NCBI GenBank assembly: GCA_035561135.1
Contig: DATMYA010000048.1
Coordinates: 62,001 to 126,000 of the forward strand
Direction of reading: 5' to 3'
Source: Clostridia bacterium
GTDB lineage: Bacteria; Acidobacteriota; Terriglobia; Terriglobales; Acidobacteriaceae
Length of the DNA: 64,000 nucleotides
Shown here piece by piece: positions 1 through 64,000 of the stretch (its first letter is position 1; each line of letters starts with the position of its first letter). Position numbers and translations under genes: made by a program. The notes below the pieces were generated by a model. It was not told the origin of the DNA. It made no database searches and saw nothing but the letters and a program-made list of their open reading frames with translations.

Positions 1-2
1 GC

Positions 3-899
3 ACGATCGTGCGTTGCGGCGCGCGTCCTGTGTTTGTGGACGTTGAACCGTCAACACTGAATCTCGATCCTGAGCAGGTGTTGCGCCGCGTGAAACTCCG
101 TGGCGACGGATCGCTGCGCGCCATTATGCCGGTACACCTTTATGGACAGTGCGCGCGCATAGACCAATTCCAGGACATCGCCGCGGAACACAAATTGACC
201 ATTGTGGAAGACGCGGCACAAGCATACGGTGCTGCCTGGCGCGGCAAGCGTGCCGGTTCCCTCGGCAACGCCGCTGGCTTCAGCTTTTACCCAACGAAGA
301 ACCTGAGCGCATTTGGCGACGGTGGTTGCGTCACGACCAGCGACCCTGAACTGGCGGCGCGTATGCGCAGGCTGCGGAACCACGGCAGTGACCGGCGCTA
401 CTACCATGAAGAAATGGGGTGGAACAGCCGGCTCGACGCGCTGCAGGCTGCGGTGCTGCGCGTGAAGATGAAGCACATTCAGCAGTGGAACGAGCGACGC
501 CGGCAAGTAGCCGATTTGTACGATCGACTATTCGAAGAAGCCGGACTCTCGCACGGGCGTCCGCTGCCGGGCGAAGTGCCTCTCGCAAACCCGGCGGCGC
601 CGGTACGGCTCCTCAGTACGGCAGGCGAGGCGTACCACATCTTTCATCAATATGTTGTGCGCGTACCGAAACGCGACGAACTTCGCCAGTTCCTTGCCGA
701 CCGCAAGATCGGCGCGGAAATCTACTACCCGGTGCCGCTGCATCTGCAGAAGTGTTTCGCCTACCTTGGATACGGTCAGGGCGATCTGCCGGAAGCAGAG
801 CAGGCGGCGAAGGATGTGCTCGCGTTGCCGGTCTTCCCCGAACTTACAGAGGACGAACAGCGAACCGTCGTGCAAGCGATTGCACAGTTCTACAGCTAA
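3..899 (+). CDS. DegT/DnrJ/EryC1/StrS-family PLP sugar aminotransferase (5' partial)
   Basis: The open frame runs in from before the window, so the N-terminus (roughly the first 70-80 residues of a ~370-aa family) is missing; the GTG at 9 is an internal Val. The motif GARPVFVDVEP and the segment FYPTKNLSAFGDGG, which holds the PLP-binding Lys (PTKNL), are hallmarks of DegT/StrS aminotransferases. These enzymes transfer an amino group to keto-sugar nucleotides for O-antigen or glycan synthesis. The downstream RNHGSDRRYYHEEMGWNSR segment and the C-terminal YYPVPLHLQ are also typical. The amino-sugar product cannot be told from this sequence. A palindromic intergenic repeat follows the stop. Confidence 0.9.
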   Translation, partial: TIVRCGARPVFVDVEPSTLNLDPEQVLRRVKLRGDGSLRAIMPVHLYGQCARIDQFQDIAAEHKLTIVEDAAQAYGAAWRGKRAGSLGNAAGFSFYPTKNLSAFGDGGCVTTSDPELAARMRRLRNHGSDRRYYHEEMGWNSRLDALQAAVLRVKMKHIQQWNERRRQVADLYDRLFEEAGLSHGRPLPGEVPLANPAAPVRLLSTAGEAYHIFHQYVVRVPKRDELRQFLADRKIGAEIYYPVPLHLQKCFAYLGYGQGDLPEAEQAAKDVLALPVFPELTEDEQRTVVQAIAQFYS

Positions 900-918
900 T
901 CGAGCAACGTTTCTGAAA

Positions 919-1034
919 CTCCTTCCAGAGCGAAGGGCGTAAGCTCGAATTCGAGGGATCCATTTTTCCAGCACGGTGCTGATGAAAGGGATCCTTCGAC
1001 TCCGCGCCGTCGTCGATCCGCTCAGGAGGACAAC
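919..1034. repeat. Interspersed palindromic repeat, copy 1
   Basis: This 116-bp element lies between two convergent genes. The right arm CGCTCAGGAGGACAAC (1019-1034) is identical to that of the copy ending at 59365. The core GGATCCATTTTTCCAGC...GTGCTGAT (from 957) matches the centre of the copy at 40057-40169. The left arm (CCAGAGCGAAGGGCG) is degraded relative to CCTGAGCGAGGGCG. It could fold into a long hairpin and end transcription from both sides. Confidence 0.75.
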
Positions 1035-1057
1035 GAAACTCGCTGAGGCAACCCAGC

Positions 1058-2740
1058 TCAGTAGCTCAGTGGTTCAGCAGCCAGCTCGACATTCTGTGCG
1101 TTGTAGATGCGTTCGCAGATGGCGCGATACTGCATGTATTGATTGTGAAGCAGCGGTTCTTCGATCGTACCTCCCATGGCTTTCGCCGCCATCTTCATGT
1201 AAGCGCATCGGAAAATTCCGTATGCGAGGAGATACGCTTTCAGGCGCGGACGCGGGTCGTCCCCGGAAATGTTTTTGTATCGCGCGAGAAATGTTTCGGT
1301 AGCTGCGCTCCCAAGGCCCCATTCGACGATGGTGCCGGCGAGGTCCCATGCGATGTCGCAAGGGCCGGGAAAGAAGTGATCGTCACCGTGCGTAGCAGCG
1401 TCGAGTTTGAGCGCCTCCCCGCTACTGGTCAGGAACCACTTGTGCGGCAACATGCGACCGTCGGCCACGACCGGGCGCGCCAGTTGGAGCAGAGCTTCTT
1501 CGCCGAGCTCAATTCCGAATTCCGTCTTCCAGTCGAAGCGAAGCATACGTTCGAGATCCGATGGCTGTTCGGCTTCCGGATGGATGGCGCACGCTCGAAA
1601 CGCGCAGTAGTCGGCCATTCGCTGAAGAATCGTGTTCGATAGATCGCTATGGAGCGCAGGGCGTCCGCTGAGGTACTGGTAACAGCCAAAACCAGCGAAG
1701 TTGCCGAAGTAGCCGGGCGCAAATCGTGCGAGAGCGAGTTGCGCGGACCGCCGCCCTACCTCCGCGCCATACCGGCCATATCCTTCGAACCGAAAGATGC
1801 GTTGCCGATCGGCGGAGAGAAATTTGAGCGGCTCCATTTGAGTCCATGAGCCAGGCTGCGAATCGGCTGGAAGGAAGTGCTTCCTCCATGCTCCACCGCC
1901 AAGTGGAGTCCCCGCACCTTCCGGCAGATAGCGCTCGTCGGAGGTGAAGAATGAGCGAAAGCGCGCCCACCGAACCGCCGCGTCGGACGCGCGCAGAGCG
2001 CCCGGATCGGGCTGGCGTGTGCCGAGGAACGTAATCTTCGCTTCATCGACGCCAGCGCCAAGGAGAGCTTCGCCCGTGGCGAGAAACGATGATCCGCTGA
2101 GGCCTGGTCCCTCATCGACGATCAGGAAATCTGAAGAACGAAGTTCATTCACCCACGCTAACTGCTGAGCGGAAAACTTCAGCTCCCGATTGTATGGGTG
2201 GCCGCTGGGCCTCACGGTAATGCGTTCTGCTTCAATCCCCTGACGCCGAAGTGCCGCAAGCACAACCGCGCTGAGCGTGGTTCCAATGCTGCGAATTCCG
2301 ACAACTCCGGCCGTTTGCGAACGGTGATTGCAATCGTTATGCCGATGCGTCAGTTCCAGACGCGAGACAAGATCGGCGAACTTGAGCGGGTTCAGCGCAT
2401 AGTATGCGAAGCTCTCGGGGATGGAAACCCGGACAGTGCCGCACAACTCGATACTTGCAAGTTGCTGTCGCAGTACTTCGGACCGGGCAATGCTGGAACC
2501 GATGAGCGCGGCGGCGAGCGCGTCGGTAATCGCCGCGGCAACGGGGACGTGGATGGAATCAGCGTCGGACAAGGCACATTCCAGTTCACCGGCCCAGAGA
2601 ATCGCATCGAGCAGATGCTCGCGATCGCAGCACGACGCGAGCGCCTGCAAGGACATCGCAAGACCTGCGACCAGCCACTTACCTGTAACGAGCTTCCGCC
2701 CGTCGCGGAAGACCCACATGTTCCAGCCCGAGTTGTCCAT
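1058..2740 (-). CDS. Uncharacterised phosphoribosyltransferase-like / phosphotransferase-like fusion protein
   Basis: A 560-aa protein I cannot name. The N-terminal half carries a PRTase-type core: VGIRSIGTTLSAVV resembles the pyrophosphate loop, and FLIVDEGPGLSGSSF (about residues 205-219) resembles a PRPP-binding loop (usual form VDDxxxTGxT), here with Glu and Ser replacing typical residues. The C-terminal third has DGRMLPHKW and KLDAATHGDDHFFPGPCDIAWDLAG, reminiscent of the catalytic and metal-binding loops of aminoglycoside-phosphotransferase-like kinases. There is no signal peptide or membrane segment. It starts 21 bp after the small YFID-repeat gene, so the two are probably co-transcribed. 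Function is unknown and the domain assignment is inference from motifs. Confidence 0.75.
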   Translation of the reverse strand: MDNSGWNMWVFRDGRKLVTGKWLVAGLAMSLQALASCCDREHLLDAILWAGELECALSDADSIHVPVAAAITDALAAALIGSSIARSEVLRQQLASIELCGTVRVSIPESFAYYALNPLKFADLVSRLELTHRHNDCNHRSQTAGVVGIRSIGTTLSAVVLAALRRQGIEAERITVRPSGHPYNRELKFSAQQLAWVNELRSSDFLIVDEGPGLSGSSFLATGEALLGAGVDEAKITFLGTRQPDPGALRASDAAVRWARFRSFFTSDERYLPEGAGTPLGGGAWRKHFLPADSQPGSWTQMEPLKFLSADRQRIFRFEGYGRYGAEVGRRSAQLALARFAPGYFGNFAGFGCYQYLSGRPALHSDLSNTILQRMADYCAFRACAIHPEAEQPSDLERMLRFDWKTEFGIELGEEALLQLARPVVADGRMLPHKWFLTSSGEALKLDAATHGDDHFFPGPCDIAWDLAGTIVEWGLGSAATETFLARYKNISGDDPRPRLKAYLLAYGIFRCAYMKMAAKAMGGTIEEPLLHNQYMQYRAICERIYNAQNVELAAEPLSY

Positions 2741-2761
2741 GTTGTCAGTCGAGAACGTGCA

Positions 2762-2986
2762 TCAGGCGGCACGCTTCTTTGTGCCACGCGGAGAGCGAGA
2801 CACGTCGCCATCTTTGTCGATGAAATATAGGAATTGGTTGTCGCGCTCGACGGCATTCTCGACCAAAACTTTGGAGTCGCCTTTGCCTGACTTCGGCTTC
2901 TGGCAAACGTTGCCGTTTCCGTCGATGAAATAGAGAAAGGTCTTATAGTCCCGCTGGAGGTTCAGCTTTTTAACTTTTTCGGCCAT
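2762..2986 (-). CDS. Small protein with tandem YFID repeats
   Basis: A 74-aa basic protein starting MAEKVKKLNLQRDYK; the ATG at 2986 is preceded by a strong Shine-Dalgarno (GGAGGGG), so the longer upstream frame is rejected. It contains two copies of an FLYFID-x-x-G-(N/D)-V unit, at about residues 17-27 and 52-62, each followed by a Pro/Lys/Gly-rich stretch. The family is not recognised; the Asp/Gly/Asn loops could be beta-hairpins or weak cation sites. It sits 21 bp ahead of the PRTase/kinase-like gene on the same strand, which suggests a two-gene unit. Confidence 0.7.
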   Translation of the reverse strand: MAEKVKKLNLQRDYKTFLYFIDGNGNVCQKPKSGKGDSKVLVENAVERDNQFLYFIDKDGDVSRSPRGTKKRAA

Positions 2987-3236
2987 TGGCCCCTCCGACC
3001 GATTCCTTGGATTCGGCGCACGCTCGCTCTGTTGCCGCCCCGCAAAACGTTCGTAGAGCAAAAGTGGAGACAACTCGGAACGCCTCTGGTTTCGGATGCC
3101 GGTGCACCCGTCTCTATCGGTGTGTGGCGCATCTTCCGCCGTAACGGAAGGCGCTTGGTCATGAATAATATGCATGAAGTTGCGCCGGAAGTTACTCGTT
3201 GGCGCAACCGGCGCGCCCCGAACAAGGCGATCGACT

Positions 3237-4373
3237 CTAGCGGCGGCGCTTACGTACGGACTTGGAAGTGCTCGCTTTATCTTTCGTAGCCTTGGTCGAA
3301 GCAAGCTTCCGCTCCTCTTCGCCGGGGGCGAGTACACGTTTGACGATAGGACCGTTCAGCTTGTACTTGCGCTCTGCGACTGAGCCATCCTCGTTCTTGG
3401 CATGCACGGTGAAGGTGGGCAGCATGCCTTCTTTTTCGAAGTTCTCGGTGCTGGTGGTAACCGGAAACAAGCCGAAGAGGTTGCGTTCGCGGTAAGCAGT
3501 CTCGTACCGATGCTTTCTTACGTTCCAGGTGAAGATGCGAACCTGGTTGAAGTCGAAAGGCATTCCGTCTTTGTTCTCGGAAAAGAGAACGACGTACTGC
3601 GGCACCTGCTTCTCCGCGTCTTGAACGACGTTGAGGATGAAGGCAGCCTGGATGCGCTGGCCTTCCGAATACTGCGCAATCTCGAGCGGCACGTCGAGGT
3701 CTATCATGCGCGCTAACACCCAACCGACGTTCCCCTGCGCATTGCGCACGAGCCAGAAGTCGTCGTACAGCTTGGGCGCTGCCGGTGGTTCGCGATCTGG
3801 CTGCCCGTTTTCTCCTCCACTGCTTGCAGTATTGCCGGCGACTGGTTTTATTGCAGGCCTGGCGACCGGCAGTTTGGATTTGCGCTCGGTTGTGGCGCGC
3901 CGCAGAACTTCTACTTTTTCGCCTTCGGCGAGTTGATAAAGTTTCTGGGTGTCGCGCCCAACGCTCATATGCATATTGAGTTCGGCGCGGGCGGAGCCGT
4001 GTCCCTGCAGAGGCGTGGCGCGATTTTCCTCAGCAAGCTTCTGGAAAGTGTTGAAGACGTCTTCGCCAACCAGGTAGCGTTGTTCCATCCAGCCTTCTTC
4101 ACCACGCGCAGTGCGCACGCGGACAAAGCGCTTCTGACGGTCCAGTATCTCGACCTTGTCGCCGTTCTTAACGATCGCTATCTTGTTGTAAAGCGCGGCG
4201 ACCCGATCACGCAGGTTGACCTGCGGCGCAGCGACGTATGCAACTTCATTCGAACGTAGCGGACCACTTTTACAGGCGGCGAGCGACAGGAGAAGTGCAC
4301 CGAAAAGGATGAGGCAAAAGCGCGCGGTGAGGCGCGACCAGGAACGGACGCCAGTTGCGAAAGGGGATTTCAC
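3237..4373 (-). CDS. SH3-repeat lipoprotein
   Basis: About 378 aa from the GTG at 4373, chosen because it gives a good lipoprotein signal: basic N-terminus, hydrophobic core and lipobox LAAC followed by Lys-Ser-Gly. A longer frame from the ATG at 4457 is possible. Two bacterial SH3-type domains follow: one at about residues 42-100 (NLRDRVAAL...GDKVEIL...EEGWMEQRYLV) and one around 125-225 (MSVGRDTQKLYQLAEGEKVEVL...WLVRNAQGNVGWVLARMI). The second is interrupted by a Pro/Ser-rich linker. The C-terminal part (YVVLFSENKDGMPFDFNQVRIFTWN) is of unknown type and the tail is Lys/Arg-rich. Such proteins usually sit at the cell envelope, where SH3 domains bind peptidoglycan. Confidence 0.8.
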   Translation of the reverse strand: MKSPFATGVRSWSRLTARFCLILFGALLLSLAACKSGPLRSNEVAYVAAPQVNLRDRVAALYNKIAIVKNGDKVEILDRQKRFVRVRTARGEEGWMEQRYLVGEDVFNTFQKLAEENRATPLQGHGSARAELNMHMSVGRDTQKLYQLAEGEKVEVLRRATTERKSKLPVARPAIKPVAGNTASSGGENGQPDREPPAAPKLYDDFWLVRNAQGNVGWVLARMIDLDVPLEIAQYSEGQRIQAAFILNVVQDAEKQVPQYVVLFSENKDGMPFDFNQVRIFTWNVRKHRYETAYRERNLFGLFPVTTSTENFEKEGMLPTFTVHAKNEDGSVAERKYKLNGPIVKRVLAPGEEERKLASTKATKDKASTSKSVRKRRR

Positions 4374-4494
4374 GGCTACGACAAGAATATACCGGACAGA
4401 CCACAAATGACGGAATAGAAGAACTACACTAGTCCGGGCGCTGATTGAGCCGTTCATTCGCTAAGGCGTAACTGAACCGAGGCGGAGACAAATC

Positions 4495-4522
4495 TTGATT
4501 ACCAACCTCAATCTTGTACAAT
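4495..4522 (+). promoter_or_regulatory. Candidate sigma-70 promoter of nadA
   Basis: TTGATT (4495-4500), 16 bp, then TACAAT (4517-4522) on the plus strand is a good match to -35/-10 hexamers. It lies about 210 bp before nadA and directly ahead of an imperfect palindrome. No other plus-strand gene starts between, so nadA is the likely target, with a long leader. Confidence 0.55.
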
Positions 4523-4531
4523 CAATAGGAT

Positions 4532-4549
4532 GTCACGTGTGCATGTGAC
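4532..4549. promoter_or_regulatory. Imperfect palindrome downstream of the nadA promoter
   Basis: GTCACGTGTGCATGTGAC is an 18-bp imperfect palindrome (14 of 18 positions symmetric) starting 10 bp after the candidate -10 box. It overlaps the expected transcription start, a position suited to repressor binding. NAD synthesis genes are often controlled by NiaR, NrtR or NadQ-type repressors, but I cannot assign this site to any of them. Confidence 0.4.
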
Positions 4550-4732
4550 GTTCTTTTTGGGTCATCATGGGCTACGCGGCATCTAAGATATTGAAGTTAT
4601 TTACGTCGGCTTCAACAACCCCGGCGATGGCAGCCAGAATTGGTTGAGCGCACCGCCTGGAGCCGCTGAACAGCTTTCAACATCCCCGTTTTGGCCGTTC
4701 TAGCGACCGAAACTGAAGGCGAGTAGAAGACA

Positions 4733-5863
4733 TTGGCTATTGCTGTCGATACAAAGGCATCGCTGAGCGATGCATCGTGCTCCTTGGACAACTACCTGAT
4801 TCTCCCGGATCACTCGATGGATGCGCGCATCCTTGCGGCCAGGGAGAAACTCGGCGGCGAGTGTGTCGTTCTGGGGCATCACTATCAACGCGACGAGGTC
4901 ATTCGCTTCTCCGACATACAGGGCGATTCATACCGGCTGTCGCAGCAGGCCGCGCGCGCGCAGGGGCGCTACATCGTCTTCTGCGGAGTGCACTTCATGG
5001 CGGAGAGCGCCGATGTGCTGGCGCGTCCGGGACAGGTCGTAGTGCTGCCAGACCTGAATGCCGGCTGCTCGATGGCCGACATGGCAGATGTCTCGCAGGT
5101 GGAAGACTGCTGGGACCAGTTAGTGTCGCTCGGAATCACCACGGAGGATGGGCAAGGCATCACGCCGATCACGTACATGAATTCGACGGCTGCCATCAAG
5201 GCTTTCTGCGGCGAACGCGGCGGAGTGGTATGCACGTCCTCCAATGCGCGCGGTGCTTTCGATTGGGCACTGACGAAAAATGAAAAGATCCTCTTCATGC
5301 CGGACCAGCACCTCGGACGCAACACGGGCTGCGCAATGGGAATTCCGCTCGACGACATGGTGGTTTGGGATCCGTACATGTTACAGGGCGGGCAGACGGC
5401 GGAAAGACTTCGCAAAGCGAAAGTGATCCTCTGGAAGGGCCACTGCTCGGTGCATCAACGCTTCCTGCCGGAACACGTTGACAACGTCCGCGCGAAGAAT
5501 CCGGCAATCAAGGTAATTGTGCACCCGGAATGTCGATGGGAAGTGTGCCAGAAGGCCGACGACATCGGATCGACGGATAAGCTGCGCAAAATAGTGCGCG
5601 AATCTCCGGCAGGCGCGGCTTTCGCAATCGGCACTGAGATTCATCTCGTGAACCGGCTTGCCAAAGAGAATCCCGACAAGCAGATCATCACCCTCGATGA
5701 TTCAGGTTGCCTGTGCACCACGATGTATCGCATCTCTCCGCAGCACCTATGCTGGGCCCTGGAGAATTTAGTGGGCGGGAACGTGGTAAACCAGATCAAA
5801 GTGAGCGATGACGTAAAGCACTGGGCACAAGTTGCACTCGGCCGAATGCTGGAAATCCAGTAA
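4733..5863 (+). CDS. nadA: Quinolinate synthase NadA
   Basis: A 376-aa protein that condenses iminoaspartate with dihydroxyacetone phosphate to quinolinate, in the de novo NAD pathway. Family features: VLGHHYQRDEV near the N-terminus, the repeated substrate-loop residues, FCGVHFMAESADVL, PGCSMADMA-like NAGCSMADMA, HPECRWEVC and DSGCLCTTMYR. Three of the Cys would ligate the [4Fe-4S] cluster (in FCGV, HPEC and the DSGC region). The start is the TTG at 4733; the next in-frame ATG is at 4818, which would cut conserved N-terminal sequence. nadB and nadC are not in the window. DUF2203 follows 73 bp later. Confidence 0.95.
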   Translation: MAIAVDTKASLSDASCSLDNYLILPDHSMDARILAAREKLGGECVVLGHHYQRDEVIRFSDIQGDSYRLSQQAARAQGRYIVFCGVHFMAESADVLARPGQVVVLPDLNAGCSMADMADVSQVEDCWDQLVSLGITTEDGQGITPITYMNSTAAIKAFCGERGGVVCTSSNARGAFDWALTKNEKILFMPDQHLGRNTGCAMGIPLDDMVVWDPYMLQGGQTAERLRKAKVILWKGHCSVHQRFLPEHVDNVRAKNPAIKVIVHPECRWEVCQKADDIGSTDKLRKIVRESPAGAAFAIGTEIHLVNRLAKENPDKQIITLDDSGCLCTTMYRISPQHLCWALENLVGGNVVNQIKVSDDVKHWAQVALGRMLEIQ

Positions 5864-5936
5864 TAAACTTCCGGCAACAAACGTCCTGGCGCTTCGGCGG
5901 CACGGCCGGTTACGCGTTAGAATAAATCTACATCGC

Positions 5937-6377
5937 ATGCCGGAACGGACATTCACATATAACGAAGCTCTGTCGCTGCTACCCATACTGGAGTCCTTGC
6001 TGCGCACCTCGATCGAAAGCAAGCAGACCATAGAGGAAATCGATGCCGAGTTCACCCAGGTGAACGAGCGCATCCTGATGGCCGGTGGAATGCTGCTGGA
6101 CGTTGAGCGCTATGCGCGGCGGAAAGCCGAACGGCACAAGGCCATTCGGCGGGCCAAGGATGCGCTGGCAGAAATCCACGCCATGGGCGTGCAGGTCAAG
6201 GATCTCGACATAGGACTCTTGGACTTCCCCTGCGTGGTGGGCGAGGAAGTTGTCCTGCTGTGCTGGAAAATGGGTGAGACCGGCATTACACATTGGCATG
6301 GCACGGACGAAGGATTTTCCGCGCGCAAACCGATTGACGAACGCATCTCGCGCGCAGGCGGTGGGCGCACGAACTAA
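5937..6377 (+). CDS. DUF2203 family protein
   Basis: 146 aa from the ATG at 5937 (MPERTFTYNEA). An upstream in-frame extension would overlap nadA and has no family similarity. The pattern, with a helical N-terminal region (NEALSLLPILESLLR), an internal Lys/Arg-rich helix, VQVKDLDIGLLDFP and LLCWKMGETGITHWHGTDEGFSARKPI, is characteristic of DUF2203 (PF09969). The family has no known function. A rho-independent terminator follows the stop by 19 bp, and the 73-bp gap to nadA suggests read-through from that promoter. Confidence 0.85.
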   Translation: MPERTFTYNEALSLLPILESLLRTSIESKQTIEEIDAEFTQVNERILMAGGMLLDVERYARRKAERHKAIRRAKDALAEIHAMGVQVKDLDIGLLDFPCVVGEEVVLLCWKMGETGITHWHGTDEGFSARKPIDERISRAGGGRTN

Positions 6378-6396
6378 GTCTCGTCCGGCAACTCGC

Positions 6397-6423
6397 GGCG
6401 CCCAGGTGGCGCCTTTTGTTTTG
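6397..6423 (+). terminator. Rho-independent terminator after the DUF2203 gene
   Basis: GGCGCC (6397-6402), a 5-nt loop, then GGCGCC (6408-6413), followed directly by TTTTGTTTTG. A GC-rich stem plus T-run 20 bp after the stop at 6377 fits an intrinsic terminator on the plus strand. Confidence 0.75.
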
Positions 6424-6555
6424 TCCGCCGAAAGACAATTGCTTCGCATTCGGGCGCGCCGGTTCGGCCGCGAAAAAATGAGAGTTGCCCTATTTTGTTA
6501 AAATCCTCGCGTTGCGCTGCGAGATGGCAATTGGGTGCGGCGCGGGGGGGGTGTG

Positions 6556-7200
6556 ATGTTTTCGAGCTTCCGTACCACGGGCGGCCTTTTCCGTAGTTCT
6601 TCGATGGCATGCGTGTTGGTGGTCCTGCTCGGATTGCTCGCCTGCGACGACTTCTTCCCTTCCGAGCGGTCGCTTGACCACATCGACGTGGCACCACTGA
6701 ATCGATTCCTGAAAACTGCCGAAACGCAGCAGATGACCGCGACTGGCGTATTGGGAAATGGCGAATCGAGCGACCTGACAAGCTCGGCAACATGGACGAG
6801 TTCGGATACGAACATCGCAAGCGTCAGCGCCAGCGGTCTTGTCACGGCAAATGCCGCGGGCTCGACGACAATCACAGCGGCTTCCGGCAGCACTACCGGG
6901 TCGACGCTGGTGAACGTATTCGCGAGCACCCTCCAGAGCATTCAGATCACGCCCAATAATCCGGCAATCGGCGTAAGTGCCACGCAGCAATTCACTGCTA
7001 CCGGCACATTCCAGGACAACTCCACGCAAAACATCTCGACACTTGTGACCTGGAGCTCCTCGGACACAGCCATCGCAACCATCAGCAGTTCCGGTCTTGC
7101 CACGGCCGTTGCAACGGGCACGAGCACGATCACGGCGACGGCCAGCAATGCTTCCGGACAGGTTACCGGGACCGTTACGCTGACGGTGAACTCCTTCTAA
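6556..7200 (+). CDS. Lipoprotein with two Big2 Ig-like domains
   Basis: 214 aa from the ATG at 6556, which follows a G-run that can serve as ribosome-binding site; a GTG seven codons earlier is an alternative. The N-terminus has a hydrophobic segment ending in LGLLAC, a lipobox. Two bacterial Ig-like group 2 domains follow, about residues 45-125 and 130-214. They are recognisable by the repeated T(S/W)SSSDT-(N/A)-IA-(S/T)-(V/I)-S and SSGLVT/AT-AxGTSTITA patterns. It has no catalytic domain and is probably an exported surface or adhesion-type protein. Ser/Thr-rich composition differs from its cytoplasmic neighbours. Confidence 0.85.
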   Translation: MFSSFRTTGGLFRSSSMACVLVVLLGLLACDDFFPSERSLDHIDVAPLNRFLKTAETQQMTATGVLGNGESSDLTSSATWTSSDTNIASVSASGLVTANAAGSTTITAASGSTTGSTLVNVFASTLQSIQITPNNPAIGVSATQQFTATGTFQDNSTQNISTLVTWSSSDTAIATISSSGLATAVATGTSTITATASNASGQVTGTVTLTVNSF

Positions 7201-7305
7201 CGGGGCACCCCGGCTCGGCGTTTGGGCATGACAACGTCGGCACTTTGTTATGATCGCCTGCTCGTCGCGGGTTTTCCACACCCGCCTGTACGCCAGCACT
7301 CATCT

Positions 7306-8409
7306 ATGACAGAAATTCGGAAGATTGGAATTTGCACGGGCGGTGGCGATTGCCCAGGGCTGAACGCGGTAATCCGCGCCGCCGTCAAGACCGCCATCCT
7401 GAAGTACCGCTGGCAAGTGATCGGCATACGCGATGGCTTCGATGGGCTGATCTGGCCGGAGAAGGTGCAACCGCTCAGCCTGCAGGACGTGAGCGAAATC
7501 CTGCCCAGGGGCGGGACAATCCTGGGGACAACGAACCGCGGCAACCCGTTCGCCTACAAACTCGATTCGGACGGCGGCACAGAGACAGTACGCGACTTTT
7601 CCGACGACGTGATCCGCAACGCAAAAGCACTCGGACTGGATTGCCTGATTGTCATCGGCGGCGATGGAACTCAGAGAATCGGCCTGGAGCTTTCGCAAAA
7701 AGGACTGAAGGTGGTGGGCGTACCGAAGACGATCGACAACGATCTCTCGGCAACGGAGATCACGTTCGGGTTCGACACGGCGCTGCACACGGCAACGGAC
7801 GCGATCGACAAAATCCATACCACGGCTGAATCGCACCACCGCGTGATGATCGTTGAGGTGATGGGACGCGACGCGGGGTGGATCGCTCTAGAGGCCGGCA
7901 TCGCCGGTGGCACGCACGTTATCCTGATTCCAGAAATTCCGTTCTCTATCCAGAAGATCTGCGACCACATCCAGCAGCGAAGTATCTTCGGGAGGAAGTT
8001 CACAATCATCTGCATCGCGGAAGGCGTGAAAATTCCGGAAGACTTGAAGGCGCGCTTCGAAGAAGAAAAACGCCAGTTCTCGCGTGCAGGTGCAGTCGGA
8101 AACCTGATCGGCGACGCTATCGCGAAGTGCTCGCGAAAGGAAGTACGCGTCACCGTGCTGGGACATGTGCAGCGCGGCGGATCGCCCTCACCCTTCGACC
8201 GCATCCTGAGCACTCGGTTTGGCGTCGCGGCCGTGGACCTGATCGCCAAAGGCGGCTTTGGAAAAATGGTCGCCTTGCGAGATGCGAAAGTGCGAGCCGT
8301 GGACATCGCCGAGGCGATCGGCCGGATGAAGATCGTGGACCCGAACGGCGAGATGGTGCAAACCGCAAAGTCCATCGGCATCAACTTCGGCGACGGAACC
8401 ACGTTCTAG
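7306..8409 (+). CDS. pfkA: 6-phosphofructokinase (ATP-type, group III)
   Basis: 367 aa from the ATG at 7306 (MTEIRKIGICTGGGDCPG). It phosphorylates fructose 6-phosphate in glycolysis. Conserved segments: GGGDCPGLN (nucleotide loop), LGTTNRGNPF, VIGGDGT with Gly121, PKTIDND with Lys141, EVMGRDAGWIA and LGHVQRGGSPSPFDR. Gly in GGDGT marks ATP rather than PPi as donor. Lys in PKTIDND (Gly in E. coli PfkA) places it with the mixed group III enzymes known from actinobacteria and relatives, which can lack the usual allosteric control. It faces moaA tail to tail. Confidence 0.93.
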   Translation: MTEIRKIGICTGGGDCPGLNAVIRAAVKTAILKYRWQVIGIRDGFDGLIWPEKVQPLSLQDVSEILPRGGTILGTTNRGNPFAYKLDSDGGTETVRDFSDDVIRNAKALGLDCLIVIGGDGTQRIGLELSQKGLKVVGVPKTIDNDLSATEITFGFDTALHTATDAIDKIHTTAESHHRVMIVEVMGRDAGWIALEAGIAGGTHVILIPEIPFSIQKICDHIQQRSIFGRKFTIICIAEGVKIPEDLKARFEEEKRQFSRAGAVGNLIGDAIAKCSRKEVRVTVLGHVQRGGSPSPFDRILSTRFGVAAVDLIAKGGFGKMVALRDAKVRAVDIAEAIGRMKIVDPNGEMVQTAKSIGINFGDGTTF

Positions 8410-8493
8410 CCTGCATTCGGCTGCATGGCCCAGAATGCGGCTGCCCCAGCCCTCTTTCAAGGATGATGAATGCCTGCCTTGGAAGCGACGAGG

Positions 8494-9483
8494 TTAGCCG
8501 CCGATGTGTACCATGGTGCGGGAGGCGCGCTGGAACTCGGGTTCGCCGATGTGGTGGCGCTCTTCCTTTTTATCAACCGCGCCGACGATGAACTCACGCA
8601 TCTCGTCATCAGAGGCGCCGCCGCGGATGAGGGCATGAAGATCGTGCTCGACCGCCGAGAAAAGACATGTGCGGAGTTTGCCGTCCGAGGTCAGACGCAC
8701 ACGAGAGCAGTGTCCGCAGAAGGGATTGGACACGGGCGCGATGACGCCGATCTCGCCGTCGCCATCGCCTAAAACGTAACGGCGAGCGGTTTCGCTAGGT
8801 GCGCGTGGCACTTCGCAAATCGGCATGACTTCAGAGATGCGCGCCAGGATTTCCTTAAGAGTAACGACGATTCCGGGTGACCATACGCGGTCCTCTTCCA
8901 GCGGCATGAATTCAATGAAGCGAACGACAACGCGCTCTTCGCGCGCGAAATGCGCGAATGGAACAATCTGGTCTTCGTTGAATCCGCGCAACAGAACGCA
9001 ATTAACTTTGACGGGAGCGAGTCCTGCGTCGCGCGCCACGCGTACCCCAGCCAGGACTTTCTCGTATGCGCCAGCAACACGCGTAATGCGTTCAAAACGC
9101 TCCGCTGAAACGGCATCCATGGAGACGGTGACGCGCTTCAGTCCGGCGCGGACGAGTGGCTCGGCCAAATCGGCGAGCAGGTGTCCATTGGTCGTGATGG
9201 CGAGATCAAGCGGTTGTCCGTCTTCCGTGCGTAGCTGTGCGAGATCGCGGACAAACTCCACAACGCCGCGGCGGAGCAGAGGCTCCCCGCCAGTGATGCG
9301 GATTTTCGAAATGCCGAGCGAGACAAAAACACGCGCCATGCGCAAGTAATCGGCGACGGGAAGATCGGCGAAGAGAGCGCCTTCGCGTCCAGTGCGGCAA
9401 TAGACGCATTTGTAATTGCACCGGTCGGTCACGGAGATTCGCAGGTCCGTGATCTGTCGTCCGTACTTGTCGATAAGGTGCAT
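8494..9483 (-). CDS. moaA: GTP 3',8-cyclase MoaA
   Basis: 329 aa starting MHLIDKYGRQITDLRISVTDRCN; an ATG nine codons upstream (9510) and longer starts are possible, but family members begin at this point. A radical SAM enzyme making the molybdenum cofactor precursor from GTP. The N-terminal CNYKCVYC is the SAM cluster motif; the second cluster is CGHCSRVRLTSDGKLRTC (CxxC-13-C). The protein ends in Gly-Gly, the essential MoaA tail. ITGGEPLLR and the NG-H-L strand motifs also fit. No other moa/mog genes are nearby, although ActB downstream belongs to the molybdopterin oxidoreductase superfamily (without needing the cofactor). Confidence 0.95.
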   Translation of the reverse strand: MHLIDKYGRQITDLRISVTDRCNYKCVYCRTGREGALFADLPVADYLRMARVFVSLGISKIRITGGEPLLRRGVVEFVRDLAQLRTEDGQPLDLAITTNGHLLADLAEPLVRAGLKRVTVSMDAVSAERFERITRVAGAYEKVLAGVRVARDAGLAPVKVNCVLLRGFNEDQIVPFAHFAREERVVVRFIEFMPLEEDRVWSPGIVVTLKEILARISEVMPICEVPRAPSETARRYVLGDGDGEIGVIAPVSNPFCGHCSRVRLTSDGKLRTCLFSAVEHDLHALIRGGASDDEMREFIVGAVDKKEERHHIGEPEFQRASRTMVHIGG

Positions 9484-9840
9484 GGAGCCATCACCGCCAT
9501 CGCTCAACATCGAGCCTAATATCTGAGCGTAAATCCACAAATCCAAAACTGGAGGAAAGAGGCGGGCTGGGGACAGATGCGGTCCTGGCACTCGCGTTTC
9601 CTTTCCAAATACGGGAGGCGGGGACGTTTCCATCCACAGCCCTCGGCTTCACGCATGCAACAGAGCCACGCACAAAGCACCGCCGACGCGCCCGGGTATC
9701 CCCTGAGGGCAACGCCGATCGGAAACACATGTTAATTATAGGACAGCGGGGCGATAAGGGGAATCAGTTGTAGCGGTGCGGGGGCTTGTACGAAAACAGG
9801 GAGTCCACGGCTGGGCTCCCTGTAATGACAGAGATGCGCA
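9484..9840. other. Intergenic region upstream of moaA
   Basis: No convincing gene is present in these 357 bp. The side next to the glycine-rich gene holds its terminator (9792-9823). The rest should contain the moaA promoter, but no clear -35/-10 pair was identified. Confidence 0.5.
9792..9823 (-). terminator. Rho-independent terminator of the glycine-rich protein gene
   Basis: On the minus strand ACAGGGAG, a 12-nt loop, CTCCCTGT and then TTTCG. The 8-bp stem plus short T-run lies about 18 bp after the stop of the gene at 9841. Confidence 0.65.
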
Positions 9841-10458
9841 TCAGGACTTGCTTTTGTCAGTCTTGACGCCTTCTGTTCTATCTCGGTCCTTATTATTTCT
9901 GTCGTGTTCAGATGCGCGAATTTCTTTGTGCGCGCTGTTCATCGCATCTTTTGCCTTGTCAGGCGCCACGCCGAGATCCTGCAACGACTGGCCAAGCGAC
10001 TTGCCGGACTTCATTTCGCCCAACACCTTACTGGTGTCGAGATTCAGGTTCTTGGAAACGACAACAGCTGAGGCGAACTGGCCGAAATTGCGGGCCCCAC
10101 TGTCCTTGTACATCTGCTCGAGTTGATCTCCGGTCATTCCGGACTTGTGTTGAAGCATCTCCCAAGCGCCGGATTGCTTCGCCGTCTCATCCAAGTCGCG
10201 GCGGTGCGTGCGTGCTCGATCGCGATTCATGTCACCAGAGTGGTCACGTTGCGGCACATCCTGCCCCATACCAGTGCCTTGGCCCATGCCGCCGCCCTGG
10301 CCCATTCCGCCACCCTGCCCCATATTGCCGCCTTGGCCCATTCCGCCGGGATTCCCACGGCCCATGCCGCCCTGCCCGCGCCCCTGACTGAAGGCTGGCC
10401 TGGACGCACAAACCATCACAACGGCCATAAACATCACAACCACAAGTCTGCTCTTCAT
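9841..10458 (-). CDS. Secreted glycine/methionine/glutamine-rich repeat protein
   Basis: 205 aa. A classical signal peptide (MKSRLVVVMFMAVVMVCASRP, cleavage near AFS-Q) is followed by a low-complexity block of GMGQGG hexapeptides at about residues 30-68. A charged region with HRRDLDETAKQSGAW and a helical segment EMLQHKSGMTGDQLEQMYKDSG... come next. The C-terminal part ends in a highly charged Lys/Asp tail. The middle region (GMTGDQLEQMYKDSGARNFGQFASAVVVSKNL) looks like a conserved helical domain found in acidobacterial hypothetical proteins. Function unknown. Confidence 0.75.
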   Translation of the reverse strand: MKSRLVVVMFMAVVMVCASRPAFSQGRGQGGMGRGNPGGMGQGGNMGQGGGMGQGGGMGQGTGMGQDVPQRDHSGDMNRDRARTHRRDLDETAKQSGAWEMLQHKSGMTGDQLEQMYKDSGARNFGQFASAVVVSKNLNLDTSKVLGEMKSGKSLGQSLQDLGVAPDKAKDAMNSAHKEIRASEHDRNNKDRDRTEGVKTDKSKS

Positions 10459-10724
10459 GTGAATTTTCTCCAGAGTGTGATTTGGCCAGAGGTACTTCTT
10501 GCGCTAGCGGATGTATAGGCTCGTCCCTCGGTCGATTTGGGAGCAGATCCATCGTCGGGCTAACGCCCTCCGTAGTGACATGCTAAGTGTGGCGAACATC
10601 TGCTTTCCAAACCATTGAAGTGGCCGAAGACAAGCCAACCCACCCCTCAGTGCAGTAGAACGCAAGCGCAGGGAGAAAGTTTCACAACTTCTGCATTATT
10701 TTCTTCGCATCATTTTCTAAGCAC

Positions 10725-11288
10725 TTAGGTGGAAACTGCTTTCGATGTGCGCGCCACCCAGTCAGCACTCGGAAGCACGTCGGCAAAGCGGAGTTGCTGC
10801 GTGACCAGAATGGCGCGGTGGAGTTCTTCGGCGGTGACTGACCCTGCACTGTTGCTGAACGCTAGCGTTCCGGTGGCGTCGGAAAGAAACTCGACGTTGA
10901 AGCCGAGGTGTACGGCTTCTCGCGACGTCGTATCGCAACACATCTGCGTCATGTAGCCAGCAATGACAACCGTATCAATGTTGCGCTCGCGGAGAAAACC
11001 CTCGAGTTCCGTGCCCGTGAAGCTGCCGGGCAGGCTCTTGTGAATAAGCGCGTCATGAGGTCTCGCGGCGACGTCCGGGTGAAGCTCCCATTCTGGAGTT
11101 CCCTTCCGGAACGTAGCGGAATCGGGCTGCGGTGCATTGTGCTGAACGAGCACGATCGGTATGCCCGCGGTACTGGCGGCATCCATCACTCGCAGGATTT
11201 TCGCAAGCGAGTTGGCAGGATAGGTGACGGGTAGCTTGCCAATGAAGTACTCGTTCTGGACGTCGATTACCACAAGAGCGCGGTTCAT
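10725..11288 (-). CDS. Isochorismatase-family cysteine hydrolase
   Basis: 187 aa, standard family length. The catalytic triad is visible: Asp9 in VVIDVQNEY, Lys84 in IHKSLPGSF, and the nucleophile Cys117 in [13 protein letters not shown], where the family usually has CVxxTAR. Members hydrolyse amides or isochorismate (nicotinamidase, ureidoacrylate hydrolase, others). The substrate cannot be fixed here, and the nadA gene 5 kb away is too far to argue for nicotinamidase. It stands alone on the minus strand, downstream of the ETF locus. Confidence 0.88.
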
Positions 11289-11379
11289 ACGTTCATTTCA
11301 TCACACTTGCCGACGCGAGGCTCATCCGTTCGGCAGATTTCGCTGAAGCCATTCTTCGAACTCGCGTAGCAGCGGGGAA

Positions 11380-11409
11380 ATGTGGGCGGGGCAGACGCCC
11401 GCCCCACAT
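11380..11409 (-). terminator. GC-rich hairpin after the ETF:quinone oxidoreductase gene
   Basis: ATGTGGGCGGGG...CCCGCCCCACAT forms a strong stem with one bulge around a GCAGACG loop, ending about 10 bp beyond the stop at 11419. There is no T-run, so it may be a hairpin repeat or a weak terminator. Confidence 0.5.
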
Positions 11410-11418
11410 CGGAGCAGA

Positions 11419-13134
11419 TTACATTCCGTCGTAGTTGGGTCCGCCGCCGCCCTCAGGCGGCACCCAGGTGATGATCTGGTACGGGTCCATGATGTCGCAC
11501 GTTTTGCAATGCACGCAGTTCGACGGATTGAGATGGATTTCTTTGCCGCCGGGGACGTCGCCCGAATCCATCATCTCGTAAACATTGGCCGGGCAGAAGA
11601 ACTGGCAAGGGTTGCCGAATTCTTTTGTGCAGCGCGTGGAGCAGACATTCGTGTCGTGAATGACCAGGTGCGCCGGCTGATCCTCTTCGTGCTTGGTACC
11701 GGAGTGGTAGAGGTCCGTGAGCTTGTCAAACGTCAGCTTGCCATCACCCTTCGCCCAGCCGAGGAACTGCTCCCGCTCGGCGGCAGAACCCCAGGCGTCC
11801 CAAACGTACTTCATGCGTTGATGTCCGGCATGCGCCGGATAGCGTTCACGCATACCGGCTCCGCCCGTGATCTGCTGTAGCCCGGCGTGGAGCATCCCGG
11901 ATAGCAAGCCCTGCTCGAAGCCCTGGTGAAAATTCCGGACCTTGTAAAGTTCCTCTTTGATCCAACTGTTATCGACGCGCTCCTTGAATTTCATGAGCTG
12001 CGCGGCGGAGAAGTTTTCCGCCTGCAACGCTTCGAATGCAGTTTCGGCTGCAAGCATGCCGCTCTTGATCGCAAGATGGATGCCCTTGAGGCGCTGCGAA
12101 TTCAGGAAAGCAGCAGAATCGCCGATGATCATCCATCCGTCGCCGGCGAGCGGAGGCATCGACCACCAACCGCCATACGGCAACGCCTTCGCGCCGTAGC
12201 GGATCATCTTGCCGCCTTCGAGCAGGCGACGAATGAACGGATGTTGCTTATAAGCCTGTAGTACGTGATGCGGATCGGTCCGCGGGTCAGGGTAGTCGAG
12301 TCCCGTGACATAACCGAGGGAGACGATGTTGTCTTTGCCACCGTAAATCCACGCGCCGCCATATTCCTTTGTGGTCAGCGGATAACCCATCGTGTAGATG
12401 ACTTCGCCGGGAGCGATGCGTCCACTCGGAACCTCCCATAGCTCTTTTACGCCGACGCCATAGGTCTGCGGGTTGCGCTCTTCGTCAAGCTGGAAGCGTC
12501 CGACGAGTTGCTTCGTCAGCGAGCCGCGCGGGCCTTCGGCGAGGATGAGGACCTTGGCCTTGAGATCGTAACCGGGCTCGAAGTTCGACTTGGGCTGATT
12601 CTGCTTATCGACACCTTTGTCGTCCGTGCGAACGCCGACAACCTTGTTGTCTTCGATCAAAAGTTCGCTGCCGGCGAATCCCGTGAAAATGGTGATGCCG
12701 GTCTCTTCGACTTTTCCGCCAAGCCACTTGACGAACCGATTTAGCGAGATGACGTAGTTGCCGTGATCGCGCAACGGCGGCGGCGTGATGGGCGCCTTGA
12801 ACTTCGATTTGCGCGTCAGGTAATAAACGGCTTCGCGCGTGACGGGCGCGTCGAGCGGCGCTTCTTTCTCGAAGCCGGGCAACAGCTCACGCATCGAACG
12901 CGGGTCGAGCAGCGCTCCGGAAAGCGAGTGCTGACCGATTTCACGAGCCTTCTCGAGTACATAAATGTTTTCCTTCGAGAGCTGCGCGTCGGGGTTCTTG
13001 GCGTTGTGCTCTTCGATGAGTTGAGAGAGGCGCAGGGCACAGGCCATGCCTGCCGGTCCGCCGCCAACGATGACGACATCGGCTTCCATCTGCGGGTGCT
13101 CGACGCCGGGAATCGGTTTGCGAAAAACGATCAT
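11419..13134 (-). CDS. etfD: Electron transfer flavoprotein-ubiquinone oxidoreductase
   Basis: 571 aa, matching ETF-QO length. It passes electrons from reduced ETF to the quinone pool at the membrane. The N-terminus holds the FAD dinucleotide-binding motif DVVIVGGGPAGMACALRL. The middle has ILAEGPRGSLTKQL and the membrane-associated quinone site region. The C-terminus has the [4Fe-4S] ferredoxin-like domain with CSTRCTKEFGNPCQFFCPANVYE and NCVHCKTCDI. Its position downstream of etfB and etfA completes the ETF system for beta-oxidation and related acyl-CoA dehydrogenases. A decayed gene lies in the 317-bp gap before etfA. Confidence 0.95.
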   Translation of the reverse strand: MIVFRKPIPGVEHPQMEADVVIVGGGPAGMACALRLSQLIEEHNAKNPDAQLSKENIYVLEKAREIGQHSLSGALLDPRSMRELLPGFEKEAPLDAPVTREAVYYLTRKSKFKAPITPPPLRDHGNYVISLNRFVKWLGGKVEETGITIFTGFAGSELLIEDNKVVGVRTDDKGVDKQNQPKSNFEPGYDLKAKVLILAEGPRGSLTKQLVGRFQLDEERNPQTYGVGVKELWEVPSGRIAPGEVIYTMGYPLTTKEYGGAWIYGGKDNIVSLGYVTGLDYPDPRTDPHHVLQAYKQHPFIRRLLEGGKMIRYGAKALPYGGWWSMPPLAGDGWMIIGDSAAFLNSQRLKGIHLAIKSGMLAAETAFEALQAENFSAAQLMKFKERVDNSWIKEELYKVRNFHQGFEQGLLSGMLHAGLQQITGGAGMRERYPAHAGHQRMKYVWDAWGSAAEREQFLGWAKGDGKLTFDKLTDLYHSGTKHEEDQPAHLVIHDTNVCSTRCTKEFGNPCQFFCPANVYEMMDSGDVPGGKEIHLNPSNCVHCKTCDIMDPYQIITWVPPEGGGGPNYDGM

Positions 13135-13191
13135 AAGTAGCTCGTTTCGAAAATTTGCAGATAGCGAAATTCTTTAGGCCATTACGATTTG

Positions 13192-13413
13192 TTAACCAGT
13201 CACAGCGTACCCAGCGTCTCTCAATCCGCACAGGATCTCTAGCCCTTGCGGCCACGGTTCACAGCCAGCACCGGCGTTGATGTGGCAGGCTTCGCCGACA
13301 TCGATCAGTTCAGCACCCCAGCATCTTGCAAAGTAAGATGCGCGTTCGAAGCTGGCCCATCGATCTCGGGAATCGTGAGGATGGTCGGTGTCATTTGTAA
13401 GTACTACACGCAC
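13192..13413 (-). pseudogene. Remnant of an RBBP9/YdeN-type alpha/beta hydrolase
   Basis: A 73-codon frame reads WASFERASYFARCWGAELID and then VGEACHINA...PWPQGLEIL. This is the C-terminal third of the RBBP9/YdeN serine-hydrolase family, including the catalytic-His block (usually GHINxxSGxGxWPxG). Here the usual Gly before His is Cys and the Ser-Gly pair is changed to Ala-Gly-Cys. The N-terminal two thirds with the Ser nucleophile are absent, and no ribosome-binding site is evident. It is best read as a decaying fragment between etfA and etfD. An overlap with a real short gene cannot be excluded. Confidence 0.6.
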
Positions 13414-13451
13414 GCGTCAGCGCTTCCAGCGCGAAACGCATGACGTCATGC

Positions 13452-14444
13452 CTACGCACCCTTGGTCTTCTTCACTTCTTCGATAAGCGGCGGCACGATG
13501 TCGAAGATGTTGCCCACAACGGCGAAGTCGCTGATCTCGAAGATAGGCGCCTCGCTGTCCTTGTTGATGGCGATGATCGTGCGCGAGCCCTTCATGCCCA
13601 CGATGTGCTGGATGGCGCCGCTGATTCCGAGTGCGAGGTAAAGTTTGGGCGCGACCGTCTGGCCGGACGAACCTATCTGACGATCCATCGGAAGCCAGCC
13701 GGAGTCGCAGATTGGGCGTGAAGCCGCGATTTCGCCGCCGAGTGCTTCCGCAAGCTGCTTCGCCATCTCGATGTTCTTCTGTTCCTTGATCCCGCGCCCG
13801 ACAGAGACAATCACCTCGGCTTGCGAAAGATCGACGGCCTGCTTGGCTTCCTTAAACACGTCTTCGGGCTTGTTGCGAATGGCGTCGTCGGCGACGTCGA
13901 GATTGACGGTTTCAACGCTCGCGGGCGAAGGTCCGTCCTGCACCTGATCGCCACGGAAGGCCCCCGCCTGGAAGGTGGCGAACCAAGGGCCGGGGCCAGT
14001 GAAGCTTACGTCGGCTGCGAATTTGCCCTGGAACATCAGGCGCATGAAGATCAGCTTTTCGCCGTCCTTCCTGTATCCGATACAGTCGCTGATGAGCGTG
14101 CTGTTGAGCGCCGTCGCGAGCTTCGGTGCGAAGTCGCGCACCTGGTACGTGTGCGGCATCAAGACGAGTCGCGGCTGGCGCTGTTCGACGAACTGCTTGA
14201 GTACGGCGACAAAAGCGTCCGGCGTGTAGCGCGTCAGCTTCGGCGACTCGACCTCGTAAACCTTGGCGACCTTGCATGGCGCAATCTCTTTCGCGATGTC
14301 GCCAACGCCGGAGCCGACGACTGCGGCTTCCAGGGTCCAGCCGGTATCGGCGGCGATGGCCTGCGCGGCTGTCAAAGTCTCTAACGAGACGCGGTTAAGC
14401 TTTCCCTCACGCTGCTCGACGACGACAAGGATAGTTTCAGCCAT
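13452..14444 (-). CDS. etfA: Electron transfer flavoprotein subunit alpha
   Basis: 330 aa. With EtfB it forms the soluble FAD/AMP heterodimer that collects electrons from acyl-CoA dehydrogenases. The C-terminal FAD domain is clear: [51 protein letters not shown] and ADFxVVGDxxDIVP-like [17 protein letters not shown]. The ATG at 14444 overlaps the TAA of the preceding 82-aa membrane-protein gene by one base, implying translational coupling. etfB is unusually separated from it by three small genes. Confidence 0.95.
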
Positions 14445-14692
14445 TAGAATTCCTGCTCTTCCTTTAAAGTTAGGCCCTTTACCAGGAAACCTATCCCGAC
14501 TGTGACTTCAATCAACAGCGCAGCCGCAAGAACATATGCGGCCGTGCCCAGTTCTCCGCGGAAAAGTTTCATGACCGGAATAGAAAGCGTCAGAGGCGTG
14601 CCGATAAAGATGGTGCCGATACTGATGTAACGGTGCTTCGTCGAGAGAGCTTGCACCTTCCCGGCCGCCTTCTGCGTTGTTTTAGCTTTCAT
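14444..14692 (-). CDS. Small two-helix membrane protein in the ETF locus
   Basis: 82 aa. A basic, Lys-rich N-terminus is followed by two hydrophobic helices, about residues 22-43 (YISIGTIFIGTPLTLSIPVM) and 50-74 (AAYVLAAALLIEVTVGIGFLV), and an acidic end (KEEQEF). The start ATG overlaps the previous stop as ATGA, and its own stop overlaps the etfA start, so it is translated within the etf transcript. The family is not recognised. Co-translation with ETF genes suggests a membrane-side accessory role, which is inference. Confidence 0.75.
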   Translation of the reverse strand: MKAKTTQKAAGKVQALSTKHRYISIGTIFIGTPLTLSIPVMKLFRGELGTAAYVLAAALLIEVTVGIGFLVKGLTLKEEQEF

Positions 14693-14934
14693 TCGCTATT
14701 TTTCCTTTTGCGGACACGAAGACCAAGGATGTTGAGAACCAGGCCAGCCACCGCCAGCGTGACAGCAATCTCGACCATCGTGAGCCGTCCGAGCCTGATA
14801 GCCGACGGGTTGAAGAACATGACCAAGGCAGCGAATATCCAGCAGAGCCATCCGATGAGAATGAGACTCGTACCGGTCTCGCGACGTTCTTCTTCTGCGT
14901 CCTCTCCTGCGGGTTTCACTCCGGGTTCCGGCAT
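14689..14934 (-). CDS. Small two-helix membrane protein in the ETF locus (paralogue of the next upstream gene)
   Basis: 81 aa from the ATG at 14934, which has an excellent Shine-Dalgarno (GGAGG, 6-nt spacer); the long upstream frame is spurious. The N-terminus is Glu-rich, then come TGTSLILIGWLCWIFAALVM and a second helix (IAVTLAVAGLVLNILGL) with a Lys/Arg end. It aligns along its length with the 76-aa protein at 15003-15233: TGxxLxxxGWLxxxxxALxxxxxPxAIRxG, then a second helix and an RxR tail. The pair therefore looks like a tandem duplication. The stop overlaps the next start (ATGA). Confidence 0.75.
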   Translation of the reverse strand: MPEPGVKPAGEDAEEERRETGTSLILIGWLCWIFAALVMFFNPSAIRLGRLTMVEIAVTLAVAGLVLNILGLRVRKRKNSE

Positions 14935-15002
14935 CACAGCCTCCAAAAAGAAAGCCTGCTTGCTGCCTTCGAGCGAGAACCATTTCCCTGCCTGAGATCG
15001 AC

Positions 15003-15233
15003 TCACCTGCCACGACTGCGCTTCACGGAACCAGCGACCAGCAGCGTGAATCCAATCACTCCTAAAATGGCTACCAGCCACAGCCAACTTTGCGACCCGT
15101 CGCGTATGGCGGGGAAAGCATAGATTCCCAGCAGGGCGTCCACGGCCAGCACTAACCATCCAAGTGTCAGCAGGAGAGATCCTGTGCGCTGCGCGTCGAT
15201 TTCTGCGTCCTGCGTTCTCTGAATCTGAGCCAT
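15003..15233 (-). CDS. Small two-helix membrane protein in the ETF locus
   Basis: 76 aa, preceded by AGGTGAG as ribosome-binding site. Polar N-terminus (MAQIQRTQDAEIDAQ), helix TGSLLLTLGWLVLAVDALLGI, the linker PAIRDGSQSW and a second helix LWLVAILGVIGFTLLVAGS with a basic tail. Homologous in layout to the following 81-aa protein. It starts 57 bp after etfB ends. No function is known; conservation of position beside etf genes in relatives would be the key test. Confidence 0.75.
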   Translation of the reverse strand: MAQIQRTQDAEIDAQRTGSLLLTLGWLVLAVDALLGIYAFPAIRDGSQSWLWLVAILGVIGFTLLVAGSVKRSRGR

Positions 15234-15290
15234 AACTCACCTGCACTGGTTAGATGCGAATCTCGCAGTTTTGCAGATGACCGGCGAGCG

Positions 15291-16061
15291 TCAGAGAACC
15301 CGCACTTCGTTACGCAGCTTGTCGACGAGTTTTTTTGCTACTTCCGCGGGCGAACCTTCAATCATCTCCGTCTTCTTCGTTTTCTGCGGAATGTACAGGC
15401 GTTCGATCTTCTGCAGGTTATCGCCGATGGACGCCTTCACTTCGTCGAGCGTCACCTTGCGCAGCGGCTTGTTCTTGGCCTGCTTTATGCCGATCAGCGT
15501 CGCGTACCGAAGTTTATTAATGCCGGACTGGATCGTCAGGACGGCAGGCAACGGCATGTTGACAAACTGGAAAAATCCGCCCTCAAGTTCTCGCTTCACC
15601 TTGATGCCGCCATCCTGCTTTTCGATCTGCATGATGATGGTCGCGTGCGGCCAGTTCAGTAACTCAGCAAGAAGAACGCCGGTCTGTGCCGCGCCGATGT
15701 CATCGGACTGAAGGCCGGTGAAGATAAGATCGAACTGCTCGTCCTTCACCGCGCCGACGATCGCTTTTGCGATGTTGACGGGGTCCATGGTGACAAAGGC
15801 GTTGTCTTCAAGATGAATGGCGCGATCGGCACCCTTCGCGAGGGCCTCGCGCAGCACCTGCTGAGCACGCGCTGGGCCAGCGGTTATTACCACAACCTCG
15901 CCGCCATGCTTCTCTTTCTGGCGCAGCGCCTCTTCCAGGGCGTATGCGTCAGGCTCGTTCACTTCGTAGGAAACGTCCTCGCGAATCCACGTGCCGGACT
16001 CATTCAACTTGAGCGGCGCGTCCTTCTGCGGAACCTGCTTCATGCAAACCAGGATCTTCAC
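15291..16061 (-). CDS. etfB: Electron transfer flavoprotein subunit beta
   Basis: 256 aa from the GTG at 16061 (VKILVCMKQVPQKDA), preceded by GAGGTG; a GTG six codons upstream is less likely. EtfB motifs: LVCMKQVP, NEPDAYALEEAL, GPARAQQVLREALAKGADRAIHL and the AMP-binding LIFTGLQSDDIGAAQTGVLLAELL. It is the first gene of the etf locus and probably has its promoter in the 16062-16250 gap. Confidence 0.94.
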   Translation of the reverse strand: MKILVCMKQVPQKDAPLKLNESGTWIREDVSYEVNEPDAYALEEALRQKEKHGGEVVVITAGPARAQQVLREALAKGADRAIHLEDNAFVTMDPVNIAKAIVGAVKDEQFDLIFTGLQSDDIGAAQTGVLLAELLNWPHATIIMQIEKQDGGIKVKRELEGGFFQFVNMPLPAVLTIQSGINKLRYATLIGIKQAKNKPLRKVTLDEVKASIGDNLQKIERLYIPQKTKKTEMIEGSPAEVAKKLVDKLRNEVRVL

Positions 16062-16253
16062 AAGCACCTCGTTGACCACGACGTGACAAATTGCACAATT
16101 GAAAGTTAGAGGACAGGACGCGGACCACCCCAGGTCCGTGTACAGAACGGGAAAGTATAAATGATTTACTGGAAAATGCAGATGATTCGGTTCGGCGACA
16201 GCCCAAGTCGTGCCGAACCAGGCCGGGCTGCCATGACTGTCACCGAGCCAAGC

Positions 16254-16331
16254 GTCATCCTGAGCACAGCGAAGGATCTGCTGTTCGCAACGTAAGGAGG
16301 TCGCGCAAAAACGGCGTGACCTCAGGATGAC
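16254..16331. repeat. Interspersed palindromic repeat, copy 2
   Basis: Perfect 11-bp inverted arms GTCATCCTGAG (16254-16264) and CTCAGGATGAC (16321-16331) enclose 56 bp containing CGAAGGATCTGC. The left arm is identical to that at 55674-55684. It sits 17 bp downstream of the zinc-ribbon gene and could terminate it. Confidence 0.7.
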
Positions 16332-16348
16332 CCAACAAGGAGTGGGTC

Positions 16349-16678
16349 TTATCGATTGCCGAAATTGTCCGGGTCGGCAGCCATGCTGGCGCTTGACGCG
16401 CCTTCTCCCATGAAAACGACCGACTGAACTCCAGCGACTTCAAACCGCTTGCGGCACCGCATATTCTTGCAGCCCATCAGGTCGTCCCGGCGAACCATGT
16501 AGGAGCGCGCCTTTGCGAAGCGAGCACGATCGCGCTCATCGGCACGCGGTGGAAGTTGACGCTTCTTCACCCGAACGGTCCATCCGATATCGTAGTCGGC
16601 GCTTTGGCGGCAATGCGGGCACGTGAGGGTATGCTTTTTCGTTTCCTGCCGCTCATCGTAGAACTCGCGCTCTTCCAT
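16349..16678 (-). CDS. Small zinc-ribbon-like protein
   Basis: 109 aa from the ATG at 16678 ([15 protein letters not shown]), preceded by a GGGGG ribosome-binding site; a longer frame runs into the divergent promoter region. CPHCRQ at about residues 20-25 and [10 protein letters not shown] around 70-80 give a CxxC/CxxxxC pair that could bind one zinc. The region between is Arg-rich ([16 protein letters not shown]), and the tail is Ala/Ser-rich and disordered. No known family. It is divergent from the sigma-54 activator, with a 150-bp shared intergenic space. Confidence 0.75.
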
Positions 16679-16828
16679 CTGGCCCCCTTTTTTATGGCCT
16701 ACGATTATTTCACACGGATGGCCGGAAACGATGTGACTATCGCTCCCGCTCAGGAGACAATCTGCGCCGCAGTCCAGCGTCTGGTTCGTGTTCATCGCGG
16801 GGCTGGACGGCGCTGGTATCCTTTTGCC

Positions 16829-18910
<2,082 letters not shown>

Positions 18911-19043
18911 CTCAAGTACCGAAATTGCCGCGATGGCGGTTGCGAAACTCTCCGTCCCTCTCACGCTCCATTCCCGGCCGCATCGATACTGCCGCAAAGC
19001 AAACAGGTTGCGACGCCGGGCACGCCAGCTTCGGGGTTCTATT

Positions 19044-19439
19044 TCACTGCTGGGCGAGCCAACGCCAGAGGACAATTAGTTCGTTCAACGCGAACAGTGT
19101 GCCGAATACCACCTTGTTGTGCCGAGCCAACCAGTTGGGCAGATAAATATCGAAATTGTCTGCTCGGTCGTCGGTGAATCGAGCCGCCCAATCTGTGAAC
19201 GGACATCGGCCTTGATTTGCAGCGAGCACTGCGCATTCGCAGAGAATGGCTACCGTGAGGATGACTGCCCAACGGAACTGCCCGGCAAAAGCAAGAACCG
19301 GGAGCGCAACGATACACGCAGCTAGCACTGCCCAAACAGCCGTATGCAGAACCTTGATTCCGGTCAGGCTCCAATTGCGAAGAAAGGTCGGTTGAATGGA
19401 TAACGACACACGGACACCTTGGGCGCAAAGTTTTGCCAC
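19044..19439 (-). CDS. Conserved small membrane protein
   Basis: Up to 131 aa from the GTG at 19439; a GTG eleven codons in is an alternative. Two closely spaced N-terminal helices (VLHTAVWAVLAACIVALPVLAFAG and RWAVILTVAILCECAVLAA), a conserved soluble loop CPFTDWAARFTDDRADNFDI followed by YLPNWLARHNK, then a third helix (VVFGTLFALNELIVLWRWLA). The CPFT-x-A-x-(R/Y)-TDDR-x-DNFDIYLP block is recurrent in uncharacterised bacterial membrane proteins. No enzymatic function can be assigned. It stands alone on the minus strand. Confidence 0.75.
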   Translation of the reverse strand: MAKLCAQGVRVSLSIQPTFLRNWSLTGIKVLHTAVWAVLAACIVALPVLAFAGQFRWAVILTVAILCECAVLAANQGRCPFTDWAARFTDDRADNFDIYLPNWLARHNKVVFGTLFALNELIVLWRWLAQQ

Positions 19440-19721
19440 AGAGATTATTCGACCAAGGTTCGCAGGTTATCGTGATTCTCCTCACCATAGCGCGTGACTA
19501 ACATATTCAAAGAGAGAATGACTACATACCGGCACAGCGCCGATATTTAGGCACCCATCCGGAGCCACTATGCCTCCGATGGAACCGTTATGCCTGCAAC
19601 GTAAACAAAACAGACGGTATAGGCGGGACGGGATTTCGGCAAATATGGACGCTTAGTTGCACTACAAGAAGCGCACAATGGCGATTGTCCCACGTATCAC
19701 GAGAGGCGCGTCGGAACGGCG

Positions 19722-20066
19722 ATGCTAAGAATCACGGTACAGAGCGACTCGTCGGGAATGGTATTTCGTCTGGAGGGCAAGCTGAGCGATGCTTGGGTTG
19801 CGGAACTTGGGAAGGCTTGGCGACTAAACAGGGTATTCCCTGACCGCAGTGCAGTGCGAGTTGATCTGACAGAAGTTTCGTTCGTAGATGAAGAAGGCAA
19901 GTCTCTGCTGACCGGATTTGCGAGGCAGGGCGCAGAACTCGTCGCACGCGGCCCGATGATGCGAGACCTTGTTCGGAAAATCGAGGCGCACGCACAAGCT
20001 GCGCGACTGGCACCCGAAGGTGTCCAGCAGTTTTCACTGAAGAGGAGACTGAGTCAGTGCGGCTAA
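19722..20066 (+). CDS. STAS-like domain protein
   Basis: 114 aa. The strand-helix pattern MLRITVQSDSSGMVFRLEGK, AWVAELGKAWR, VRVDLTEVSFVDEEGKSLL and GAELVARGPM is the STAS/anti-sigma-factor-antagonist fold. The usual phosphorylatable Ser at the start of the DSxG loop is replaced: here the loop reads VDEEGKSLL, with acidic residues. No anti-sigma kinase or PP2C gene is adjacent, so partners are unknown. Similar orphan STAS-like proteins are common in Acidobacteriota. Confidence 0.75.
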   Translation: MLRITVQSDSSGMVFRLEGKLSDAWVAELGKAWRLNRVFPDRSAVRVDLTEVSFVDEEGKSLLTGFARQGAELVARGPMMRDLVRKIEAHAQAARLAPEGVQQFSLKRRLSQCG

Positions 20067-20252
20067 AGATCGCCGCGCACTGATGCGACAGGATTCCCCA
20101 CCACTATGGCGGAGGTGGGGCGGGCAGATCGGCTGACTGCTTCAAGAGACGGGAGCACTGGGCCTGCCGATCTGCCCATATGTTTTTTCTTTGGCCATGC
20201 TATGGCCGAATGTTCTGCTCTCCGGAGACTTTCGGCTGCATTGACGGGCAGC

Positions 20253-20399
20253 TCAAGCCGCCTGTTCGGAGTGCTACTTGAGGCCGGCGCGCGCATCTAT
20301 CACTACGAGCCTTCGATGATCCGTACCAAGTCGCTGATCGTGGATGGATTGTGGCCGGTCGCCGGCTCAACCAGCTTAGTGCATAAACGCCAGCAATGA
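20253..20399 (+). pseudogene. Remnant of cardiolipin synthase / phospholipase D (ClsB-like)
   Basis: The frame reads LLEAGARIYHYEPSMIRTKS and then LIVDGLWPVAGSTS, which is the second HKD block of cardiolipin synthases (normally AGVRIYEYQPTMxHAKTxxVDGxWxxxGSTN). The catalytic His of HxK is Arg here, the upstream two thirds of the protein are missing and the tail after GSTS is nonsense. Its stop overlaps the ATG of the EEP-family gene (ATGA). This matches the usual clsB-ybhP pairing and supports decay of a formerly intact neighbour. Confidence 0.7.
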
Positions 20400-21130
20400 T
20401 GCCCAACGGCATGATCCGCATTGTCACCTACAACATTCACAAGTGCCGCGGCCTGGATCAGCGCGTCGTCCCGTCGCGCGTTGCCGATGCAATCCGCCAG
20501 ACCGGAGCTGACATCGTCGCCATGCAGGAAGTCGTGCGCGTGCACGACTGCGTGGCGGAGCATGACCAACTCGCATTCATCGCGGGGCAGCTCGGCATGA
20601 AAGATTTCTGCTTCGGCGAGAACAGGAAAATCCTCACAGGCGTGTACGGGAATGCGACGGCCAGCAGGCTAAAGATTGTTCATTCGCAGAACTACGACCT
20701 GTCACACTCCATACGGGAGCGGCGCGGCTGCCTGCGCACGGATGTGCGACTGCCGAACGGACGCCTGCTTCACCTCCTCAACGTACACCTGGGAACGGGA
20801 TTCATGGAGCGGCGCGCACAGGCGCGTTTGATGCTAAGCCCGGAGGTTCTGCTGGCACCCGATATGCAAGGGCCGCGAATCATATTAGGCGACTTCAACG
20901 AGTGGACGCGCGGGTTGGCGACCAAGATGCTCGGCGCGAACTTCGCCAGCGCAGAGCTTACGCCACGGCAATGGCGCGTACGCAGCTATCCTGGCTTCGC
21001 TCCAGTGCTGCATCTCGATCATGTCTACTACGACGGCCAGCTTAAGCTTAAGCGCTTCTACATGCATCGCTCGCGCACGGCGCTGATCGCGAGCGACCAT
21101 CTCCCGCTCATAGCGGAATTTGAGATGTAG
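20396..21130 (+). CDS. Endonuclease/exonuclease/phosphatase (EEP) family protein, YbhP-like
   Basis: 244 aa; ATG at 20396, with an ATG five codons later (MIRIVTYNIHKC) also possible. EEP-fold motifs: YNIHKCRG, ADIVAMQEV (catalytic Glu), NVHLG, ILGDFNEW (Asp/Asn) and the C-terminal LDHVYYD...ASDHLPL (His). E. coli ybhP is co-transcribed with clsB, and here the gene directly follows a decayed ClsB-like fragment, so a role in phospholipid turnover is plausible but unproven. No signal peptide. Confidence 0.85.
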   Translation: MMPNGMIRIVTYNIHKCRGLDQRVVPSRVADAIRQTGADIVAMQEVVRVHDCVAEHDQLAFIAGQLGMKDFCFGENRKILTGVYGNATASRLKIVHSQNYDLSHSIRERRGCLRTDVRLPNGRLLHLLNVHLGTGFMERRAQARLMLSPEVLLAPDMQGPRIILGDFNEWTRGLATKMLGANFASAELTPRQWRVRSYPGFAPVLHLDHVYYDGQLKLKRFYMHRSRTALIASDHLPLIAEFEM

Positions 21131-21193
21131 GCCACAACTGCTTACATCAGTAGCGAAGCAGATAAAGTTAAACCGTCGTACGCGCCGTGTGAT

Positions 21194-22336
21194 TCAGAGG
21201 GTCACTATCGCTGCAACTTGCGATCCGTACTCGTGCCCCGCTTCCTCGCCGCGCAGGACGCGCAACACACCTTCTGCCAGCGCCTGCAACTCGTCTTCGC
21301 CCGGATACACAAGTACGGGCGCGATCCATTCAACGTGCGCCTTGAGTGCGGCAACAAGCTTTTCAGAATGCGCCATGCCGCCGGTGAGCAGGATGGCGTC
21401 GAGGCGTCCGCGCAAAGCCGCTGACATAGCGCCAATCTCTTTTGCGATCTGGTACACCATGGCATCGAAGACCAGCTCGGCGTGCTCGCCCCCAGCGCTG
21501 ATGCGGCGTTCGACCTCGACCAAGTCCTTGGTGCCCAGGTACGAGTAGAATCCGCCTTCGCGGAAGAGCATGGCCTCGATCTGCTTGTACGTGTGTTTGC
21601 CTGAGAAACACAGCTCGACCAGCTTCATGGCCGGTACGGTTCCGGCACGCTCGGTGGAGAATGCGCCTTCTTCTCGCGAGTTGGTGACGTCGATCATCCG
21701 GCCATCTTCATGCGCAGAGACGGAGATGCCGCTGCCAACGTGCGCAACGACCAAGCGCAGGGCGGAGTAGGCGACGCCACGCTCGCGTGCGTAGCGCTTT
21801 GCCACGGCCTTGGTATTCAGCGCATGAGAGAGGCATTGGCGCTCGAGTTGCGCCGAGCCCGAAAGGCGCGCCTTCTCCGGCCACTCATCCACGCTGACGG
21901 GATCCACGACGTACGCATCGACTCCGGCATCATCGGCAATACCCTTCGCGATGACCGCGCCGAGGTTGGATGCGTGCTCGCCGCGTTCGGCGCGGCGCAA
22001 CTCCTCGAGCATCACATCATTCACGCGATAGGTTCCGCTGGCGAGCGGCTTCAGCAAGCCGCCGCGTCCGGCGACGGCGTCGATCTGCGACAGCTTGAAT
22101 CCGCGCTGTTCAAGTTCGGCCTCGATCAGACGCCGGCGGAAGTCGCTTTGCTCCAGAATTGCGCGACCCTTGAAACACGCCATTTCTTCATCACTGTGCC
22201 GCAGCGTCTGCGTGAAGACCGGCTGATCGCCCGCGTAAAGTGCGAACTTGGTGGATGTGGAGCCGGGATTGATGACGACAACGTTCGACGCGACAACGCT
22301 TGACACGGCAATGTGCGACGGCGCTTTACGCTCCAT
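21194..22336 (-). CDS. buk: Butyrate kinase
   Basis: 380 aa, in the acetokinase/ASKHA fold. It converts butyryl phosphate plus ADP to butyrate plus ATP, or the reverse. Motifs: VVVINPGSTSTKFALY (phosphate 1), AGRGGLLKP, VVAHVGSGISVSAHEDGRMID, REEGAFSTERAGTVP and LTGGMAHS. The N-terminus has about 17 extra residues before the first strand, so a later start is possible. It overlaps the end of ptb by 11 bp, forming a two-gene operon. Confidence 0.9.
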   Translation of the reverse strand: MERKAPSHIAVSSVVASNVVVINPGSTSTKFALYAGDQPVFTQTLRHSDEEMACFKGRAILEQSDFRRRLIEAELEQRGFKLSQIDAVAGRGGLLKPLASGTYRVNDVMLEELRRAERGEHASNLGAVIAKGIADDAGVDAYVVDPVSVDEWPEKARLSGSAQLERQCLSHALNTKAVAKRYARERGVAYSALRLVVAHVGSGISVSAHEDGRMIDVTNSREEGAFSTERAGTVPAMKLVELCFSGKHTYKQIEAMLFREGGFYSYLGTKDLVEVERRISAGGEHAELVFDAMVYQIAKEIGAMSAALRGRLDAILLTGGMAHSEKLVAALKAHVEWIAPVLVYPGEDELQALAEGVLRVLRGEEAGHEYGSQVAAIVTL

Positions 22337-23273
22337 GAGCCAGTACCCCCAATGCGACCGAGTTCAACTTATCGTCCACGCTCTCTACCCGCGAAGGAAT
22401 GAGGATCGGGACGCGCGCGCCAACAATGACGTGCGCACATTGCGATCTCCCGAGATATTTAACGGCTTTGCCTAGCAGGTTGCCGGCTTCGATGTTGGAC
22501 ACGATCATGCAATCGGCGTGGCCCGCGACGGGGTTGGTAATACCTTTGGCTTTCGCCGCCGATTCGAGCAATGCATTGTCCAGCGCGAGCGGTCCATACA
22601 CGTCCGCCTCGCCGAATTCGCCGCTGGTGCCCAGCTCGCTGAGCAGTTTGGCGTCAATGGTGGAAGGCACAGAGTCCGTGACAACCTCGGTGGCGCTCAT
22701 GATTGCAATCTTCGGCCGCGCAATCCCAAGGGCGTGCATCACCGTGACAGCGTTCAGGACGATCTGCTTCTTTTGTTCGAGCGTTGGCGCGACGTTCATG
22801 CCTCCATCGCTCATGCCCACAAGGCGCGTCTCTCCAGAAAGCGTGTCTTCGTAGAGCAGCACGTCGCTGAGCAGGCGGCCAGTGCGAAGTCCGTTCTGCT
22901 TATCGAGCGCTGCCCGCAGAAGTTCGTCCGTGCGCAAGTGTCCTTTGAGCAGAATGTCCACCTTGCCATCACGCGCCATCTGCGAGGCGGCGTTCGCGGC
23001 AAGAGCTGGCTCAGGTGCATGGATGAACTGAGCTTTGTCGAGCAACTGAGGCGTGCCCACCTGCACGAGTTTGGCCCGTATGCGTGACTCGTCTCCGAAC
23101 AAAACCGCTACGGCGATGCCCTGGTCCGCGGCGCTTGCGGCTGCAAGCAGCGCGACTTCGTCATCGGCCACGACGACACCTACTCGCTTGGGGCCCGCGG
23201 CCTGTGCGCGTATGCGTAACTGCTGGAAATTGGCGATGGCGGTGCCGGAGCACTCGATGGCGGGAGTAGGCAT
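22326..23273 (-). CDS. ptb: Phosphate butyryltransferase (phosphate acyltransferase family)
   Basis: 315 aa from the ATG at 23273, with GAGGA just upstream; a GTG four codons earlier is in frame. It exchanges the CoA of butyryl-CoA for phosphate. Family features: a PTA/PTB Rossmann-like fold with VGVVVADDEVALLAAASAADQG, DILLKGHLRTDELLRAAL, GMSDGGMNVAPTLEQK and CMIVSNIEAGNLLGKAVKYLG. Paired with buk it gives a route for ATP formation from short-chain acyl-CoA, or acyl-CoA production from butyrate. A CRP-like palindrome lies about 95 bp upstream. Confidence 0.9.
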   Translation of the reverse strand: MPTPAIECSGTAIANFQQLRIRAQAAGPKRVGVVVADDEVALLAAASAADQGIAVAVLFGDESRIRAKLVQVGTPQLLDKAQFIHAPEPALAANAASQMARDGKVDILLKGHLRTDELLRAALDKQNGLRTGRLLSDVLLYEDTLSGETRLVGMSDGGMNVAPTLEQKKQIVLNAVTVMHALGIARPKIAIMSATEVVTDSVPSTIDAKLLSELGTSGEFGEADVYGPLALDNALLESAAKAKGITNPVAGHADCMIVSNIEAGNLLGKAVKYLGRSQCAHVIVGARVPILIPSRVESVDDKLNSVALGVLAHGA

Positions 23274-23360
23274 CTTCGTCCTCACTTGCGGAAACGTTCC
23301 ACTCTAAAACCTATTTGTCTACAACCTTTTGAAGATGACGCGTAGACGGCCAAAACGTCT

Positions 23361-23374
23361 GTGTCATACGTCAC
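23361..23374. promoter_or_regulatory. CRP/FNR-type palindrome upstream of ptb-buk
   Basis: GTGTCATACGTCAC is 12/14 identical to the perfect palindrome upstream of actA. It resembles the CRP consensus TGTGA-N6-TCACA (TGTGT/TCACC here). It lies in the 375-bp region between divergent ptb and the MerR gene, centred about 94 bp from the ptb start and 280 bp from the MerR start. The rest of that region holds no gene I can support. Confidence 0.4.
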
Positions 23375-23648
23375 CTCTGGGGGCGACATCGTATCAACAA
23401 CGCGGCTCCGAGTAACCTGACTTGCTCGTGCGCAGATTTGCGTCATGTTATGCGGGAAATCACGCCCGGCGGTGCGAGATTTGCCCCGTTTCTCGACCTG
23501 CAACTCAAGAAATCATGAGAACATGAGCCCTAAGTAATTGAACGCAGGGGTGAAACAAGCACGTTTAATTCCAGAGTATTGGCTAAAGAATTGCGCTAAT
23601 GGAGATGCACGGCATTTCGAGAATCTACGCTCTTTTTTTGAGGTCCTT

Positions 23649-24113
23649 ATGCGAGTCGAAGACGAGACTACAAACGCCATCCCGCAAGCAGGGTTAAGAA
23701 TCAAGATCGGCGCGGTTGCGCGTCATTTCAATATCTCGGTGGATCTGTTGCGTTTGTACGAACGCGAAGGATTGCTGATTCCCATCAAATCTCAGAAGGG
23801 GACACGCTATTTCACCGAACAGGATTATGTCTGGATCGCAACCGTGTTGCGATTGGTGCGCGAGGCACGCCTGAACTTTGCCGGAATTCGTCATCTGCTC
23901 GCATTGCTGCCGTGCTGGGAGATGCGGCAATGCGGCTTCGAAAAGAATGGCAACTGCCCGATCGTGAAAGATTCAACGGCTCCGTGCTGGACGAATCGCG
24001 TGTGCTGCCGTCCCGGCGAAGTGAAGGATTGTTATGGTTGCAGCGTGTATCGTTCAGCCCCGCAATGCGAGAACCTGAAAGCATTGTTAGTAGTAAGCCC
24101 TATCCACAACTGA
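23649..24113 (+). CDS. MerR-family regulator with a cysteine-rich C-terminal tail
   Basis: 154 aa from the ATG at 23649, preceded by GAGG; an upstream in-frame extension has no ribosome-binding site. The N-terminal winged helix is MerR type: IKIGAVARHFNISVDLLRLYEREGLL, then GTRYFTEQDYVWI. The tail has nine Cys (89, 95, 103, 113, 119, 120, 128, 131, 140), with CW pairs and CxxC. This suggests a metal or Fe-S sensing site, unlike the CxxC or CX7C forms of SoxR and MerR. It is convergent with phoU across a hairpin. Targets are unknown. Confidence 0.85.
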   Translation: MRVEDETTNAIPQAGLRIKIGAVARHFNISVDLLRLYEREGLLIPIKSQKGTRYFTEQDYVWIATVLRLVREARLNFAGIRHLLALLPCWEMRQCGFEKNGNCPIVKDSTAPCWTNRVCCRPGEVKDCYGCSVYRSAPQCENLKALLVVSPIHN

Positions 24114-24132
24114 CAGGCTGCTGAAATGCTTC

Positions 24133-24158
24133 TGGGGGAGACAATCGTCTCTCCCCCA
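24133..24158. terminator. Bidirectional hairpin between the MerR gene and phoU
   Basis: A perfect 9-bp stem TGGGGGAGA / TCTCCCCCA with an 8-nt loop, placed in the 74 bp between two convergent stops. T-runs are short, but position and strength suit a shared terminator. Confidence 0.6.
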
Positions 24159-24187
24159 AACATCGTCGACGAAAACTTTTCTCGCCG

Positions 24188-24895
24188 CTACTGCTCGCGT
24201 TTTGGAATAACACCGCCAATTTCCGTCCGGTCTTGCGGCGCACTGTGACGTACGTCAGCGCCGCGCACCCAGAAGATAACGTCTTCCGCGATATTGGTGG
24301 CGTGGTCGGCCACACGCTCGAGATTGCGCGTGATCAGCAGCGCATCGAGATACTGCTGCGTGTGTTCCGGGTCTTCTTTCATCCGGTGTACCAGTGCGAT
24401 AAAAGCCTCGTCCTTCATGCGGTCGACGATGTTGTCCATCTCCAGCACGGCCTGCGCCAGTTCGTCCTTGGCGTCGATGAAGGATTCCAATGCGCGCTGC
24501 ACCATGGTGCTCACCGTGCCGGCCATGCGCGCGATGTCCACCGGAATATCTACCGGCGGCTGTTGCAACATATCGAGCGTGCGCTGCGCGATGTTCACGG
24601 CCTGGTCGCCGACGCGCTCCAGATCGGCATTGATTTTGAGTACGGCGACGATGAAACGCAGATCGGAGGCCATGGGCTGCTGCATCGCGAGCAGGTCGAT
24701 AGCAAGTTCGTCGATCTCGCGTTCGATACTGTTGATGGCTTTCTCGCGCTCGAACACCACCTGGCACGGTTTCGAGTCGCGCTTCTGGTAGCCTTCGGTG
24801 GCGCGCTCCACGGCGTGCTCCGCCATGCCGCCCATGTTCAGCAGCTTCTGTTTCAAGTCAGCCAGCCCTTGCTGAAAACGGCTTCGTAAAATCAT
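24188..24895 (-). CDS. phoU: Phosphate transport system regulator PhoU
   Basis: 235 aa with two three-helix PhoU repeats. The metal-binding signatures are [23 protein letters not shown] in repeat 1 and the later E-R[12 protein letters not shown] motif ([17 protein letters not shown]) in repeat 2. PhoU links the Pst transporter to the PhoR kinase and represses the Pho regulon when phosphate is plentiful. It overlaps pstB by 4 bp and is the last gene of the pst run. Confidence 0.94.
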
Positions 24896-25653
24896 CCAAA
24901 CCTGCCAGTGATGTAGTCTTCCGTGCGCTTGTCGGACGGAGTGGTGAATATCTTTTCAGTCTTATCGAACTCGATGAGCTTCCCCATTAGGAAGAAGCCG
25001 GTTTGGTCAGCCACTCGTGCCGCTTGCTGCATGTTGTGGGTGACGATAACGACCGTGTACTGCTCTTTCAATTGGAAGATGAGTTCTTCAATTTTACCGG
25101 TCGAGATCGGATCGAGCGCCGAGGCGGGTTCGTCCATCAATAAAACTTCCGGCTCCACGGCCAGGGCGCGTGCGATGCACAGGCGCTGCTGCTGGCCGCC
25201 CGACAGGCTGGCACCTGACTTCTTGCGAAGGTAGTCTTTCACTTCGTCCCACAACGCCGCCATCTCCAGCGAGTGTTTCACGACTTCGTCGGTAGCCTGC
25301 CGATTGCGGTAGCCGTTCAGTTTCAGTCCGGCGGCTACGTTGTCGTAAATCGACATGCTTGGAAACGGATTCGGCTTCTGGAATACCATGCCAATGCGTC
25401 GTCGCACGTCGACAGCGGCGGTTCCGTTACCGTAAACGTCGATCTCGCCGACACGAACCTTGCCATCAACCCGCGCTCCCGCGATTGTTTCGTGCATGCG
25501 ATTGAGGCAGCGAATAAACGTGGACTTGCCGCAGCCGGACGGTCCGATGATGGCCGTTACCTTGTTCGGCTCAACGTGCATGTCGATCTGTTGCAGCACC
25601 TGGCTCTTGCCGAACCAGGCGTTGAGGCTATTCACCTCTATTCCTACACCCAT
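24892..25653 (-). CDS. pstB: Phosphate ABC transporter ATP-binding protein PstB
   Basis: 253 aa. It energises high-affinity phosphate import. Walker [10 protein letters not shown], PstB-specific [10 protein letters not shown] and [28 protein letters not shown] signature [16 protein letters not shown], Walker [13 protein letters not shown] and H-loop VTHNMQQA. Starts 51 bp after pstA and overlaps phoU. Confidence 0.97.
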
Positions 25654-25704
25654 TCCGATGGGCTCCTTAAGATTCCGCTACCCTTCGGGCAGCTCGTTTT
25701 TGAT

Positions 25705-26577
25705 CTACGCAGAGTGCCGCATCATGCCGCGACTGGCGACCAGACGCACTATTGCCACCGTGCCAACTATGAGCGCGATGAGCACGAGAGCTCCCGCCCA
25801 GGCCTGCCGATGCCATTCATCGAACGGCGAAATGGCGTACGTGAAGATCTGTAATGGCAAAGCGGCGGTGGGCTGATTCGGCTTCAGACTCCAGAACTGG
25901 TTGCCGAAAGCGGTAAACAACAGCGGCGCAGTCTCGCCGGCGACACGCGCGAAGGCCAGCATGACTCCAGTGATAACCCCGGAAGCCGCCGTGCGCAATG
26001 AAATCGAAACCGTGCTGCGCCACTGTGGAATGCCCAGGCCGAGTGCAGCTTCGCGAACACTGAGCGGCACCATCAGCAACATTTCTTCGGTCGTGCGCGC
26101 AATCGTCGGCACCATCATGATGGCCAGCGCTATTCCTCCAGAGAAAGCCGAGAAATGTCCCTGCCTGAGCACCACGAGTGAATAGACCGCTATTCCGATC
26201 ACGATGGAAGGTACGCCGTTGAGCACGTCAGCCGTGAACCGAACGTAGTTCGAATATCGATTACGACCGTACTCGGCGAGATAGACGCCCGCGCCGATGC
26301 CCAGCGGCACGCCGATAAGGCTGGCAATCCCAAGAATCAGTCCTGAACCGACGATGGCGTTCGCCATGCCTCCGCCGAGTTCACCAACCGGTTGCGGGGT
26401 GTGCGTCAGGAACTCTATGTTGATGGAGCCTATGCCCTTGTAAACCAGATATGCGAAGACTGACACGAGAGGCGCAAGCACCAGAATGGCAGCGAGTGCG
26501 GCGGCAAAAGTCGCAATGTGGTCTTTCAGTTTGCGGAAGATTCCGACATTCCGCATGGGTGCGGCGTTATTGTGCAT
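25705..26577 (-). CDS. pstA: Phosphate ABC transporter permease PstA
   Basis: 290 aa with six predicted membrane helices. The coupling loop EEMLLMVPLSVREAALGLGIPQWRST is the EAA motif typical of PstA. It pairs with PstC to form the channel. The start overlaps the pstC stop by 11 bp. Confidence 0.94.
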   Translation of the reverse strand: MHNNAAPMRNVGIFRKLKDHIATFAAALAAILVLAPLVSVFAYLVYKGIGSINIEFLTHTPQPVGELGGGMANAIVGSGLILGIASLIGVPLGIGAGVYLAEYGRNRYSNYVRFTADVLNGVPSIVIGIAVYSLVVLRQGHFSAFSGGIALAIMMVPTIARTTEEMLLMVPLSVREAALGLGIPQWRSTVSISLRTAASGVITGVMLAFARVAGETAPLLFTAFGNQFWSLKPNQPTAALPLQIFTYAISPFDEWHRQAWAGALVLIALIVGTVAIVRLVASRGMMRHSA

Positions 26578-27634
26578 GGACCCCCGCAGGCGTTCCGCGA
26601 GTTATCGACCAGACCAGCAGGCGCGCCAGGCCGTTCACGATGAGCGTCACGATCAGCAGCGCGAGCCCAATCTCGACTAGCGCACTCAGGTAAAGGTCAT
26701 CGGTAGCTTCGCTGAATTCATTGGCGATAACACTGGCCATTGTGTATCCAGGCGCGAAGAGCGACTTCGCAATCTCCGGCCTATTGCCGATGACCATTGT
26801 TACAGCCATGGTTTCGCCGAGCGCGCGTCCCAGGCCGAGGATGATGGCTCCGAGAACGCCGGCACGAGCATTGCGCAGGACGCCGATGCGAATCATCTCC
26901 CAACGCGTGGCGCCAAGCGCCAGCGCCGCTTCGCGCTGATGCTGCGGAACAGCGACCAGCACCTCGCGAGTAATGGAAGAGATGATGGGGACAATCATGA
27001 TGGCAAGCACGATTCCGGCGGCCAACATGCCAATGCCGTAAGCCGGTCCGTCGAACAGGCCTGTCCAGCCCAGCGTGCGCGCCAGCGCAGGCTGCACACG
27101 TTCACGCAGAAGAGGGGCAAGAACGAAGATCGCCCAAAGACCATAGATAACGCTTGGAATCGCCGCCAGCAACTCGACCATGAAGGAGAAAATGCCGCGA
27201 ACTGACCGCGGGCACATCTCGGTGATGAAGACAGCGACACCAACTGAAAGCGGTACGGCTAAGAACAGCGCGAGGAGCGAAGAAACGATTGTTCCGTAAA
27301 GGAAGGGCAGCGCGCCGAATTCGCCGGAAACCGGATCCCAGTTGGTGCCGGTGAAGAACTTGAACCCGAATTGCAGCAGCGATGGCTTCGACTGGGAATA
27401 GAGTTCGAGCAACACAAGAACGACTATGGCGAGCACCGAGAGCGAACATGCCAGCATGGCGTACTTGAAGGCGTTATCGGCAATTCGGCTGGAACGGCTG
27501 GTTGTGAGCAGAAGCCGCCGCGCGCGCATGACCGGCCGTGGCACATTCTCCAGGTTCGGCACTGGAGAACTCGTCTGCACAGGCGGCACCGGCCGCGGGA
27601 ATGAATGCTCTGTGTTGGACTTACTGAAGTTCAC
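26567..27634 (-). CDS. pstC: Phosphate ABC transporter permease PstC
   Basis: 355 aa, slightly long because of a Pro-rich 50-residue N-terminal leader (a start at a later Met is possible). Six or more helices; PSVIYGLWAIFVLAP and the EAA-type loop REVLVAVPQHQREAALALGATRWEM are diagnostic. GRALGETMAVTMVIGN is the PstC signature. It is separated from the porin gene upstream by 183 bp holding two hairpins. Confidence 0.94.
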   Translation of the reverse strand: MNFSKSNTEHSFPRPVPPVQTSSPVPNLENVPRPVMRARRLLLTTSRSSRIADNAFKYAMLACSLSVLAIVVLVLLELYSQSKPSLLQFGFKFFTGTNWDPVSGEFGALPFLYGTIVSSLLALFLAVPLSVGVAVFITEMCPRSVRGIFSFMVELLAAIPSVIYGLWAIFVLAPLLRERVQPALARTLGWTGLFDGPAYGIGMLAAGIVLAIMIVPIISSITREVLVAVPQHQREAALALGATRWEMIRIGVLRNARAGVLGAIILGLGRALGETMAVTMVIGNRPEIAKSLFAPGYTMASVIANEFSEATDDLYLSALVEIGLALLIVTLIVNGLARLLVWSITRGTPAGVHAQ

Positions 27635-27684
27635 CCTTCAACGCTAACAAAACATTGTTACAGGACTGTGAAATCCCAAGATGA

Positions 27685-27729
27685 AATGGCCTGCTGCACC
27701 TTAATCCGTGAGTGCGGCAGCAGGCCATT
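27685..27729 (-). terminator. Strong hairpin between the porin gene and pstC
   Basis: Perfect 13-bp arms AATGGCCTGCTGC (27685-27697) and GCAGCAGGCCATT (27717-27729) with a 19-nt loop. There is no clear T-run. It may attenuate read-through from pstS-porin into pstCAB-phoU, or protect the upstream mRNA end. Confidence 0.55.
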
Positions 27730-27784
27730 CGATTCTCTTGTTCCCGGCGCAGTCTGTTTTGGCTACGCCGGAGGCTTGCACAAA

Positions 27785-27810
27785 CGGGACACCCTGGTTG
27801 GGGAGTCCCG
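27785..27810 (-). terminator. Hairpin just after the porin gene
   Basis: CGGGAC and GTCCCG form a 6-bp stem with a 14-nt loop, 8 bp beyond the porin stop at 27818. On the minus strand it is followed by TTTG. A weak terminator candidate. Confidence 0.4.
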
Positions 27811-27817
27811 GAAAACT

Positions 27818-29503
27818 TCAGAACGAGTAGATCAGGTCTAGTTGGCCACGCTTGAGGAACGGCTCGTGACCACCGGGGACTGTAAGTGAAGAGAAGCCGT
27901 AGGGCTTGCCGCCGGCAAAACCGAATGCCGAAGTATTAGCCAGCGTGGTGCTGAGTGCGCGGCCGATCCACTGCGTGTAGCCGAGAGTAGTGTTCGGCGC
28001 AACCTTCCATGAACCGAAGATGCGGTGCTGCAACACGTTTGTCGGGAAGCGCTGATCGCTCTCCACGAATGAGGCGATTACCGCATCCTGCTCCGAGCGG
28101 GTGAACGAATATCCGAACTGCACGTCGTTCTTGTTCTTCGTCTGGCCCAGGCTGGCTTCCACGAAGTACAGGTGCGAGTTGTCGCTAGCGGCGTTCAGGT
28201 TCTTCAAATATTCGCCCGTCAGGTTGAAGGGCATCTTCTCCATGGGCGTCTTGAAGACGTTCGCCACGATGATGTCCGAATACAGGAATTGCGAGCAGAA
28301 CCGTGGCAGCAGGGTCGTGCCAACCGTTTTGGTGCAGATCGCATTGGTCATGCCGTTCGGGGCGAAGCCGGTCGTGTTCACCGCGGTTGGAGTAGCAAGC
28401 TTGCTGAAGTCCAGAGAGTTACCGCCGTTCACCAGGCTGGCAAAACCGTTCACGAGCGAGTCAGGGTTGCGGAAGTTCAGGATGGTGTACGACGGCGTCA
28501 TCGACCAGAAGCTTCCAATCTGCAACTTCGAGGAGATGCTGCCGCCTACCGCCCACGAGTCGTTACTGAAAGTCGGGAAGCCCGATGGCAGGGTCGAGGT
28601 GAAGTTGTTCTTCGTATTGTTAACTTCGTTCAAGAGCAATTGCATACCGGTCACGGTGAGGTTCTTGACGACCGGGTTCTTGATGTCGAACGAAAGTTTC
28701 TCGCTGAAACCTTCGGGGTTGATATCGGGGTCGAGGCTCGCGTTTGTGCGGGTCCAGGTGTAAGCGAACTTCCCGCCTGTCAACGACAGCCACTTGTGCG
28801 CGACCGGGTTGTAGGTAATGTAACCGCGGTCAAGCGACACCGGCTTGCGCTGGAAGGCGTCGCCGAGAGTCGAGTTCGTTGAGGTCGGATCATTCGTTGC
28901 ACCGGAGGCAATCGCAATACCGGCAAGGAAGTCCTGGTTCAGCTTTCCTTCTACGCCGAGACGCAGGCGAACTCGAGGACGATGGCGGTCAGCGGTCCCA
29001 TCCTGCAGGAAATTCTCGTAACGAACACGAACGTCGCCCGTCCAGCGGAAGCGGCCGAGCGTGCTTGCGAGTTCGCTAACCTTTTTCTGGTCATCCTGCG
29101 TGCTGGTTGCACTATTGGTCAGCGTGGTCTTCACGTCCGCCATGTCGCTCTGCAACTGGGTGAAAGCGGGTTTCTGCTCGGTGGCGGAGTTTTCCACGGC
29201 CGCGGCCTTGGTCTGCGCATCGCGCGCGGCACTCTGCGCCTCAGCAACCTGACGCTGTGCATCCTGGAACTGCTGGTCGCGGCGCTGCATCTCCTGCCGC
29301 AACATCTCAATCTGCTGCTGTTGTGCGGCAAGCGCGTCGCGCAGGGCCTTCACGTCTTCCGCAGTGACGGCTGGCGCAGCCACCTTTCTGGTTGTGCGCT
29401 GCGTCGTCTTCTTCGCATTCGCACCTGTCGTCGGGTTGGTCTGCGCGAATGCCGTGGCGCACATCAGTAGCAGCACCGCAGTCTTCTTCAACGCTGGCAT
29501 CAT
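27818..29503 (-). CDS. Outer-membrane porin with N-terminal coiled coil, in the pst operon
   Basis: 561 aa. Signal peptide MMPALKKTAVLLLMCATAFAQ, a Gln/Glu/Ala-rich coiled coil (about residues 50-140, VKALRDALAAQQQQIEMLRQ onward), then a beta-barrel region starting at FRWTGDVRVRYENF with alternating strands. The last residue is Phe (LIYSF), the outer-membrane assembly signal. The build resembles putative porins of the Porin_5 type common in Acidobacteriota. Its place between pstS and pstC suggests phosphate uptake across the outer membrane, analogous in role to OprP but not recognisably homologous. It starts 72 bp after pstS. Confidence 0.85.
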   Translation of the reverse strand: MMPALKKTAVLLLMCATAFAQTNPTTGANAKKTTQRTTRKVAAPAVTAEDVKALRDALAAQQQQIEMLRQEMQRRDQQFQDAQRQVAEAQSAARDAQTKAAAVENSATEQKPAFTQLQSDMADVKTTLTNSATSTQDDQKKVSELASTLGRFRWTGDVRVRYENFLQDGTADRHRPRVRLRLGVEGKLNQDFLAGIAIASGATNDPTSTNSTLGDAFQRKPVSLDRGYITYNPVAHKWLSLTGGKFAYTWTRTNASLDPDINPEGFSEKLSFDIKNPVVKNLTVTGMQLLLNEVNNTKNNFTSTLPSGFPTFSNDSWAVGGSISSKLQIGSFWSMTPSYTILNFRNPDSLVNGFASLVNGGNSLDFSKLATPTAVNTTGFAPNGMTNAICTKTVGTTLLPRFCSQFLYSDIIVANVFKTPMEKMPFNLTGEYLKNLNAASDNSHLYFVEASLGQTKNKNDVQFGYSFTRSEQDAVIASFVESDQRFPTNVLQHRIFGSWKVAPNTTLGYTQWIGRALSTTLANTSAFGFAGGKPYGFSSLTVPGGHEPFLKRGQLDLIYSF

Positions 29504-29575
29504 CTCGTGACTTTCCTCTCTTCAGAACTGCTTAAGAAACCGTTGCCTACGTGTGCCCGCCACTTGGCGTGCGGC

Positions 29576-30580
29576 TTACCGAACCTGCTTCACCGTTGCG
29601 CGAACCTTTTCGATCACGTCTTTCGGCAGCGGTGCATAGGTCAACTGCGGCGTCATTTTCTGTCCTTCGTCCAACATCCAATTCAGGAACTCGCTCATGA
29701 TCTTGCCCTTCCCCGCGTCTTTGGACTGTGCAGAAACAAGCAGCCAGGTGAAACTGGCAATCGGGTAAGCGTCCTTTCCGGGAGCGTTCACGATGGACAC
29801 GCGGAAGTCGGCTGGCATCTTGGCGGAAGCCGCTGCTGCCGTGGTGCTTTCCAGTGTGGCCTTTACGAAGCTTCCCGCCTTGTTCTTAACGGTGCCGTAC
29901 GGAATTTTGTTTTGAACGGCGTAGATCAGTTCGATGTAGCCGATGGAACCCTGTAGCTGCCGGATCATGCCTGCGACACCTTCATTGCCTTTCGCGCCCA
30001 TTCCAACAGGCCACTTCACGCTGGTGCCCTTGCCGGCCGAGCTCTTCCACTCCGGACTCACGCTGGAGAGGTAGTCGGTAAAAATGAAGGTTGTGCCACT
30101 GCCATCCGAGCGATGCACCACGATGATTGATTGGGCGGGCAGGTTGACGCCGGGATTCGCTTTCGCAATCTGCGGATCGTTCCAGCTTGTGATGCGGCCC
30201 ATGAAAATTCCGGCGAGCACTTCGGGCGTGAACTTCAGTTCCGCACTCACGCCGGGCACGTTGTAGGCCGGAACGACGGAGCCGAGCACAGTCGGGATAT
30301 GCAGGATTTTCGTCTTCGCCTGCGAGAGTTGTTCGTCCGTCATGGGACCATCGCTGGCGCCAAACTCAACGGTTCCGGCCAGCACCTGGCGGATACCGCC
30401 GCCGCTGCCAATCGACTGATAATTGATCTGAACGTTGGGGTTCTTCTTGTGGTACTCGCTGAACCACTTGGAGTACATCGGATACGGGAAGGTGGCGCCG
30501 GCGCCATTCAACGTGGTCTGCGCGGATGCCAGCGTGGCCAACAGCGCCATGAACAGCATTAACTTGAAAGAGCGAATCAC
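29576..30580 (-). CDS. pstS: Phosphate-binding periplasmic protein PstS
   Basis: 334 aa. Signal peptide ending near LASAQ. PstS hallmarks: LNGAGATFPYPMYSKWFSEY, NYQSIGSGGGIRQVLAGTVEFGASDGPM, and VHRSDGSGTTFIFTDYLS, the phosphate-binding loops, followed by EGVAGMIRQLQGSIGYIEL. It delivers phosphate to PstCA. It is preceded by four 11-bp-spaced repeats that look like a Pho box, so it is likely the first gene of a phosphate-starvation transcript. Confidence 0.96.
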   Translation of the reverse strand: MIRSFKLMLFMALLATLASAQTTLNGAGATFPYPMYSKWFSEYHKKNPNVQINYQSIGSGGGIRQVLAGTVEFGASDGPMTDEQLSQAKTKILHIPTVLGSVVPAYNVPGVSAELKFTPEVLAGIFMGRITSWNDPQIAKANPGVNLPAQSIIVVHRSDGSGTTFIFTDYLSSVSPEWKSSAGKGTSVKWPVGMGAKGNEGVAGMIRQLQGSIGYIELIYAVQNKIPYGTVKNKAGSFVKATLESTTAAAASAKMPADFRVSIVNAPGKDAYPIASFTWLLVSAQSKDAGKGKIMSEFLNWMLDEGQKMTPQLTYAPLPKDVIEKVRATVKQVR

Positions 30581-30628
30581 TCGTCAATCCTCCTTGATCT
30601 CTGCTGAGTCAATTAGTAGCTGCGGTGT

Positions 30629-30667
30629 GTTACAGCAGAGTTACAAGGAAGTGAAATTCATGTTACA
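30629..30667 (-). promoter_or_regulatory. Pho box (PhoB-type direct repeats) upstream of pstS
   Basis: On the plus strand GTTACA occurs at 30629, 30640 and 30662, with GTGAAA at 30651: four hexamers spaced exactly 11 bp. In the direction of pstS they read TGTAAC-N5. This periodicity and sequence match the general PhoB/PhoP box (TGTCA or TTAACA repeats). The array ends about 49 bp from the pstS start. Confidence 0.75.
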
Positions 30668-30785
30668 TGCGGGGAACGCGCTACGCGATGGCGCGCCCGA
30701 TTGTCACTGGTACTGCTATCGGCGCGTGAGATGAAACGAATCCCGTTCGTAGCAGCACAGCTTCCGGAACTGGCGCCCACGCCAG

Positions 30786-31061
30786 TCAGGCACGCGCTCT
30801 CCGCCGTGGTTCAATCTCAGTCGGTGGAGCGATCGGCTCAACTCGAGTCAGCTCTTTGACACCGATCAGGTCTAGCATCAGCGTGTGGCGCGGGCTGGGG
30901 CAATGCCACACGAAAATCAGAGCAAAGTAAACCAGAGCCACGACTGCAATCACGAAGAGGACGTCGGCCGGGAATACCGGGACAGAAACGCCGTAGGTGC
31001 TTGCCGGGGGTTCCTTAAAAGTACCTTGCGGAGCAGCGGAGATGAATGAAACAGCATTCAT
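30786..31061 (-). CDS. Small single-pass membrane protein within the Pho cluster
   Basis: 91 aa from the ATG at 31061, with GGGAGG five bases upstream; an ATG five codons earlier is less well placed. One hydrophobic helix (FPADVLFVIAVVALVYFALIFVW, about residues 29-52), a short His/Pro-rich turn and a cytoplasmic tail ending in RRRARA. Not a recognised family. It lies between phoU-like and pstS and has its own 11-bp-phased Pho-like repeats, which suggests phosphate-regulated expression. Confidence 0.65.
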   Translation of the reverse strand: MNAVSFISAAPQGTFKEPPASTYGVSVPVFPADVLFVIAVVALVYFALIFVWHCPSPRHTLMLDLIGVKELTRVEPIAPPTEIEPRRRARA

Positions 31062-31097
31062 AACTACCTCCCGCACTTACTATTTAAGCGCGGGATT

Positions 31098-31125
31098 GTT
31101 ACATGGATATGAACACACGGTGAAT
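31098..31125 (-). promoter_or_regulatory. Candidate Pho box upstream of the small membrane protein
   Basis: GTTACA (31098), ATGAAC (31109) and GTGAAT (31120) are spaced 11 bp on the plus strand. They resemble the stronger array before pstS. The site is 37 bp from the start of the small gene at 31061. Confidence 0.5.
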
Positions 31126-31147
31126 TTGCAGTTCCCGGCTCCGGACC

Positions 31148-31867
31148 TCAGCGGGAGTGCTCGCCCTGTTGCCGGCGCAGGTGCTCAATAAACATCTGCT
31201 CGACAGGACGGTCGTAGCTACGGAGGACGTGCCGGACGGTGTGTCCGCTGACGAGGTGGCAAACTTCTTCCGCCATGTTCTTCGTATGGTCGCCTGCGCG
31301 CTCAAGCTCCTGCGCCATGAAAACAACGTGGAAGCTCTCCTGGCGCGTATCGTCCGTCGCAGGCTCGAGATGCCGCAGAACTATCAGATTGCGAAGGCGA
31401 TCAAGTTCGGAGTCGGAGCGTAACACATCCACCGCAGCGTCCAGGCTGCGATTGCTAAACGCACTCTGCACGGTGGCGACCATGTGCTCAAGCCGCGAGG
31501 CCATCCGCGCCAGGTCCTCCGCATCCTGACGATCGATCCGCTGTGCCACCGAATCAGCACGATTCGCGAAGCTCAGCAGAAGATCGCCGATACGTTCCAA
31601 CGCGATGACAAATTTCATGCAAGCAAGTAATTCGTGGGCTTCCGGCGCGCTGACCTGAGTGATGGTTGTGGTGACCAGATCATCAACATCGCGGTCCAGC
31701 CCGTCGAGGTCGCGCTCATACTTGCGCACAGAGGCGAGCAGTTCTTTGTTGCCCGTTGCGATACCCTGGGCGGCAGCGGTAGCCGCCTCATGAGCCAGGC
31801 GAAATGCCTCCAACGTCAATTCCACCAGGTGCGATCTGTTGCTATTCATGATTGCCGCCGCATTCAT
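31148..31867 (-). CDS. PhoU-like phosphate signalling protein (second copy)
   Basis: 239 aa; alternative start at the seventh residue (MNSNRSHL). Helical PhoU fold with ERIGDLLLSFANRA and the metal-binding ELERAGDHTKNMAEEVCHLV near the C-terminus. It follows phoR by 82 bp, so the likely unit is phoB-phoR-phoU2. It is divergent in sequence from the phoU at 24188-24895, whose repeat-1 signature differs. It may dampen PhoR signalling rather than act with Pst. Confidence 0.88.
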   Translation of the reverse strand: MNAAAIMNSNRSHLVELTLEAFRLAHEAATAAAQGIATGNKELLASVRKYERDLDGLDRDVDDLVTTTITQVSAPEAHELLACMKFVIALERIGDLLLSFANRADSVAQRIDRQDAEDLARMASRLEHMVATVQSAFSNRSLDAAVDVLRSDSELDRLRNLIVLRHLEPATDDTRQESFHVVFMAQELERAGDHTKNMAEEVCHLVSGHTVRHVLRSYDRPVEQMFIEHLRRQQGEHSR

Positions 31868-31949
31868 ACTAACCCCGATTCCACTGCACCCAGCTTAAGA
31901 GGGAGCCGGTTACGGACAGGTTAGAGGCAGATTAACATTATGTAAAAAC

Positions 31950-33665
31950 TCAGGCGTGCGCCGTGGCTTCCGCCGTCCGTAGCATGAACGCGAACGTTGA
32001 GCCGTGGTGCAATTCGCTTTCGACCCGAATCGTCCCGCCGTGCGCCAGCACGATATGTTTTGCAATTGCCAGCCCAAGACCGGTACCACCGCTCTCGCGC
32101 GAGCGGGCCGTGTCCACGCGATAGAAGCGCTCGAAGAGGCGCGACAGGTGCTCGGACGAGATGCCCGGCCCGAAGTCGCGCACGAAGAATTCAACTCCAG
32201 CTTCCACATCCCTCGCGCCGATGACGATGCGGCCACCCGAAGCGGCATACTTCAAAGCGTTGTCGATAAGATTCGTAAAGACCTGGAAGATGGCGTCGCG
32301 ATCCACGCCCACCAGTCTCGTCGATCGATCGTCGATCTCCAGCAAGACTGCACTCGCGCCCGTCTCGGAAAAGTTCTGCTGCGCATCGCGCAGAAGTTCG
32401 CTTGGGGCCAGCGGCTTCAAATCGAAGTGCTGCTCGCCGGATTCCACGCGCGCCAGCACCAGCAGGTCCTCGGTTAAACGAGTCATGCGAGCAGCGTTCT
32501 TGCGGATGATCTCAAGAAACTCACGCGAACCCGACTCCGGGGGTCCATCCAGCAAAGTTTCTGCGTAACCCTGGATGGAAGTGAGCGGAGTACGCAATTC
32601 GTGGGAGACGTTGGCGATGAAATCACGCCTGGTCTTCTCCACGCGTTCAATATCGGTCAAGTCGTGCAATACCGCGACGGCCCCGCCTGCCGGCATGGGT
32701 GCCGCAGTCACCTGGAACATGCGCCCCGGAACGATGCTGGTTGCGCGCGCCGAACACACAGCACGCGTCGTCATCGCAGTGCGCACCGTCGCCAGCAATT
32801 CTGGATCGCGCACGGTCTCAACCAGCGCGGAGTCTTGACGAACGCCGAGCAGCCGTTCCATACGCTGGTTCGCCCATTTCACGCGAGTGTCGGCCCCGAC
32901 GGCGATCACGGCTTCCTGCATACCATTGAGAACGGCTTCGAGTTCACGCCGGCTGGTTTCCACGGCGGCAAAGCTTTCCTCAAGTTTGTGTGCAGTCGCG
33001 TCCAGCACTTTAGCGACCTGCGCGATCTCATCTGACGAGCGCTCGTCCAGGCGCGCAGAGAGATCTCCCTCGGCAACCGTTTCGGCGAAACGAACAATGC
33101 TCTGCAGGCGTCGTGTGATGCTCTGGGCCGCGATTGCGGCGAGCAGCATCGCGAGCAGGATGGCCAGAATCGAACTGAACAGCAGTGTGCGTCGAATCTT
33201 TCGCGTCGTTGCAGCTATCGATTGCAGCGGGTACGCCAGCCTCACGGCACCGCCATTCACCGGAGCCGCGATGTAGAGGAAGTCGATGCCGATCGTATGA
33301 CTTCCGCGCGTGGATATCCCGACACGGCCGCGAAGCGCCTCCGCAAACTCCGGACGCGTACTGTGGTTTTCCATGTGCGCAGGATCGGCTTCCGAGTCGG
33401 CAAGCACCCGCCCGGTGGAATCGATGACGGTGGCGCGCGCATCTGCCGCTTTCGCGGTCTCGGCTGTGGTCTTCTGTACGGCGTGTTGCGAGTCGGCCTG
33501 GACGCTGCCGGCAAACATCAGCGTCTTCTCGCGAAGCGAGCGTTCAATCTCAGAGTAGAGCGACTCTTCCCACGCACGGCGGATACTGATGTCGAGCGTC
33601 AAGGTCGCGGCCGCGATGACCAGCACGAACGCCGCAAGCGTTTTGAAGAAGATTCGGCTTCTCAC
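31950..33665 (-). CDS. phoR: Phosphate-regulon sensor histidine kinase PhoR
   Basis: 571 aa. N-terminal helix (residues 8-27), an extracytoplasmic sensor region (about 30-155), a second helix (160-182), HAMP (about 180-235), PAS (about 245-340), HisKA with phospho-acceptor His355 in FIANVSHELRTPLTS, and a C-terminal ATPase with NLIDNALKY, DFGPGIS and GGTGLGLAI boxes. The periplasmic domain makes it closer to Bacillus PhoR than to E. coli PhoR. The ATG overlaps the phoB stop (ATGA). Confidence 0.92.
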   Translation of the reverse strand: MRSRIFFKTLAAFVLVIAAATLTLDISIRRAWEESLYSEIERSLREKTLMFAGSVQADSQHAVQKTTAETAKAADARATVIDSTGRVLADSEADPAHMENHSTRPEFAEALRGRVGISTRGSHTIGIDFLYIAAPVNGGAVRLAYPLQSIAATTRKIRRTLLFSSILAILLAMLLAAIAAQSITRRLQSIVRFAETVAEGDLSARLDERSSDEIAQVAKVLDATAHKLEESFAAVETSRRELEAVLNGMQEAVIAVGADTRVKWANQRMERLLGVRQDSALVETVRDPELLATVRTAMTTRAVCSARATSIVPGRMFQVTAAPMPAGGAVAVLHDLTDIERVEKTRRDFIANVSHELRTPLTSIQGYAETLLDGPPESGSREFLEIIRKNAARMTRLTEDLLVLARVESGEQHFDLKPLAPSELLRDAQQNFSETGASAVLLEIDDRSTRLVGVDRDAIFQVFTNLIDNALKYAASGGRIVIGARDVEAGVEFFVRDFGPGISSEHLSRLFERFYRVDTARSRESGGTGLGLAIAKHIVLAHGGTIRVESELHHGSTFAFMLRTAEATAHA

Positions 33666-34354
33666 TTCGGTGCCTCAAAGCGGTAGCCTGCCCCGCGGAC
33701 GGTCTTCAGAAACCTTGGATTCTCTGGATCGCGCTCGATCTTCTCGCGAATGCGCCGCACGTAAACGTCCACCGAACGCGGCGTCACGTACGCAGTATCG
33801 CGCCAGACGGCATCGAGCAACTGGTCGCGCGTAAAGACGCGTCCCGGATGCCGCGCCAGGTAATCAAGCAGCCGGAATTCGGTCGCAGTCGTTGGCACCT
33901 GCTTGCCGCGGACGGTCAGGATCATGGCTCCGGTGTCGATGTTGATGTCACCGGCTTCCACGATTTGCGGCGGCAGTGGGCGCTCGAACCGGCGCAGTAC
34001 GGCCTTGATGCGCGCCACCAGTTCGCGAGGGCTGAAAGGTTTGCTGATGTAATCGTCTGCGCCGAGTTCGAGGCCGAGCACACGGTCGCTTTCGCCTGTC
34101 TTTGCAGTCAGGAAAATGACCGGCGTCATCGCGATGGATTGCGTCTGCCGTATACGGCGGCAAAGCTCGAAGCCGTCTCCGCCGGGAACCATGATGTCCA
34201 GAAGAAATAACGAAGGCGGGTCTTTCTCGGCTTCCAGGACGACACTGGTCAAAGCCGAGAACGAGCGCACGAGGAAACCGGCGCCCTCGAGGTTATGGCG
34301 TATGAGACGGGCTATGTCGGCGTCGTCTTCAACCACGAATATCGTGGACTTCAC
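33662..34354 (-). CDS. phoB: Phosphate-regulon response regulator PhoB
   Basis: 230 aa from the GTG at 34354 (VKSTIFVVEDD), which gives the usual length; an upstream TTG start is possible. Receiver domain with acidic pocket EDD (residues 9-11) and phospho-acceptor Asp53 (LLDIMVPGGDG), then KPFSPRELVARIKAVLRR. The C-terminal winged helix is OmpR/PhoB type (TATEFRLLDYLARHPGRVFTRDQLLD, RSVDVYVRRIREKIE). Position with phoR and the pst genes makes the PhoB call secure. A pair of 11-bp-phased TTAAC repeats lies upstream. Confidence 0.94.
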   Translation of the reverse strand: MKSTIFVVEDDADIARLIRHNLEGAGFLVRSFSALTSVVLEAEKDPPSLFLLDIMVPGGDGFELCRRIRQTQSIAMTPVIFLTAKTGESDRVLGLELGADDYISKPFSPRELVARIKAVLRRFERPLPPQIVEAGDINIDTGAMILTVRGKQVPTTATEFRLLDYLARHPGRVFTRDQLLDAVWRDTAYVTPRSVDVYVRRIREKIERDPENPRFLKTVRGAGYRFEAPK

Positions 34355-34416
34355 ACGGGTATTGTAGCCGCACGCCGGGTACAAAGCATTGGCTGACTGC
34401 TCTCTGCCGCCGCTTT

Positions 34417-34433
34417 TTAACCAATAATTAACA
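34417..34433 (-). promoter_or_regulatory. Possible Pho box upstream of phoB
   Basis: TTAACC (34417) and TTAACA (34428) are spaced 11 bp on the plus strand, matching the TTAACA-N5 form of PhoP boxes. It is 63 bp from the phoB start and would allow autoregulation. Only two clear repeats. Confidence 0.4.
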
Positions 34434-34456
34434 TGGCGACAATAGGTATAGCGTCG

Positions 34457-35674
34457 CTAATGAATCGTCAGCTCAGGCAGGCTTGCGTGGAACGGAGTCA
34501 GGATCTCCGTCCCGGCATCCGTGATTGCCACCATGTCGCAGTGGCGGATTCCGCCATAACCGTCGATGTATACGGCAGGCTCAATGTTGAACACCATGCC
34601 TGCTGCAAGCGTTTCCTGCGAGGACGGGTGCAGGCGGGGATGTGCGTTGGCCGAAATGGCAGCGAATCCGACACCGTGCCCTGTGCTGTGCTTGAAGGCG
34701 TCAGCCAGCCCCCGCTGTCGCAACACCTCGCGTGCCGCGTGGTCCACGTCGGCAGTCTTCGCGCCGGAACGAACCTCCCGCAGGGCCGCCGCATGAGCCT
34801 GCATTACTGCCTCGTATAGAACCTGCTGACGCTCATCGGGCTTGCCAAGAACATAAGTGCGCGTAATGTCCGTCCAGTAGCCGTCTGCGTACGAATTGCA
34901 GTGCAGCAGAACGAAATCCCCAGGCTCCAGGTGTCGATAACGCGAACGCGCATACGCTCCGAACGCCTTCGCCGAGTTGGGTCCACTCATGCAATAGGCG
35001 AAGCCGTCGGCGCGTTGTACCCCCGAGCTAGCGATGGAACCAGTGCTCAGGCCGGCCCGGAACAGCACAGCTATCTGCTGCTCATCCATGCCTGCGCGCA
35101 GGTGCTCGCGTCCCTTCGCGAAGGCGCTCTGGGCGATGCTGCACGAGCGCCGAATCCGCGCAATTTCGAGCGGCGTTTTCGTCGTTGTCAGGCGCTGAAG
35201 AATGTCGTCGGCGGGCGCGAGCGCCGCCGAGGGTGCCGCCGTACGTAGCAGGTTGACCATGCTGCAGCCGAAGATATTCATCGCCGCATAGGAGGCCGGC
35301 TCTGACGCGGGTCCGAACTCATAACCTATGCGTGCGCAGTGTACCTTTAGCTTCCGCGCCAACCGGCGCAGCCCTTCGGCGGCAGACTCCACCGGCGTCG
35401 TCAGACGCTCTAGTGAGTTCGGAGGATATGTTTCAATCGCAGTCGCCCACCCTACGGCCGTCAGTTCTTCTTCGTCTTCTGGCGCGAGAATTGCCACTTC
35501 GCCTTCGGTGGTTACAACAGCGATGCTCTTACCCACAACCGGCCAGTAGCCAGTCATCATGAGAACGTGTGCAGGTAGCGCGCAAATCAGCGCGTCGAGC
35601 TCGTTCTCCTTCAAATGTTGTTGCAGGAGCGCGATACGCTCCGGGTTAGTCACGGCTTTGCCGTCGTCGCTCAC
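34457..35674 (-). CDS. M24-fold (creatinase/aminopeptidase P-like) hydrolase with altered metal ligands
   Basis: 405 aa from the GTG at 35674, whose GTGA overlaps the stop of the upstream dehydrogenase gene. N-terminal creatinase-like domain (about 1-160) and C-terminal pita-bread domain. Of the five usual metal ligands, Asp269 (GYWTDITRTY), His333 (STGHGVGF) and Glu365 (FNIEPAVY) are kept. The first Asp position is His258 (VLLHCNSYADGYW) and the last Glu is Cys379 (IRHCDMVAIT). It may therefore be a metal-free hydrolase like creatinase or ectoine hydrolase, rather than a peptidase. Substrate unknown. Confidence 0.85.
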   Translation of the reverse strand: MSDDGKAVTNPERIALLQQHLKENELDALICALPAHVLMMTGYWPVVGKSIAVVTTEGEVAILAPEDEEELTAVGWATAIETYPPNSLERLTTPVESAAEGLRRLARKLKVHCARIGYEFGPASEPASYAAMNIFGCSMVNLLRTAAPSAALAPADDILQRLTTTKTPLEIARIRRSCSIAQSAFAKGREHLRAGMDEQQIAVLFRAGLSTGSIASSGVQRADGFAYCMSGPNSAKAFGAYARSRYRHLEPGDFVLLHCNSYADGYWTDITRTYVLGKPDERQQVLYEAVMQAHAAALREVRSGAKTADVDHAAREVLRQRGLADAFKHSTGHGVGFAAISANAHPRLHPSSQETLAAGMVFNIEPAVYIDGYGGIRHCDMVAITDAGTEILTPFHASLPELTIH

Positions 35675-38600
35675 TTGCGCCTCATCGCCCAGATGAGCGC
35701 GCCACCCGCAATCACCGCCAGTCCGGCCGCAGCCCGCAACGTAACCCGCAAGATGGACAGCTTCCGCTCTCGCTCCTGGACGGCGACGATCTCCTGCTCT
35801 GGGAATTGCTTCGGAACAGATTGCTCGCCGTGTAATGCCATCTGCATGACCTCCGCCAGGTGTAGCGCGTGCCGGTCGGAGGTTTGCGCAATCTGTTCGC
35901 GGCAACTGAAACCATCGGCCACGATGATGGTCTCCGGCGTGGCGCGTTCGAGCAGCGGCTTCAGCTCGATCTCTGCAATCTTCATCGAAACGTCGTACTT
36001 GTCTTTCTCGAAGCCGAACGAGCCTGCCAGACCGCAGCAACCATTATTGGGTATTTCACAATCCAGCCCGGCTCTCTTCAGCGCGGCCTCTTCTGTATCC
36101 ATGCGGAACAGGGCCTTGTGATGACAGTGACCCTGCACGATGGCCTTCCGATGTAACGGCGGCGGTGCGAAGTCTTTCGCGTGCTGCTCCAGGAAGTCGC
36201 TGAAGATATATGTCTGGTCGTGCAGCCGCTTCGCGTGCTCGTCGTTGGGAAACAGGTTCGGCATCTCATCGCGGAAGACCGCCACGCAACTCGGCTCAAG
36301 TCCGACGACGGGAATGCCGGAATCGATTGCGTCGCCCAGGACGTCGAGCGTTCGGCGGATCAAGCGCTTCGCGCGATCGAGCATTCCAAAATCGTAGAGC
36401 GGCCGTCCGCAACAGAGTCGCTCCTGCGGCACAACGACCTGGAACCCGGCAGCCTCAAGCACTTCGACAGCTGCCCTCGATGTGTGCGGCAGGAAGTAGT
36501 TGTTGAAGGTATCCGGCCACAGGAGAACTTTTGGGCGACTGCCGTTTCGCACTGGACGTTCACGAAACCACTTCTTAAACGTGACCGGAGCGAAGGCGGG
36601 GATTTGACGCTGCTGCGGCATTCCAGCAGCAAACTTTGCAATCGCACTCAGGCCAGGCGTTTGCGTCACGAGGTTTGCGATCCCCGCAAAGTTCGAGGCA
36701 AGCGCGGCCCAAATATCCACGTTCCCGAAAGCATAAGCGTGGCGCGGACGGATGCGGCCCTCGTAGTAGTGCGCGAGAAACTCAGCCTTGTAGGTCGCCA
36801 TATCCACGTTGACCGGACAATCGCCTTTACAGCCCTTGCAGGCAAGGCACAGGTCGAGCGATTCACGCACGCTTTCATCGCGCCAGCCATCATGGAGCAC
36901 ATCGCCCTTCACCATTTCGAAGAGGAGGTGCGCGCGACCACGCGTCGTATGCATCTCTTCCAGCGTCGCGCGATAACTCGGGCACATGGTCTTGCCCTCA
37001 TGCCGACGGCACTCGCCGACTCCTACGCATCGCAGAGCCGCGTTCGCGAAACTCCCATGATCCTCGGGATAGTGGAAGTGAGTCTTTGGCTCCCATGGGC
37101 GATAATGCTCGCCCAGCCGGAGATTGTCGTCGAGACGATATGCGCTCACCACCTTCCCTGGATTCATCTTCCATTCCGGATCCCATATGGATTTGAACTC
37201 GCGAAATGCTTCGATGAGTTCCGGCCCAAACATCTTGGGCAACAGTTCGGCGCGCGACTGCCCGTCCCCGTGTTCGCCACTGAGCGAGCCTCCGTAGCTG
37301 ATCACAACGTCGGCGGCCTCCTCGACAAATGATCGGTAGTTCGCGATGCCGTCCGCGCTGCTCAGGACGAAGTCGATGCGCGTGTGAATGCAGCCCTGGC
37401 CGAAGTGTCCGTAGAGTGCGCATCCATAGCCATGCTTCTCAAGCAACTTGCGGAAGTCGCGCAGGTAAGCACCGACCTTATCGGGCGGAACCGCCGAGTC
37501 CTCCCATCCTTCCCATGTGACCGGTTCTCCGGGGACGAACGCCGTCGCACCAAGGCCCGACTCGCGTATCTCCCAGATCATCTGCTCCTTTGTCCTGTCG
37601 TCGTAAAGTTGCATCTTCGGCGCATTCGGGCTGCCGCGCAGGGCATCGATCATGCGTCTGCCCTTGTCGTCCGATTCATCCCTGGTGTCCCCGCCGAACT
37701 CAACCAGCAACCATCCGTTTCCCTCCGGCAGCAGGTCGAGGTCGCGAATGTGCATGTTCTTCTTCTTGATGTAGCTCACCAGGTGGTCGTCGATACCCTC
37801 GCAACCGATTGGCCCGAAGCTCATCACCTCGGGAATGTGATCTCCGGCCGAGTAAACGTCCGGATAGCCGAGCACAACCAGCGTGCGCACGGCTGGGTTC
37901 TTGACCAGGCGCAGCTTGGCTTCATTCACAATGACGCAGGTGCATTCCGACCCGACGAGAGCGCGCGCGACGTTGAAGCCGTTCTCCGGAAGAAGTTCGT
38001 CGAGGTTGTAGCCGGAAACACGTCGCGGAATCTTCGGATAGCGGTCGCGCACGAGTTGCGCGTAGCGGTCGCGCAGCGCCTTGAGGCGTCGGTAAATGTC
38101 TCCGCGACGGCCAGCTTCGCGAATGACCTTCTCGAGTTCGTCGTCCGACGTGCGCCCCACGCGCATTCGGTGGCCGTCGTAGGTAACGATGTCGAGGTCT
38201 TCGACGTTGTCAGACGTGCGCCCGGCCATCACCGAGTGCACTCCGCAGGAGTTGTTGCCGATCATGCCGCCGAGTGTGCAATGGTTGTGCGTCGCAGGAT
38301 CGGGGCCAAATGTCAGCCCGTGGAGGGTGGCTTGCTTGCGAAGGTCGTCGAGCACAACGCCGGGCTGCACGCGCGCATAGGAGCCGGCTGCGTTGATCTC
38401 AAGCACGCGGTTCATGTACTTACTAAAGTCCATTACGACTGCCACGTTGCAGCACTGCCCCGCCAGACTGGTTCCTCCGCCTCGCGCCAGCACGGGCGCA
38501 CCCACTTTCCGGCAGGCTTCCAAAGTCGCGAGCACATCGTCTGTGCTGCGCGGCACGACCACACCGATTGGCACCTGCCGATAGTTCGAGCCATCCGTCG

Positions 38601-38760
38601 CATAGAGCGCGCGGCTGCCATCGTCGAAACGAACTTCTCCCTCAACGCGGCTTAGTAACATCTGCGCGAGTTCGCCTGCCACGCCGCTCCATCGCGTGGG
38701 TGGTGGCGTGGGGGAAAGGTTAAGGTTGTTCTTGGCGATGGAAACCAGATCTGAGGACAT
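35671..38760 (-). CDS. YdiJ-like FAD/Fe-S dehydrogenase (D-2-hydroxyacid/D-2-hydroxyglutarate dehydrogenase type)
   Basis: 1029 aa, close to E. coli YdiJ (1018 aa). FAD_binding_4 domain (about 40-280; VVPRSTDDVLATLEACRKVG, ARGGGTSLAGQC), FAD oxidase C-terminal domain (about 280-560; YGHFGQGCIHTRIDF, SLSGEHGDGQSR), a two-cluster ferredoxin segment (CVGVGECRRHEGKTMC; CLACKGCKGDCP), and two CCG domains (CCGRPLYDFG; CCGLAGSFGFEKDKYD). The C-terminus ends in an added hydrophobic helix (AAGLAVIAGGALIWAMRRK), which would anchor it in the membrane. It likely oxidises a 2-hydroxyacid and passes electrons to quinone. AAGGAG precedes the start. Confidence 0.9.
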   Translation of the reverse strand: MSSDLVSIAKNNLNLSPTPPPTRWSGVAGELAQMLLSRVEGEVRFDDGSRALYATDGSNYRQVPIGVVVPRSTDDVLATLEACRKVGAPVLARGGGTSLAGQCCNVAVVMDFSKYMNRVLEINAAGSYARVQPGVVLDDLRKQATLHGLTFGPDPATHNHCTLGGMIGNNSCGVHSVMAGRTSDNVEDLDIVTYDGHRMRVGRTSDDELEKVIREAGRRGDIYRRLKALRDRYAQLVRDRYPKIPRRVSGYNLDELLPENGFNVARALVGSECTCVIVNEAKLRLVKNPAVRTLVVLGYPDVYSAGDHIPEVMSFGPIGCEGIDDHLVSYIKKKNMHIRDLDLLPEGNGWLLVEFGGDTRDESDDKGRRMIDALRGSPNAPKMQLYDDRTKEQMIWEIRESGLGATAFVPGEPVTWEGWEDSAVPPDKVGAYLRDFRKLLEKHGYGCALYGHFGQGCIHTRIDFVLSSADGIANYRSFVEEAADVVISYGGSLSGEHGDGQSRAELLPKMFGPELIEAFREFKSIWDPEWKMNPGKVVSAYRLDDNLRLGEHYRPWEPKTHFHYPEDHGSFANAALRCVGVGECRRHEGKTMCPSYRATLEEMHTTRGRAHLLFEMVKGDVLHDGWRDESVRESLDLCLACKGCKGDCPVNVDMATYKAEFLAHYYEGRIRPRHAYAFGNVDIWAALASNFAGIANLVTQTPGLSAIAKFAAGMPQQRQIPAFAPVTFKKWFRERPVRNGSRPKVLLWPDTFNNYFLPHTSRAAVEVLEAAGFQVVVPQERLCCGRPLYDFGMLDRAKRLIRRTLDVLGDAIDSGIPVVGLEPSCVAVFRDEMPNLFPNDEHAKRLHDQTYIFSDFLEQHAKDFAPPPLHRKAIVQGHCHHKALFRMDTEEAALKRAGLDCEIPNNGCCGLAGSFGFEKDKYDVSMKIAEIELKPLLERATPETIIVADGFSCREQIAQTSDRHALHLAEVMQMALHGEQSVPKQFPEQEIVAVQERERKLSILRVTLRAAAGLAVIAGGALIWAMRRK

Positions 38761-38801
38761 TCGCTCTCCTTCTAAATCGGCATAGAGTCGTGAGAAGAGT
38801 G

Positions 38802-39920
38802 TCAGGCAGCGTAGCGCTCGGCATCGGCGCGCTTGAGTTCCAGGCCAAGCCCAATGCGTGACATGTCCGGCGCAAGCTCTCCTTTCACGAGCCGTGGAGT
38901 GCCGTCGAACAACATCTGCTCAATCCGGACGTGATCGTGAAAATATTCGAGATGCCGCACTGGCGTGAGCGCGCAGCCGAGATGCGTGTGCAGAGCAGGC
39001 GCTGTGTGCGCCGAAAGAGCAAGGCCGTGAGCTACGCACAAGGCGGAGGCTTGAAGGAAGCCCGTAATGCCACCGCACCGCGTCGCATCCGCCTGGAGAA
39101 CGTCCACGGCTCCGGCATCCAGCATGCGGCGGAAATAGTAAGCGTCGTAGCCGTATTCGCCAGCTGCGATGTCCATAGCTGCCGGCGCGCGGTCGCGAAT
39201 CAGCCGCAATCCTTCAAGATCATCCGATGAAACGGGTTCTTCGAACCAGCGCACATCGAAGGCAGCGAAGCGTTCCGCCTGAGCAATCGCCTGCTTGCGC
39301 GAGTAGGCCCCATTGGCGTCCACGAACAATTCGATGTCTGGCCCAATGGCGGCCCGCGCACTCCTGACGCGATTTCCATCGGCGACAGCATCGCGCCCAA
39401 TCTTCATCTTCACCATCCGTATGCCCTGCTGGGCCCAGCCATCGAGTTGCGTTTGCAACTGCTGGTCGGAATACGAGGTGAATCCGCCGCTGCCATAAAT
39501 CGGTACGGAGGAGCGCACAGCCCCGCAAATCAAAGTGACTAACGGGACTCCGAGCAGGCGCGCCTTGAGATCCCACAGCGCGGAATCTACGCACGAGATG
39601 GCCATGCTGCTGATGCCAGGACGTCCCAGGTTCCTGATGCGGCGCACCATGGCCCACCAGGCCGCTTCTGTAGACATCGCATCCATCCCCTCAACTACAG
39701 GCGCGAGTGTCGTTCCGATCAGTTTGGCCGTCGCAAGGTCGGCATACCCATAGCCGAGAGAGGTCTCGCCCCCGGCTTTCGCACGTATCACCACAAGGGT
39801 CGTGCGATCCCACTCGAGCGTGCCATCCGATTCTGGAAGATCAGTAGGGATGGTGAATGCGTCCACCTCGATCTGCTCGATTGCAACTTTGTTTCCGCGG
39901 CTTGTGAGGACGTTAGCCAT
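38802..39920 (-). CDS. Enolase-superfamily enzyme (mandelate racemase/muconate lactonizing type)
   Basis: 372 aa. Capping domain (1-130) and TIM barrel. KxK motif at Lys171/Lys173 (VKMKIGRD), metal ligands Asp201 (FVDANGAYS), Glu227 (WFEEP) and Glu255 (AAGEYGY), and a likely Asp278/His305 dyad (VLQADATRCGG; SAHTAP). This is the mandelate-racemase-like set, so it may epimerise or dehydrate an acid sugar or 2-hydroxyacid. Ends 41 bp before the YdiJ-like gene, suggesting an operon in which its product feeds the dehydrogenase (inference). Confidence 0.88.
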   Translation of the reverse strand: MANVLTSRGNKVAIEQIEVDAFTIPTDLPESDGTLEWDRTTLVVIRAKAGGETSLGYGYADLATAKLIGTTLAPVVEGMDAMSTEAAWWAMVRRIRNLGRPGISSMAISCVDSALWDLKARLLGVPLVTLICGAVRSSVPIYGSGGFTSYSDQQLQTQLDGWAQQGIRMVKMKIGRDAVADGNRVRSARAAIGPDIELFVDANGAYSRKQAIAQAERFAAFDVRWFEEPVSSDDLEGLRLIRDRAPAAMDIAAGEYGYDAYYFRRMLDAGAVDVLQADATRCGGITGFLQASALCVAHGLALSAHTAPALHTHLGCALTPVRHLEYFHDHVRIEQMLFDGTPRLVKGELAPDMSRIGLGLELKRADAERYAA

Positions 39921-40328
39921 CGTTGAATGAGTTCTTCATCTATCTAGATGGTACGGTCTGATGCGCAGTTGGCAGCGGAATGGCGGAGCGATGCTGGCGG
40001 CTCATCAATTGCCGGAGCTACTTAGTCGCTTAGTCGCTGAGCTACAGCAAAAATGCGTCCTCCTGAGCGAGGGCGTTAGCCCGAGTCGAAGGATCCATTT
40101 TGCCAGCTTCGTGCTGATCATAGGGTCCTTCATAGGGTCCTTCGATTGCGCGACTGCGCTCAGGAAGACAATGAAGGCAGAAGAACTGAATTGATATCGC
40201 AGTTGATGTAGAAGCGATTGTGGGCAGCGGAGTTCGATAAAGACTGCCGGAAGAAGATTCAGCGCGACAATTAGGGCGGCAGAAGAAGGAAGCCCTAAGG
40301 CTCCCCGATTGGCGACCGCCGGCGTTCG
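39921..40328. other. Intergenic region with a palindromic repeat
   Basis: 408 bp between the end of the oxidase operon and the start of the enolase-superfamily gene. It contains one repeat copy (40057-40169) and otherwise no supportable gene. Promoter elements for the minus-strand gene at 39920 should lie near 39930-40050 but were not resolved. Confidence 0.5.
40057..40169. repeat. Interspersed palindromic repeat, copy 3
   Basis: Inverted arms GTCCTCCTGAGCG (40057-40069) and CGCTCAGGAAGAC (40157-40169) differ at one position. The inner part has GTCGAAGGATCC, CATTTTGCCAGC, GTGCTGAT and GGGTCCTTCGA; GGGTCCTT is duplicated at 40123 and 40135. Shares its centre with copy 1 and its arms with copy 4. 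Confidence 0.8.
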
Positions 40329-40625
40329 TTACTGGCCGTAAGTCCCCCACGCGCGACTGAGATAGTCCGTCATACTCAGCGCTAGGAGAATGCCGAGCCA
40401 GAAGATGCCCGCAATGATTACGGCCATCGTTATTTTCGGCGAGTAGCGTACTTCCATGAAGAACAACACGACCAGCAAGGCTTTGATGGTCGCTATGGTT
40501 AACGCGATGACGGCGCTAAAAGGGCCGAGATTGATGAGCGAAACGGCCACCGTGATGCCAGTGAGGATGAGCAGTGTGACGAACACGCCCATAAACGTTT
40601 TGACAGTTGCAACAGGCTCAGACAT
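40329..40625 (-). CDS. ctaF: Cytochrome c oxidase subunit IV (caa3 type)
   Basis: 98 aa with three hydrophobic helices (FVTLLILTGITVAVSLI, FSAVIALTIATIKALLVVLFFMEVRY, MAVIIAGIFWLGILLALSM). The motif IKALLVVLFFMEVRYS is typical of prokaryotic oxidase subunit IV. Last gene of the operon, 9 bp after subunit III. Confidence 0.88.
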   Translation of the reverse strand: MSEPVATVKTFMGVFVTLLILTGITVAVSLINLGPFSAVIALTIATIKALLVVLFFMEVRYSPKITMAVIIAGIFWLGILLALSMTDYLSRAWGTYGQ

Positions 40626-40634
40626 TCGTTTCCC

Positions 40635-41297
40635 TCAATGCTTGTGGCTGATCAAGTAGAGCAGCGGGAACAGGTAGATCCAGACCACGTCAACAAAGTG
40701 CCAGTACAGGCCGGTGATCTCCACCGGAGTGTGGAACTCGGACGAGTAGTGCCCTTTCCACGCGAAGTATGCGATTGTTCCCACGACGCAGATGCCGATG
40801 ATCATGTGCAGCGCGTGCAGGCCGGTCATGGCGAAATACAGGGAGAAGAACAGTTGCGTATGCCGTGGGTCAGGGCCGTCGAAATGGAAATTCGGCCCAG
40901 GAAACTCACCGGCAATCCAGTGCTCGTGGTACTCCACGGCCTTGATGCCAAGGAACACCAATCCAAGCATGATCGTGAGGAGCAGGAACAGAACAGTCGC
41001 GCGCCGCCGGTTGGTTTTCGCCGCGTGTACGCCGAGCACCATCGTTACGGAACTGCAGATGAGCACAGCCGTGTTCAGCGCGCCAAGCGTGATGTTCATC
41101 TTCTGGCTGCCCGCGACGAACGCGTCGAAGTACGACACGCGATAAACCAGGTATGCGCAGAACATGCCGCCGAAGAACATGATTTCGGTGACAAGGAACA
41201 GCCACATGCCAAACGCGGCAGTCTCACGCTGCTGTTCCATGTCAGCGAAGTGATGCTGAAGTTGATGCTGATTCGTGGCTGGATGGCTAGCCGGCAA
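40635..41297 (-). CDS. ctaE: Cytochrome c oxidase subunit III
   Basis: 220 aa with five helices, the short form of subunit III used in caa3 oxidases. [24 protein letters not shown] and [14 protein letters not shown]-like [15 protein letters not shown] are signatures; [17 protein letters not shown] ends the protein. The start overlaps the subunit I stop by 11 bp. Confidence 0.95.
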
Positions 41298-42921
41298 CCT
41301 CCACCCCCTTCTCCTCAGAGATCTCGTCGTAGTTGTAGGCTTCCCAGGTCACAATGGGCGTTTCTTCAAAGTTGTAGGTTGGCGGTGGAGAAGACGTGCG
41401 CCACTCGAGTCCCGCTGCATTCCACGGATTCGGACCTGCGATCTTCCCGTAACGCAATGACCATACAAAATAGATCATCGGCAACACGTAGCCGACCGCC
41501 AGGATCGAAGCGCCTGCCGTCGACAAGACGTTCAACACCTGGAACTCTTCGGGATATGCGGCATAGCGGCGAGGCATGCCCAGGTAGCCAAGTAAGAACT
41601 GCGGGAAGAATGTGACGTTGAAGCCGACGAAGATCAGCAGCGCTGACAATTTGGCCCAGCCTTCCGGATACAAACGGCCGGATATCTTCGGCCACCAGAA
41701 GTGCAGTCCGCCCAGGTAGCCCATGACCGCACCGCCCACCATGATGTAGTGGAAATGCGCCACGACGAAGTAAGTATCGTGTACGTGAACGTCGATGCCG
41801 ATCGACGCCAGGAACAATCCAGTCAGGCCGCCGATCGTAAATAGCCCGATGAACCCGAATGCGTACAGCATCGGAGTATCGAAGTGCACGGAACCCTTGT
41901 AGAGCGTTGCTGTCCAGTTGAACACCTTCACCGCGGACGGGATCGCCACCAGGAAGCTGAGCAGCGAGAAGATCATCGCCGCGTACACCGAAATTCCGGC
42001 AACGAACATGTGGTGCGCCCAAACCAGGAAACCGAACACCGCAATGGCTACGCTGGCGAGCGCGACGAAGTTGTATCCAAAGATGCGCTTGCGCGAGTAG
42101 CAGGCCACAATTTCGCTGATCACCGCCATGCTTGGCAGAATCATGATGTACACGGCAGGATGCGAGTAGAACCAGAACAGGTGCTGGAACAGTAGCGGGT
42201 CGCCACCGAGTTGCGAGTTGAAGATGCCGATGTGGAACAAGCGCTCCAGCGCGACCAGCAACAGGGTGATGGCGATGACAGGCGTGCCCAGAACCATGAT
42301 GACGCTGGTGGCATAATGCGACCAGATGAACAGCGGCAGACGTCCCCAGGTCATGCCCGGCGCGCGCATGCGGTGAACGGTCACCATGATATTCAGTCCG
42401 GTAAAGATCGACGAGAATCCCGTGATGAACACTCCGATCGCCACCGTCACCACGTTAGTATTCGAGTACGTGGTACTGAAAGGCGTATAGAAGGTCCAAC
42501 CCGTATCCACACCGCCGGTGACCATACCGTAGAGCGCCACCACGCCGCCCAGCATGAATAGGTACCAGCTCGCTAGATTTATCTTGGGAAATGCGAGGTC
42601 CTTCGCGCCCACCATCAGCGGCACCAGGAAATTACCGAGGACCGCCGGAATGGATGGGATCAGGAAGAGGAACACCATGATGATGCCATGCATGGTGAAT
42701 ACTTTGTTGTAGTTGTCCGACTGCATCAGGTCGCTTGCAGGCGTCAGCAACTCCAGGCGGATCAGCATCGCGAAGAAGCCGCCGAGGAAGAAGAACAGCG
42801 TGATAGACATCAGGTAGAGCAAGCCGATGCGCTTGTGGTCCGTCGTCAGCAGCCAGGACTTGATACCGTAATTGCTGTTCAGGTAATTCTGTTGCTCGAC
42901 TGGTTGTACCGTCGTTGCCAT
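41287..42921 (-). CDS. ctaD: Cytochrome c oxidase subunit I
   Basis: 544 aa with about twelve helices, the heme-copper catalytic subunit that reduces oxygen and pumps protons. [15 protein letters not shown] has the low-spin heme His; [23 protein letters not shown] contains the CuB His-Tyr pair; VWAHHMF has the His-His CuB ligands; [16 protein letters not shown] carries the heme a3/a ligands. HPAVY and the K-channel residues fit type A oxidases. Confidence 0.97.
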
Positions 42922-43006
42922 TGTTACGCCCTCAGGTTCTAGGCGACGCGCTCAAAGCGCGTCCGTTGCGTGCCTGGCAGAGATTGCTCTCTGCGCGCCA
43001 ATCGTT

Positions 43007-43990
43007 CTACTTCCCGGCCGGAACGGGTGCCGCCGGCTCGTTCTGTTTCTGCGTCCCTTGCTGGGTCTGCGAAAGCGACTTGATGTAAGCGACTAGGGAC
43101 ACGAGTCCCTCTTCCGAAACTTGTCCTTCAAAAGTCGGCATGATCGGCTTGAAGCCCGAAACGACTTTCGCGCCCGGATTCAGGATAGATTCGCGCACGT
43201 ACGTTTCATCTGCCACAACGGTTCGCCCGTCTTCCAGGATGACCGGTTTGCCGAACGCTCCTACCAGGTTCGGACCGCGCCCCTGCGTGTCGCTGCGATG
43301 GCAGGTGGCACAACCGAGTTCCTGGAACAGCTTCTGCCCGGTTGCGGAGAGCGACCCTTCGGTTCCTCCGCCGCCCAGCCATGCTTCGTAGGCCGAGGGT
43401 TCCATGACGACGATCCGGCCAATCATCCCCGAGTGCTGCGTGCCGCAATACTCTGCACAGAACAGGTGATAGGTGCCGGGAGTCGTTGCCCGGAACCAGG
43501 TTGACGTGTAGCGACTCGGCAACACATCAGCCTTAACGCGGAACGCCGGCACGAAGAAACTATGAATTACGTCCTGCGAGGTCATAATCATCTTCACGTC
43601 GCGCCCGACGGGGATGTGCAGTTCGTTAATCTCGCGCTGACCTTCCACATGCTGAAACTTCCACATCCACTGCTTGCCGATGGCATAAATCTCCATGGCG
43701 CCGCGCGGTGGACGCGCTTGGTAGAAGAAGACGGCCGATCCCCAGACGAACATGACCATGGCGATACTGAGCGGTATCAGCGTCCATGTCAGCTCAAGCG
43801 CAAGAGAGCCTTCGATCTGTTTTGCCTTCAATTGCCGCTGCTTGCGGTAGCGAATCGAAAACACCAGGATCAGTACGGCTATAAGCGTCGTGAAAAACAA
43901 CGCCACCGCAATCAGAAAAAAATAGAGTGCATCGACCCGGCCGGCCAGAGTAGAAGCGCGCTCGGGAAATAGTGGAAGGTTCGGCCACAT
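43007..43990 (-). CDS. ctaC: Cytochrome c oxidase subunit II with fused cytochrome c domain
   Basis: 327 aa. Two N-terminal helices (20-45 and 70-90), a cupredoxin domain with the CuA site (CAEYCGTQHSGM), and a C-terminal cytochrome c domain (heme motif CATCHRSD, axial Met in KPIMPTFEGQ). The fusion defines a caa3-type oxidase. The tail is Gln/Pro-rich. Lies 7 bp from the SCO gene stop. Confidence 0.96.
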   Translation of the reverse strand: MWPNLPLFPERASTLAGRVDALYFFLIAVALFFTTLIAVLILVFSIRYRKQRQLKAKQIEGSLALELTWTLIPLSIAMVMFVWGSAVFFYQARPPRGAMEIYAIGKQWMWKFQHVEGQREINELHIPVGRDVKMIMTSQDVIHSFFVPAFRVKADVLPSRYTSTWFRATTPGTYHLFCAEYCGTQHSGMIGRIVVMEPSAYEAWLGGGGTEGSLSATGQKLFQELGCATCHRSDTQGRGPNLVGAFGKPVILEDGRTVVADETYVRESILNPGAKVVSGFKPIMPTFEGQVSEEGLVSLVAYIKSLSQTQQGTQKQNEPAAPVPAGK

Positions 43991-43996
43991 AGATAT

Positions 43997-44869
43997 CTAA
44001 GCCCGTCCTATTCCGTGCCGTTTGTCGTGTCCTTCACGACGAAACATCAGCACGAGGAAACTGCCGAGTATGAGAACGGTGGCTCCGCCAGCAGCGCGCA
44101 TGATGTTCGTGATGACAGCGCCATAGGCTCCGGTTCTCGGGTCGTAGTGATAGCAGTAGAGCAATACCCTGTCGGCGATCGTGCCGATCTTGTTCTTTGA
44201 AGCTTCGACCATCCCCAGGCGCAAGTCCTTCGCTGAATACTCGACGCCGTAGTAGTACTGGGCAACGCGGCCCTGTGGCGTCAGCAGGACGATCCCTGCC
44301 GCGTGCGCGAACTGCTTCGTCTTCGGGTCGTACTGGTACTCCCAGCCCACGGCGTCGGCAAGTGCTTTTATGTCCGGTTCGTTCCCGGTAAGGAAGTGCC
44401 AGCCTTTCTCCGCGCCTGGACGATCAAGCCTTTCCATGTACGACTGCTTCTTGGCGAGTGCCAGATCAGGTGTCTCGCGCGGGTCGATGCTGACAGTCAC
44501 CACCTCGTATTCATTGCCGGGTGTGAACTTCAGGACTTTCATAGCGGCAGTTGCGCCGTTCAGAACTTCGCCGCAGAGCATCGGGCACTCGTAGTACACC
44601 AGCGTCAGCAACACCGGCTTGCCGGCATGGAAGTAGTCGCCCAGCTTTACCGCTCGGCCCTGCTCGTCTTTGAACTGCAAGTTCAGTGGAACTTGGGCAT
44701 CGAGTTTCTGCTCGATCGTGACGTGTTCCAGCCCCGGCGGAGACACTCGCTTCGTGTCCGGCGGTTGCATGAACTGCGCCAAAGAGGCGACGCTGCCAGC
44801 CGCCAGCATCACGGCTAATACAGCCCATTTCGAGAATAATGATCGCAACCCGCTCACAACGTATTCCAT
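43997..44869 (-). CDS. SCO1/SenC-family copper chaperone
   Basis: 290 aa from the ATG at 44869; an upstream start at 44941 would overlap the previous gene. Signal-like helix near residues 10-35, thioredoxin fold with the copper-binding CPMLC, and the conserved His in TKQFAHAAGIVLL. It also has a C-terminal helix (GATVLILGSFLVLMFRR), giving an unusual two-end membrane anchoring. It delivers copper to the CuA site of subunit II, encoded next. Confidence 0.9.
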   Translation of the reverse strand: MEYVVSGLRSLFSKWAVLAVMLAAGSVASLAQFMQPPDTKRVSPPGLEHVTIEQKLDAQVPLNLQFKDEQGRAVKLGDYFHAGKPVLLTLVYYECPMLCGEVLNGATAAMKVLKFTPGNEYEVVTVSIDPRETPDLALAKKQSYMERLDRPGAEKGWHFLTGNEPDIKALADAVGWEYQYDPKTKQFAHAAGIVLLTPQGRVAQYYYGVEYSAKDLRLGMVEASKNKIGTIADRVLLYCYHYDPRTGAYGAVITNIMRAAGGATVLILGSFLVLMFRREGHDKRHGIGRA

Positions 44870-44903
44870 TTCTGTCGCCGTACTATCGGCGGCTATCAGC
44901 CAA

Positions 44904-45620
44904 CTACCGCGGAGAACCGGCTTTCTGACTCTCGCCCGCACCGCGGCTCGGGTTCTTCGGTTCGTTCGGATTAACTCCAGGAATCGGCCGCTCGCGCTCG
45001 CGTCCGGAGACGTTCTTCGTGTCGCCCTGCGGAGCGCCCGGCGCGGAGCTCGCGTCGGACTGCCGCCTGCTGTCGCTGAGAGCGATGTTGCCGCTCTCCG
45101 TCTGATCCATCGGCGGCTGACTGCTTGCCACGCCCTGCGTCTCCATCAATGTCATCGGTGCGGGAACGTTGCGCGACGGCAATCCACGCTCCGACATCAA
45201 TTCCATGGCATGCGAGATCGGGATATGAACCGAACCCTGCTGATCCTGCCAGGGCTGCGCGTTCAATATCTGGTTCTCCTGCCAGTGGAATTTGTCCATG
45301 TCTGTTGTGTCGTCCACTTGTAGGCGCGGCTGCGGAAATTTGTCGAAGTTCGTGGCCGGCGTATTCTGCAGGATCGCCGCTTGCGGTAGCTTTTCGGGGC
45401 TCACCAGCGGATGCAACACAGGGTCTTGCTTTGCCGCTTCGTTCGTGAAAATCCTGTACATACCCCAAACCGCGAAATGAATCACGAGTCCCGTGATGAA
45501 CAGGAAAACGAAGAACAGGATGATTCCGCGCGCGCCAAGGTCCCGGCGTTCATACGCTACATCCCGGTTTTGCAGATGATCCTCGCCGTGAATATCGTGA
45601 TCGCGCTGATTAATGTCCAT
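44904..45620 (-). CDS. Membrane-anchored accessory protein of the ACIII/oxidase operon
   Basis: 238 aa. One helix (ARGIILFFVFLFITGLVIHFAVWGMY, about 29-55), then a soluble region with LQVDDTTDMDKF, QENQILNAQPW and the segment SVHIPISHAMELMSERGLP. The last 90 residues are low-complexity Pro/Ser/Gln/Gly. The HIPIxxAMxLxxERGLP motif recurs in small proteins encoded beside alternative complex III, so an assembly or ACIII-subunit role is likely. It overlaps actF by 11 bp. Confidence 0.7.
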   Translation of the reverse strand: MDINQRDHDIHGEDHLQNRDVAYERRDLGARGIILFFVFLFITGLVIHFAVWGMYRIFTNEAAKQDPVLHPLVSPEKLPQAAILQNTPATNFDKFPQPRLQVDDTTDMDKFHWQENQILNAQPWQDQQGSVHIPISHAMELMSERGLPSRNVPAPMTLMETQGVASSQPPMDQTESGNIALSDSRRQSDASSAPGAPQGDTKNVSGRERERPIPGVNPNEPKNPSRGAGESQKAGSPR

Positions 45621-46821
45621 GGCTGCGCTCCCACAGTCGCGGCAACTGCGGTTCGTTCACTGCCAGCAGCGGCCGCTTGCTCAGGTTCCATAGAAAGGCC
45701 GCCACCCAGAAACTCATGAGAGCAGCTGGCGCGGCCAGATAGGTCCAGTGCATCTGGAATTGATGATGCTCGGAGCCCGGAAATGGATTCGGGGCGACAA
45801 GCCAGTAGAGATCGACCAGGCGCATGAAAATCAGCAGCAGCGCGAGCGGTACCAGGCGTTTCGCCGAGCGCTTCAGATCGCGCGAGAGTAGCAGCGCAAA
45901 CGGCAATACAAAGTGCAACGCGATGAGCGCCAGCGCGACGAACTGCCAGCCGTTCTTGATGCGGTCCAGGTACCAGACAATCTCTTCCGGAAGGTTAGCC
46001 ATCCAGATAATCAGCCACTGCGAAAACGAGAAGTAGGCGTAGATCATTACGAACGCAAGCGACAGCTTTCCCAAGTCATGCAGGTGATCGGGAAGCACAA
46101 CTTCGTTCATCGGCGCGTATCTCGCCAGCATCACGAGTGCCACGATGGCGAGTGAGATCGCCGATAGCATGTGGCCGTCCATGAACAGCATCCCGTAGAT
46201 GGTCGAATACCAATGGGGATCCAGCGACATGAGCCAGTCCACAGTGGCCAGCGTGATGGTGAACGCGTAGAGGACCAAGCCAATCGCCGAGATGGTCTTC
46301 ATGCGCCGCCAGATGTTCGGGTTCGTATCCGCATCCTGCTGCGCCGACCACTTGTTCAGGAAATACGCCAGCCCATTCCAAATTGCGAAGTAGATGACCG
46401 CGCGAACGATGAAGAAAGTCAAGTTGAGATACGGAGCCTTCGCCATCAGCACGTGGTCGCCCCTGACGAGGTCTGCGTGCGTCCAGACGAACAGGCTCTT
46501 CATGCCCACAATGACGGGGATAAACAGAACGGTCATCATGGGCAGAGTGCGCGTGGCCGCCTCAAAGACGCGGCGCGACAGCATCCACCAGTTGCCGCCC
46601 GACATATGTCCGATCATCAGCAGCACCAGCGATCCCAGCGACAGGCCCAGGCACCACATGAAGCCCATGAGATAACCGCGAAAGAACTGCTCTGGCGTAA
46701 TGAATGCCCCGATGATGGCGACGGTCCCGGCGACAACGCCGGCAACGATCGCGCGCTGTCTTAATGCAGTCAGCGCGGCAGGCGCGGCGAAGTCTCCGGT
46801 TCTAACGTTCGTCGTGCTCAT
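45610..46821 (-). CDS. actF: Alternative complex III subunit ActF
   Basis: 403 aa with about ten helices, the second quinone-binding membrane subunit. Features seen: MIGHMSGGNWWMLSRRVFEAATRTLPM, DWLMSLDPHWYSTIYGM and the repeated aromatic helices typical of NrfD-like ActF. Its stop-start overlap with actE places it in the same transcript. Confidence 0.9.
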   Translation of the reverse strand: MSTTNVRTGDFAAPAALTALRQRAIVAGVVAGTVAIIGAFITPEQFFRGYLMGFMWCLGLSLGSLVLLMIGHMSGGNWWMLSRRVFEAATRTLPMMTVLFIPVIVGMKSLFVWTHADLVRGDHVLMAKAPYLNLTFFIVRAVIYFAIWNGLAYFLNKWSAQQDADTNPNIWRRMKTISAIGLVLYAFTITLATVDWLMSLDPHWYSTIYGMLFMDGHMLSAISLAIVALVMLARYAPMNEVVLPDHLHDLGKLSLAFVMIYAYFSFSQWLIIWMANLPEEIVWYLDRIKNGWQFVALALIALHFVLPFALLLSRDLKRSAKRLVPLALLLIFMRLVDLYWLVAPNPFPGSEHHQFQMHWTYLAAPAALMSFWVAAFLWNLSKRPLLAVNEPQLPRLWERSHGH

Positions 46822-47483
46822 TTCTGCAACTCGCTTTCCTTGCGAACGTCGCCGCTCTCGCCGTGCGTTCCCTTCCTGCCCTCCATAGGCTTCTCGGGAC
46901 CAACTGTCAGGGCCGGTGCCGTCGTCGAAATCTGCGTTCCGGCGGGAACATCAGCCTGCGTAGCGTTCTGGCTCAGTTGCAAAGTCCTGATATAAGCGAC
47001 GATTGCCCAGCGGTCTTTCACCGGGATTTGCGCCGCGTAATCCGGCATCGCTCCGAAGCCGTTCGTCATCACGTCGAAGAAGTAGCCGACGGGCGCCTTT
47101 CGCAGCCGGTCGATGTGGTACGACGGAGGCCGCCGCAGGCCACGCTGCACGACCATGCCGTTGCCGTCGCCCACGCGCGAGTGGCACGGAGTGCAAAAGA
47201 TGTTGAAGCGTTCCTGTCCACGCTTCAGCACGTCAGCCGTCATCGGGAACGGGAACACGTCGCCCGGGTTCGGACCAATTTTTCCCGTGTAGAAGTAGGT
47301 GTCTTCGCGAAGATTGCCGCGCGCCACCGTGCCCTCGACCATCGGACGTTCAGAGCGATTGTCCGCATAGAACTCGTTGACTCTCAGCGGCTTGTATTTC
47401 GGTTGATCGTGCATATCCTGCCGGCATCCCGCCAGCATGAATATCGACGCGCCGATAATTCCTGCCGCCATCCATTTCTTCAT
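46818..47483 (-). CDS. actE: Alternative complex III subunit ActE (mono-heme cytochrome c lipoprotein)
   Basis: 221 aa from the ATG at 47483 (MKKWMAAGIIG), giving a lipobox LAGC. One heme motif, FCTPCHSRVGDGNGMV, with an axial Met in GAMPDYAAQIP. A Pro-rich tail follows. ActE transfers electrons within the complex toward the oxidase. Overlaps actF by 4 bp. Confidence 0.92.
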   Translation of the reverse strand: MKKWMAAGIIGASIFMLAGCRQDMHDQPKYKPLRVNEFYADNRSERPMVEGTVARGNLREDTYFYTGKIGPNPGDVFPFPMTADVLKRGQERFNIFCTPCHSRVGDGNGMVVQRGLRRPPSYHIDRLRKAPVGYFFDVMTNGFGAMPDYAAQIPVKDRWAIVAYIRTLQLSQNATQADVPAGTQISTTAPALTVGPEKPMEGRKGTHGESGDVRKESELQK

Positions 47484-47526
47484 GGCAATCTTCACTGCGC
47501 TGCGGTGTTCGATTTGCGTCGGCGTG

Positions 47527-48063
47527 TTAATTCGACACCTCCGCAATGTCCAGCGGGTTGAGGCTTCTCATGAAAGCACGCGTGCTCTCGGGATCGAACT
47601 GACGATCGGACGCCTCTATACAGAGGAAGAACCGGTCGCGGCTGGCGGCTGAGAATCGCGGATTGTTAAACACAGGGTGATACGGCATTGGCAAGCCGTT
47701 CAGCGCCAACATGCCCACAACAGCCGAAATGCCACCGAACAGAATCGTCATCTCAAAGGTCACGATGATGAACGATGGCCATGAGTGATAAGGGCGTCCG
47801 CCGATGTTCAGGGGATAGCTCACCGCGGAAATCCAATACTGGAGCAGGTAGCCGGACAAGCCACCCAGGATTGAGCCGACCAGAACGACCAGCGGCACGC
47901 GAGTTTTGCGAAAGCCAATTGCGTCCGACAGTTCCTCAATCGGGTAAGGGCTATAGGCATCCATGCGGCGGTACCCCGCAGCATGAGCCCGCTCGGCAGC
48001 CTCAACGATGTCGGTCGGATTATCAAACTCGGCCATGAGTCCGTAGATAGGCGCATCAGTCAT
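47527..48063 (-). CDS. actD: Alternative complex III subunit ActD (DUF3341)
   Basis: 178 aa. N-terminal soluble part (GLMAEFDNPTDIVEAAERAHAAGYRRMDAYSPYPIEEL), then two helices (VVLVGSILGGLSGYLLQYW, FEMTILFGGISAVVGMLAL) and the conserved LPMPYHPVFNNPRF block of DUF3341. Overlaps actC by 8 bp. Confidence 0.94.
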   Translation of the reverse strand: MTDAPIYGLMAEFDNPTDIVEAAERAHAAGYRRMDAYSPYPIEELSDAIGFRKTRVPLVVLVGSILGGLSGYLLQYWISAVSYPLNIGGRPYHSWPSFIIVTFEMTILFGGISAVVGMLALNGLPMPYHPVFNNPRFSAASRDRFFLCIEASDRQFDPESTRAFMRSLNPLDIAEVSN

Positions 48064-49471
48064 GGGCCGCCACCTCCTCCGTTTTCAGTTCAGCTTCGGG
48101 CAGGAGCGTACGCATTTCGAAGATTGAGATCGCCGGCATGATTCGGACGAACAGGAACATCGCCGCAAAGAACAGGCCAAGCGTCCCGGCGAAGGTCGCA
48201 TAGTCCCAGCGCGTCGGCGTGTAGATGCCCCACGATGACGGCAGGAAATCACGATGCAGGCTCGTCACCACGATGACGAAACGCTCGAGCCACATGCCGA
48301 TCAGAATGACGATGGAAATCAAGAACAGCTTGACGGGTGCAAGACGAATGGAGCGGGTCCAGAGCAGTTGCGGGATCAAGATGTTCGTCAGGATCAGCGT
48401 CCAGTACGACCACCAGTACGGTCCCGTCATGCGATTCCACATCATGAAGCGCTCGTAGCCGTTGCCGCTATACCACGCGAAGAACACTTCCATCGCGTAG
48501 CCATAGGCGACGATGAGTCCGGTGGAGAGCATGACCTTTGCGGCGTTATCCAGGTGCCGCATGGTGATCATGTCGCGCAACCCATAGAAGTGACGGATCG
48601 GAATCGCGAGCACCAGCACCATGGCGAAACCGGAGTAGATGGCGCCTGCGACGAAGTACGGCGGGAACACCGTCGTGTGCCAGCCGGGCAGAATGGAACT
48701 TGCGAAGTCGAAGCTGACAACCGTGTGAACGGAGAGCACGAGCGGCGTCGCCAGGCCAGCCAGCAACAGGTACGTGCTCTCGTATCGTTTCCAGTGACGG
48801 GCCGAACCTCGCCAGCCCATCGAGAGCAATCCGTATACGGCCTTCGCGTATTTGTTCTTCGCGCTATCACGGAAAGTCGCGAAATCCGGAATAAGGCCTA
48901 CGAACCAGAACAGCAGCGAAATGGTTCCGTAAGTCGATACCGCGAACACGTCCCAGATGAGCGGACTGCGGAACTGCGGCCAAACGCCCATCGTGTTTGG
49001 GTACGGGAACAGCCAATACACCGCCAGCCACGGACGGCCGGTATGGATGAGCGGGAACATACCCGCACAAGCCACGGCAAACAGCGTCATAGCTTCTGCG
49101 AAACGGTTGATCGAGTTACGCCAGCTCTGCTTGAACAGCAACAGAATCGCTGAGATCAGCGTTCCGGCGTGACCGATACCGATCCACCAAACAAAGTTGA
49201 TGATCGCGAAGCCCCAGCCCACCGGAATGTTGATGCCCCAAATGCCGGTACCCCGAAAGACGAGATAACCGACCGCGAGTTGCAAGAGCATCAGCAGGCT
49301 GAACGCGATGGCGAATCCGCCCACCCAGCCCAGCGTTACCGGACGGCGCAGCACGATCCACGAAATCTTGTCCGTGACCGTGCCGAAGGTATGACCCGGT
49401 TCCAGAACCGGCGCCTGCCCCGGCAACAGCCGATCATGCAAAAGTGTCTTTTCCTCTGGACCTTCGTGCAT
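48056..49471 (-). CDS. actC: Alternative complex III subunit ActC (NrfD-like)
   Basis: 471 aa with about ten helices, the main quinol-oxidising membrane subunit. NrfD/PsrC features: WGFAIINFVWWIGIGHAGTLISAILLLF, FPLIHTGRPW, HTVVSFDFASSILPGWHTTVFPPYFVAGAIYSGFAMV. It ends with a soluble acidic tail. Starts 6 bp after actB. Confidence 0.95.
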   Translation of the reverse strand: MHEGPEEKTLLHDRLLPGQAPVLEPGHTFGTVTDKISWIVLRRPVTLGWVGGFAIAFSLLMLLQLAVGYLVFRGTGIWGINIPVGWGFAIINFVWWIGIGHAGTLISAILLLFKQSWRNSINRFAEAMTLFAVACAGMFPLIHTGRPWLAVYWLFPYPNTMGVWPQFRSPLIWDVFAVSTYGTISLLFWFVGLIPDFATFRDSAKNKYAKAVYGLLSMGWRGSARHWKRYESTYLLLAGLATPLVLSVHTVVSFDFASSILPGWHTTVFPPYFVAGAIYSGFAMVLVLAIPIRHFYGLRDMITMRHLDNAAKVMLSTGLIVAYGYAMEVFFAWYSGNGYERFMMWNRMTGPYWWSYWTLILTNILIPQLLWTRSIRLAPVKLFLISIVILIGMWLERFVIVVTSLHRDFLPSSWGIYTPTRWDYATFAGTLGLFFAAMFLFVRIMPAISIFEMRTLLPEAELKTEEVAAHD

Positions 49472-49477
49472 CGCTAC

Positions 49478-52567
<3,090 letters not shown>

Positions 52568-52636
52568 TCGGTTTGTCAGTTCCGCTCGTCGATGTCTTCC
52601 AACTGGCGCCGGTCGTTTGCCGGCATTTGTTCGTCG

Positions 52637-53338
52637 TTACCTGTGGCAGGTGTTGCAGCTCGTGATGTCCTGAACGCTGCGCACCTTGTAGGACGTCTTC
52701 AGGTACTTCCCCAGAGACTCCTGATCCGTAAAGCTCTTGCCATCCGCCAGAGTTACCTCGTGGCCGGCACTCGGCTGTTCATATGCCATGTTGAATACCT
52801 GGTCGCGCGGCCGCAGGTACTTCTCTGGAGCGCGGTGGCAGTTCAAGCACCACTCCATTTGCAGCGAAGCGTACTGGTACATCAGCGGCATCTTGTCCAC
52901 CGGGCCATGGCAGGTGTTGCAGCCGACACCCTTGTTCACGTGGATGCTGTGGTCGAAGTACACGAAATCCGGCAAATCGTTGACGCGCGTCCAGACCAGC
53001 GATTTCCCGCTTCGGAAGCTCTCACGAACAGGTTCCAGCATCGGTGCGTTCGTCCAGATCTGCGAATGGCAGTTCATGCAGGTCTTCGTCGGAGGAATGC
53101 CGGCAAAACCCGAGACCTCTACCGACGTATGGCAATACCGGCAGTCGATCCCAAGTCCAGACACATGATGTTGATGACTGAACATGACAGGCTGAGCCTT
53201 GGCTACTCCCGCATACGTGAAGTACGGCGAACGCTGCATCTGGAGAGCGGCCCACATCAACCCCGCCACCAGGAACATGGCAGCGAAGATCGAGACCCGC
53301 GCGATGGTGTTGGCACTTCTATGGAAGATTTGCGCCAT
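52637..53338 (-). CDS. actA: Alternative complex III subunit ActA (pentaheme cytochrome c)
   Basis: 233 aa with an N-terminal helix (ARVSIFAAMFLVAGLMWAALQM) and five CxxCH motifs: CRYCHTS, CMNCHSQ, CNTCHGP, CLNCHRA and CNTCHR. First gene of the 13-gene respiratory operon. The 493-bp region upstream, shared with the divergent ThDP enzyme gene, contains a CRP-like palindrome. Confidence 0.95.
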   Translation of the reverse strand: MAQIFHRSANTIARVSIFAAMFLVAGLMWAALQMQRSPYFTYAGVAKAQPVMFSHQHHVSGLGIDCRYCHTSVEVSGFAGIPPTKTCMNCHSQIWTNAPMLEPVRESFRSGKSLVWTRVNDLPDFVYFDHSIHVNKGVGCNTCHGPVDKMPLMYQYASLQMEWCLNCHRAPEKYLRPRDQVFNMAYEQPSAGHEVTLADGKSFTDQESLGKYLKTSYKVRSVQDITSCNTCHR

Positions 53339-53831
53339 GGTTATGAGCTATTCCGTTCTGGTTCCAGTGTTGAAAGCGCTACGACGCCTCGTTCGCACGC
53401 GCTCGCCTCCGCGCACCCCTTTGCCGAAGCAGACAAGCACGCGTGATTGCCATTTCGCAGACCGAATGAGTTGCGCCCGTGTCTGTGACGTACGTCACGC
53501 AAACCGGTGATTATAGCAAGGTACCTCAACGGCCCAAAACGAAAGAACGCGCCGCCCAGTTTCGCGATCGTCATTCCGTTTACATGGAACGTCATATGTC
53601 GTTCCGCGATGTATTGCGCCGCTTCACCACAGTTACGGATGCAGGCCCCCACGACCTGCATGGCCATTGTGCAGCGCTCATGACAGCTTTTTTCAGTACG
53701 AGGAAAGCTGCGTGTCCTACAAACGCATCCCACCCTACGCGATGTATTGATCAACAATTCAGCCCAACGACTCACTTAATTTTCTTCAAAAACGAAATCT
53801 GGAGCGAACGCTCAGTATTAAAGGAGTCCCA
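53339..53831. other. Divergent regulatory region between actA and the ThDP enzyme gene
   Basis: 493 bp. The main feature is the perfect 14-bp palindrome at 53485-53498. A short open frame at 53479-53835 has no family similarity and overlaps the ribosome-binding site of the next gene, so it is not annotated. A good Shine-Dalgarno (AAAGGAG) sits just before 53832. Confidence 0.6.
53485..53498. promoter_or_regulatory. CRP/FNR-type palindrome upstream of the respiratory operon
   Basis: GTGACGTACGTCAC is a perfect 14-bp palindrome, read as TGTGA-CGTACG-TCACG, close to the CRP consensus. Centred about 153 bp from actA. A 12/14 match lies upstream of ptb-buk. Confidence 0.5.
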
Positions 53832-55580
53832 ATGAATGCCTCCGATGTCTTGGTCGAATCGTTAATCGAGTGGGGAGTGGATACCATCTTTGGACTTCCC
53901 GGTGATGGCATTAACGGCATCATGGAATCGCTGCGCACGCGTCAGGACAAGGTCCGCTTCGTGCAGGTACGTCACGAAGAAGGCGCCGCCTTCATGGCCT
54001 GCGCCTATGCCAAGTTCACCGGACGCCTCGGCGTATGTCTCGCCACCAGCGGTCCCGGCGGCATTCACCTGCTGAACGGGCTCTATGACGCGAAGCTCGA
54101 TGGCGCTTCCGTTCTCGCCATCACCGGCCTTCAATTCCACGATCTTGTCGGCACTTTCACGCAGCAGGATGTTCAGCTCGACCGCTTGTTCCAGGATGTC
54201 TGCGTTTACAACGAACGCATCATGGGCCCGGCCCACGTCGAAAACGTAGTCGATCTCGCTTGCCGAACGGCTCTCGCTTACCACGGCGTATCGCACATAA
54301 CGATGCCGGTGGACATGCAGGAGATGCCGCTCACGAAACGCGAGCGCTCCTCCCGCAACGTGGCCGACCACAACTCTGACGTGTATGCCCGCAGCGCACG
54401 CCTGCCGAATCCCGCAGACCTGCAACACGCCGCCGAAATTCTGAACGCCGCTGGCAAGGTAGCCATCCTTGCCGGACGAGGCGCGCTCAAGGCGACCGAT
54501 GAACTTGAACAGGTCGCCGAAGTTCTGGGCGCGCCCATCATCAAGGCCCTGCTTGGAAAGGCCGCCGTGCCCGACGATTCGCCATACACCACCGGCGGCA
54601 TCGGACTCCTCGGCACACTGCCGTCGCAAGAAGCGATGGAGCAGTGCGACACTATCCTGATCGTAGGCAGCTCCTTCCCCTACATTGAATTCATGCCCAA
54701 GCCCGGCCAGGCGCGCGGCATTCAAATCGAGCTCAACCCTCAGCGCATCGGCTTGCGCTATCCCATAGAGGTCGGATTGGTCGGCGACAGCGCCACAACT
54801 CTGCGCGAGCTGCTGCCGCTCTTGAAACGCAAGCAGAACCGAGCCTTTCTCGATCGCGCACAGCGAGGCATGAAGGATTGGAAAAGCCTCATGCACGAGC
54901 AATCAGCACGCAAAGACATTCCCATGAAACCGCAAGTGATCGCCCATGAGATCGGCATACGGCTTCGCAACGACGCCATTGTCACTTGCGACAGCGGCAC
55001 CATCACTACGTGGTGGGCGCGGCACATACCCGCAAAGCGCGGACAGATGCACGCCTGCTCCGGCACGCTGGCGACGATGGCCTGCGGACTTCCCTACGCG
55101 AACGCCGCACAAATCGCCTATCCCCACCGCCAGGTGCTGTGCTTCATCGGCGACGGCGGCTTCACCATGCTGATGAGCGAGTTCCTCACCACCGTGAAGC
55201 ACAAGCTACCCATCAAGGTCTGCGTCATCAAGAACAACACGCTCGGCCAGATCAAGTGGGAACAGATGGTCTTCCTCGGTAATCCCGAGTACGGCGTCGA
55301 ATTGCAGGACTTCGACTTTGCGGCGTTCGCACACGCCTGCGGTGCTGTTGGCTTCAGTTGCAAGGATCCGAAACTGGCGGGCGACACCGTCGAGCAATTT
55401 CTGGCAGCACCCGGTCCGGCGATTCTCGAAGCCCATGTCGATCCGCTCGAGCCTCCAATGCCAGCGAAGGTGAAGCCAGAACAGGCTTACCACTTCGCCG
55501 AGTCACTGGTACGGGGAGAACCGAAAGCTCTTGAAATGGCGCGCAAAATCTTCGGCGACAAGATTCGCGAACTGGTGTAG
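53832..55580 (+). CDS. ThDP-dependent pyruvate oxidase/acetolactate synthase-family enzyme
   Basis: 582 aa; start ATG at 53832 follows AAAGGAG. The three-domain ThDP fold is clear: N-terminal Pyr domain with the catalytic Glu (VRHEEGAAFMACAYAK), central domain, and C-terminal PP domain with the ThDP-Mg motif GDGGFTMLMSEF...IKNNTLGQIKWEQ. The sequence GLPGDGINGIMESL and the ARKIFGDKIRELV end are closest to PoxB-type pyruvate oxidases/dehydrogenases, not to anabolic acetolactate synthase (no ilvN beside it). It could yield acetate or acetyl phosphate, fitting the nearby acyl-CoA synthetase. Confidence 0.88.
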   Translation: MNASDVLVESLIEWGVDTIFGLPGDGINGIMESLRTRQDKVRFVQVRHEEGAAFMACAYAKFTGRLGVCLATSGPGGIHLLNGLYDAKLDGASVLAITGLQFHDLVGTFTQQDVQLDRLFQDVCVYNERIMGPAHVENVVDLACRTALAYHGVSHITMPVDMQEMPLTKRERSSRNVADHNSDVYARSARLPNPADLQHAAEILNAAGKVAILAGRGALKATDELEQVAEVLGAPIIKALLGKAAVPDDSPYTTGGIGLLGTLPSQEAMEQCDTILIVGSSFPYIEFMPKPGQARGIQIELNPQRIGLRYPIEVGLVGDSATTLRELLPLLKRKQNRAFLDRAQRGMKDWKSLMHEQSARKDIPMKPQVIAHEIGIRLRNDAIVTCDSGTITTWWARHIPAKRGQMHACSGTLATMACGLPYANAAQIAYPHRQVLCFIGDGGFTMLMSEFLTTVKHKLPIKVCVIKNNTLGQIKWEQMVFLGNPEYGVELQDFDFAAFAHACGAVGFSCKDPKLAGDTVEQFLAAPGPAILEAHVDPLEPPMPAKVKPEQAYHFAESLVRGEPKALEMARKIFGDKIRELV

Positions 55581-55629
55581 AGGGGCAGACGGCGGACGTT
55601 AGACGGCGGACAAAAGACGGCAAACGTTA

Positions 55630-55659
55630 GCGGGGCGTGGCCTTTTGGCCACGCCCCGC
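55630..55659. terminator. Perfect GC-rich hairpin after the ThDP enzyme gene
   Basis: GCGGGGCGTGGCC and GGCCACGCCCCGC form a perfect 13-bp stem around TTTT. It lies 50 bp after the stop, in a convergent gap, and may terminate in both directions; there is no clear T-run. Confidence 0.65.
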
Positions 55660-55673
55660 GATTATTGATGAGA

Positions 55674-55702
55674 GTCATCCTGAGTGAATCGAAGGATCTG
55701 CT
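55674..55702. repeat. Interspersed repeat, half-copy
   Basis: GTCATCCTGAGTGAATCGAAGGATCTGC has the left arm of copy 2 and the CGAAGGATC core, but no matching right arm within 100 bp. Confidence 0.6.
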
Positions 55703-55760
55703 TTTCCTCGACTGCGGGAAGTAGCAAATCCTACTTTCGCCCAGACTCGTTGTATTGCTG

Positions 55761-58700
55761 TTACGGTACTGGCGTTACGGCTGTTCCATCAGCGCTGAGC
55801 AACACCGGGGACGACGAATTAGCCGCATCGTCCGCTAGTGCAAGCACTGCCGTACACTCCTTTGCATCGCCGCAGGTCAGGAACACCTTACGGACGATCC
55901 GGGGTGCGGCACCATCCGGGAAGCTGACCGGAAACTTCTCTTGCCGCAGCCGGGCGCTCAGGTCGTCTAAAAACTTCTGAGCGTCTTCTTTGTTGCCGGA
56001 CGGTTTCACTCCGGCCTTGAAGCTATCCTTCTGCGCTTTCACATTCTGAGCCTTGCCGTCGGCGTCGAGCGTGACCGTGAACTCGGCCGAGCCGGAAATC
56101 TTCGCCGCGTTCGAGAACTGCACCGTTCGATCTTTGCCGAGTTGCGCGCGATATCTGTTCACCACCGCGTCCACATTCGCGTCTCCGCCGACGAGCGGCG
56201 CAAGATGCTGGCGCGCTGAGGCCTGAGGAGTCGTGCTTGCCAGCGCCATGGCGTAGTAGTCCTTCGCGCGATCCTTGTCCCCTTGCTTTTCATAGAGCTG
56301 GCCAAGATGTTCGCCGACCTCGCCGTGCTGCTCCAGTTGCCACGCGCCCGCCAGGTACTTCTCCGCCCTGTCGACGTCGCCCATGCGGAAGTACACCCAC
56401 CCCAGCGTGTCCCAGTAGGACGCAAGCATCGACGTTAACGCGGCGCCTACTTTTACCAACTGCTCCTCAGGCATATTCCGCAGCGCGGAAGAAACGCTGC
56501 CCACTGCGGCTTCCGAATATTTCTTCGCGCGATCCAAGAACAGCCCTTGGTCGGCCAAGAAGTAGGCGACGTCGTTCCAAACCAGCGGACCAGGCGTCTT
56601 TTCCAGCGTAGCCTCGAACACTTCCATAGCTTTTTCGGCCTTGTTCGAATTCAGGTATGCCTCGCCCAGGCGCAACGAGAGCGATGGATTGTCAGGCGTG
56701 ATCTGCGAAGCCGTCTCCAACTCCGGCAGCGCGGCGTCCCATTGCTTCTGGTCGGCGAACATCTGTCCCAGGTTGGCATGCGCATAGACGTCGAGCGGGT
56801 TCACCTCCAACTGCTTGCGAAACGCCTTCTCGGCCTCGGCATAGTCGCGTAGGCGCCAGTACGCCAGGCCCATGTTGTTGTACGCCCACTCGTCGTAGGG
56901 ATTCACTTCGATCTGCTTTGCCAGGGCGCTAATCGCCTTCTGGAACTGCGCCAGGTTGAGATATGCGCGACCAAGCTGGTTCCACGCCGTCTTGTGTTTC
57001 GGCTCCAGGACGACGACGCGCTCGTAGAGTTCGGCGGCGATCTTATAGTTGCCTTCTCGCGAAGCCGCAGTTGCGGCCTCGGCAAGGTCGTCGGCCTTGG
57101 CATCGCTCGGAGCCACGCCGGTTCCCACTTCCGCCTGCTCCACTCCGATCTCCTGCTTTGTATCGGAGTTCAGCACGCGACGGAACGAGCTAAACTCGCG
57201 CAGTTTCTCCGGCGGCAGTTCGAACTGTTTGATCGTCAGCTGCCGTTCGGAATTGAGCGTCTGTCCATCCATTTTGTAGCTGGACTTGTAATCCGCAAAC
57301 TCTCGCTTGACTTCGACGGGCAGCGGCAAACGAAGCTTGAACTTCGCCGGTATCGCAATCGTCGAGTGCATCGCCATTACACCGGGAGCACCCACTCTGA
57401 ACGGCTCTTGTTCTTCGCCTTCCTCGGTCTCCGGAGCTTCGGTTACCTGCATGATCGGTAACGGGACGCGCAGTTTGGAATTCTTCCGCGTCCATTCCAG
57501 GTAATTCGGCACGGAGATCCAGTACTCGATAACGAAGGGCTCATTCGTCGCCGCCGGGTCGCTCAACTTGAAGTCCGTAATCTCTCCGGGCGCGAGTTCG
57601 ACCGAGGCCAGGTATTCGACAATACGCTTCCAGTGCGCCTGCGAAACTCGCCGCAATGCCATGCGAATCATTAATTCGCTGTCGCCGCGGCTCACGTGTT
57701 TCACGTGCGCTTGCAAGACACCGAGTTCCGTGATCTTTCCATCGACCCAACTATCTTCCTGGCCGCTGAACGGCAGGTCGGCGGGCGTCTCTTCCACAGT
57801 CGCTTTGCCGCCAGGTTCGATTAGCAACGCATTCTTTTTGCGAAGCTGCATCATCAGTACGCGATAAGGCGCAACCTCGCTCGTCGTATCCAGCCAGATC
57901 GTTCCATCGGAGGTATGAACGCGGCTGATGACGTGGTCGAACTGCGCAGGCGATGGCACCTCTGCGTCCAGCTTGCGCGTCGAGTGAATCAGCACCGTGT
58001 CCGTGGTAAATCCGGCGGCATTGAGCAAGGTCGCGAGCAGCGTGTGCTTGTCTTTGCAATCGCCGTAACCGTTCGTAAAGACCTCGGACGCCGCGTGTGG
58101 CTGGTAACGGCCCACGCCGAACGACAGGCTGACGTAGCGGAAGTTCTTGGCGACGTAGTCGTAGATCGCCTCAATCTTTTCAGTGTCGGTAGCTTTGTCT
58201 TTCGTGAGCGCGTCGGACTTCGCCTTCAGTTCGGGCGTGACCGCCCGGCGTTCCTTCTCCAGCCCGGCATACCATGTGCCGACCTCGCCCCACCCCTGGA
58301 ATGTCGTCATCTGCACGTCAGCCGCGTCCTGTGGCTTCGGACGCCGGCTCTTCTTGCCGGTCTTTTTGTCCTTCTCGTCCTCCGGACGGCTCAGATTTGC
58401 GTGCGCCCAGCGATAAATCTTCCGCCCGTTCTCCTCCGTAATCTTCACGTCAAATCCCGGCTTCACTTTCAGTTTCAGCGTCCGGTCGCGAGGTACATCC
58501 ACGATCAGGGTTTCGTCCAGCACGATGCCGGTGGCCGCGAAGGTGTGAGCCATCCAGAACTGGCGCGGCGCAAGAGGCGCATAGGTCTCGCTCGTTACTT
58601 CATACTCCAGCACTTCACCGGGACGCAGCGCCGGAACGGTGATGTGCTTCTCGCGGAAATCGGTATAAACCGGGGCTTCGCGCGCAACCGGAGACGTCAT

Positions 58701-59084
58701 GTCCTGCACGGCAGTGTCAGCCGCCGTGATTACCGAGCCGTCGGCCTTGCGCACGCGCACATATCCAAGATTGATCCGCTCGTTCGCCGAACTGTAGCCA
58801 AACACGAGCTGGCCGAGTTCCGCCAGCGCAGCCTCGCTCTGTACGCGCAGGCGCGCCGTCATTGTCCGCACGCCCGTACCGTCTTCTTCGAATCGGTAAT
58901 AGGTTTTCAGTTCTTCGGTAACGAACGCTTCGCGCGAATAGTCCGGAGCCGGCACTGGTGCCACGGCCGTCACGGTTGTGGTCGGAGCTTCTTTAGCGGC
59001 AGGCTTGGAAGATTGTGAATGCGTGAAGGTTCCGCATACAAAAATGAAAACGATGAGGACGGGAACGAATTTCAGGCGGCTCAT
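55761..59084 (-). CDS. Large DUF3857 / transglutaminase-like / TPR protein
   Basis: 1107 aa from the ATG at 59084, which places a signal peptide (MSRLKFVPVLIVFIFVCGTF) at the N-terminus; an ATG eight codons upstream also exists. DUF3857 domain (about 60-240), transglutaminase-like domain (about 290-400) with the catalytic Cys in NGYGDCKDKHTLLATLL and a His/Asp further on (HVISRVHTSDGTIWLDTTS), and a beta-rich domain to about 680. About seven TPR units follow (690-960, for example YNNMGLAYWRLRDYAEAEKAFRK), with a C-terminal TonB-like alpha/beta segment (AEFTVTLDADGKAQNVK). Exported; role in the envelope unknown. Confidence 0.85.
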   Translation of the reverse strand: MSRLKFVPVLIVFIFVCGTFTHSQSSKPAAKEAPTTTVTAVAPVPAPDYSREAFVTEELKTYYRFEEDGTGVRTMTARLRVQSEAALAELGQLVFGYSSANERINLGYVRVRKADGSVITAADTAVQDMTSPVAREAPVYTDFREKHITVPALRPGEVLEYEVTSETYAPLAPRQFWMAHTFAATGIVLDETLIVDVPRDRTLKLKVKPGFDVKITEENGRKIYRWAHANLSRPEDEKDKKTGKKSRRPKPQDAADVQMTTFQGWGEVGTWYAGLEKERRAVTPELKAKSDALTKDKATDTEKIEAIYDYVAKNFRYVSLSFGVGRYQPHAASEVFTNGYGDCKDKHTLLATLLNAAGFTTDTVLIHSTRKLDAEVPSPAQFDHVISRVHTSDGTIWLDTTSEVAPYRVLMMQLRKKNALLIEPGGKATVEETPADLPFSGQEDSWVDGKITELGVLQAHVKHVSRGDSELMIRMALRRVSQAHWKRIVEYLASVELAPGEITDFKLSDPAATNEPFVIEYWISVPNYLEWTRKNSKLRVPLPIMQVTEAPETEEGEEQEPFRVGAPGVMAMHSTIAIPAKFKLRLPLPVEVKREFADYKSSYKMDGQTLNSERQLTIKQFELPPEKLREFSSFRRVLNSDTKQEIGVEQAEVGTGVAPSDAKADDLAEAATAASREGNYKIAAELYERVVVLEPKHKTAWNQLGRAYLNLAQFQKAISALAKQIEVNPYDEWAYNNMGLAYWRLRDYAEAEKAFRKQLEVNPLDVYAHANLGQMFADQKQWDAALPELETASQITPDNPSLSLRLGEAYLNSNKAEKAMEVFEATLEKTPGPLVWNDVAYFLADQGLFLDRAKKYSEAAVGSVSSALRNMPEEQLVKVGAALTSMLASYWDTLGWVYFRMGDVDRAEKYLAGAWQLEQHGEVGEHLGQLYEKQGDKDRAKDYYAMALASTTPQASARQHLAPLVGGDANVDAVVNRYRAQLGKDRTVQFSNAAKISGSAEFTVTLDADGKAQNVKAQKDSFKAGVKPSGNKEDAQKFLDDLSARLRQEKFPVSFPDGAAPRIVRKVFLTCGDAKECTAVLALADDAANSSSPVLLSADGTAVTPVP

Positions 59085-59243
59085 GTCGGTTGCCGAGTTG
59101 TACTTCATTCCGGCGTCCGCCACAAGTACATGACTCACTTTTGCTTCAGACCGACGACACGCTTCGCTCAGGAGGACATTGTCTTTAGTCTGCGATTCTC
59201 CTGCACTTCGCAAATCTCCTTTATTGACACTGCCAGAATCTCA

Positions 59244-59365
59244 GTTGTCTTCCTGAGCGAGGGTGTCAACCCGAGTCGAAGGTTCCCTACTTCGCCAAAA
59301 TCTTTCGATGTGACGAAAGGGATCCTTCGACTCCGCGACTACGTCGCTCCGCTCAGGAGGACAAC
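59244..59365. repeat. Interspersed palindromic repeat, copy 4
   Basis: Arms GTTGTCTTCCTGAGCG (59244-59259) and CGCTCAGGAGGACAAC (59350-59365) differ at one position. The inside carries GTCGAAGG and GGATCCTTCGAC, which also pair, so the whole 122 bp can fold into a long hairpin. It sits between the acyl-CoA synthetase gene end and the DUF3857 gene start. Confidence 0.8.
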
Positions 59366-59381
59366 AGTCATGTGCAACGAA

Positions 59382-62129
59382 CTACAGTGACAGTTCGGCG
59401 CGAATCATGTTGTCTTCGAGATCCGTCTGCAGCTTGAAGCCGAGCTTCGTGCAGATGCTACGCATTTCGCGGTTCTCGCCGAGCATGTTCGAGTTCACCT
59501 TGCGCAGCTTCTCCAGTTTTGCGACCTCCAGCAGACGCCGATACAGCTCGCTGCCGAGGCCCTTGCCCTGGAATTCGTCGCGCACCAGCGCTGCCAGTTC
59601 CGCTTCCTCGCGGCCGTGCAGTTTGCTCAAGCGTCCGACGCCGACGATCTCGCGCTCGCCTTTCGCGTTCTTGCGCTCGACCACCAGTAACATTTCGCGG
59701 TTGTAGTCGATGAAGCAGATACGCGTAAGCCGTTCATGCGCCGTGCGCTGGCTCAGCTTCAGCGGCTGGAAGTAGCGGAGATACACCGTGCGTTCCGAAA
59801 GCTTCTCGTGGAAGTTGATCATCAGCGGTTCATCTTCCGGACGGATTGGCCGGATCGTAACTTCCTCACCATCTTTCATCTTCCACTGCGAAACCAGGTG
59901 CATGGGGTAGGGACGAATCGCCGCCTTTGGCAGGTTTTCTTCCTTGACATCCAGGCCGTGCACTACCACGCGCGCATCGAGTGCAAGCAGACGATCAGGC
60001 GACGCCAGTAATGGATTGATGTCGATTTCCTTGATCCACGGGTTCTCGACTACCAATTCGCTGAAGCGCACCATCAGTTCTTCCAAGGCCGCCATGTCCA
60101 CTGGCTTGCGCCCGCGAACGCCCTTCAGCGCCTTGTAGATCTTTGTCTGCTCCATCATGCGGCGCGCAAGCGTCGTGTTCAGCGGAGGCAGCGCGAGCGC
60201 CTTGTCCTTGAACACTTCCACCAACTGGCCGCCTGTGCCGAACAGCAGTACCGGGCCGAACTGCAAATCGATGCTGGCGCCAAGAATAATCTCGTAGCCA
60301 TCCAGCTTCGCCATCGGCTGCACGGTGACGCCCTGGAAGTGCTCTGCACCGGCCTTTTCCGTCACACCCTTCTTGATCGAAGCGAATGCCGCTTTCACGG
60401 CAGCCGCGTCGCGAAGGTTCAGCACCACGCCGCCAACGTCCGTCTTGTGCGTGATGGTCAGCGAATACAGCTTCAACACGACGGGATAGCCGATCTTCTC
60501 GGCCCACTTCACTGCTTCCTCTTCGGTCGCGGCGATTTCCGTTTTCGTCGTCGGGATGCCGTAAGCTTCCAGCAGCTTCTTCGACTCGTACTCCGTCAGG
60601 ATCGTGCGTCCCGATTTGCGAACGGTATCCACAATCTCGCGCGCCTTGTCGCGGTCAACGCCCGTCCCGATCGCAGCGGCAGACGGAGTCTCATACAAGC
60701 CCTTCAGGTTGTACGCGTACTGCCACATGTAGTTGAAGACGCGCACGGCCGTATCCGGGAACGCGAAGCTCGGGATGCCAACCTGGTTCAGGATTTCTTC
60801 ACCCGCTGCTACGCTGCTACCTCCCATCCAACTCGCCAGTACCGGCTTGCCCAGAGTTTTTGCATAGGGCTTCAGGTGCTCGGCGATTTGCGTCGGATTG
60901 GTCATCCCTTGCGGGGTCATGATGACGAGCATGCCATCGATGTTCGGGTCCTTAGCGGCGATTTCCAGCGACTTCGAATAACGCTCCGGTTCGGCATCGC
61001 CCAGGATGTCCACGGGATTGTTGTGGCTCCACGCCGAAGGCAGCAGTTCATCGAACGCGTGCATTGTATCGGTCGAAAGCTCCGCCAGTTCGCCACCGCC
61101 CTGAATCAGGCTATCGGTCGCCAGGACGCCGGGGCCGCCTGCATTCGTAACGATGCACAGGCGATTCCCTTTGGGACGCGGCTGTTTGGCCAGCACGTCG
61201 CTCATGTAAAAGATGTCGGCAATGGAATTGACGCGCAACACGCCGACGCGGCGGAACGCCGCATCGAGCACGTCGTCGCTTCCGGTCAGCGAGCCGGTGT
61301 GGGATGCCGCGGCTTTTGCCGCCGCCGCCGTACGGCCTGCCTTGATGACGATGATCGGCTTGGTCAAGGAAACTTCACGGGCTGCCGAGAGGAACGCACG
61401 CGCATCGCCGATCGATTCCATGTAGATGACGATCGATTGCGAACGCGGATCGTTGCCGAAATAGTCAATCAGATCGCCCCAGTTCACATCCAGCATCGAG
61501 CCGATGGAGACGAACGAGCTGAAGCCGACGTTCTCATGCAAGCTCCAGTCGAGGACCGCCGTGCAGAGTGCGCCGCTCTGGCTGATGAAAGCTACATTGC
61601 CGGGACGCGCGATGGTCGATGCAAAGGTCGCGTTCAAGCCCTGCAGCGGATTCATAACACCAAGGCAGTTCGGGCCGATGATCCGCATCTTGCCGCGAAT
61701 CGTTTCCATCACTTCGTGCTCGAGTTGCTTGCCTCGTTCGCCAATCTCCTTGAAGCCCGCGGAGATCACAATGCCGCCCGGGATGCCTACTTCGACACAT
61801 TCGCGCATGAGCGCGGGAACCGACTCGGCGGGCGTCGTGACTACGACCAGGTCAGGAACTTCCGGCAAGTCTTTGACGCTCTTATAAGACTTCACTCCAA
61901 GCACGTTCGAACGCTTGGGGTTCACAGGGTAGAGCGTCCCGCCGAACGGGCTGCTCAGCAGGTTCCACAAAACGTTGCGGCCCACGCTGCCCTGCCGTTC
62001 TGATGCGCCGACCAGGGCGACACTGCGCGGCGCAAAAATCGCGTCAAGCGGATGCGCCTCCGCGCGTAATACGTCGTGTGATGGATCAGCCTTCGTACCG
62101 CTTGTAACAGCCTTGCTAACAGGATTCAT
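59382..62129 (-). CDS. ADP-forming acyl/acetyl-CoA synthetase fused to a GNAT acetyltransferase (Pat-like)
   Basis: 915 aa. CoA-binding domain (about 25-155; [23 protein letters not shown]), succinyl-CoA-ligase-like domain (about 155-310) with phospho-His277 in [11 protein letters not shown], a flavodoxin-like/linker segment, ATP-grasp (about 505-715; [21 protein letters not shown]), and a C-terminal GNAT domain (about 760-910; [21 protein letters not shown] and [20 protein letters not shown]). The GNAT part resembles protein acetyltransferase Pat/PatZ; enterobacterial Pat has lost the catalytic His, but this one keeps it, so both halves may be active. Confidence 0.9.
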
Positions 62130-62257
62130 GAATAGTCACCTTGAATACTTATGAGATCTGGACGACACTCGCCATACGAACGGGGCCGCAGAGAATGCAG
62201 AACCGGTTATCTTTTCAGCCTTCCAGGCCAAAATACAGCGATTCAGACACGGTCCAT

Positions 62258-62290
62258 TGTGACGTGCCCGCTTCGAACCATGTGACGTGC
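62258..62290. promoter_or_regulatory. Direct repeat TGTGACGTGC in a divergent promoter region
   Basis: TGTGACGTGC occurs at 62258-62267 and 62281-62290, 23 bp apart (about two helical turns). The pair lies between the divergent acyl-CoA synthetase and metallophosphoesterase genes. It could be a binding site for a regulator contacting the same DNA face. Confidence 0.35.
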
Positions 62291-62380
62291 TAAACCATAA
62301 TAAACGCCTTGTGAGTCAAGTGTCCGGGCAATGCCCCTTCTGTCGAATAACTCGCATCCAAAGGTGCTGGAGGTACTTTG

Positions 62381-63397
62381 ATGAGGCGCAGCCACCCCGG
62401 TTCGGCATTAGCGATTGTCGCCGTAATTCTTTGCTGTTTCCAATTTGCTGCGGCCCAGCAGGCGCTCGAATTGAATTTGCGCCCGCCGTTCAAGTTCATC
62501 GCTTATGGCGATATCCGTTTCCTCGATCCTTCCAACACCAAGGACAGCGATCCAGTCAGGCGCAAGCTCATTGTGGAGAAGATTGTCTCGGAGAAGCCAG
62601 AGTTCGTCCTGATCAGCGGAGACCTTGTCGCGCGTGGCGACCGCGCTTCCGACTGGCAGGCGTGGGACGCTGAAACCGCTGCTTTCCCTCGGTCGAAAAT
62701 CCGTGTGCTCCCCGCGCTTGGCAACCACGATCTCCGCGGTGATTTGGGTGTGGCGCTCGGCAATTACTTCCAGCGCTTTCCGGAATTAAAACAAAGCCGG
62801 TGGTACTCCGCACGTGCGGGCAACGTGCTGGTGCTCACGCTCGACAGCTCGATCGATCCCGGCGCCGACACCATCGATCAACAGGGCGCTGCCGGCATCG
62901 CCGCCAGCAAGGCGCAGACGCGCTGGCTCGAACAGCAACTCGATGCCATTCCCCACGACGTGGACTTCGTCATCTTCAATCTCCACCATCCGCCGTACAC
63001 GCGCTCGCAGAGTAACGCCCATGGCGGCGGCCACTCCGTTCGAGAAGCAGAGAAGAGAATTGCCGGAATGCTCGAAGACAGGCAGGCTCACACACGCGCT
63101 CGTTTCGTCGTCATTGCCGGGCACGTGCATAACTACGAACGCTATGAGCACGGCGGGGTGACCTACATCGTCTCCGGCGGCGGTGGCGCGACGCCTTACG
63201 AGATACCGCGCCAACCTGACGACGTCTACACCGATCCAGGCCCCACGTACCACTATTGCGTCCTGAACGTGGATAAGGGAAAACTCGGCTTCTCCATGAT
63301 GAAATTGGAAATGAAGGGGAATAAGGCCGATTGGCAAGAGCGAGATTTCTTCACGCTCACTCCTGCGAAAGCCGCCGCAGCTACGGCCAAACACTAG
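62381..63397 (+). CDS. Secreted metallophosphoesterase
   Basis: 338 aa from the ATG at 62381, with GGAGG nine bases before (a TTG one codon upstream is less likely). Signal peptide MRRSHPGSALAIVAVILCCFQFAAAQ. Calcineurin-like motifs in order: YGDIRF (Asp), SGDLVARGD, GNHDLRGD, FNLHHPPYT (His-His) and GHVHNYERYEH. It would hydrolyse a phosphoester in the periplasm. A Pho-regulated role is tempting but no Pho box was found here. Confidence 0.9.
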   Translation: MRRSHPGSALAIVAVILCCFQFAAAQQALELNLRPPFKFIAYGDIRFLDPSNTKDSDPVRRKLIVEKIVSEKPEFVLISGDLVARGDRASDWQAWDAETAAFPRSKIRVLPALGNHDLRGDLGVALGNYFQRFPELKQSRWYSARAGNVLVLTLDSSIDPGADTIDQQGAAGIAASKAQTRWLEQQLDAIPHDVDFVIFNLHHPPYTRSQSNAHGGGHSVREAEKRIAGMLEDRQAHTRARFVVIAGHVHNYERYEHGGVTYIVSGGGGATPYEIPRQPDDVYTDPGPTYHYCVLNVDKGKLGFSMMKLEMKGNKADWQERDFFTLTPAKAAAATAKH

Positions 63398-63643
63398 GCC
63401 ATGTGGTCGAGAACACCCGAGCCCGTCTCTCTGCATATACGATAGCGAGTGCCAAAAGTACGTCAACCCGGGCTGCATTTTGCACATGCAGTCAGGCAAC
63501 TTACAACACCACGTTCGCTGCGGCTTTCTCTGCTCCGATATATCCTGCGGCACAGCCCCGCGACTCTGCTTCCTCACCAAACTTTGCGATTGCCCTCCGC
63601 ATCCGAGATTAGGTCCCAAACTTTCGAGCAAGGCGGCAATGCT

Positions 63644-64000
63644 ATGAACTACGAAAACCCATTCCCTTCGCGCTCGCGCCGTACCGATTGGGCCTCCCGT
63701 TCGGAAGCGCCGGAGCAACGACATCGGCTGAAACCGACACCCATGCAATCGTGGGCAACCATCGTCGGCGGCAGCGCCCTGGCCACGTTTGGCGCCACGC
63801 GTCGCAACTGGGCCGGTGCCGGACTTGCGGCCGCCGGGGGCTATCTCGTCTATCGAGGTGTGCGCTCAACCCGCCACCACGTGCAACCGATTCACGTCGA
63901 GCGCGCCTTCACCATTAACAAGCCGGTCGAAGAAGTTTTCCAGTTCTGGCGCAATTTCGAAAACCTGCCGCGATTCATGCGCCACCTCCAGTCCGTGCAA
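63644..64000 (+). CDS. SRPBCC/polyketide cyclase-dehydrase family protein (3' partial)
   Basis: The frame starts at the ATG at 63644 (MNYENPFPSRSRR), with AAGGCGG about 6-7 nt upstream, and is open to the window end (119 codons). An Arg/Pro-rich N-terminus is followed by a Gly/Ala-rich pair of hydrophobic segments (IVGGSALATFGATRRNWAGA and GLAAAGGYLVYRG). Then comes IHVERAFTINKPVEEVFQFW and RNFENLPRFMRHLQSVQ, the first strand and helix of the SRPBCC fold. Proteins of this build (DUF2892-like glycine segment plus cyclase domain) are common and uncharacterised. Confidence 0.8.
   Translation, partial: MNYENPFPSRSRRTDWASRSEAPEQRHRLKPTPMQSWATIVGGSALATFGATRRNWAGAGLAAAGGYLVYRGVRSTRHHVQPIHVERAFTINKPVEEVFQFWRNFENLPRFMRHLQSVQ

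Follow-up and report, generated by a model that had tools for sequence, protein, structure and literature searches.

A widespread phosphoribosyltransferase-like and kinase-fold fusion protein, paired in some Acidobacteriota with a small repeat protein

The window, i.e. the whole stretch of 64,000 nucleotides that was analysed, contains two adjacent genes encoding a 74-residue protein (SML) and a 560-residue protein (BIG). The analysis confirmed that BIG is composed of a phosphoribosyltransferase (PRT)-type domain joined to an aminoglycoside/choline-kinase-type fold. We tentatively propose that BIG is a PRPP-dependent phosphoribosyltransferase of a new architecture, acting on a sugar-containing acceptor, and we hold this reading to be plausible, if somewhat short of probable. 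It is put forward because the domain anatomy and the recurring phosphatase partner fit a published two-step logic of glycan ribosylation. Both the fold components and the proposed reaction type are already known. The fusion itself, the altered kinase loop and the breadth of the family appear to be undescribed in the libraries and literature searched.

BIG matched no Pfam or NCBIfam family in a curated profile search, and the PF00156 (Pribosyltran) profile found neither BIG nor any of its 65 homologues. At least 352 relatives were recovered when 84,980 species genomes were scanned; the best 80 come from Acidobacteriota, Myxococcota (Sorangium cellulosum among them), Gemmatimonadota, Nitrospirota, Fibrobacter, Bacteroidota/Ignavibacteria, Planctomycetota, Deltaproteobacteria and Arenibaculum. 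The AlphaFold2 (AF2) model of BIG, for which 66 homologues served as input, reached a pLDDT of 93.7 and a pTM of 0.93.

The gene pair and its surroundings

Both genes lie on the minus strand, SML upstream, with 21 bp between the SML stop codon and the BIG start codon; the coordinates were checked and agree with the two open reading frames (74 and 560 aa) and the spacing reported in the first-pass annotation. SML differs from nine homologues at 16/10/56% of codon positions 1/2/3, and is therefore a genuine protein-coding gene. Terminator-like matches numbered 5, compared with 2.8 expected in shuffled sequences, so the hairpin following BIG is weakly supported. The features of both genes and proteins are collected in Table 1.

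Directly upstream of the pair (window positions 3237-4457, minus strand) is a gene for an SH3-domain protein with a lipoprotein-like start, which is kept in many genomes of the same family. Bcs3 of Hib holds its polymer via an SH3b domain, and the parallel with this protein may be a coincidence. Positions 4733-8409 (plus strand), read by eye, encode NadA, a DUF2203-like protein, an Ig-like protein and phosphofructokinase, in that order, which is partly retained in three relatives (loci L040, L049 and L050). Hfq- and HflX-like genes come next in several relatives (L040, L042 and L048).

Table 1. Positions of the genes, domains and motifs (window coordinates unless a locus is named)
Feature	Residues	Position	Strand	Basis or remark
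SML, 74-aa small "YFID" protein		2762..2986 (incl. stop)	-	ORF, homologues, codon pattern, AF2
SML repeat unit 1	3-32	2891..2980	-	internal duplication, shift 35
SML repeat unit 2	38-67	2786..2875	-	internal duplication, shift 35
BIG, 560-aa PRT-like/kinase-fold fusion		1058..2740 (incl. stop)	-	ORF, homologues, AF2
N-terminal helical bundle of BIG	20-98	2447..2683	-	AF2 secondary structure
PRT-like domain of BIG	100-265	1946..2443	-	hhalign match with the PRT part of three-domain relatives
PPi-type loop, GIRSIGTTL	148-156	2273..2299	-	role by analogy with APRT GIEARGFIFG
Flexible-loop-type segment, RPSGHPYNR	177-185	2186..2212	-	putative role
PRPP loop, DEGPGLSGSS	209-218	2087..2116	-	conservation in 66 sequences
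Choline-kinase/APH-fold domain of BIG	266-553	1082..1945	-	VIA-align, Foldseek, profile match
Altered kinase catalytic loop, DGRMLPHKW	427-435	1436..1462	-	conservation, motif and strand positions
K445-x-D447, equivalent of the DFG/IDF metal-binding Asp	445-447	1400..1408	-	position by motif and AF2 strands
Terminator-like hairpin		1042..1057	-	directly 3' of the BIG stop codon; consensus scan only
Three-domain relatives of BIG		L035:7969-10848, L036:4572-7535, L037:6692-9577		one of them adjoins a GT4 glycosyltransferase

The phosphoribosyltransferase-like domain

Three remote relatives of BIG, 960-990 aa in length, carry a PRT-like domain, a kinase-like domain and a HAD phosphatase in one chain. 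Residues 96-265 of BIG match the PRT domain of these proteins (hhalign 98%, 1.7e-13; hmmsearch 1e-12 to 1e-14). Two of the three match PF00156 at a sub-threshold level (E 1.1e-5 and 5e-4), and the three as a set match PRTs encoded in the genome itself (86.6% in a profile comparison). As the direct profile comparison of the N-terminal part of BIG with PRTs was weak (1.6%), the assignment rests on these intermediates. Through them, a PRT-type catalytic domain with PRPP-binding residues is recognized in BIG, and residues 100-265 are assigned to a type I phosphoribosyltransferase-like domain by sequence comparison.

The conservation of individual sites was scored in 66 homologous sequences from many phyla, the window protein included. 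Seven residues of the PRPP loop (D209, E210, G211, P212, G213, S215 and G216) are invariant in 66/66, as are G148, R150, G153 and L156 of the PPi-type loop and the two arginines, R177 and R185, of the flexible-loop-type segment. The first-pass annotation had regarded the PRPP loop as altered, and had taken this as a sign of binding rather than transferase activity. One residue more than in the classical loop is indeed present and constitutes the main change, but the loop retains its two acidic residues as well as the Ser and Gly residues that bind phosphate. The (near-)invariance of the PRPP loop and of the PPi-loop and flexible-loop arginines argues against a purely binding role. Given how little the PRPP loop varies among the 66 homologues, transferase activity is the better guess, and nothing in these data points to a loss of PRPP chemistry.

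BIG shares with the type I PRTs (APRT, OPRT, HPRT; PF00156) a PPi-loop-like GIRSIG, flexible-loop arginines and a PRPP loop of the form D-E plus S-G-x-S, whereas the classical enzymes have a PRPP loop shorter by one residue, are matched by Pfam and lack a fused kinase fold. In BIG the D-E pair of the PRPP loop is contiguous, unlike the acidic pair of Hib CriT, which is split between two loops in an enzyme that is nevertheless active (PMC10299916).

The kinase-fold domain

In the structural fold search of BIG, the matches were taken up by the kinase fold, and the VIA-align span covers residues 266-553. This part aligns with choline kinase 3zm9_B with a Z-score of 18.5 over 253 residues (3.8 A). 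It also matches LicA in Foldseek (E 1.6e-7), and the family profile matches LicA 4r77 with an E-value of 0.011. The first-pass annotation had described a PRTase core with an aminoglycoside-kinase-like end; the fold search and the three-domain relatives bear out this assignment, and BIG does not correspond to one ordinary enzyme fold.

The similarity to the ChoK/APH superfamily (ChoK, LicA, HSK2, CcrZ) extends over the whole domain (Z 14-18) and includes the beta-3 K/R, the DFG-type Asp (D447 in BIG) and the F-helix Asp (D466). The key residues of the kinase superfamily were taken as given in PMC1821047. The catalytic loop is different: the classical HGDxHxxNhh is replaced in BIG by D427-G-R429-M-L-P-H-K434-W435, i.e. 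HxDxxxxN by DxRxxxxE in the family. Position 429, in the place of the catalytic Asp, is occupied by Arg in 59, His in 5 and Lys in 2 sequences, and is thus basic in 66/66. Position 434, in the place of the metal-binding Asn, is Glu in 62 of the 66 and otherwise Lys or Asp, with Lys in the window protein. The flanking D427 and W435 are invariant, and the same applies to K445, D447 (second metal Asp), H451 and D466. The loop was read from the motif and the positions of the AF2 strands (423-425 and 435-438), not from superposed coordinates, because hhalign to a mixed APH set did not align it. As judged from these alignments, it is the kinase-like half, rather than the PRPP site, that appears to have lost its classical catalytic residue, the Asp.

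The small protein

SML consists of two 35-residue units, each carrying FLYFID-x-x-G-(N/D)-V. The duplication, already remarked upon in the first-pass annotation, is genuine: at a shift of 35 the units share 13 identities, and the alignment score was reached by 0 of 2000 shuffles. The AF2 model (pLDDT 89.4) shows six short beta strands. Homologues encoded beside the large gene are 54-81% identical. Searches of Pfam and NCBIfam with SML gave solely sub-threshold matches to Ntox33 and SSSPR-51, which were disregarded, and Foldseek returned nothing below E 0.6 and no solved relative, which does not prove a new fold. A relationship with the LRP6 YWTD propeller was considered and rejected, as the profile matches were weak and no single repeat was significant; the resemblance was taken as a common YxxD hairpin pattern.

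SML-type proteins are also encoded in genomes that yielded no BIG (G422, G537 and G359, the last with three loci), and they are therefore an independent small-protein family, one that has no name. These solo proteins of other Acidobacteriota resemble SML in their duplicated FLYFID-x-DGD hairpin units, their length of 70-80 aa and their basic character, but differ from it in being unlinked to a PRT-kinase protein. Examples from such genomes (L157:3898-4140, L159:3803-4144, L156:308-520 and L155:5428-5895) have duplicated YF(I/L)DxDGD units and basic tails, and one genome contains several copies.

Conservation of the pair

The survey of the pair covered 61 genomes, made up of the genome of the window and 60 relatives. 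Of these, 22 contain BIG and 12 contain SML, and all 12 genomes with SML carry BIG adjoining it. The pair spans two Acidobacteriota families with differing flanking genes. Within the family SML is better conserved (72-81% identity) than BIG (40-47%). In two loci of the named genome collection (L058 and L063) SML is found on the opposite strand and in a shifted position, yet within approximately 4 kb of BIG. The genes are thus neighbours in relatives, and the pair is conserved in these Acidobacteriota families, in agreement with the treatment of the two genes as one unit in the first-pass annotation. The unit is not, however, obligate. In the named genome collection SML accompanies BIG at 20 of 80 loci; elsewhere most BIG genes lack SML, just as SML-type proteins occur without BIG. 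In the BIG tree the SML-linked genes fall in two separated Acidobacteriota clades, and therefore the pair was either inherited and then lost, or joined repeatedly.

In six SML-lacking Acidobacteriota loci (L051, L056, L070, L080, L085 and L094) two long genes lie immediately upstream of BIG; read by eye, they encode BamA/TamA-like and TamB-like proteins.

Gene neighbourhoods of BIG

Beyond the lineage of the window, BIG belongs to a recurrent glycan cluster found across several phyla. The order NTP_transferase, PIG-L, GT4, GNAT, BIG was observed in Nitrospirota, Bacteroidota/Ignavibacteria, Fibrobacter and Deltaproteobacteria; the acyltransferase is GNAT/FemAB-like and PIG-L is a deacetylase. 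In full, the cluster comprises a CgeB-type glycosyltransferase (PF13524), NTP_transferase, a TIGR04290 methyltransferase, a glycosyl-hydrolase-like protein, PIG-L, GT4 and the acyltransferase, followed by BIG and an ABC exporter. No description of this CgeB/PIG-L/TIGR04290 cluster was found in the literature. It was seen at loci L099, L103, L104, L107, L111, L114, L115, L116, L121, L126 and L128.

A phosphatase gene is adjacent to BIG in 14 loci. In 9 of these the direct neighbour encodes a histidine phosphatase of one subfamily (family E-values of 1e-59 or better, with an RHG/RHA motif), which is also present inside the locus in several more cases. A PHP-domain gene adjoins BIG in 5 other loci, and the two types never occur in one locus. 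Fusion to a HAD phosphatase is restricted to the three remote relatives. No linked phosphatase was found in many Acidobacteriota BIG loci, and a search of 10 genomes for the phosphatase orthologue did not find it in 8, among them the window's genome and most of those with the pair. In the window's lineage the flanking genes (SH3-domain protein, aminotransferase, NadA, phosphofructokinase) do not form a glycan cluster. As no phosphatase is linked to BIG there, a general phosphatase may serve in its place, or the 5-phosphate may stay.

Proposed function

In bacterial surface glycans, ribofuranose is introduced by moving ribose-5-phosphate from PRPP, followed by dephosphorylation (PMC11127046, PMC10299916, PMC12096443, PMC11231755). 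The folds, the conservation of the PRPP-site residues, the change in the kinase loop, the glycan and phosphatase surroundings and the recurrence of the pair are computational results, whereas the catalysis of BIG, its donor and acceptor, and the roles of the kinase-like half and of SML are inferences. The N-terminal PRT-like domain would take 5-phosphoribose from PRPP and attach it to a sugar-containing acceptor during the assembly of cell-envelope glycans or glycolipids, and the 5-phosphate would then be removed by a separate or fused phosphatase of the histidine-phosphatase, PHP or HAD family. The C-terminal choline-kinase fold, with its strictly conserved pocket, might bind the acceptor or a nucleotide and not work like a standard kinase. 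The all-beta SML, encoded upstream of BIG in Acidobacteriota, could be its accessory or regulatory partner.

We prefer a role in sugar/glycan metabolism because of the gene contexts outside the window's lineage, and for the same reason it fits better than the small modification or signalling system suggested in the first-pass annotation. The statement made there that the proteins match no known pathway still stands, and no description of PRT-kinase fusions was found in the literature. The presence of BIG in an operon does not reveal which acceptor it uses.

Glycan phosphoribosyltransferases (gPRT) and their phosphatases (PRP), as in Bcs3 CriT/CrpP, Cj1432 and ORF5 of Klebsiella O4, resemble BIG in a PRT-type fold with helical additions, in the use of PRPP (predicted for BIG), in having, at a number of BIG loci, a phosphatase partner (fused as a HAD domain in the remote relatives of BIG) and in their location in glycan clusters, which holds for BIG in many other phyla but not at the window locus. 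BIG differs from them in the additional kinase-fold domain and in its partner, which, where one is linked at all, tends to be a histidine phosphatase or a PHP protein, whereas the gPRT systems use a HAD phosphatase. Neither CriT/Bcs3 nor any other solved glycan PRT was matched by BIG, the profile search of PDB sequences giving choline kinase alone at E-values up to 10; the comparison with CriT thus involves no sequence relationship in that search.

A bifunctional small-molecule enzyme is an alternative that we consider rather unlikely. Its PRT domain would ribosylate a base- or cofactor-like acceptor and its kinase, despite the rearranged loop, would be active, giving a nucleotide-like product with no link to glycans. 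The invariance of D427, K445, D447, H451 and D466, which points to the maintenance of a functional kinase-fold site, agrees with such an enzyme, as do the fold neighbours (choline, homoserine and methylthioribose kinases) and the lack of a glycan cluster in the window's lineage. CobC-type histidine phosphatases take the 5'-phosphate off ribosylated small molecules, and this chemistry also counts in its favour. On the other hand, the position of the catalytic Asp is basic in every sequence, and the contexts outside the window's lineage consist mostly of glycosyltransferase, sugar nucleotidyltransferase and exporter genes. The altered appearance of the kinase half would suit a PRPP- or nucleotide-sensing regulator, in which both domains of BIG bind without catalysis and SML, a small non-enzymatic protein, is the effector; the binding role given in the first-pass annotation is of this kind. 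Non-catalytic regulators with a PRT fold, such as PurR of Bacillus, provide a precedent. However, the residues of the PRPP, PPi and flexible loops have stayed invariant, the neighbours are biosynthetic enzymes and phosphatases with no regulators among them, and the three-domain relatives even include a fused phosphatase, so that we judge a sensor to be improbable.

It may also be that SML adjoins BIG by a lineage-specific accident and is functionally unrelated to it, which would be compatible with any reading of BIG. Solo YFID-type proteins in genomes without BIG, and the many BIG genes without SML, speak for this explanation; the constant adjacency in two families with differing flanks, and the proximity kept in the two loci where SML has changed strand and place, make it somewhat unlikely. 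Membership in a tellurite/Ter-type PRTase system, or in another anti-phage or conflict system, seems very remote. Ter-type systems do combine PRTase-like and HAD proteins, but BIG has no Pfam match to the Ter-associated PRTase (PRTase_2) or TRSP, and no Ter-type gene occurs among the annotated neighbours, so the simple form of this reading was dropped.

Our preferred reading of BIG as a phosphoribosyltransferase acting on a sugar-containing acceptor can be extended further. In this bolder version, which we regard as doubtful, BIG would represent an undescribed widespread family in which the PRT domain and a reprogrammed kinase-fold site, with Arg in place of the catalytic Asp, jointly yield an envelope glycan modified with phosphoribosyl or ribosyl, through chemistry unlike that of known ribofuranosyltransferases, with the 74-aa beta protein exerting control in Acidobacteriota.

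Implications

Neither Pfam nor NCBIfam has a name for the BIG family, although species-representative genomes contain at least 352 relatives. If BIG is a PRPP-dependent glycan phosphoribosyltransferase, it would constitute another route by which ribose enters bacterial surface sugars. The range of phosphatases that partner such enzymes would then be wider, and a kinase fold would have been repurposed beside a transferase. The same reading supplies a testable function for a conserved glycan cluster for which we found no description.
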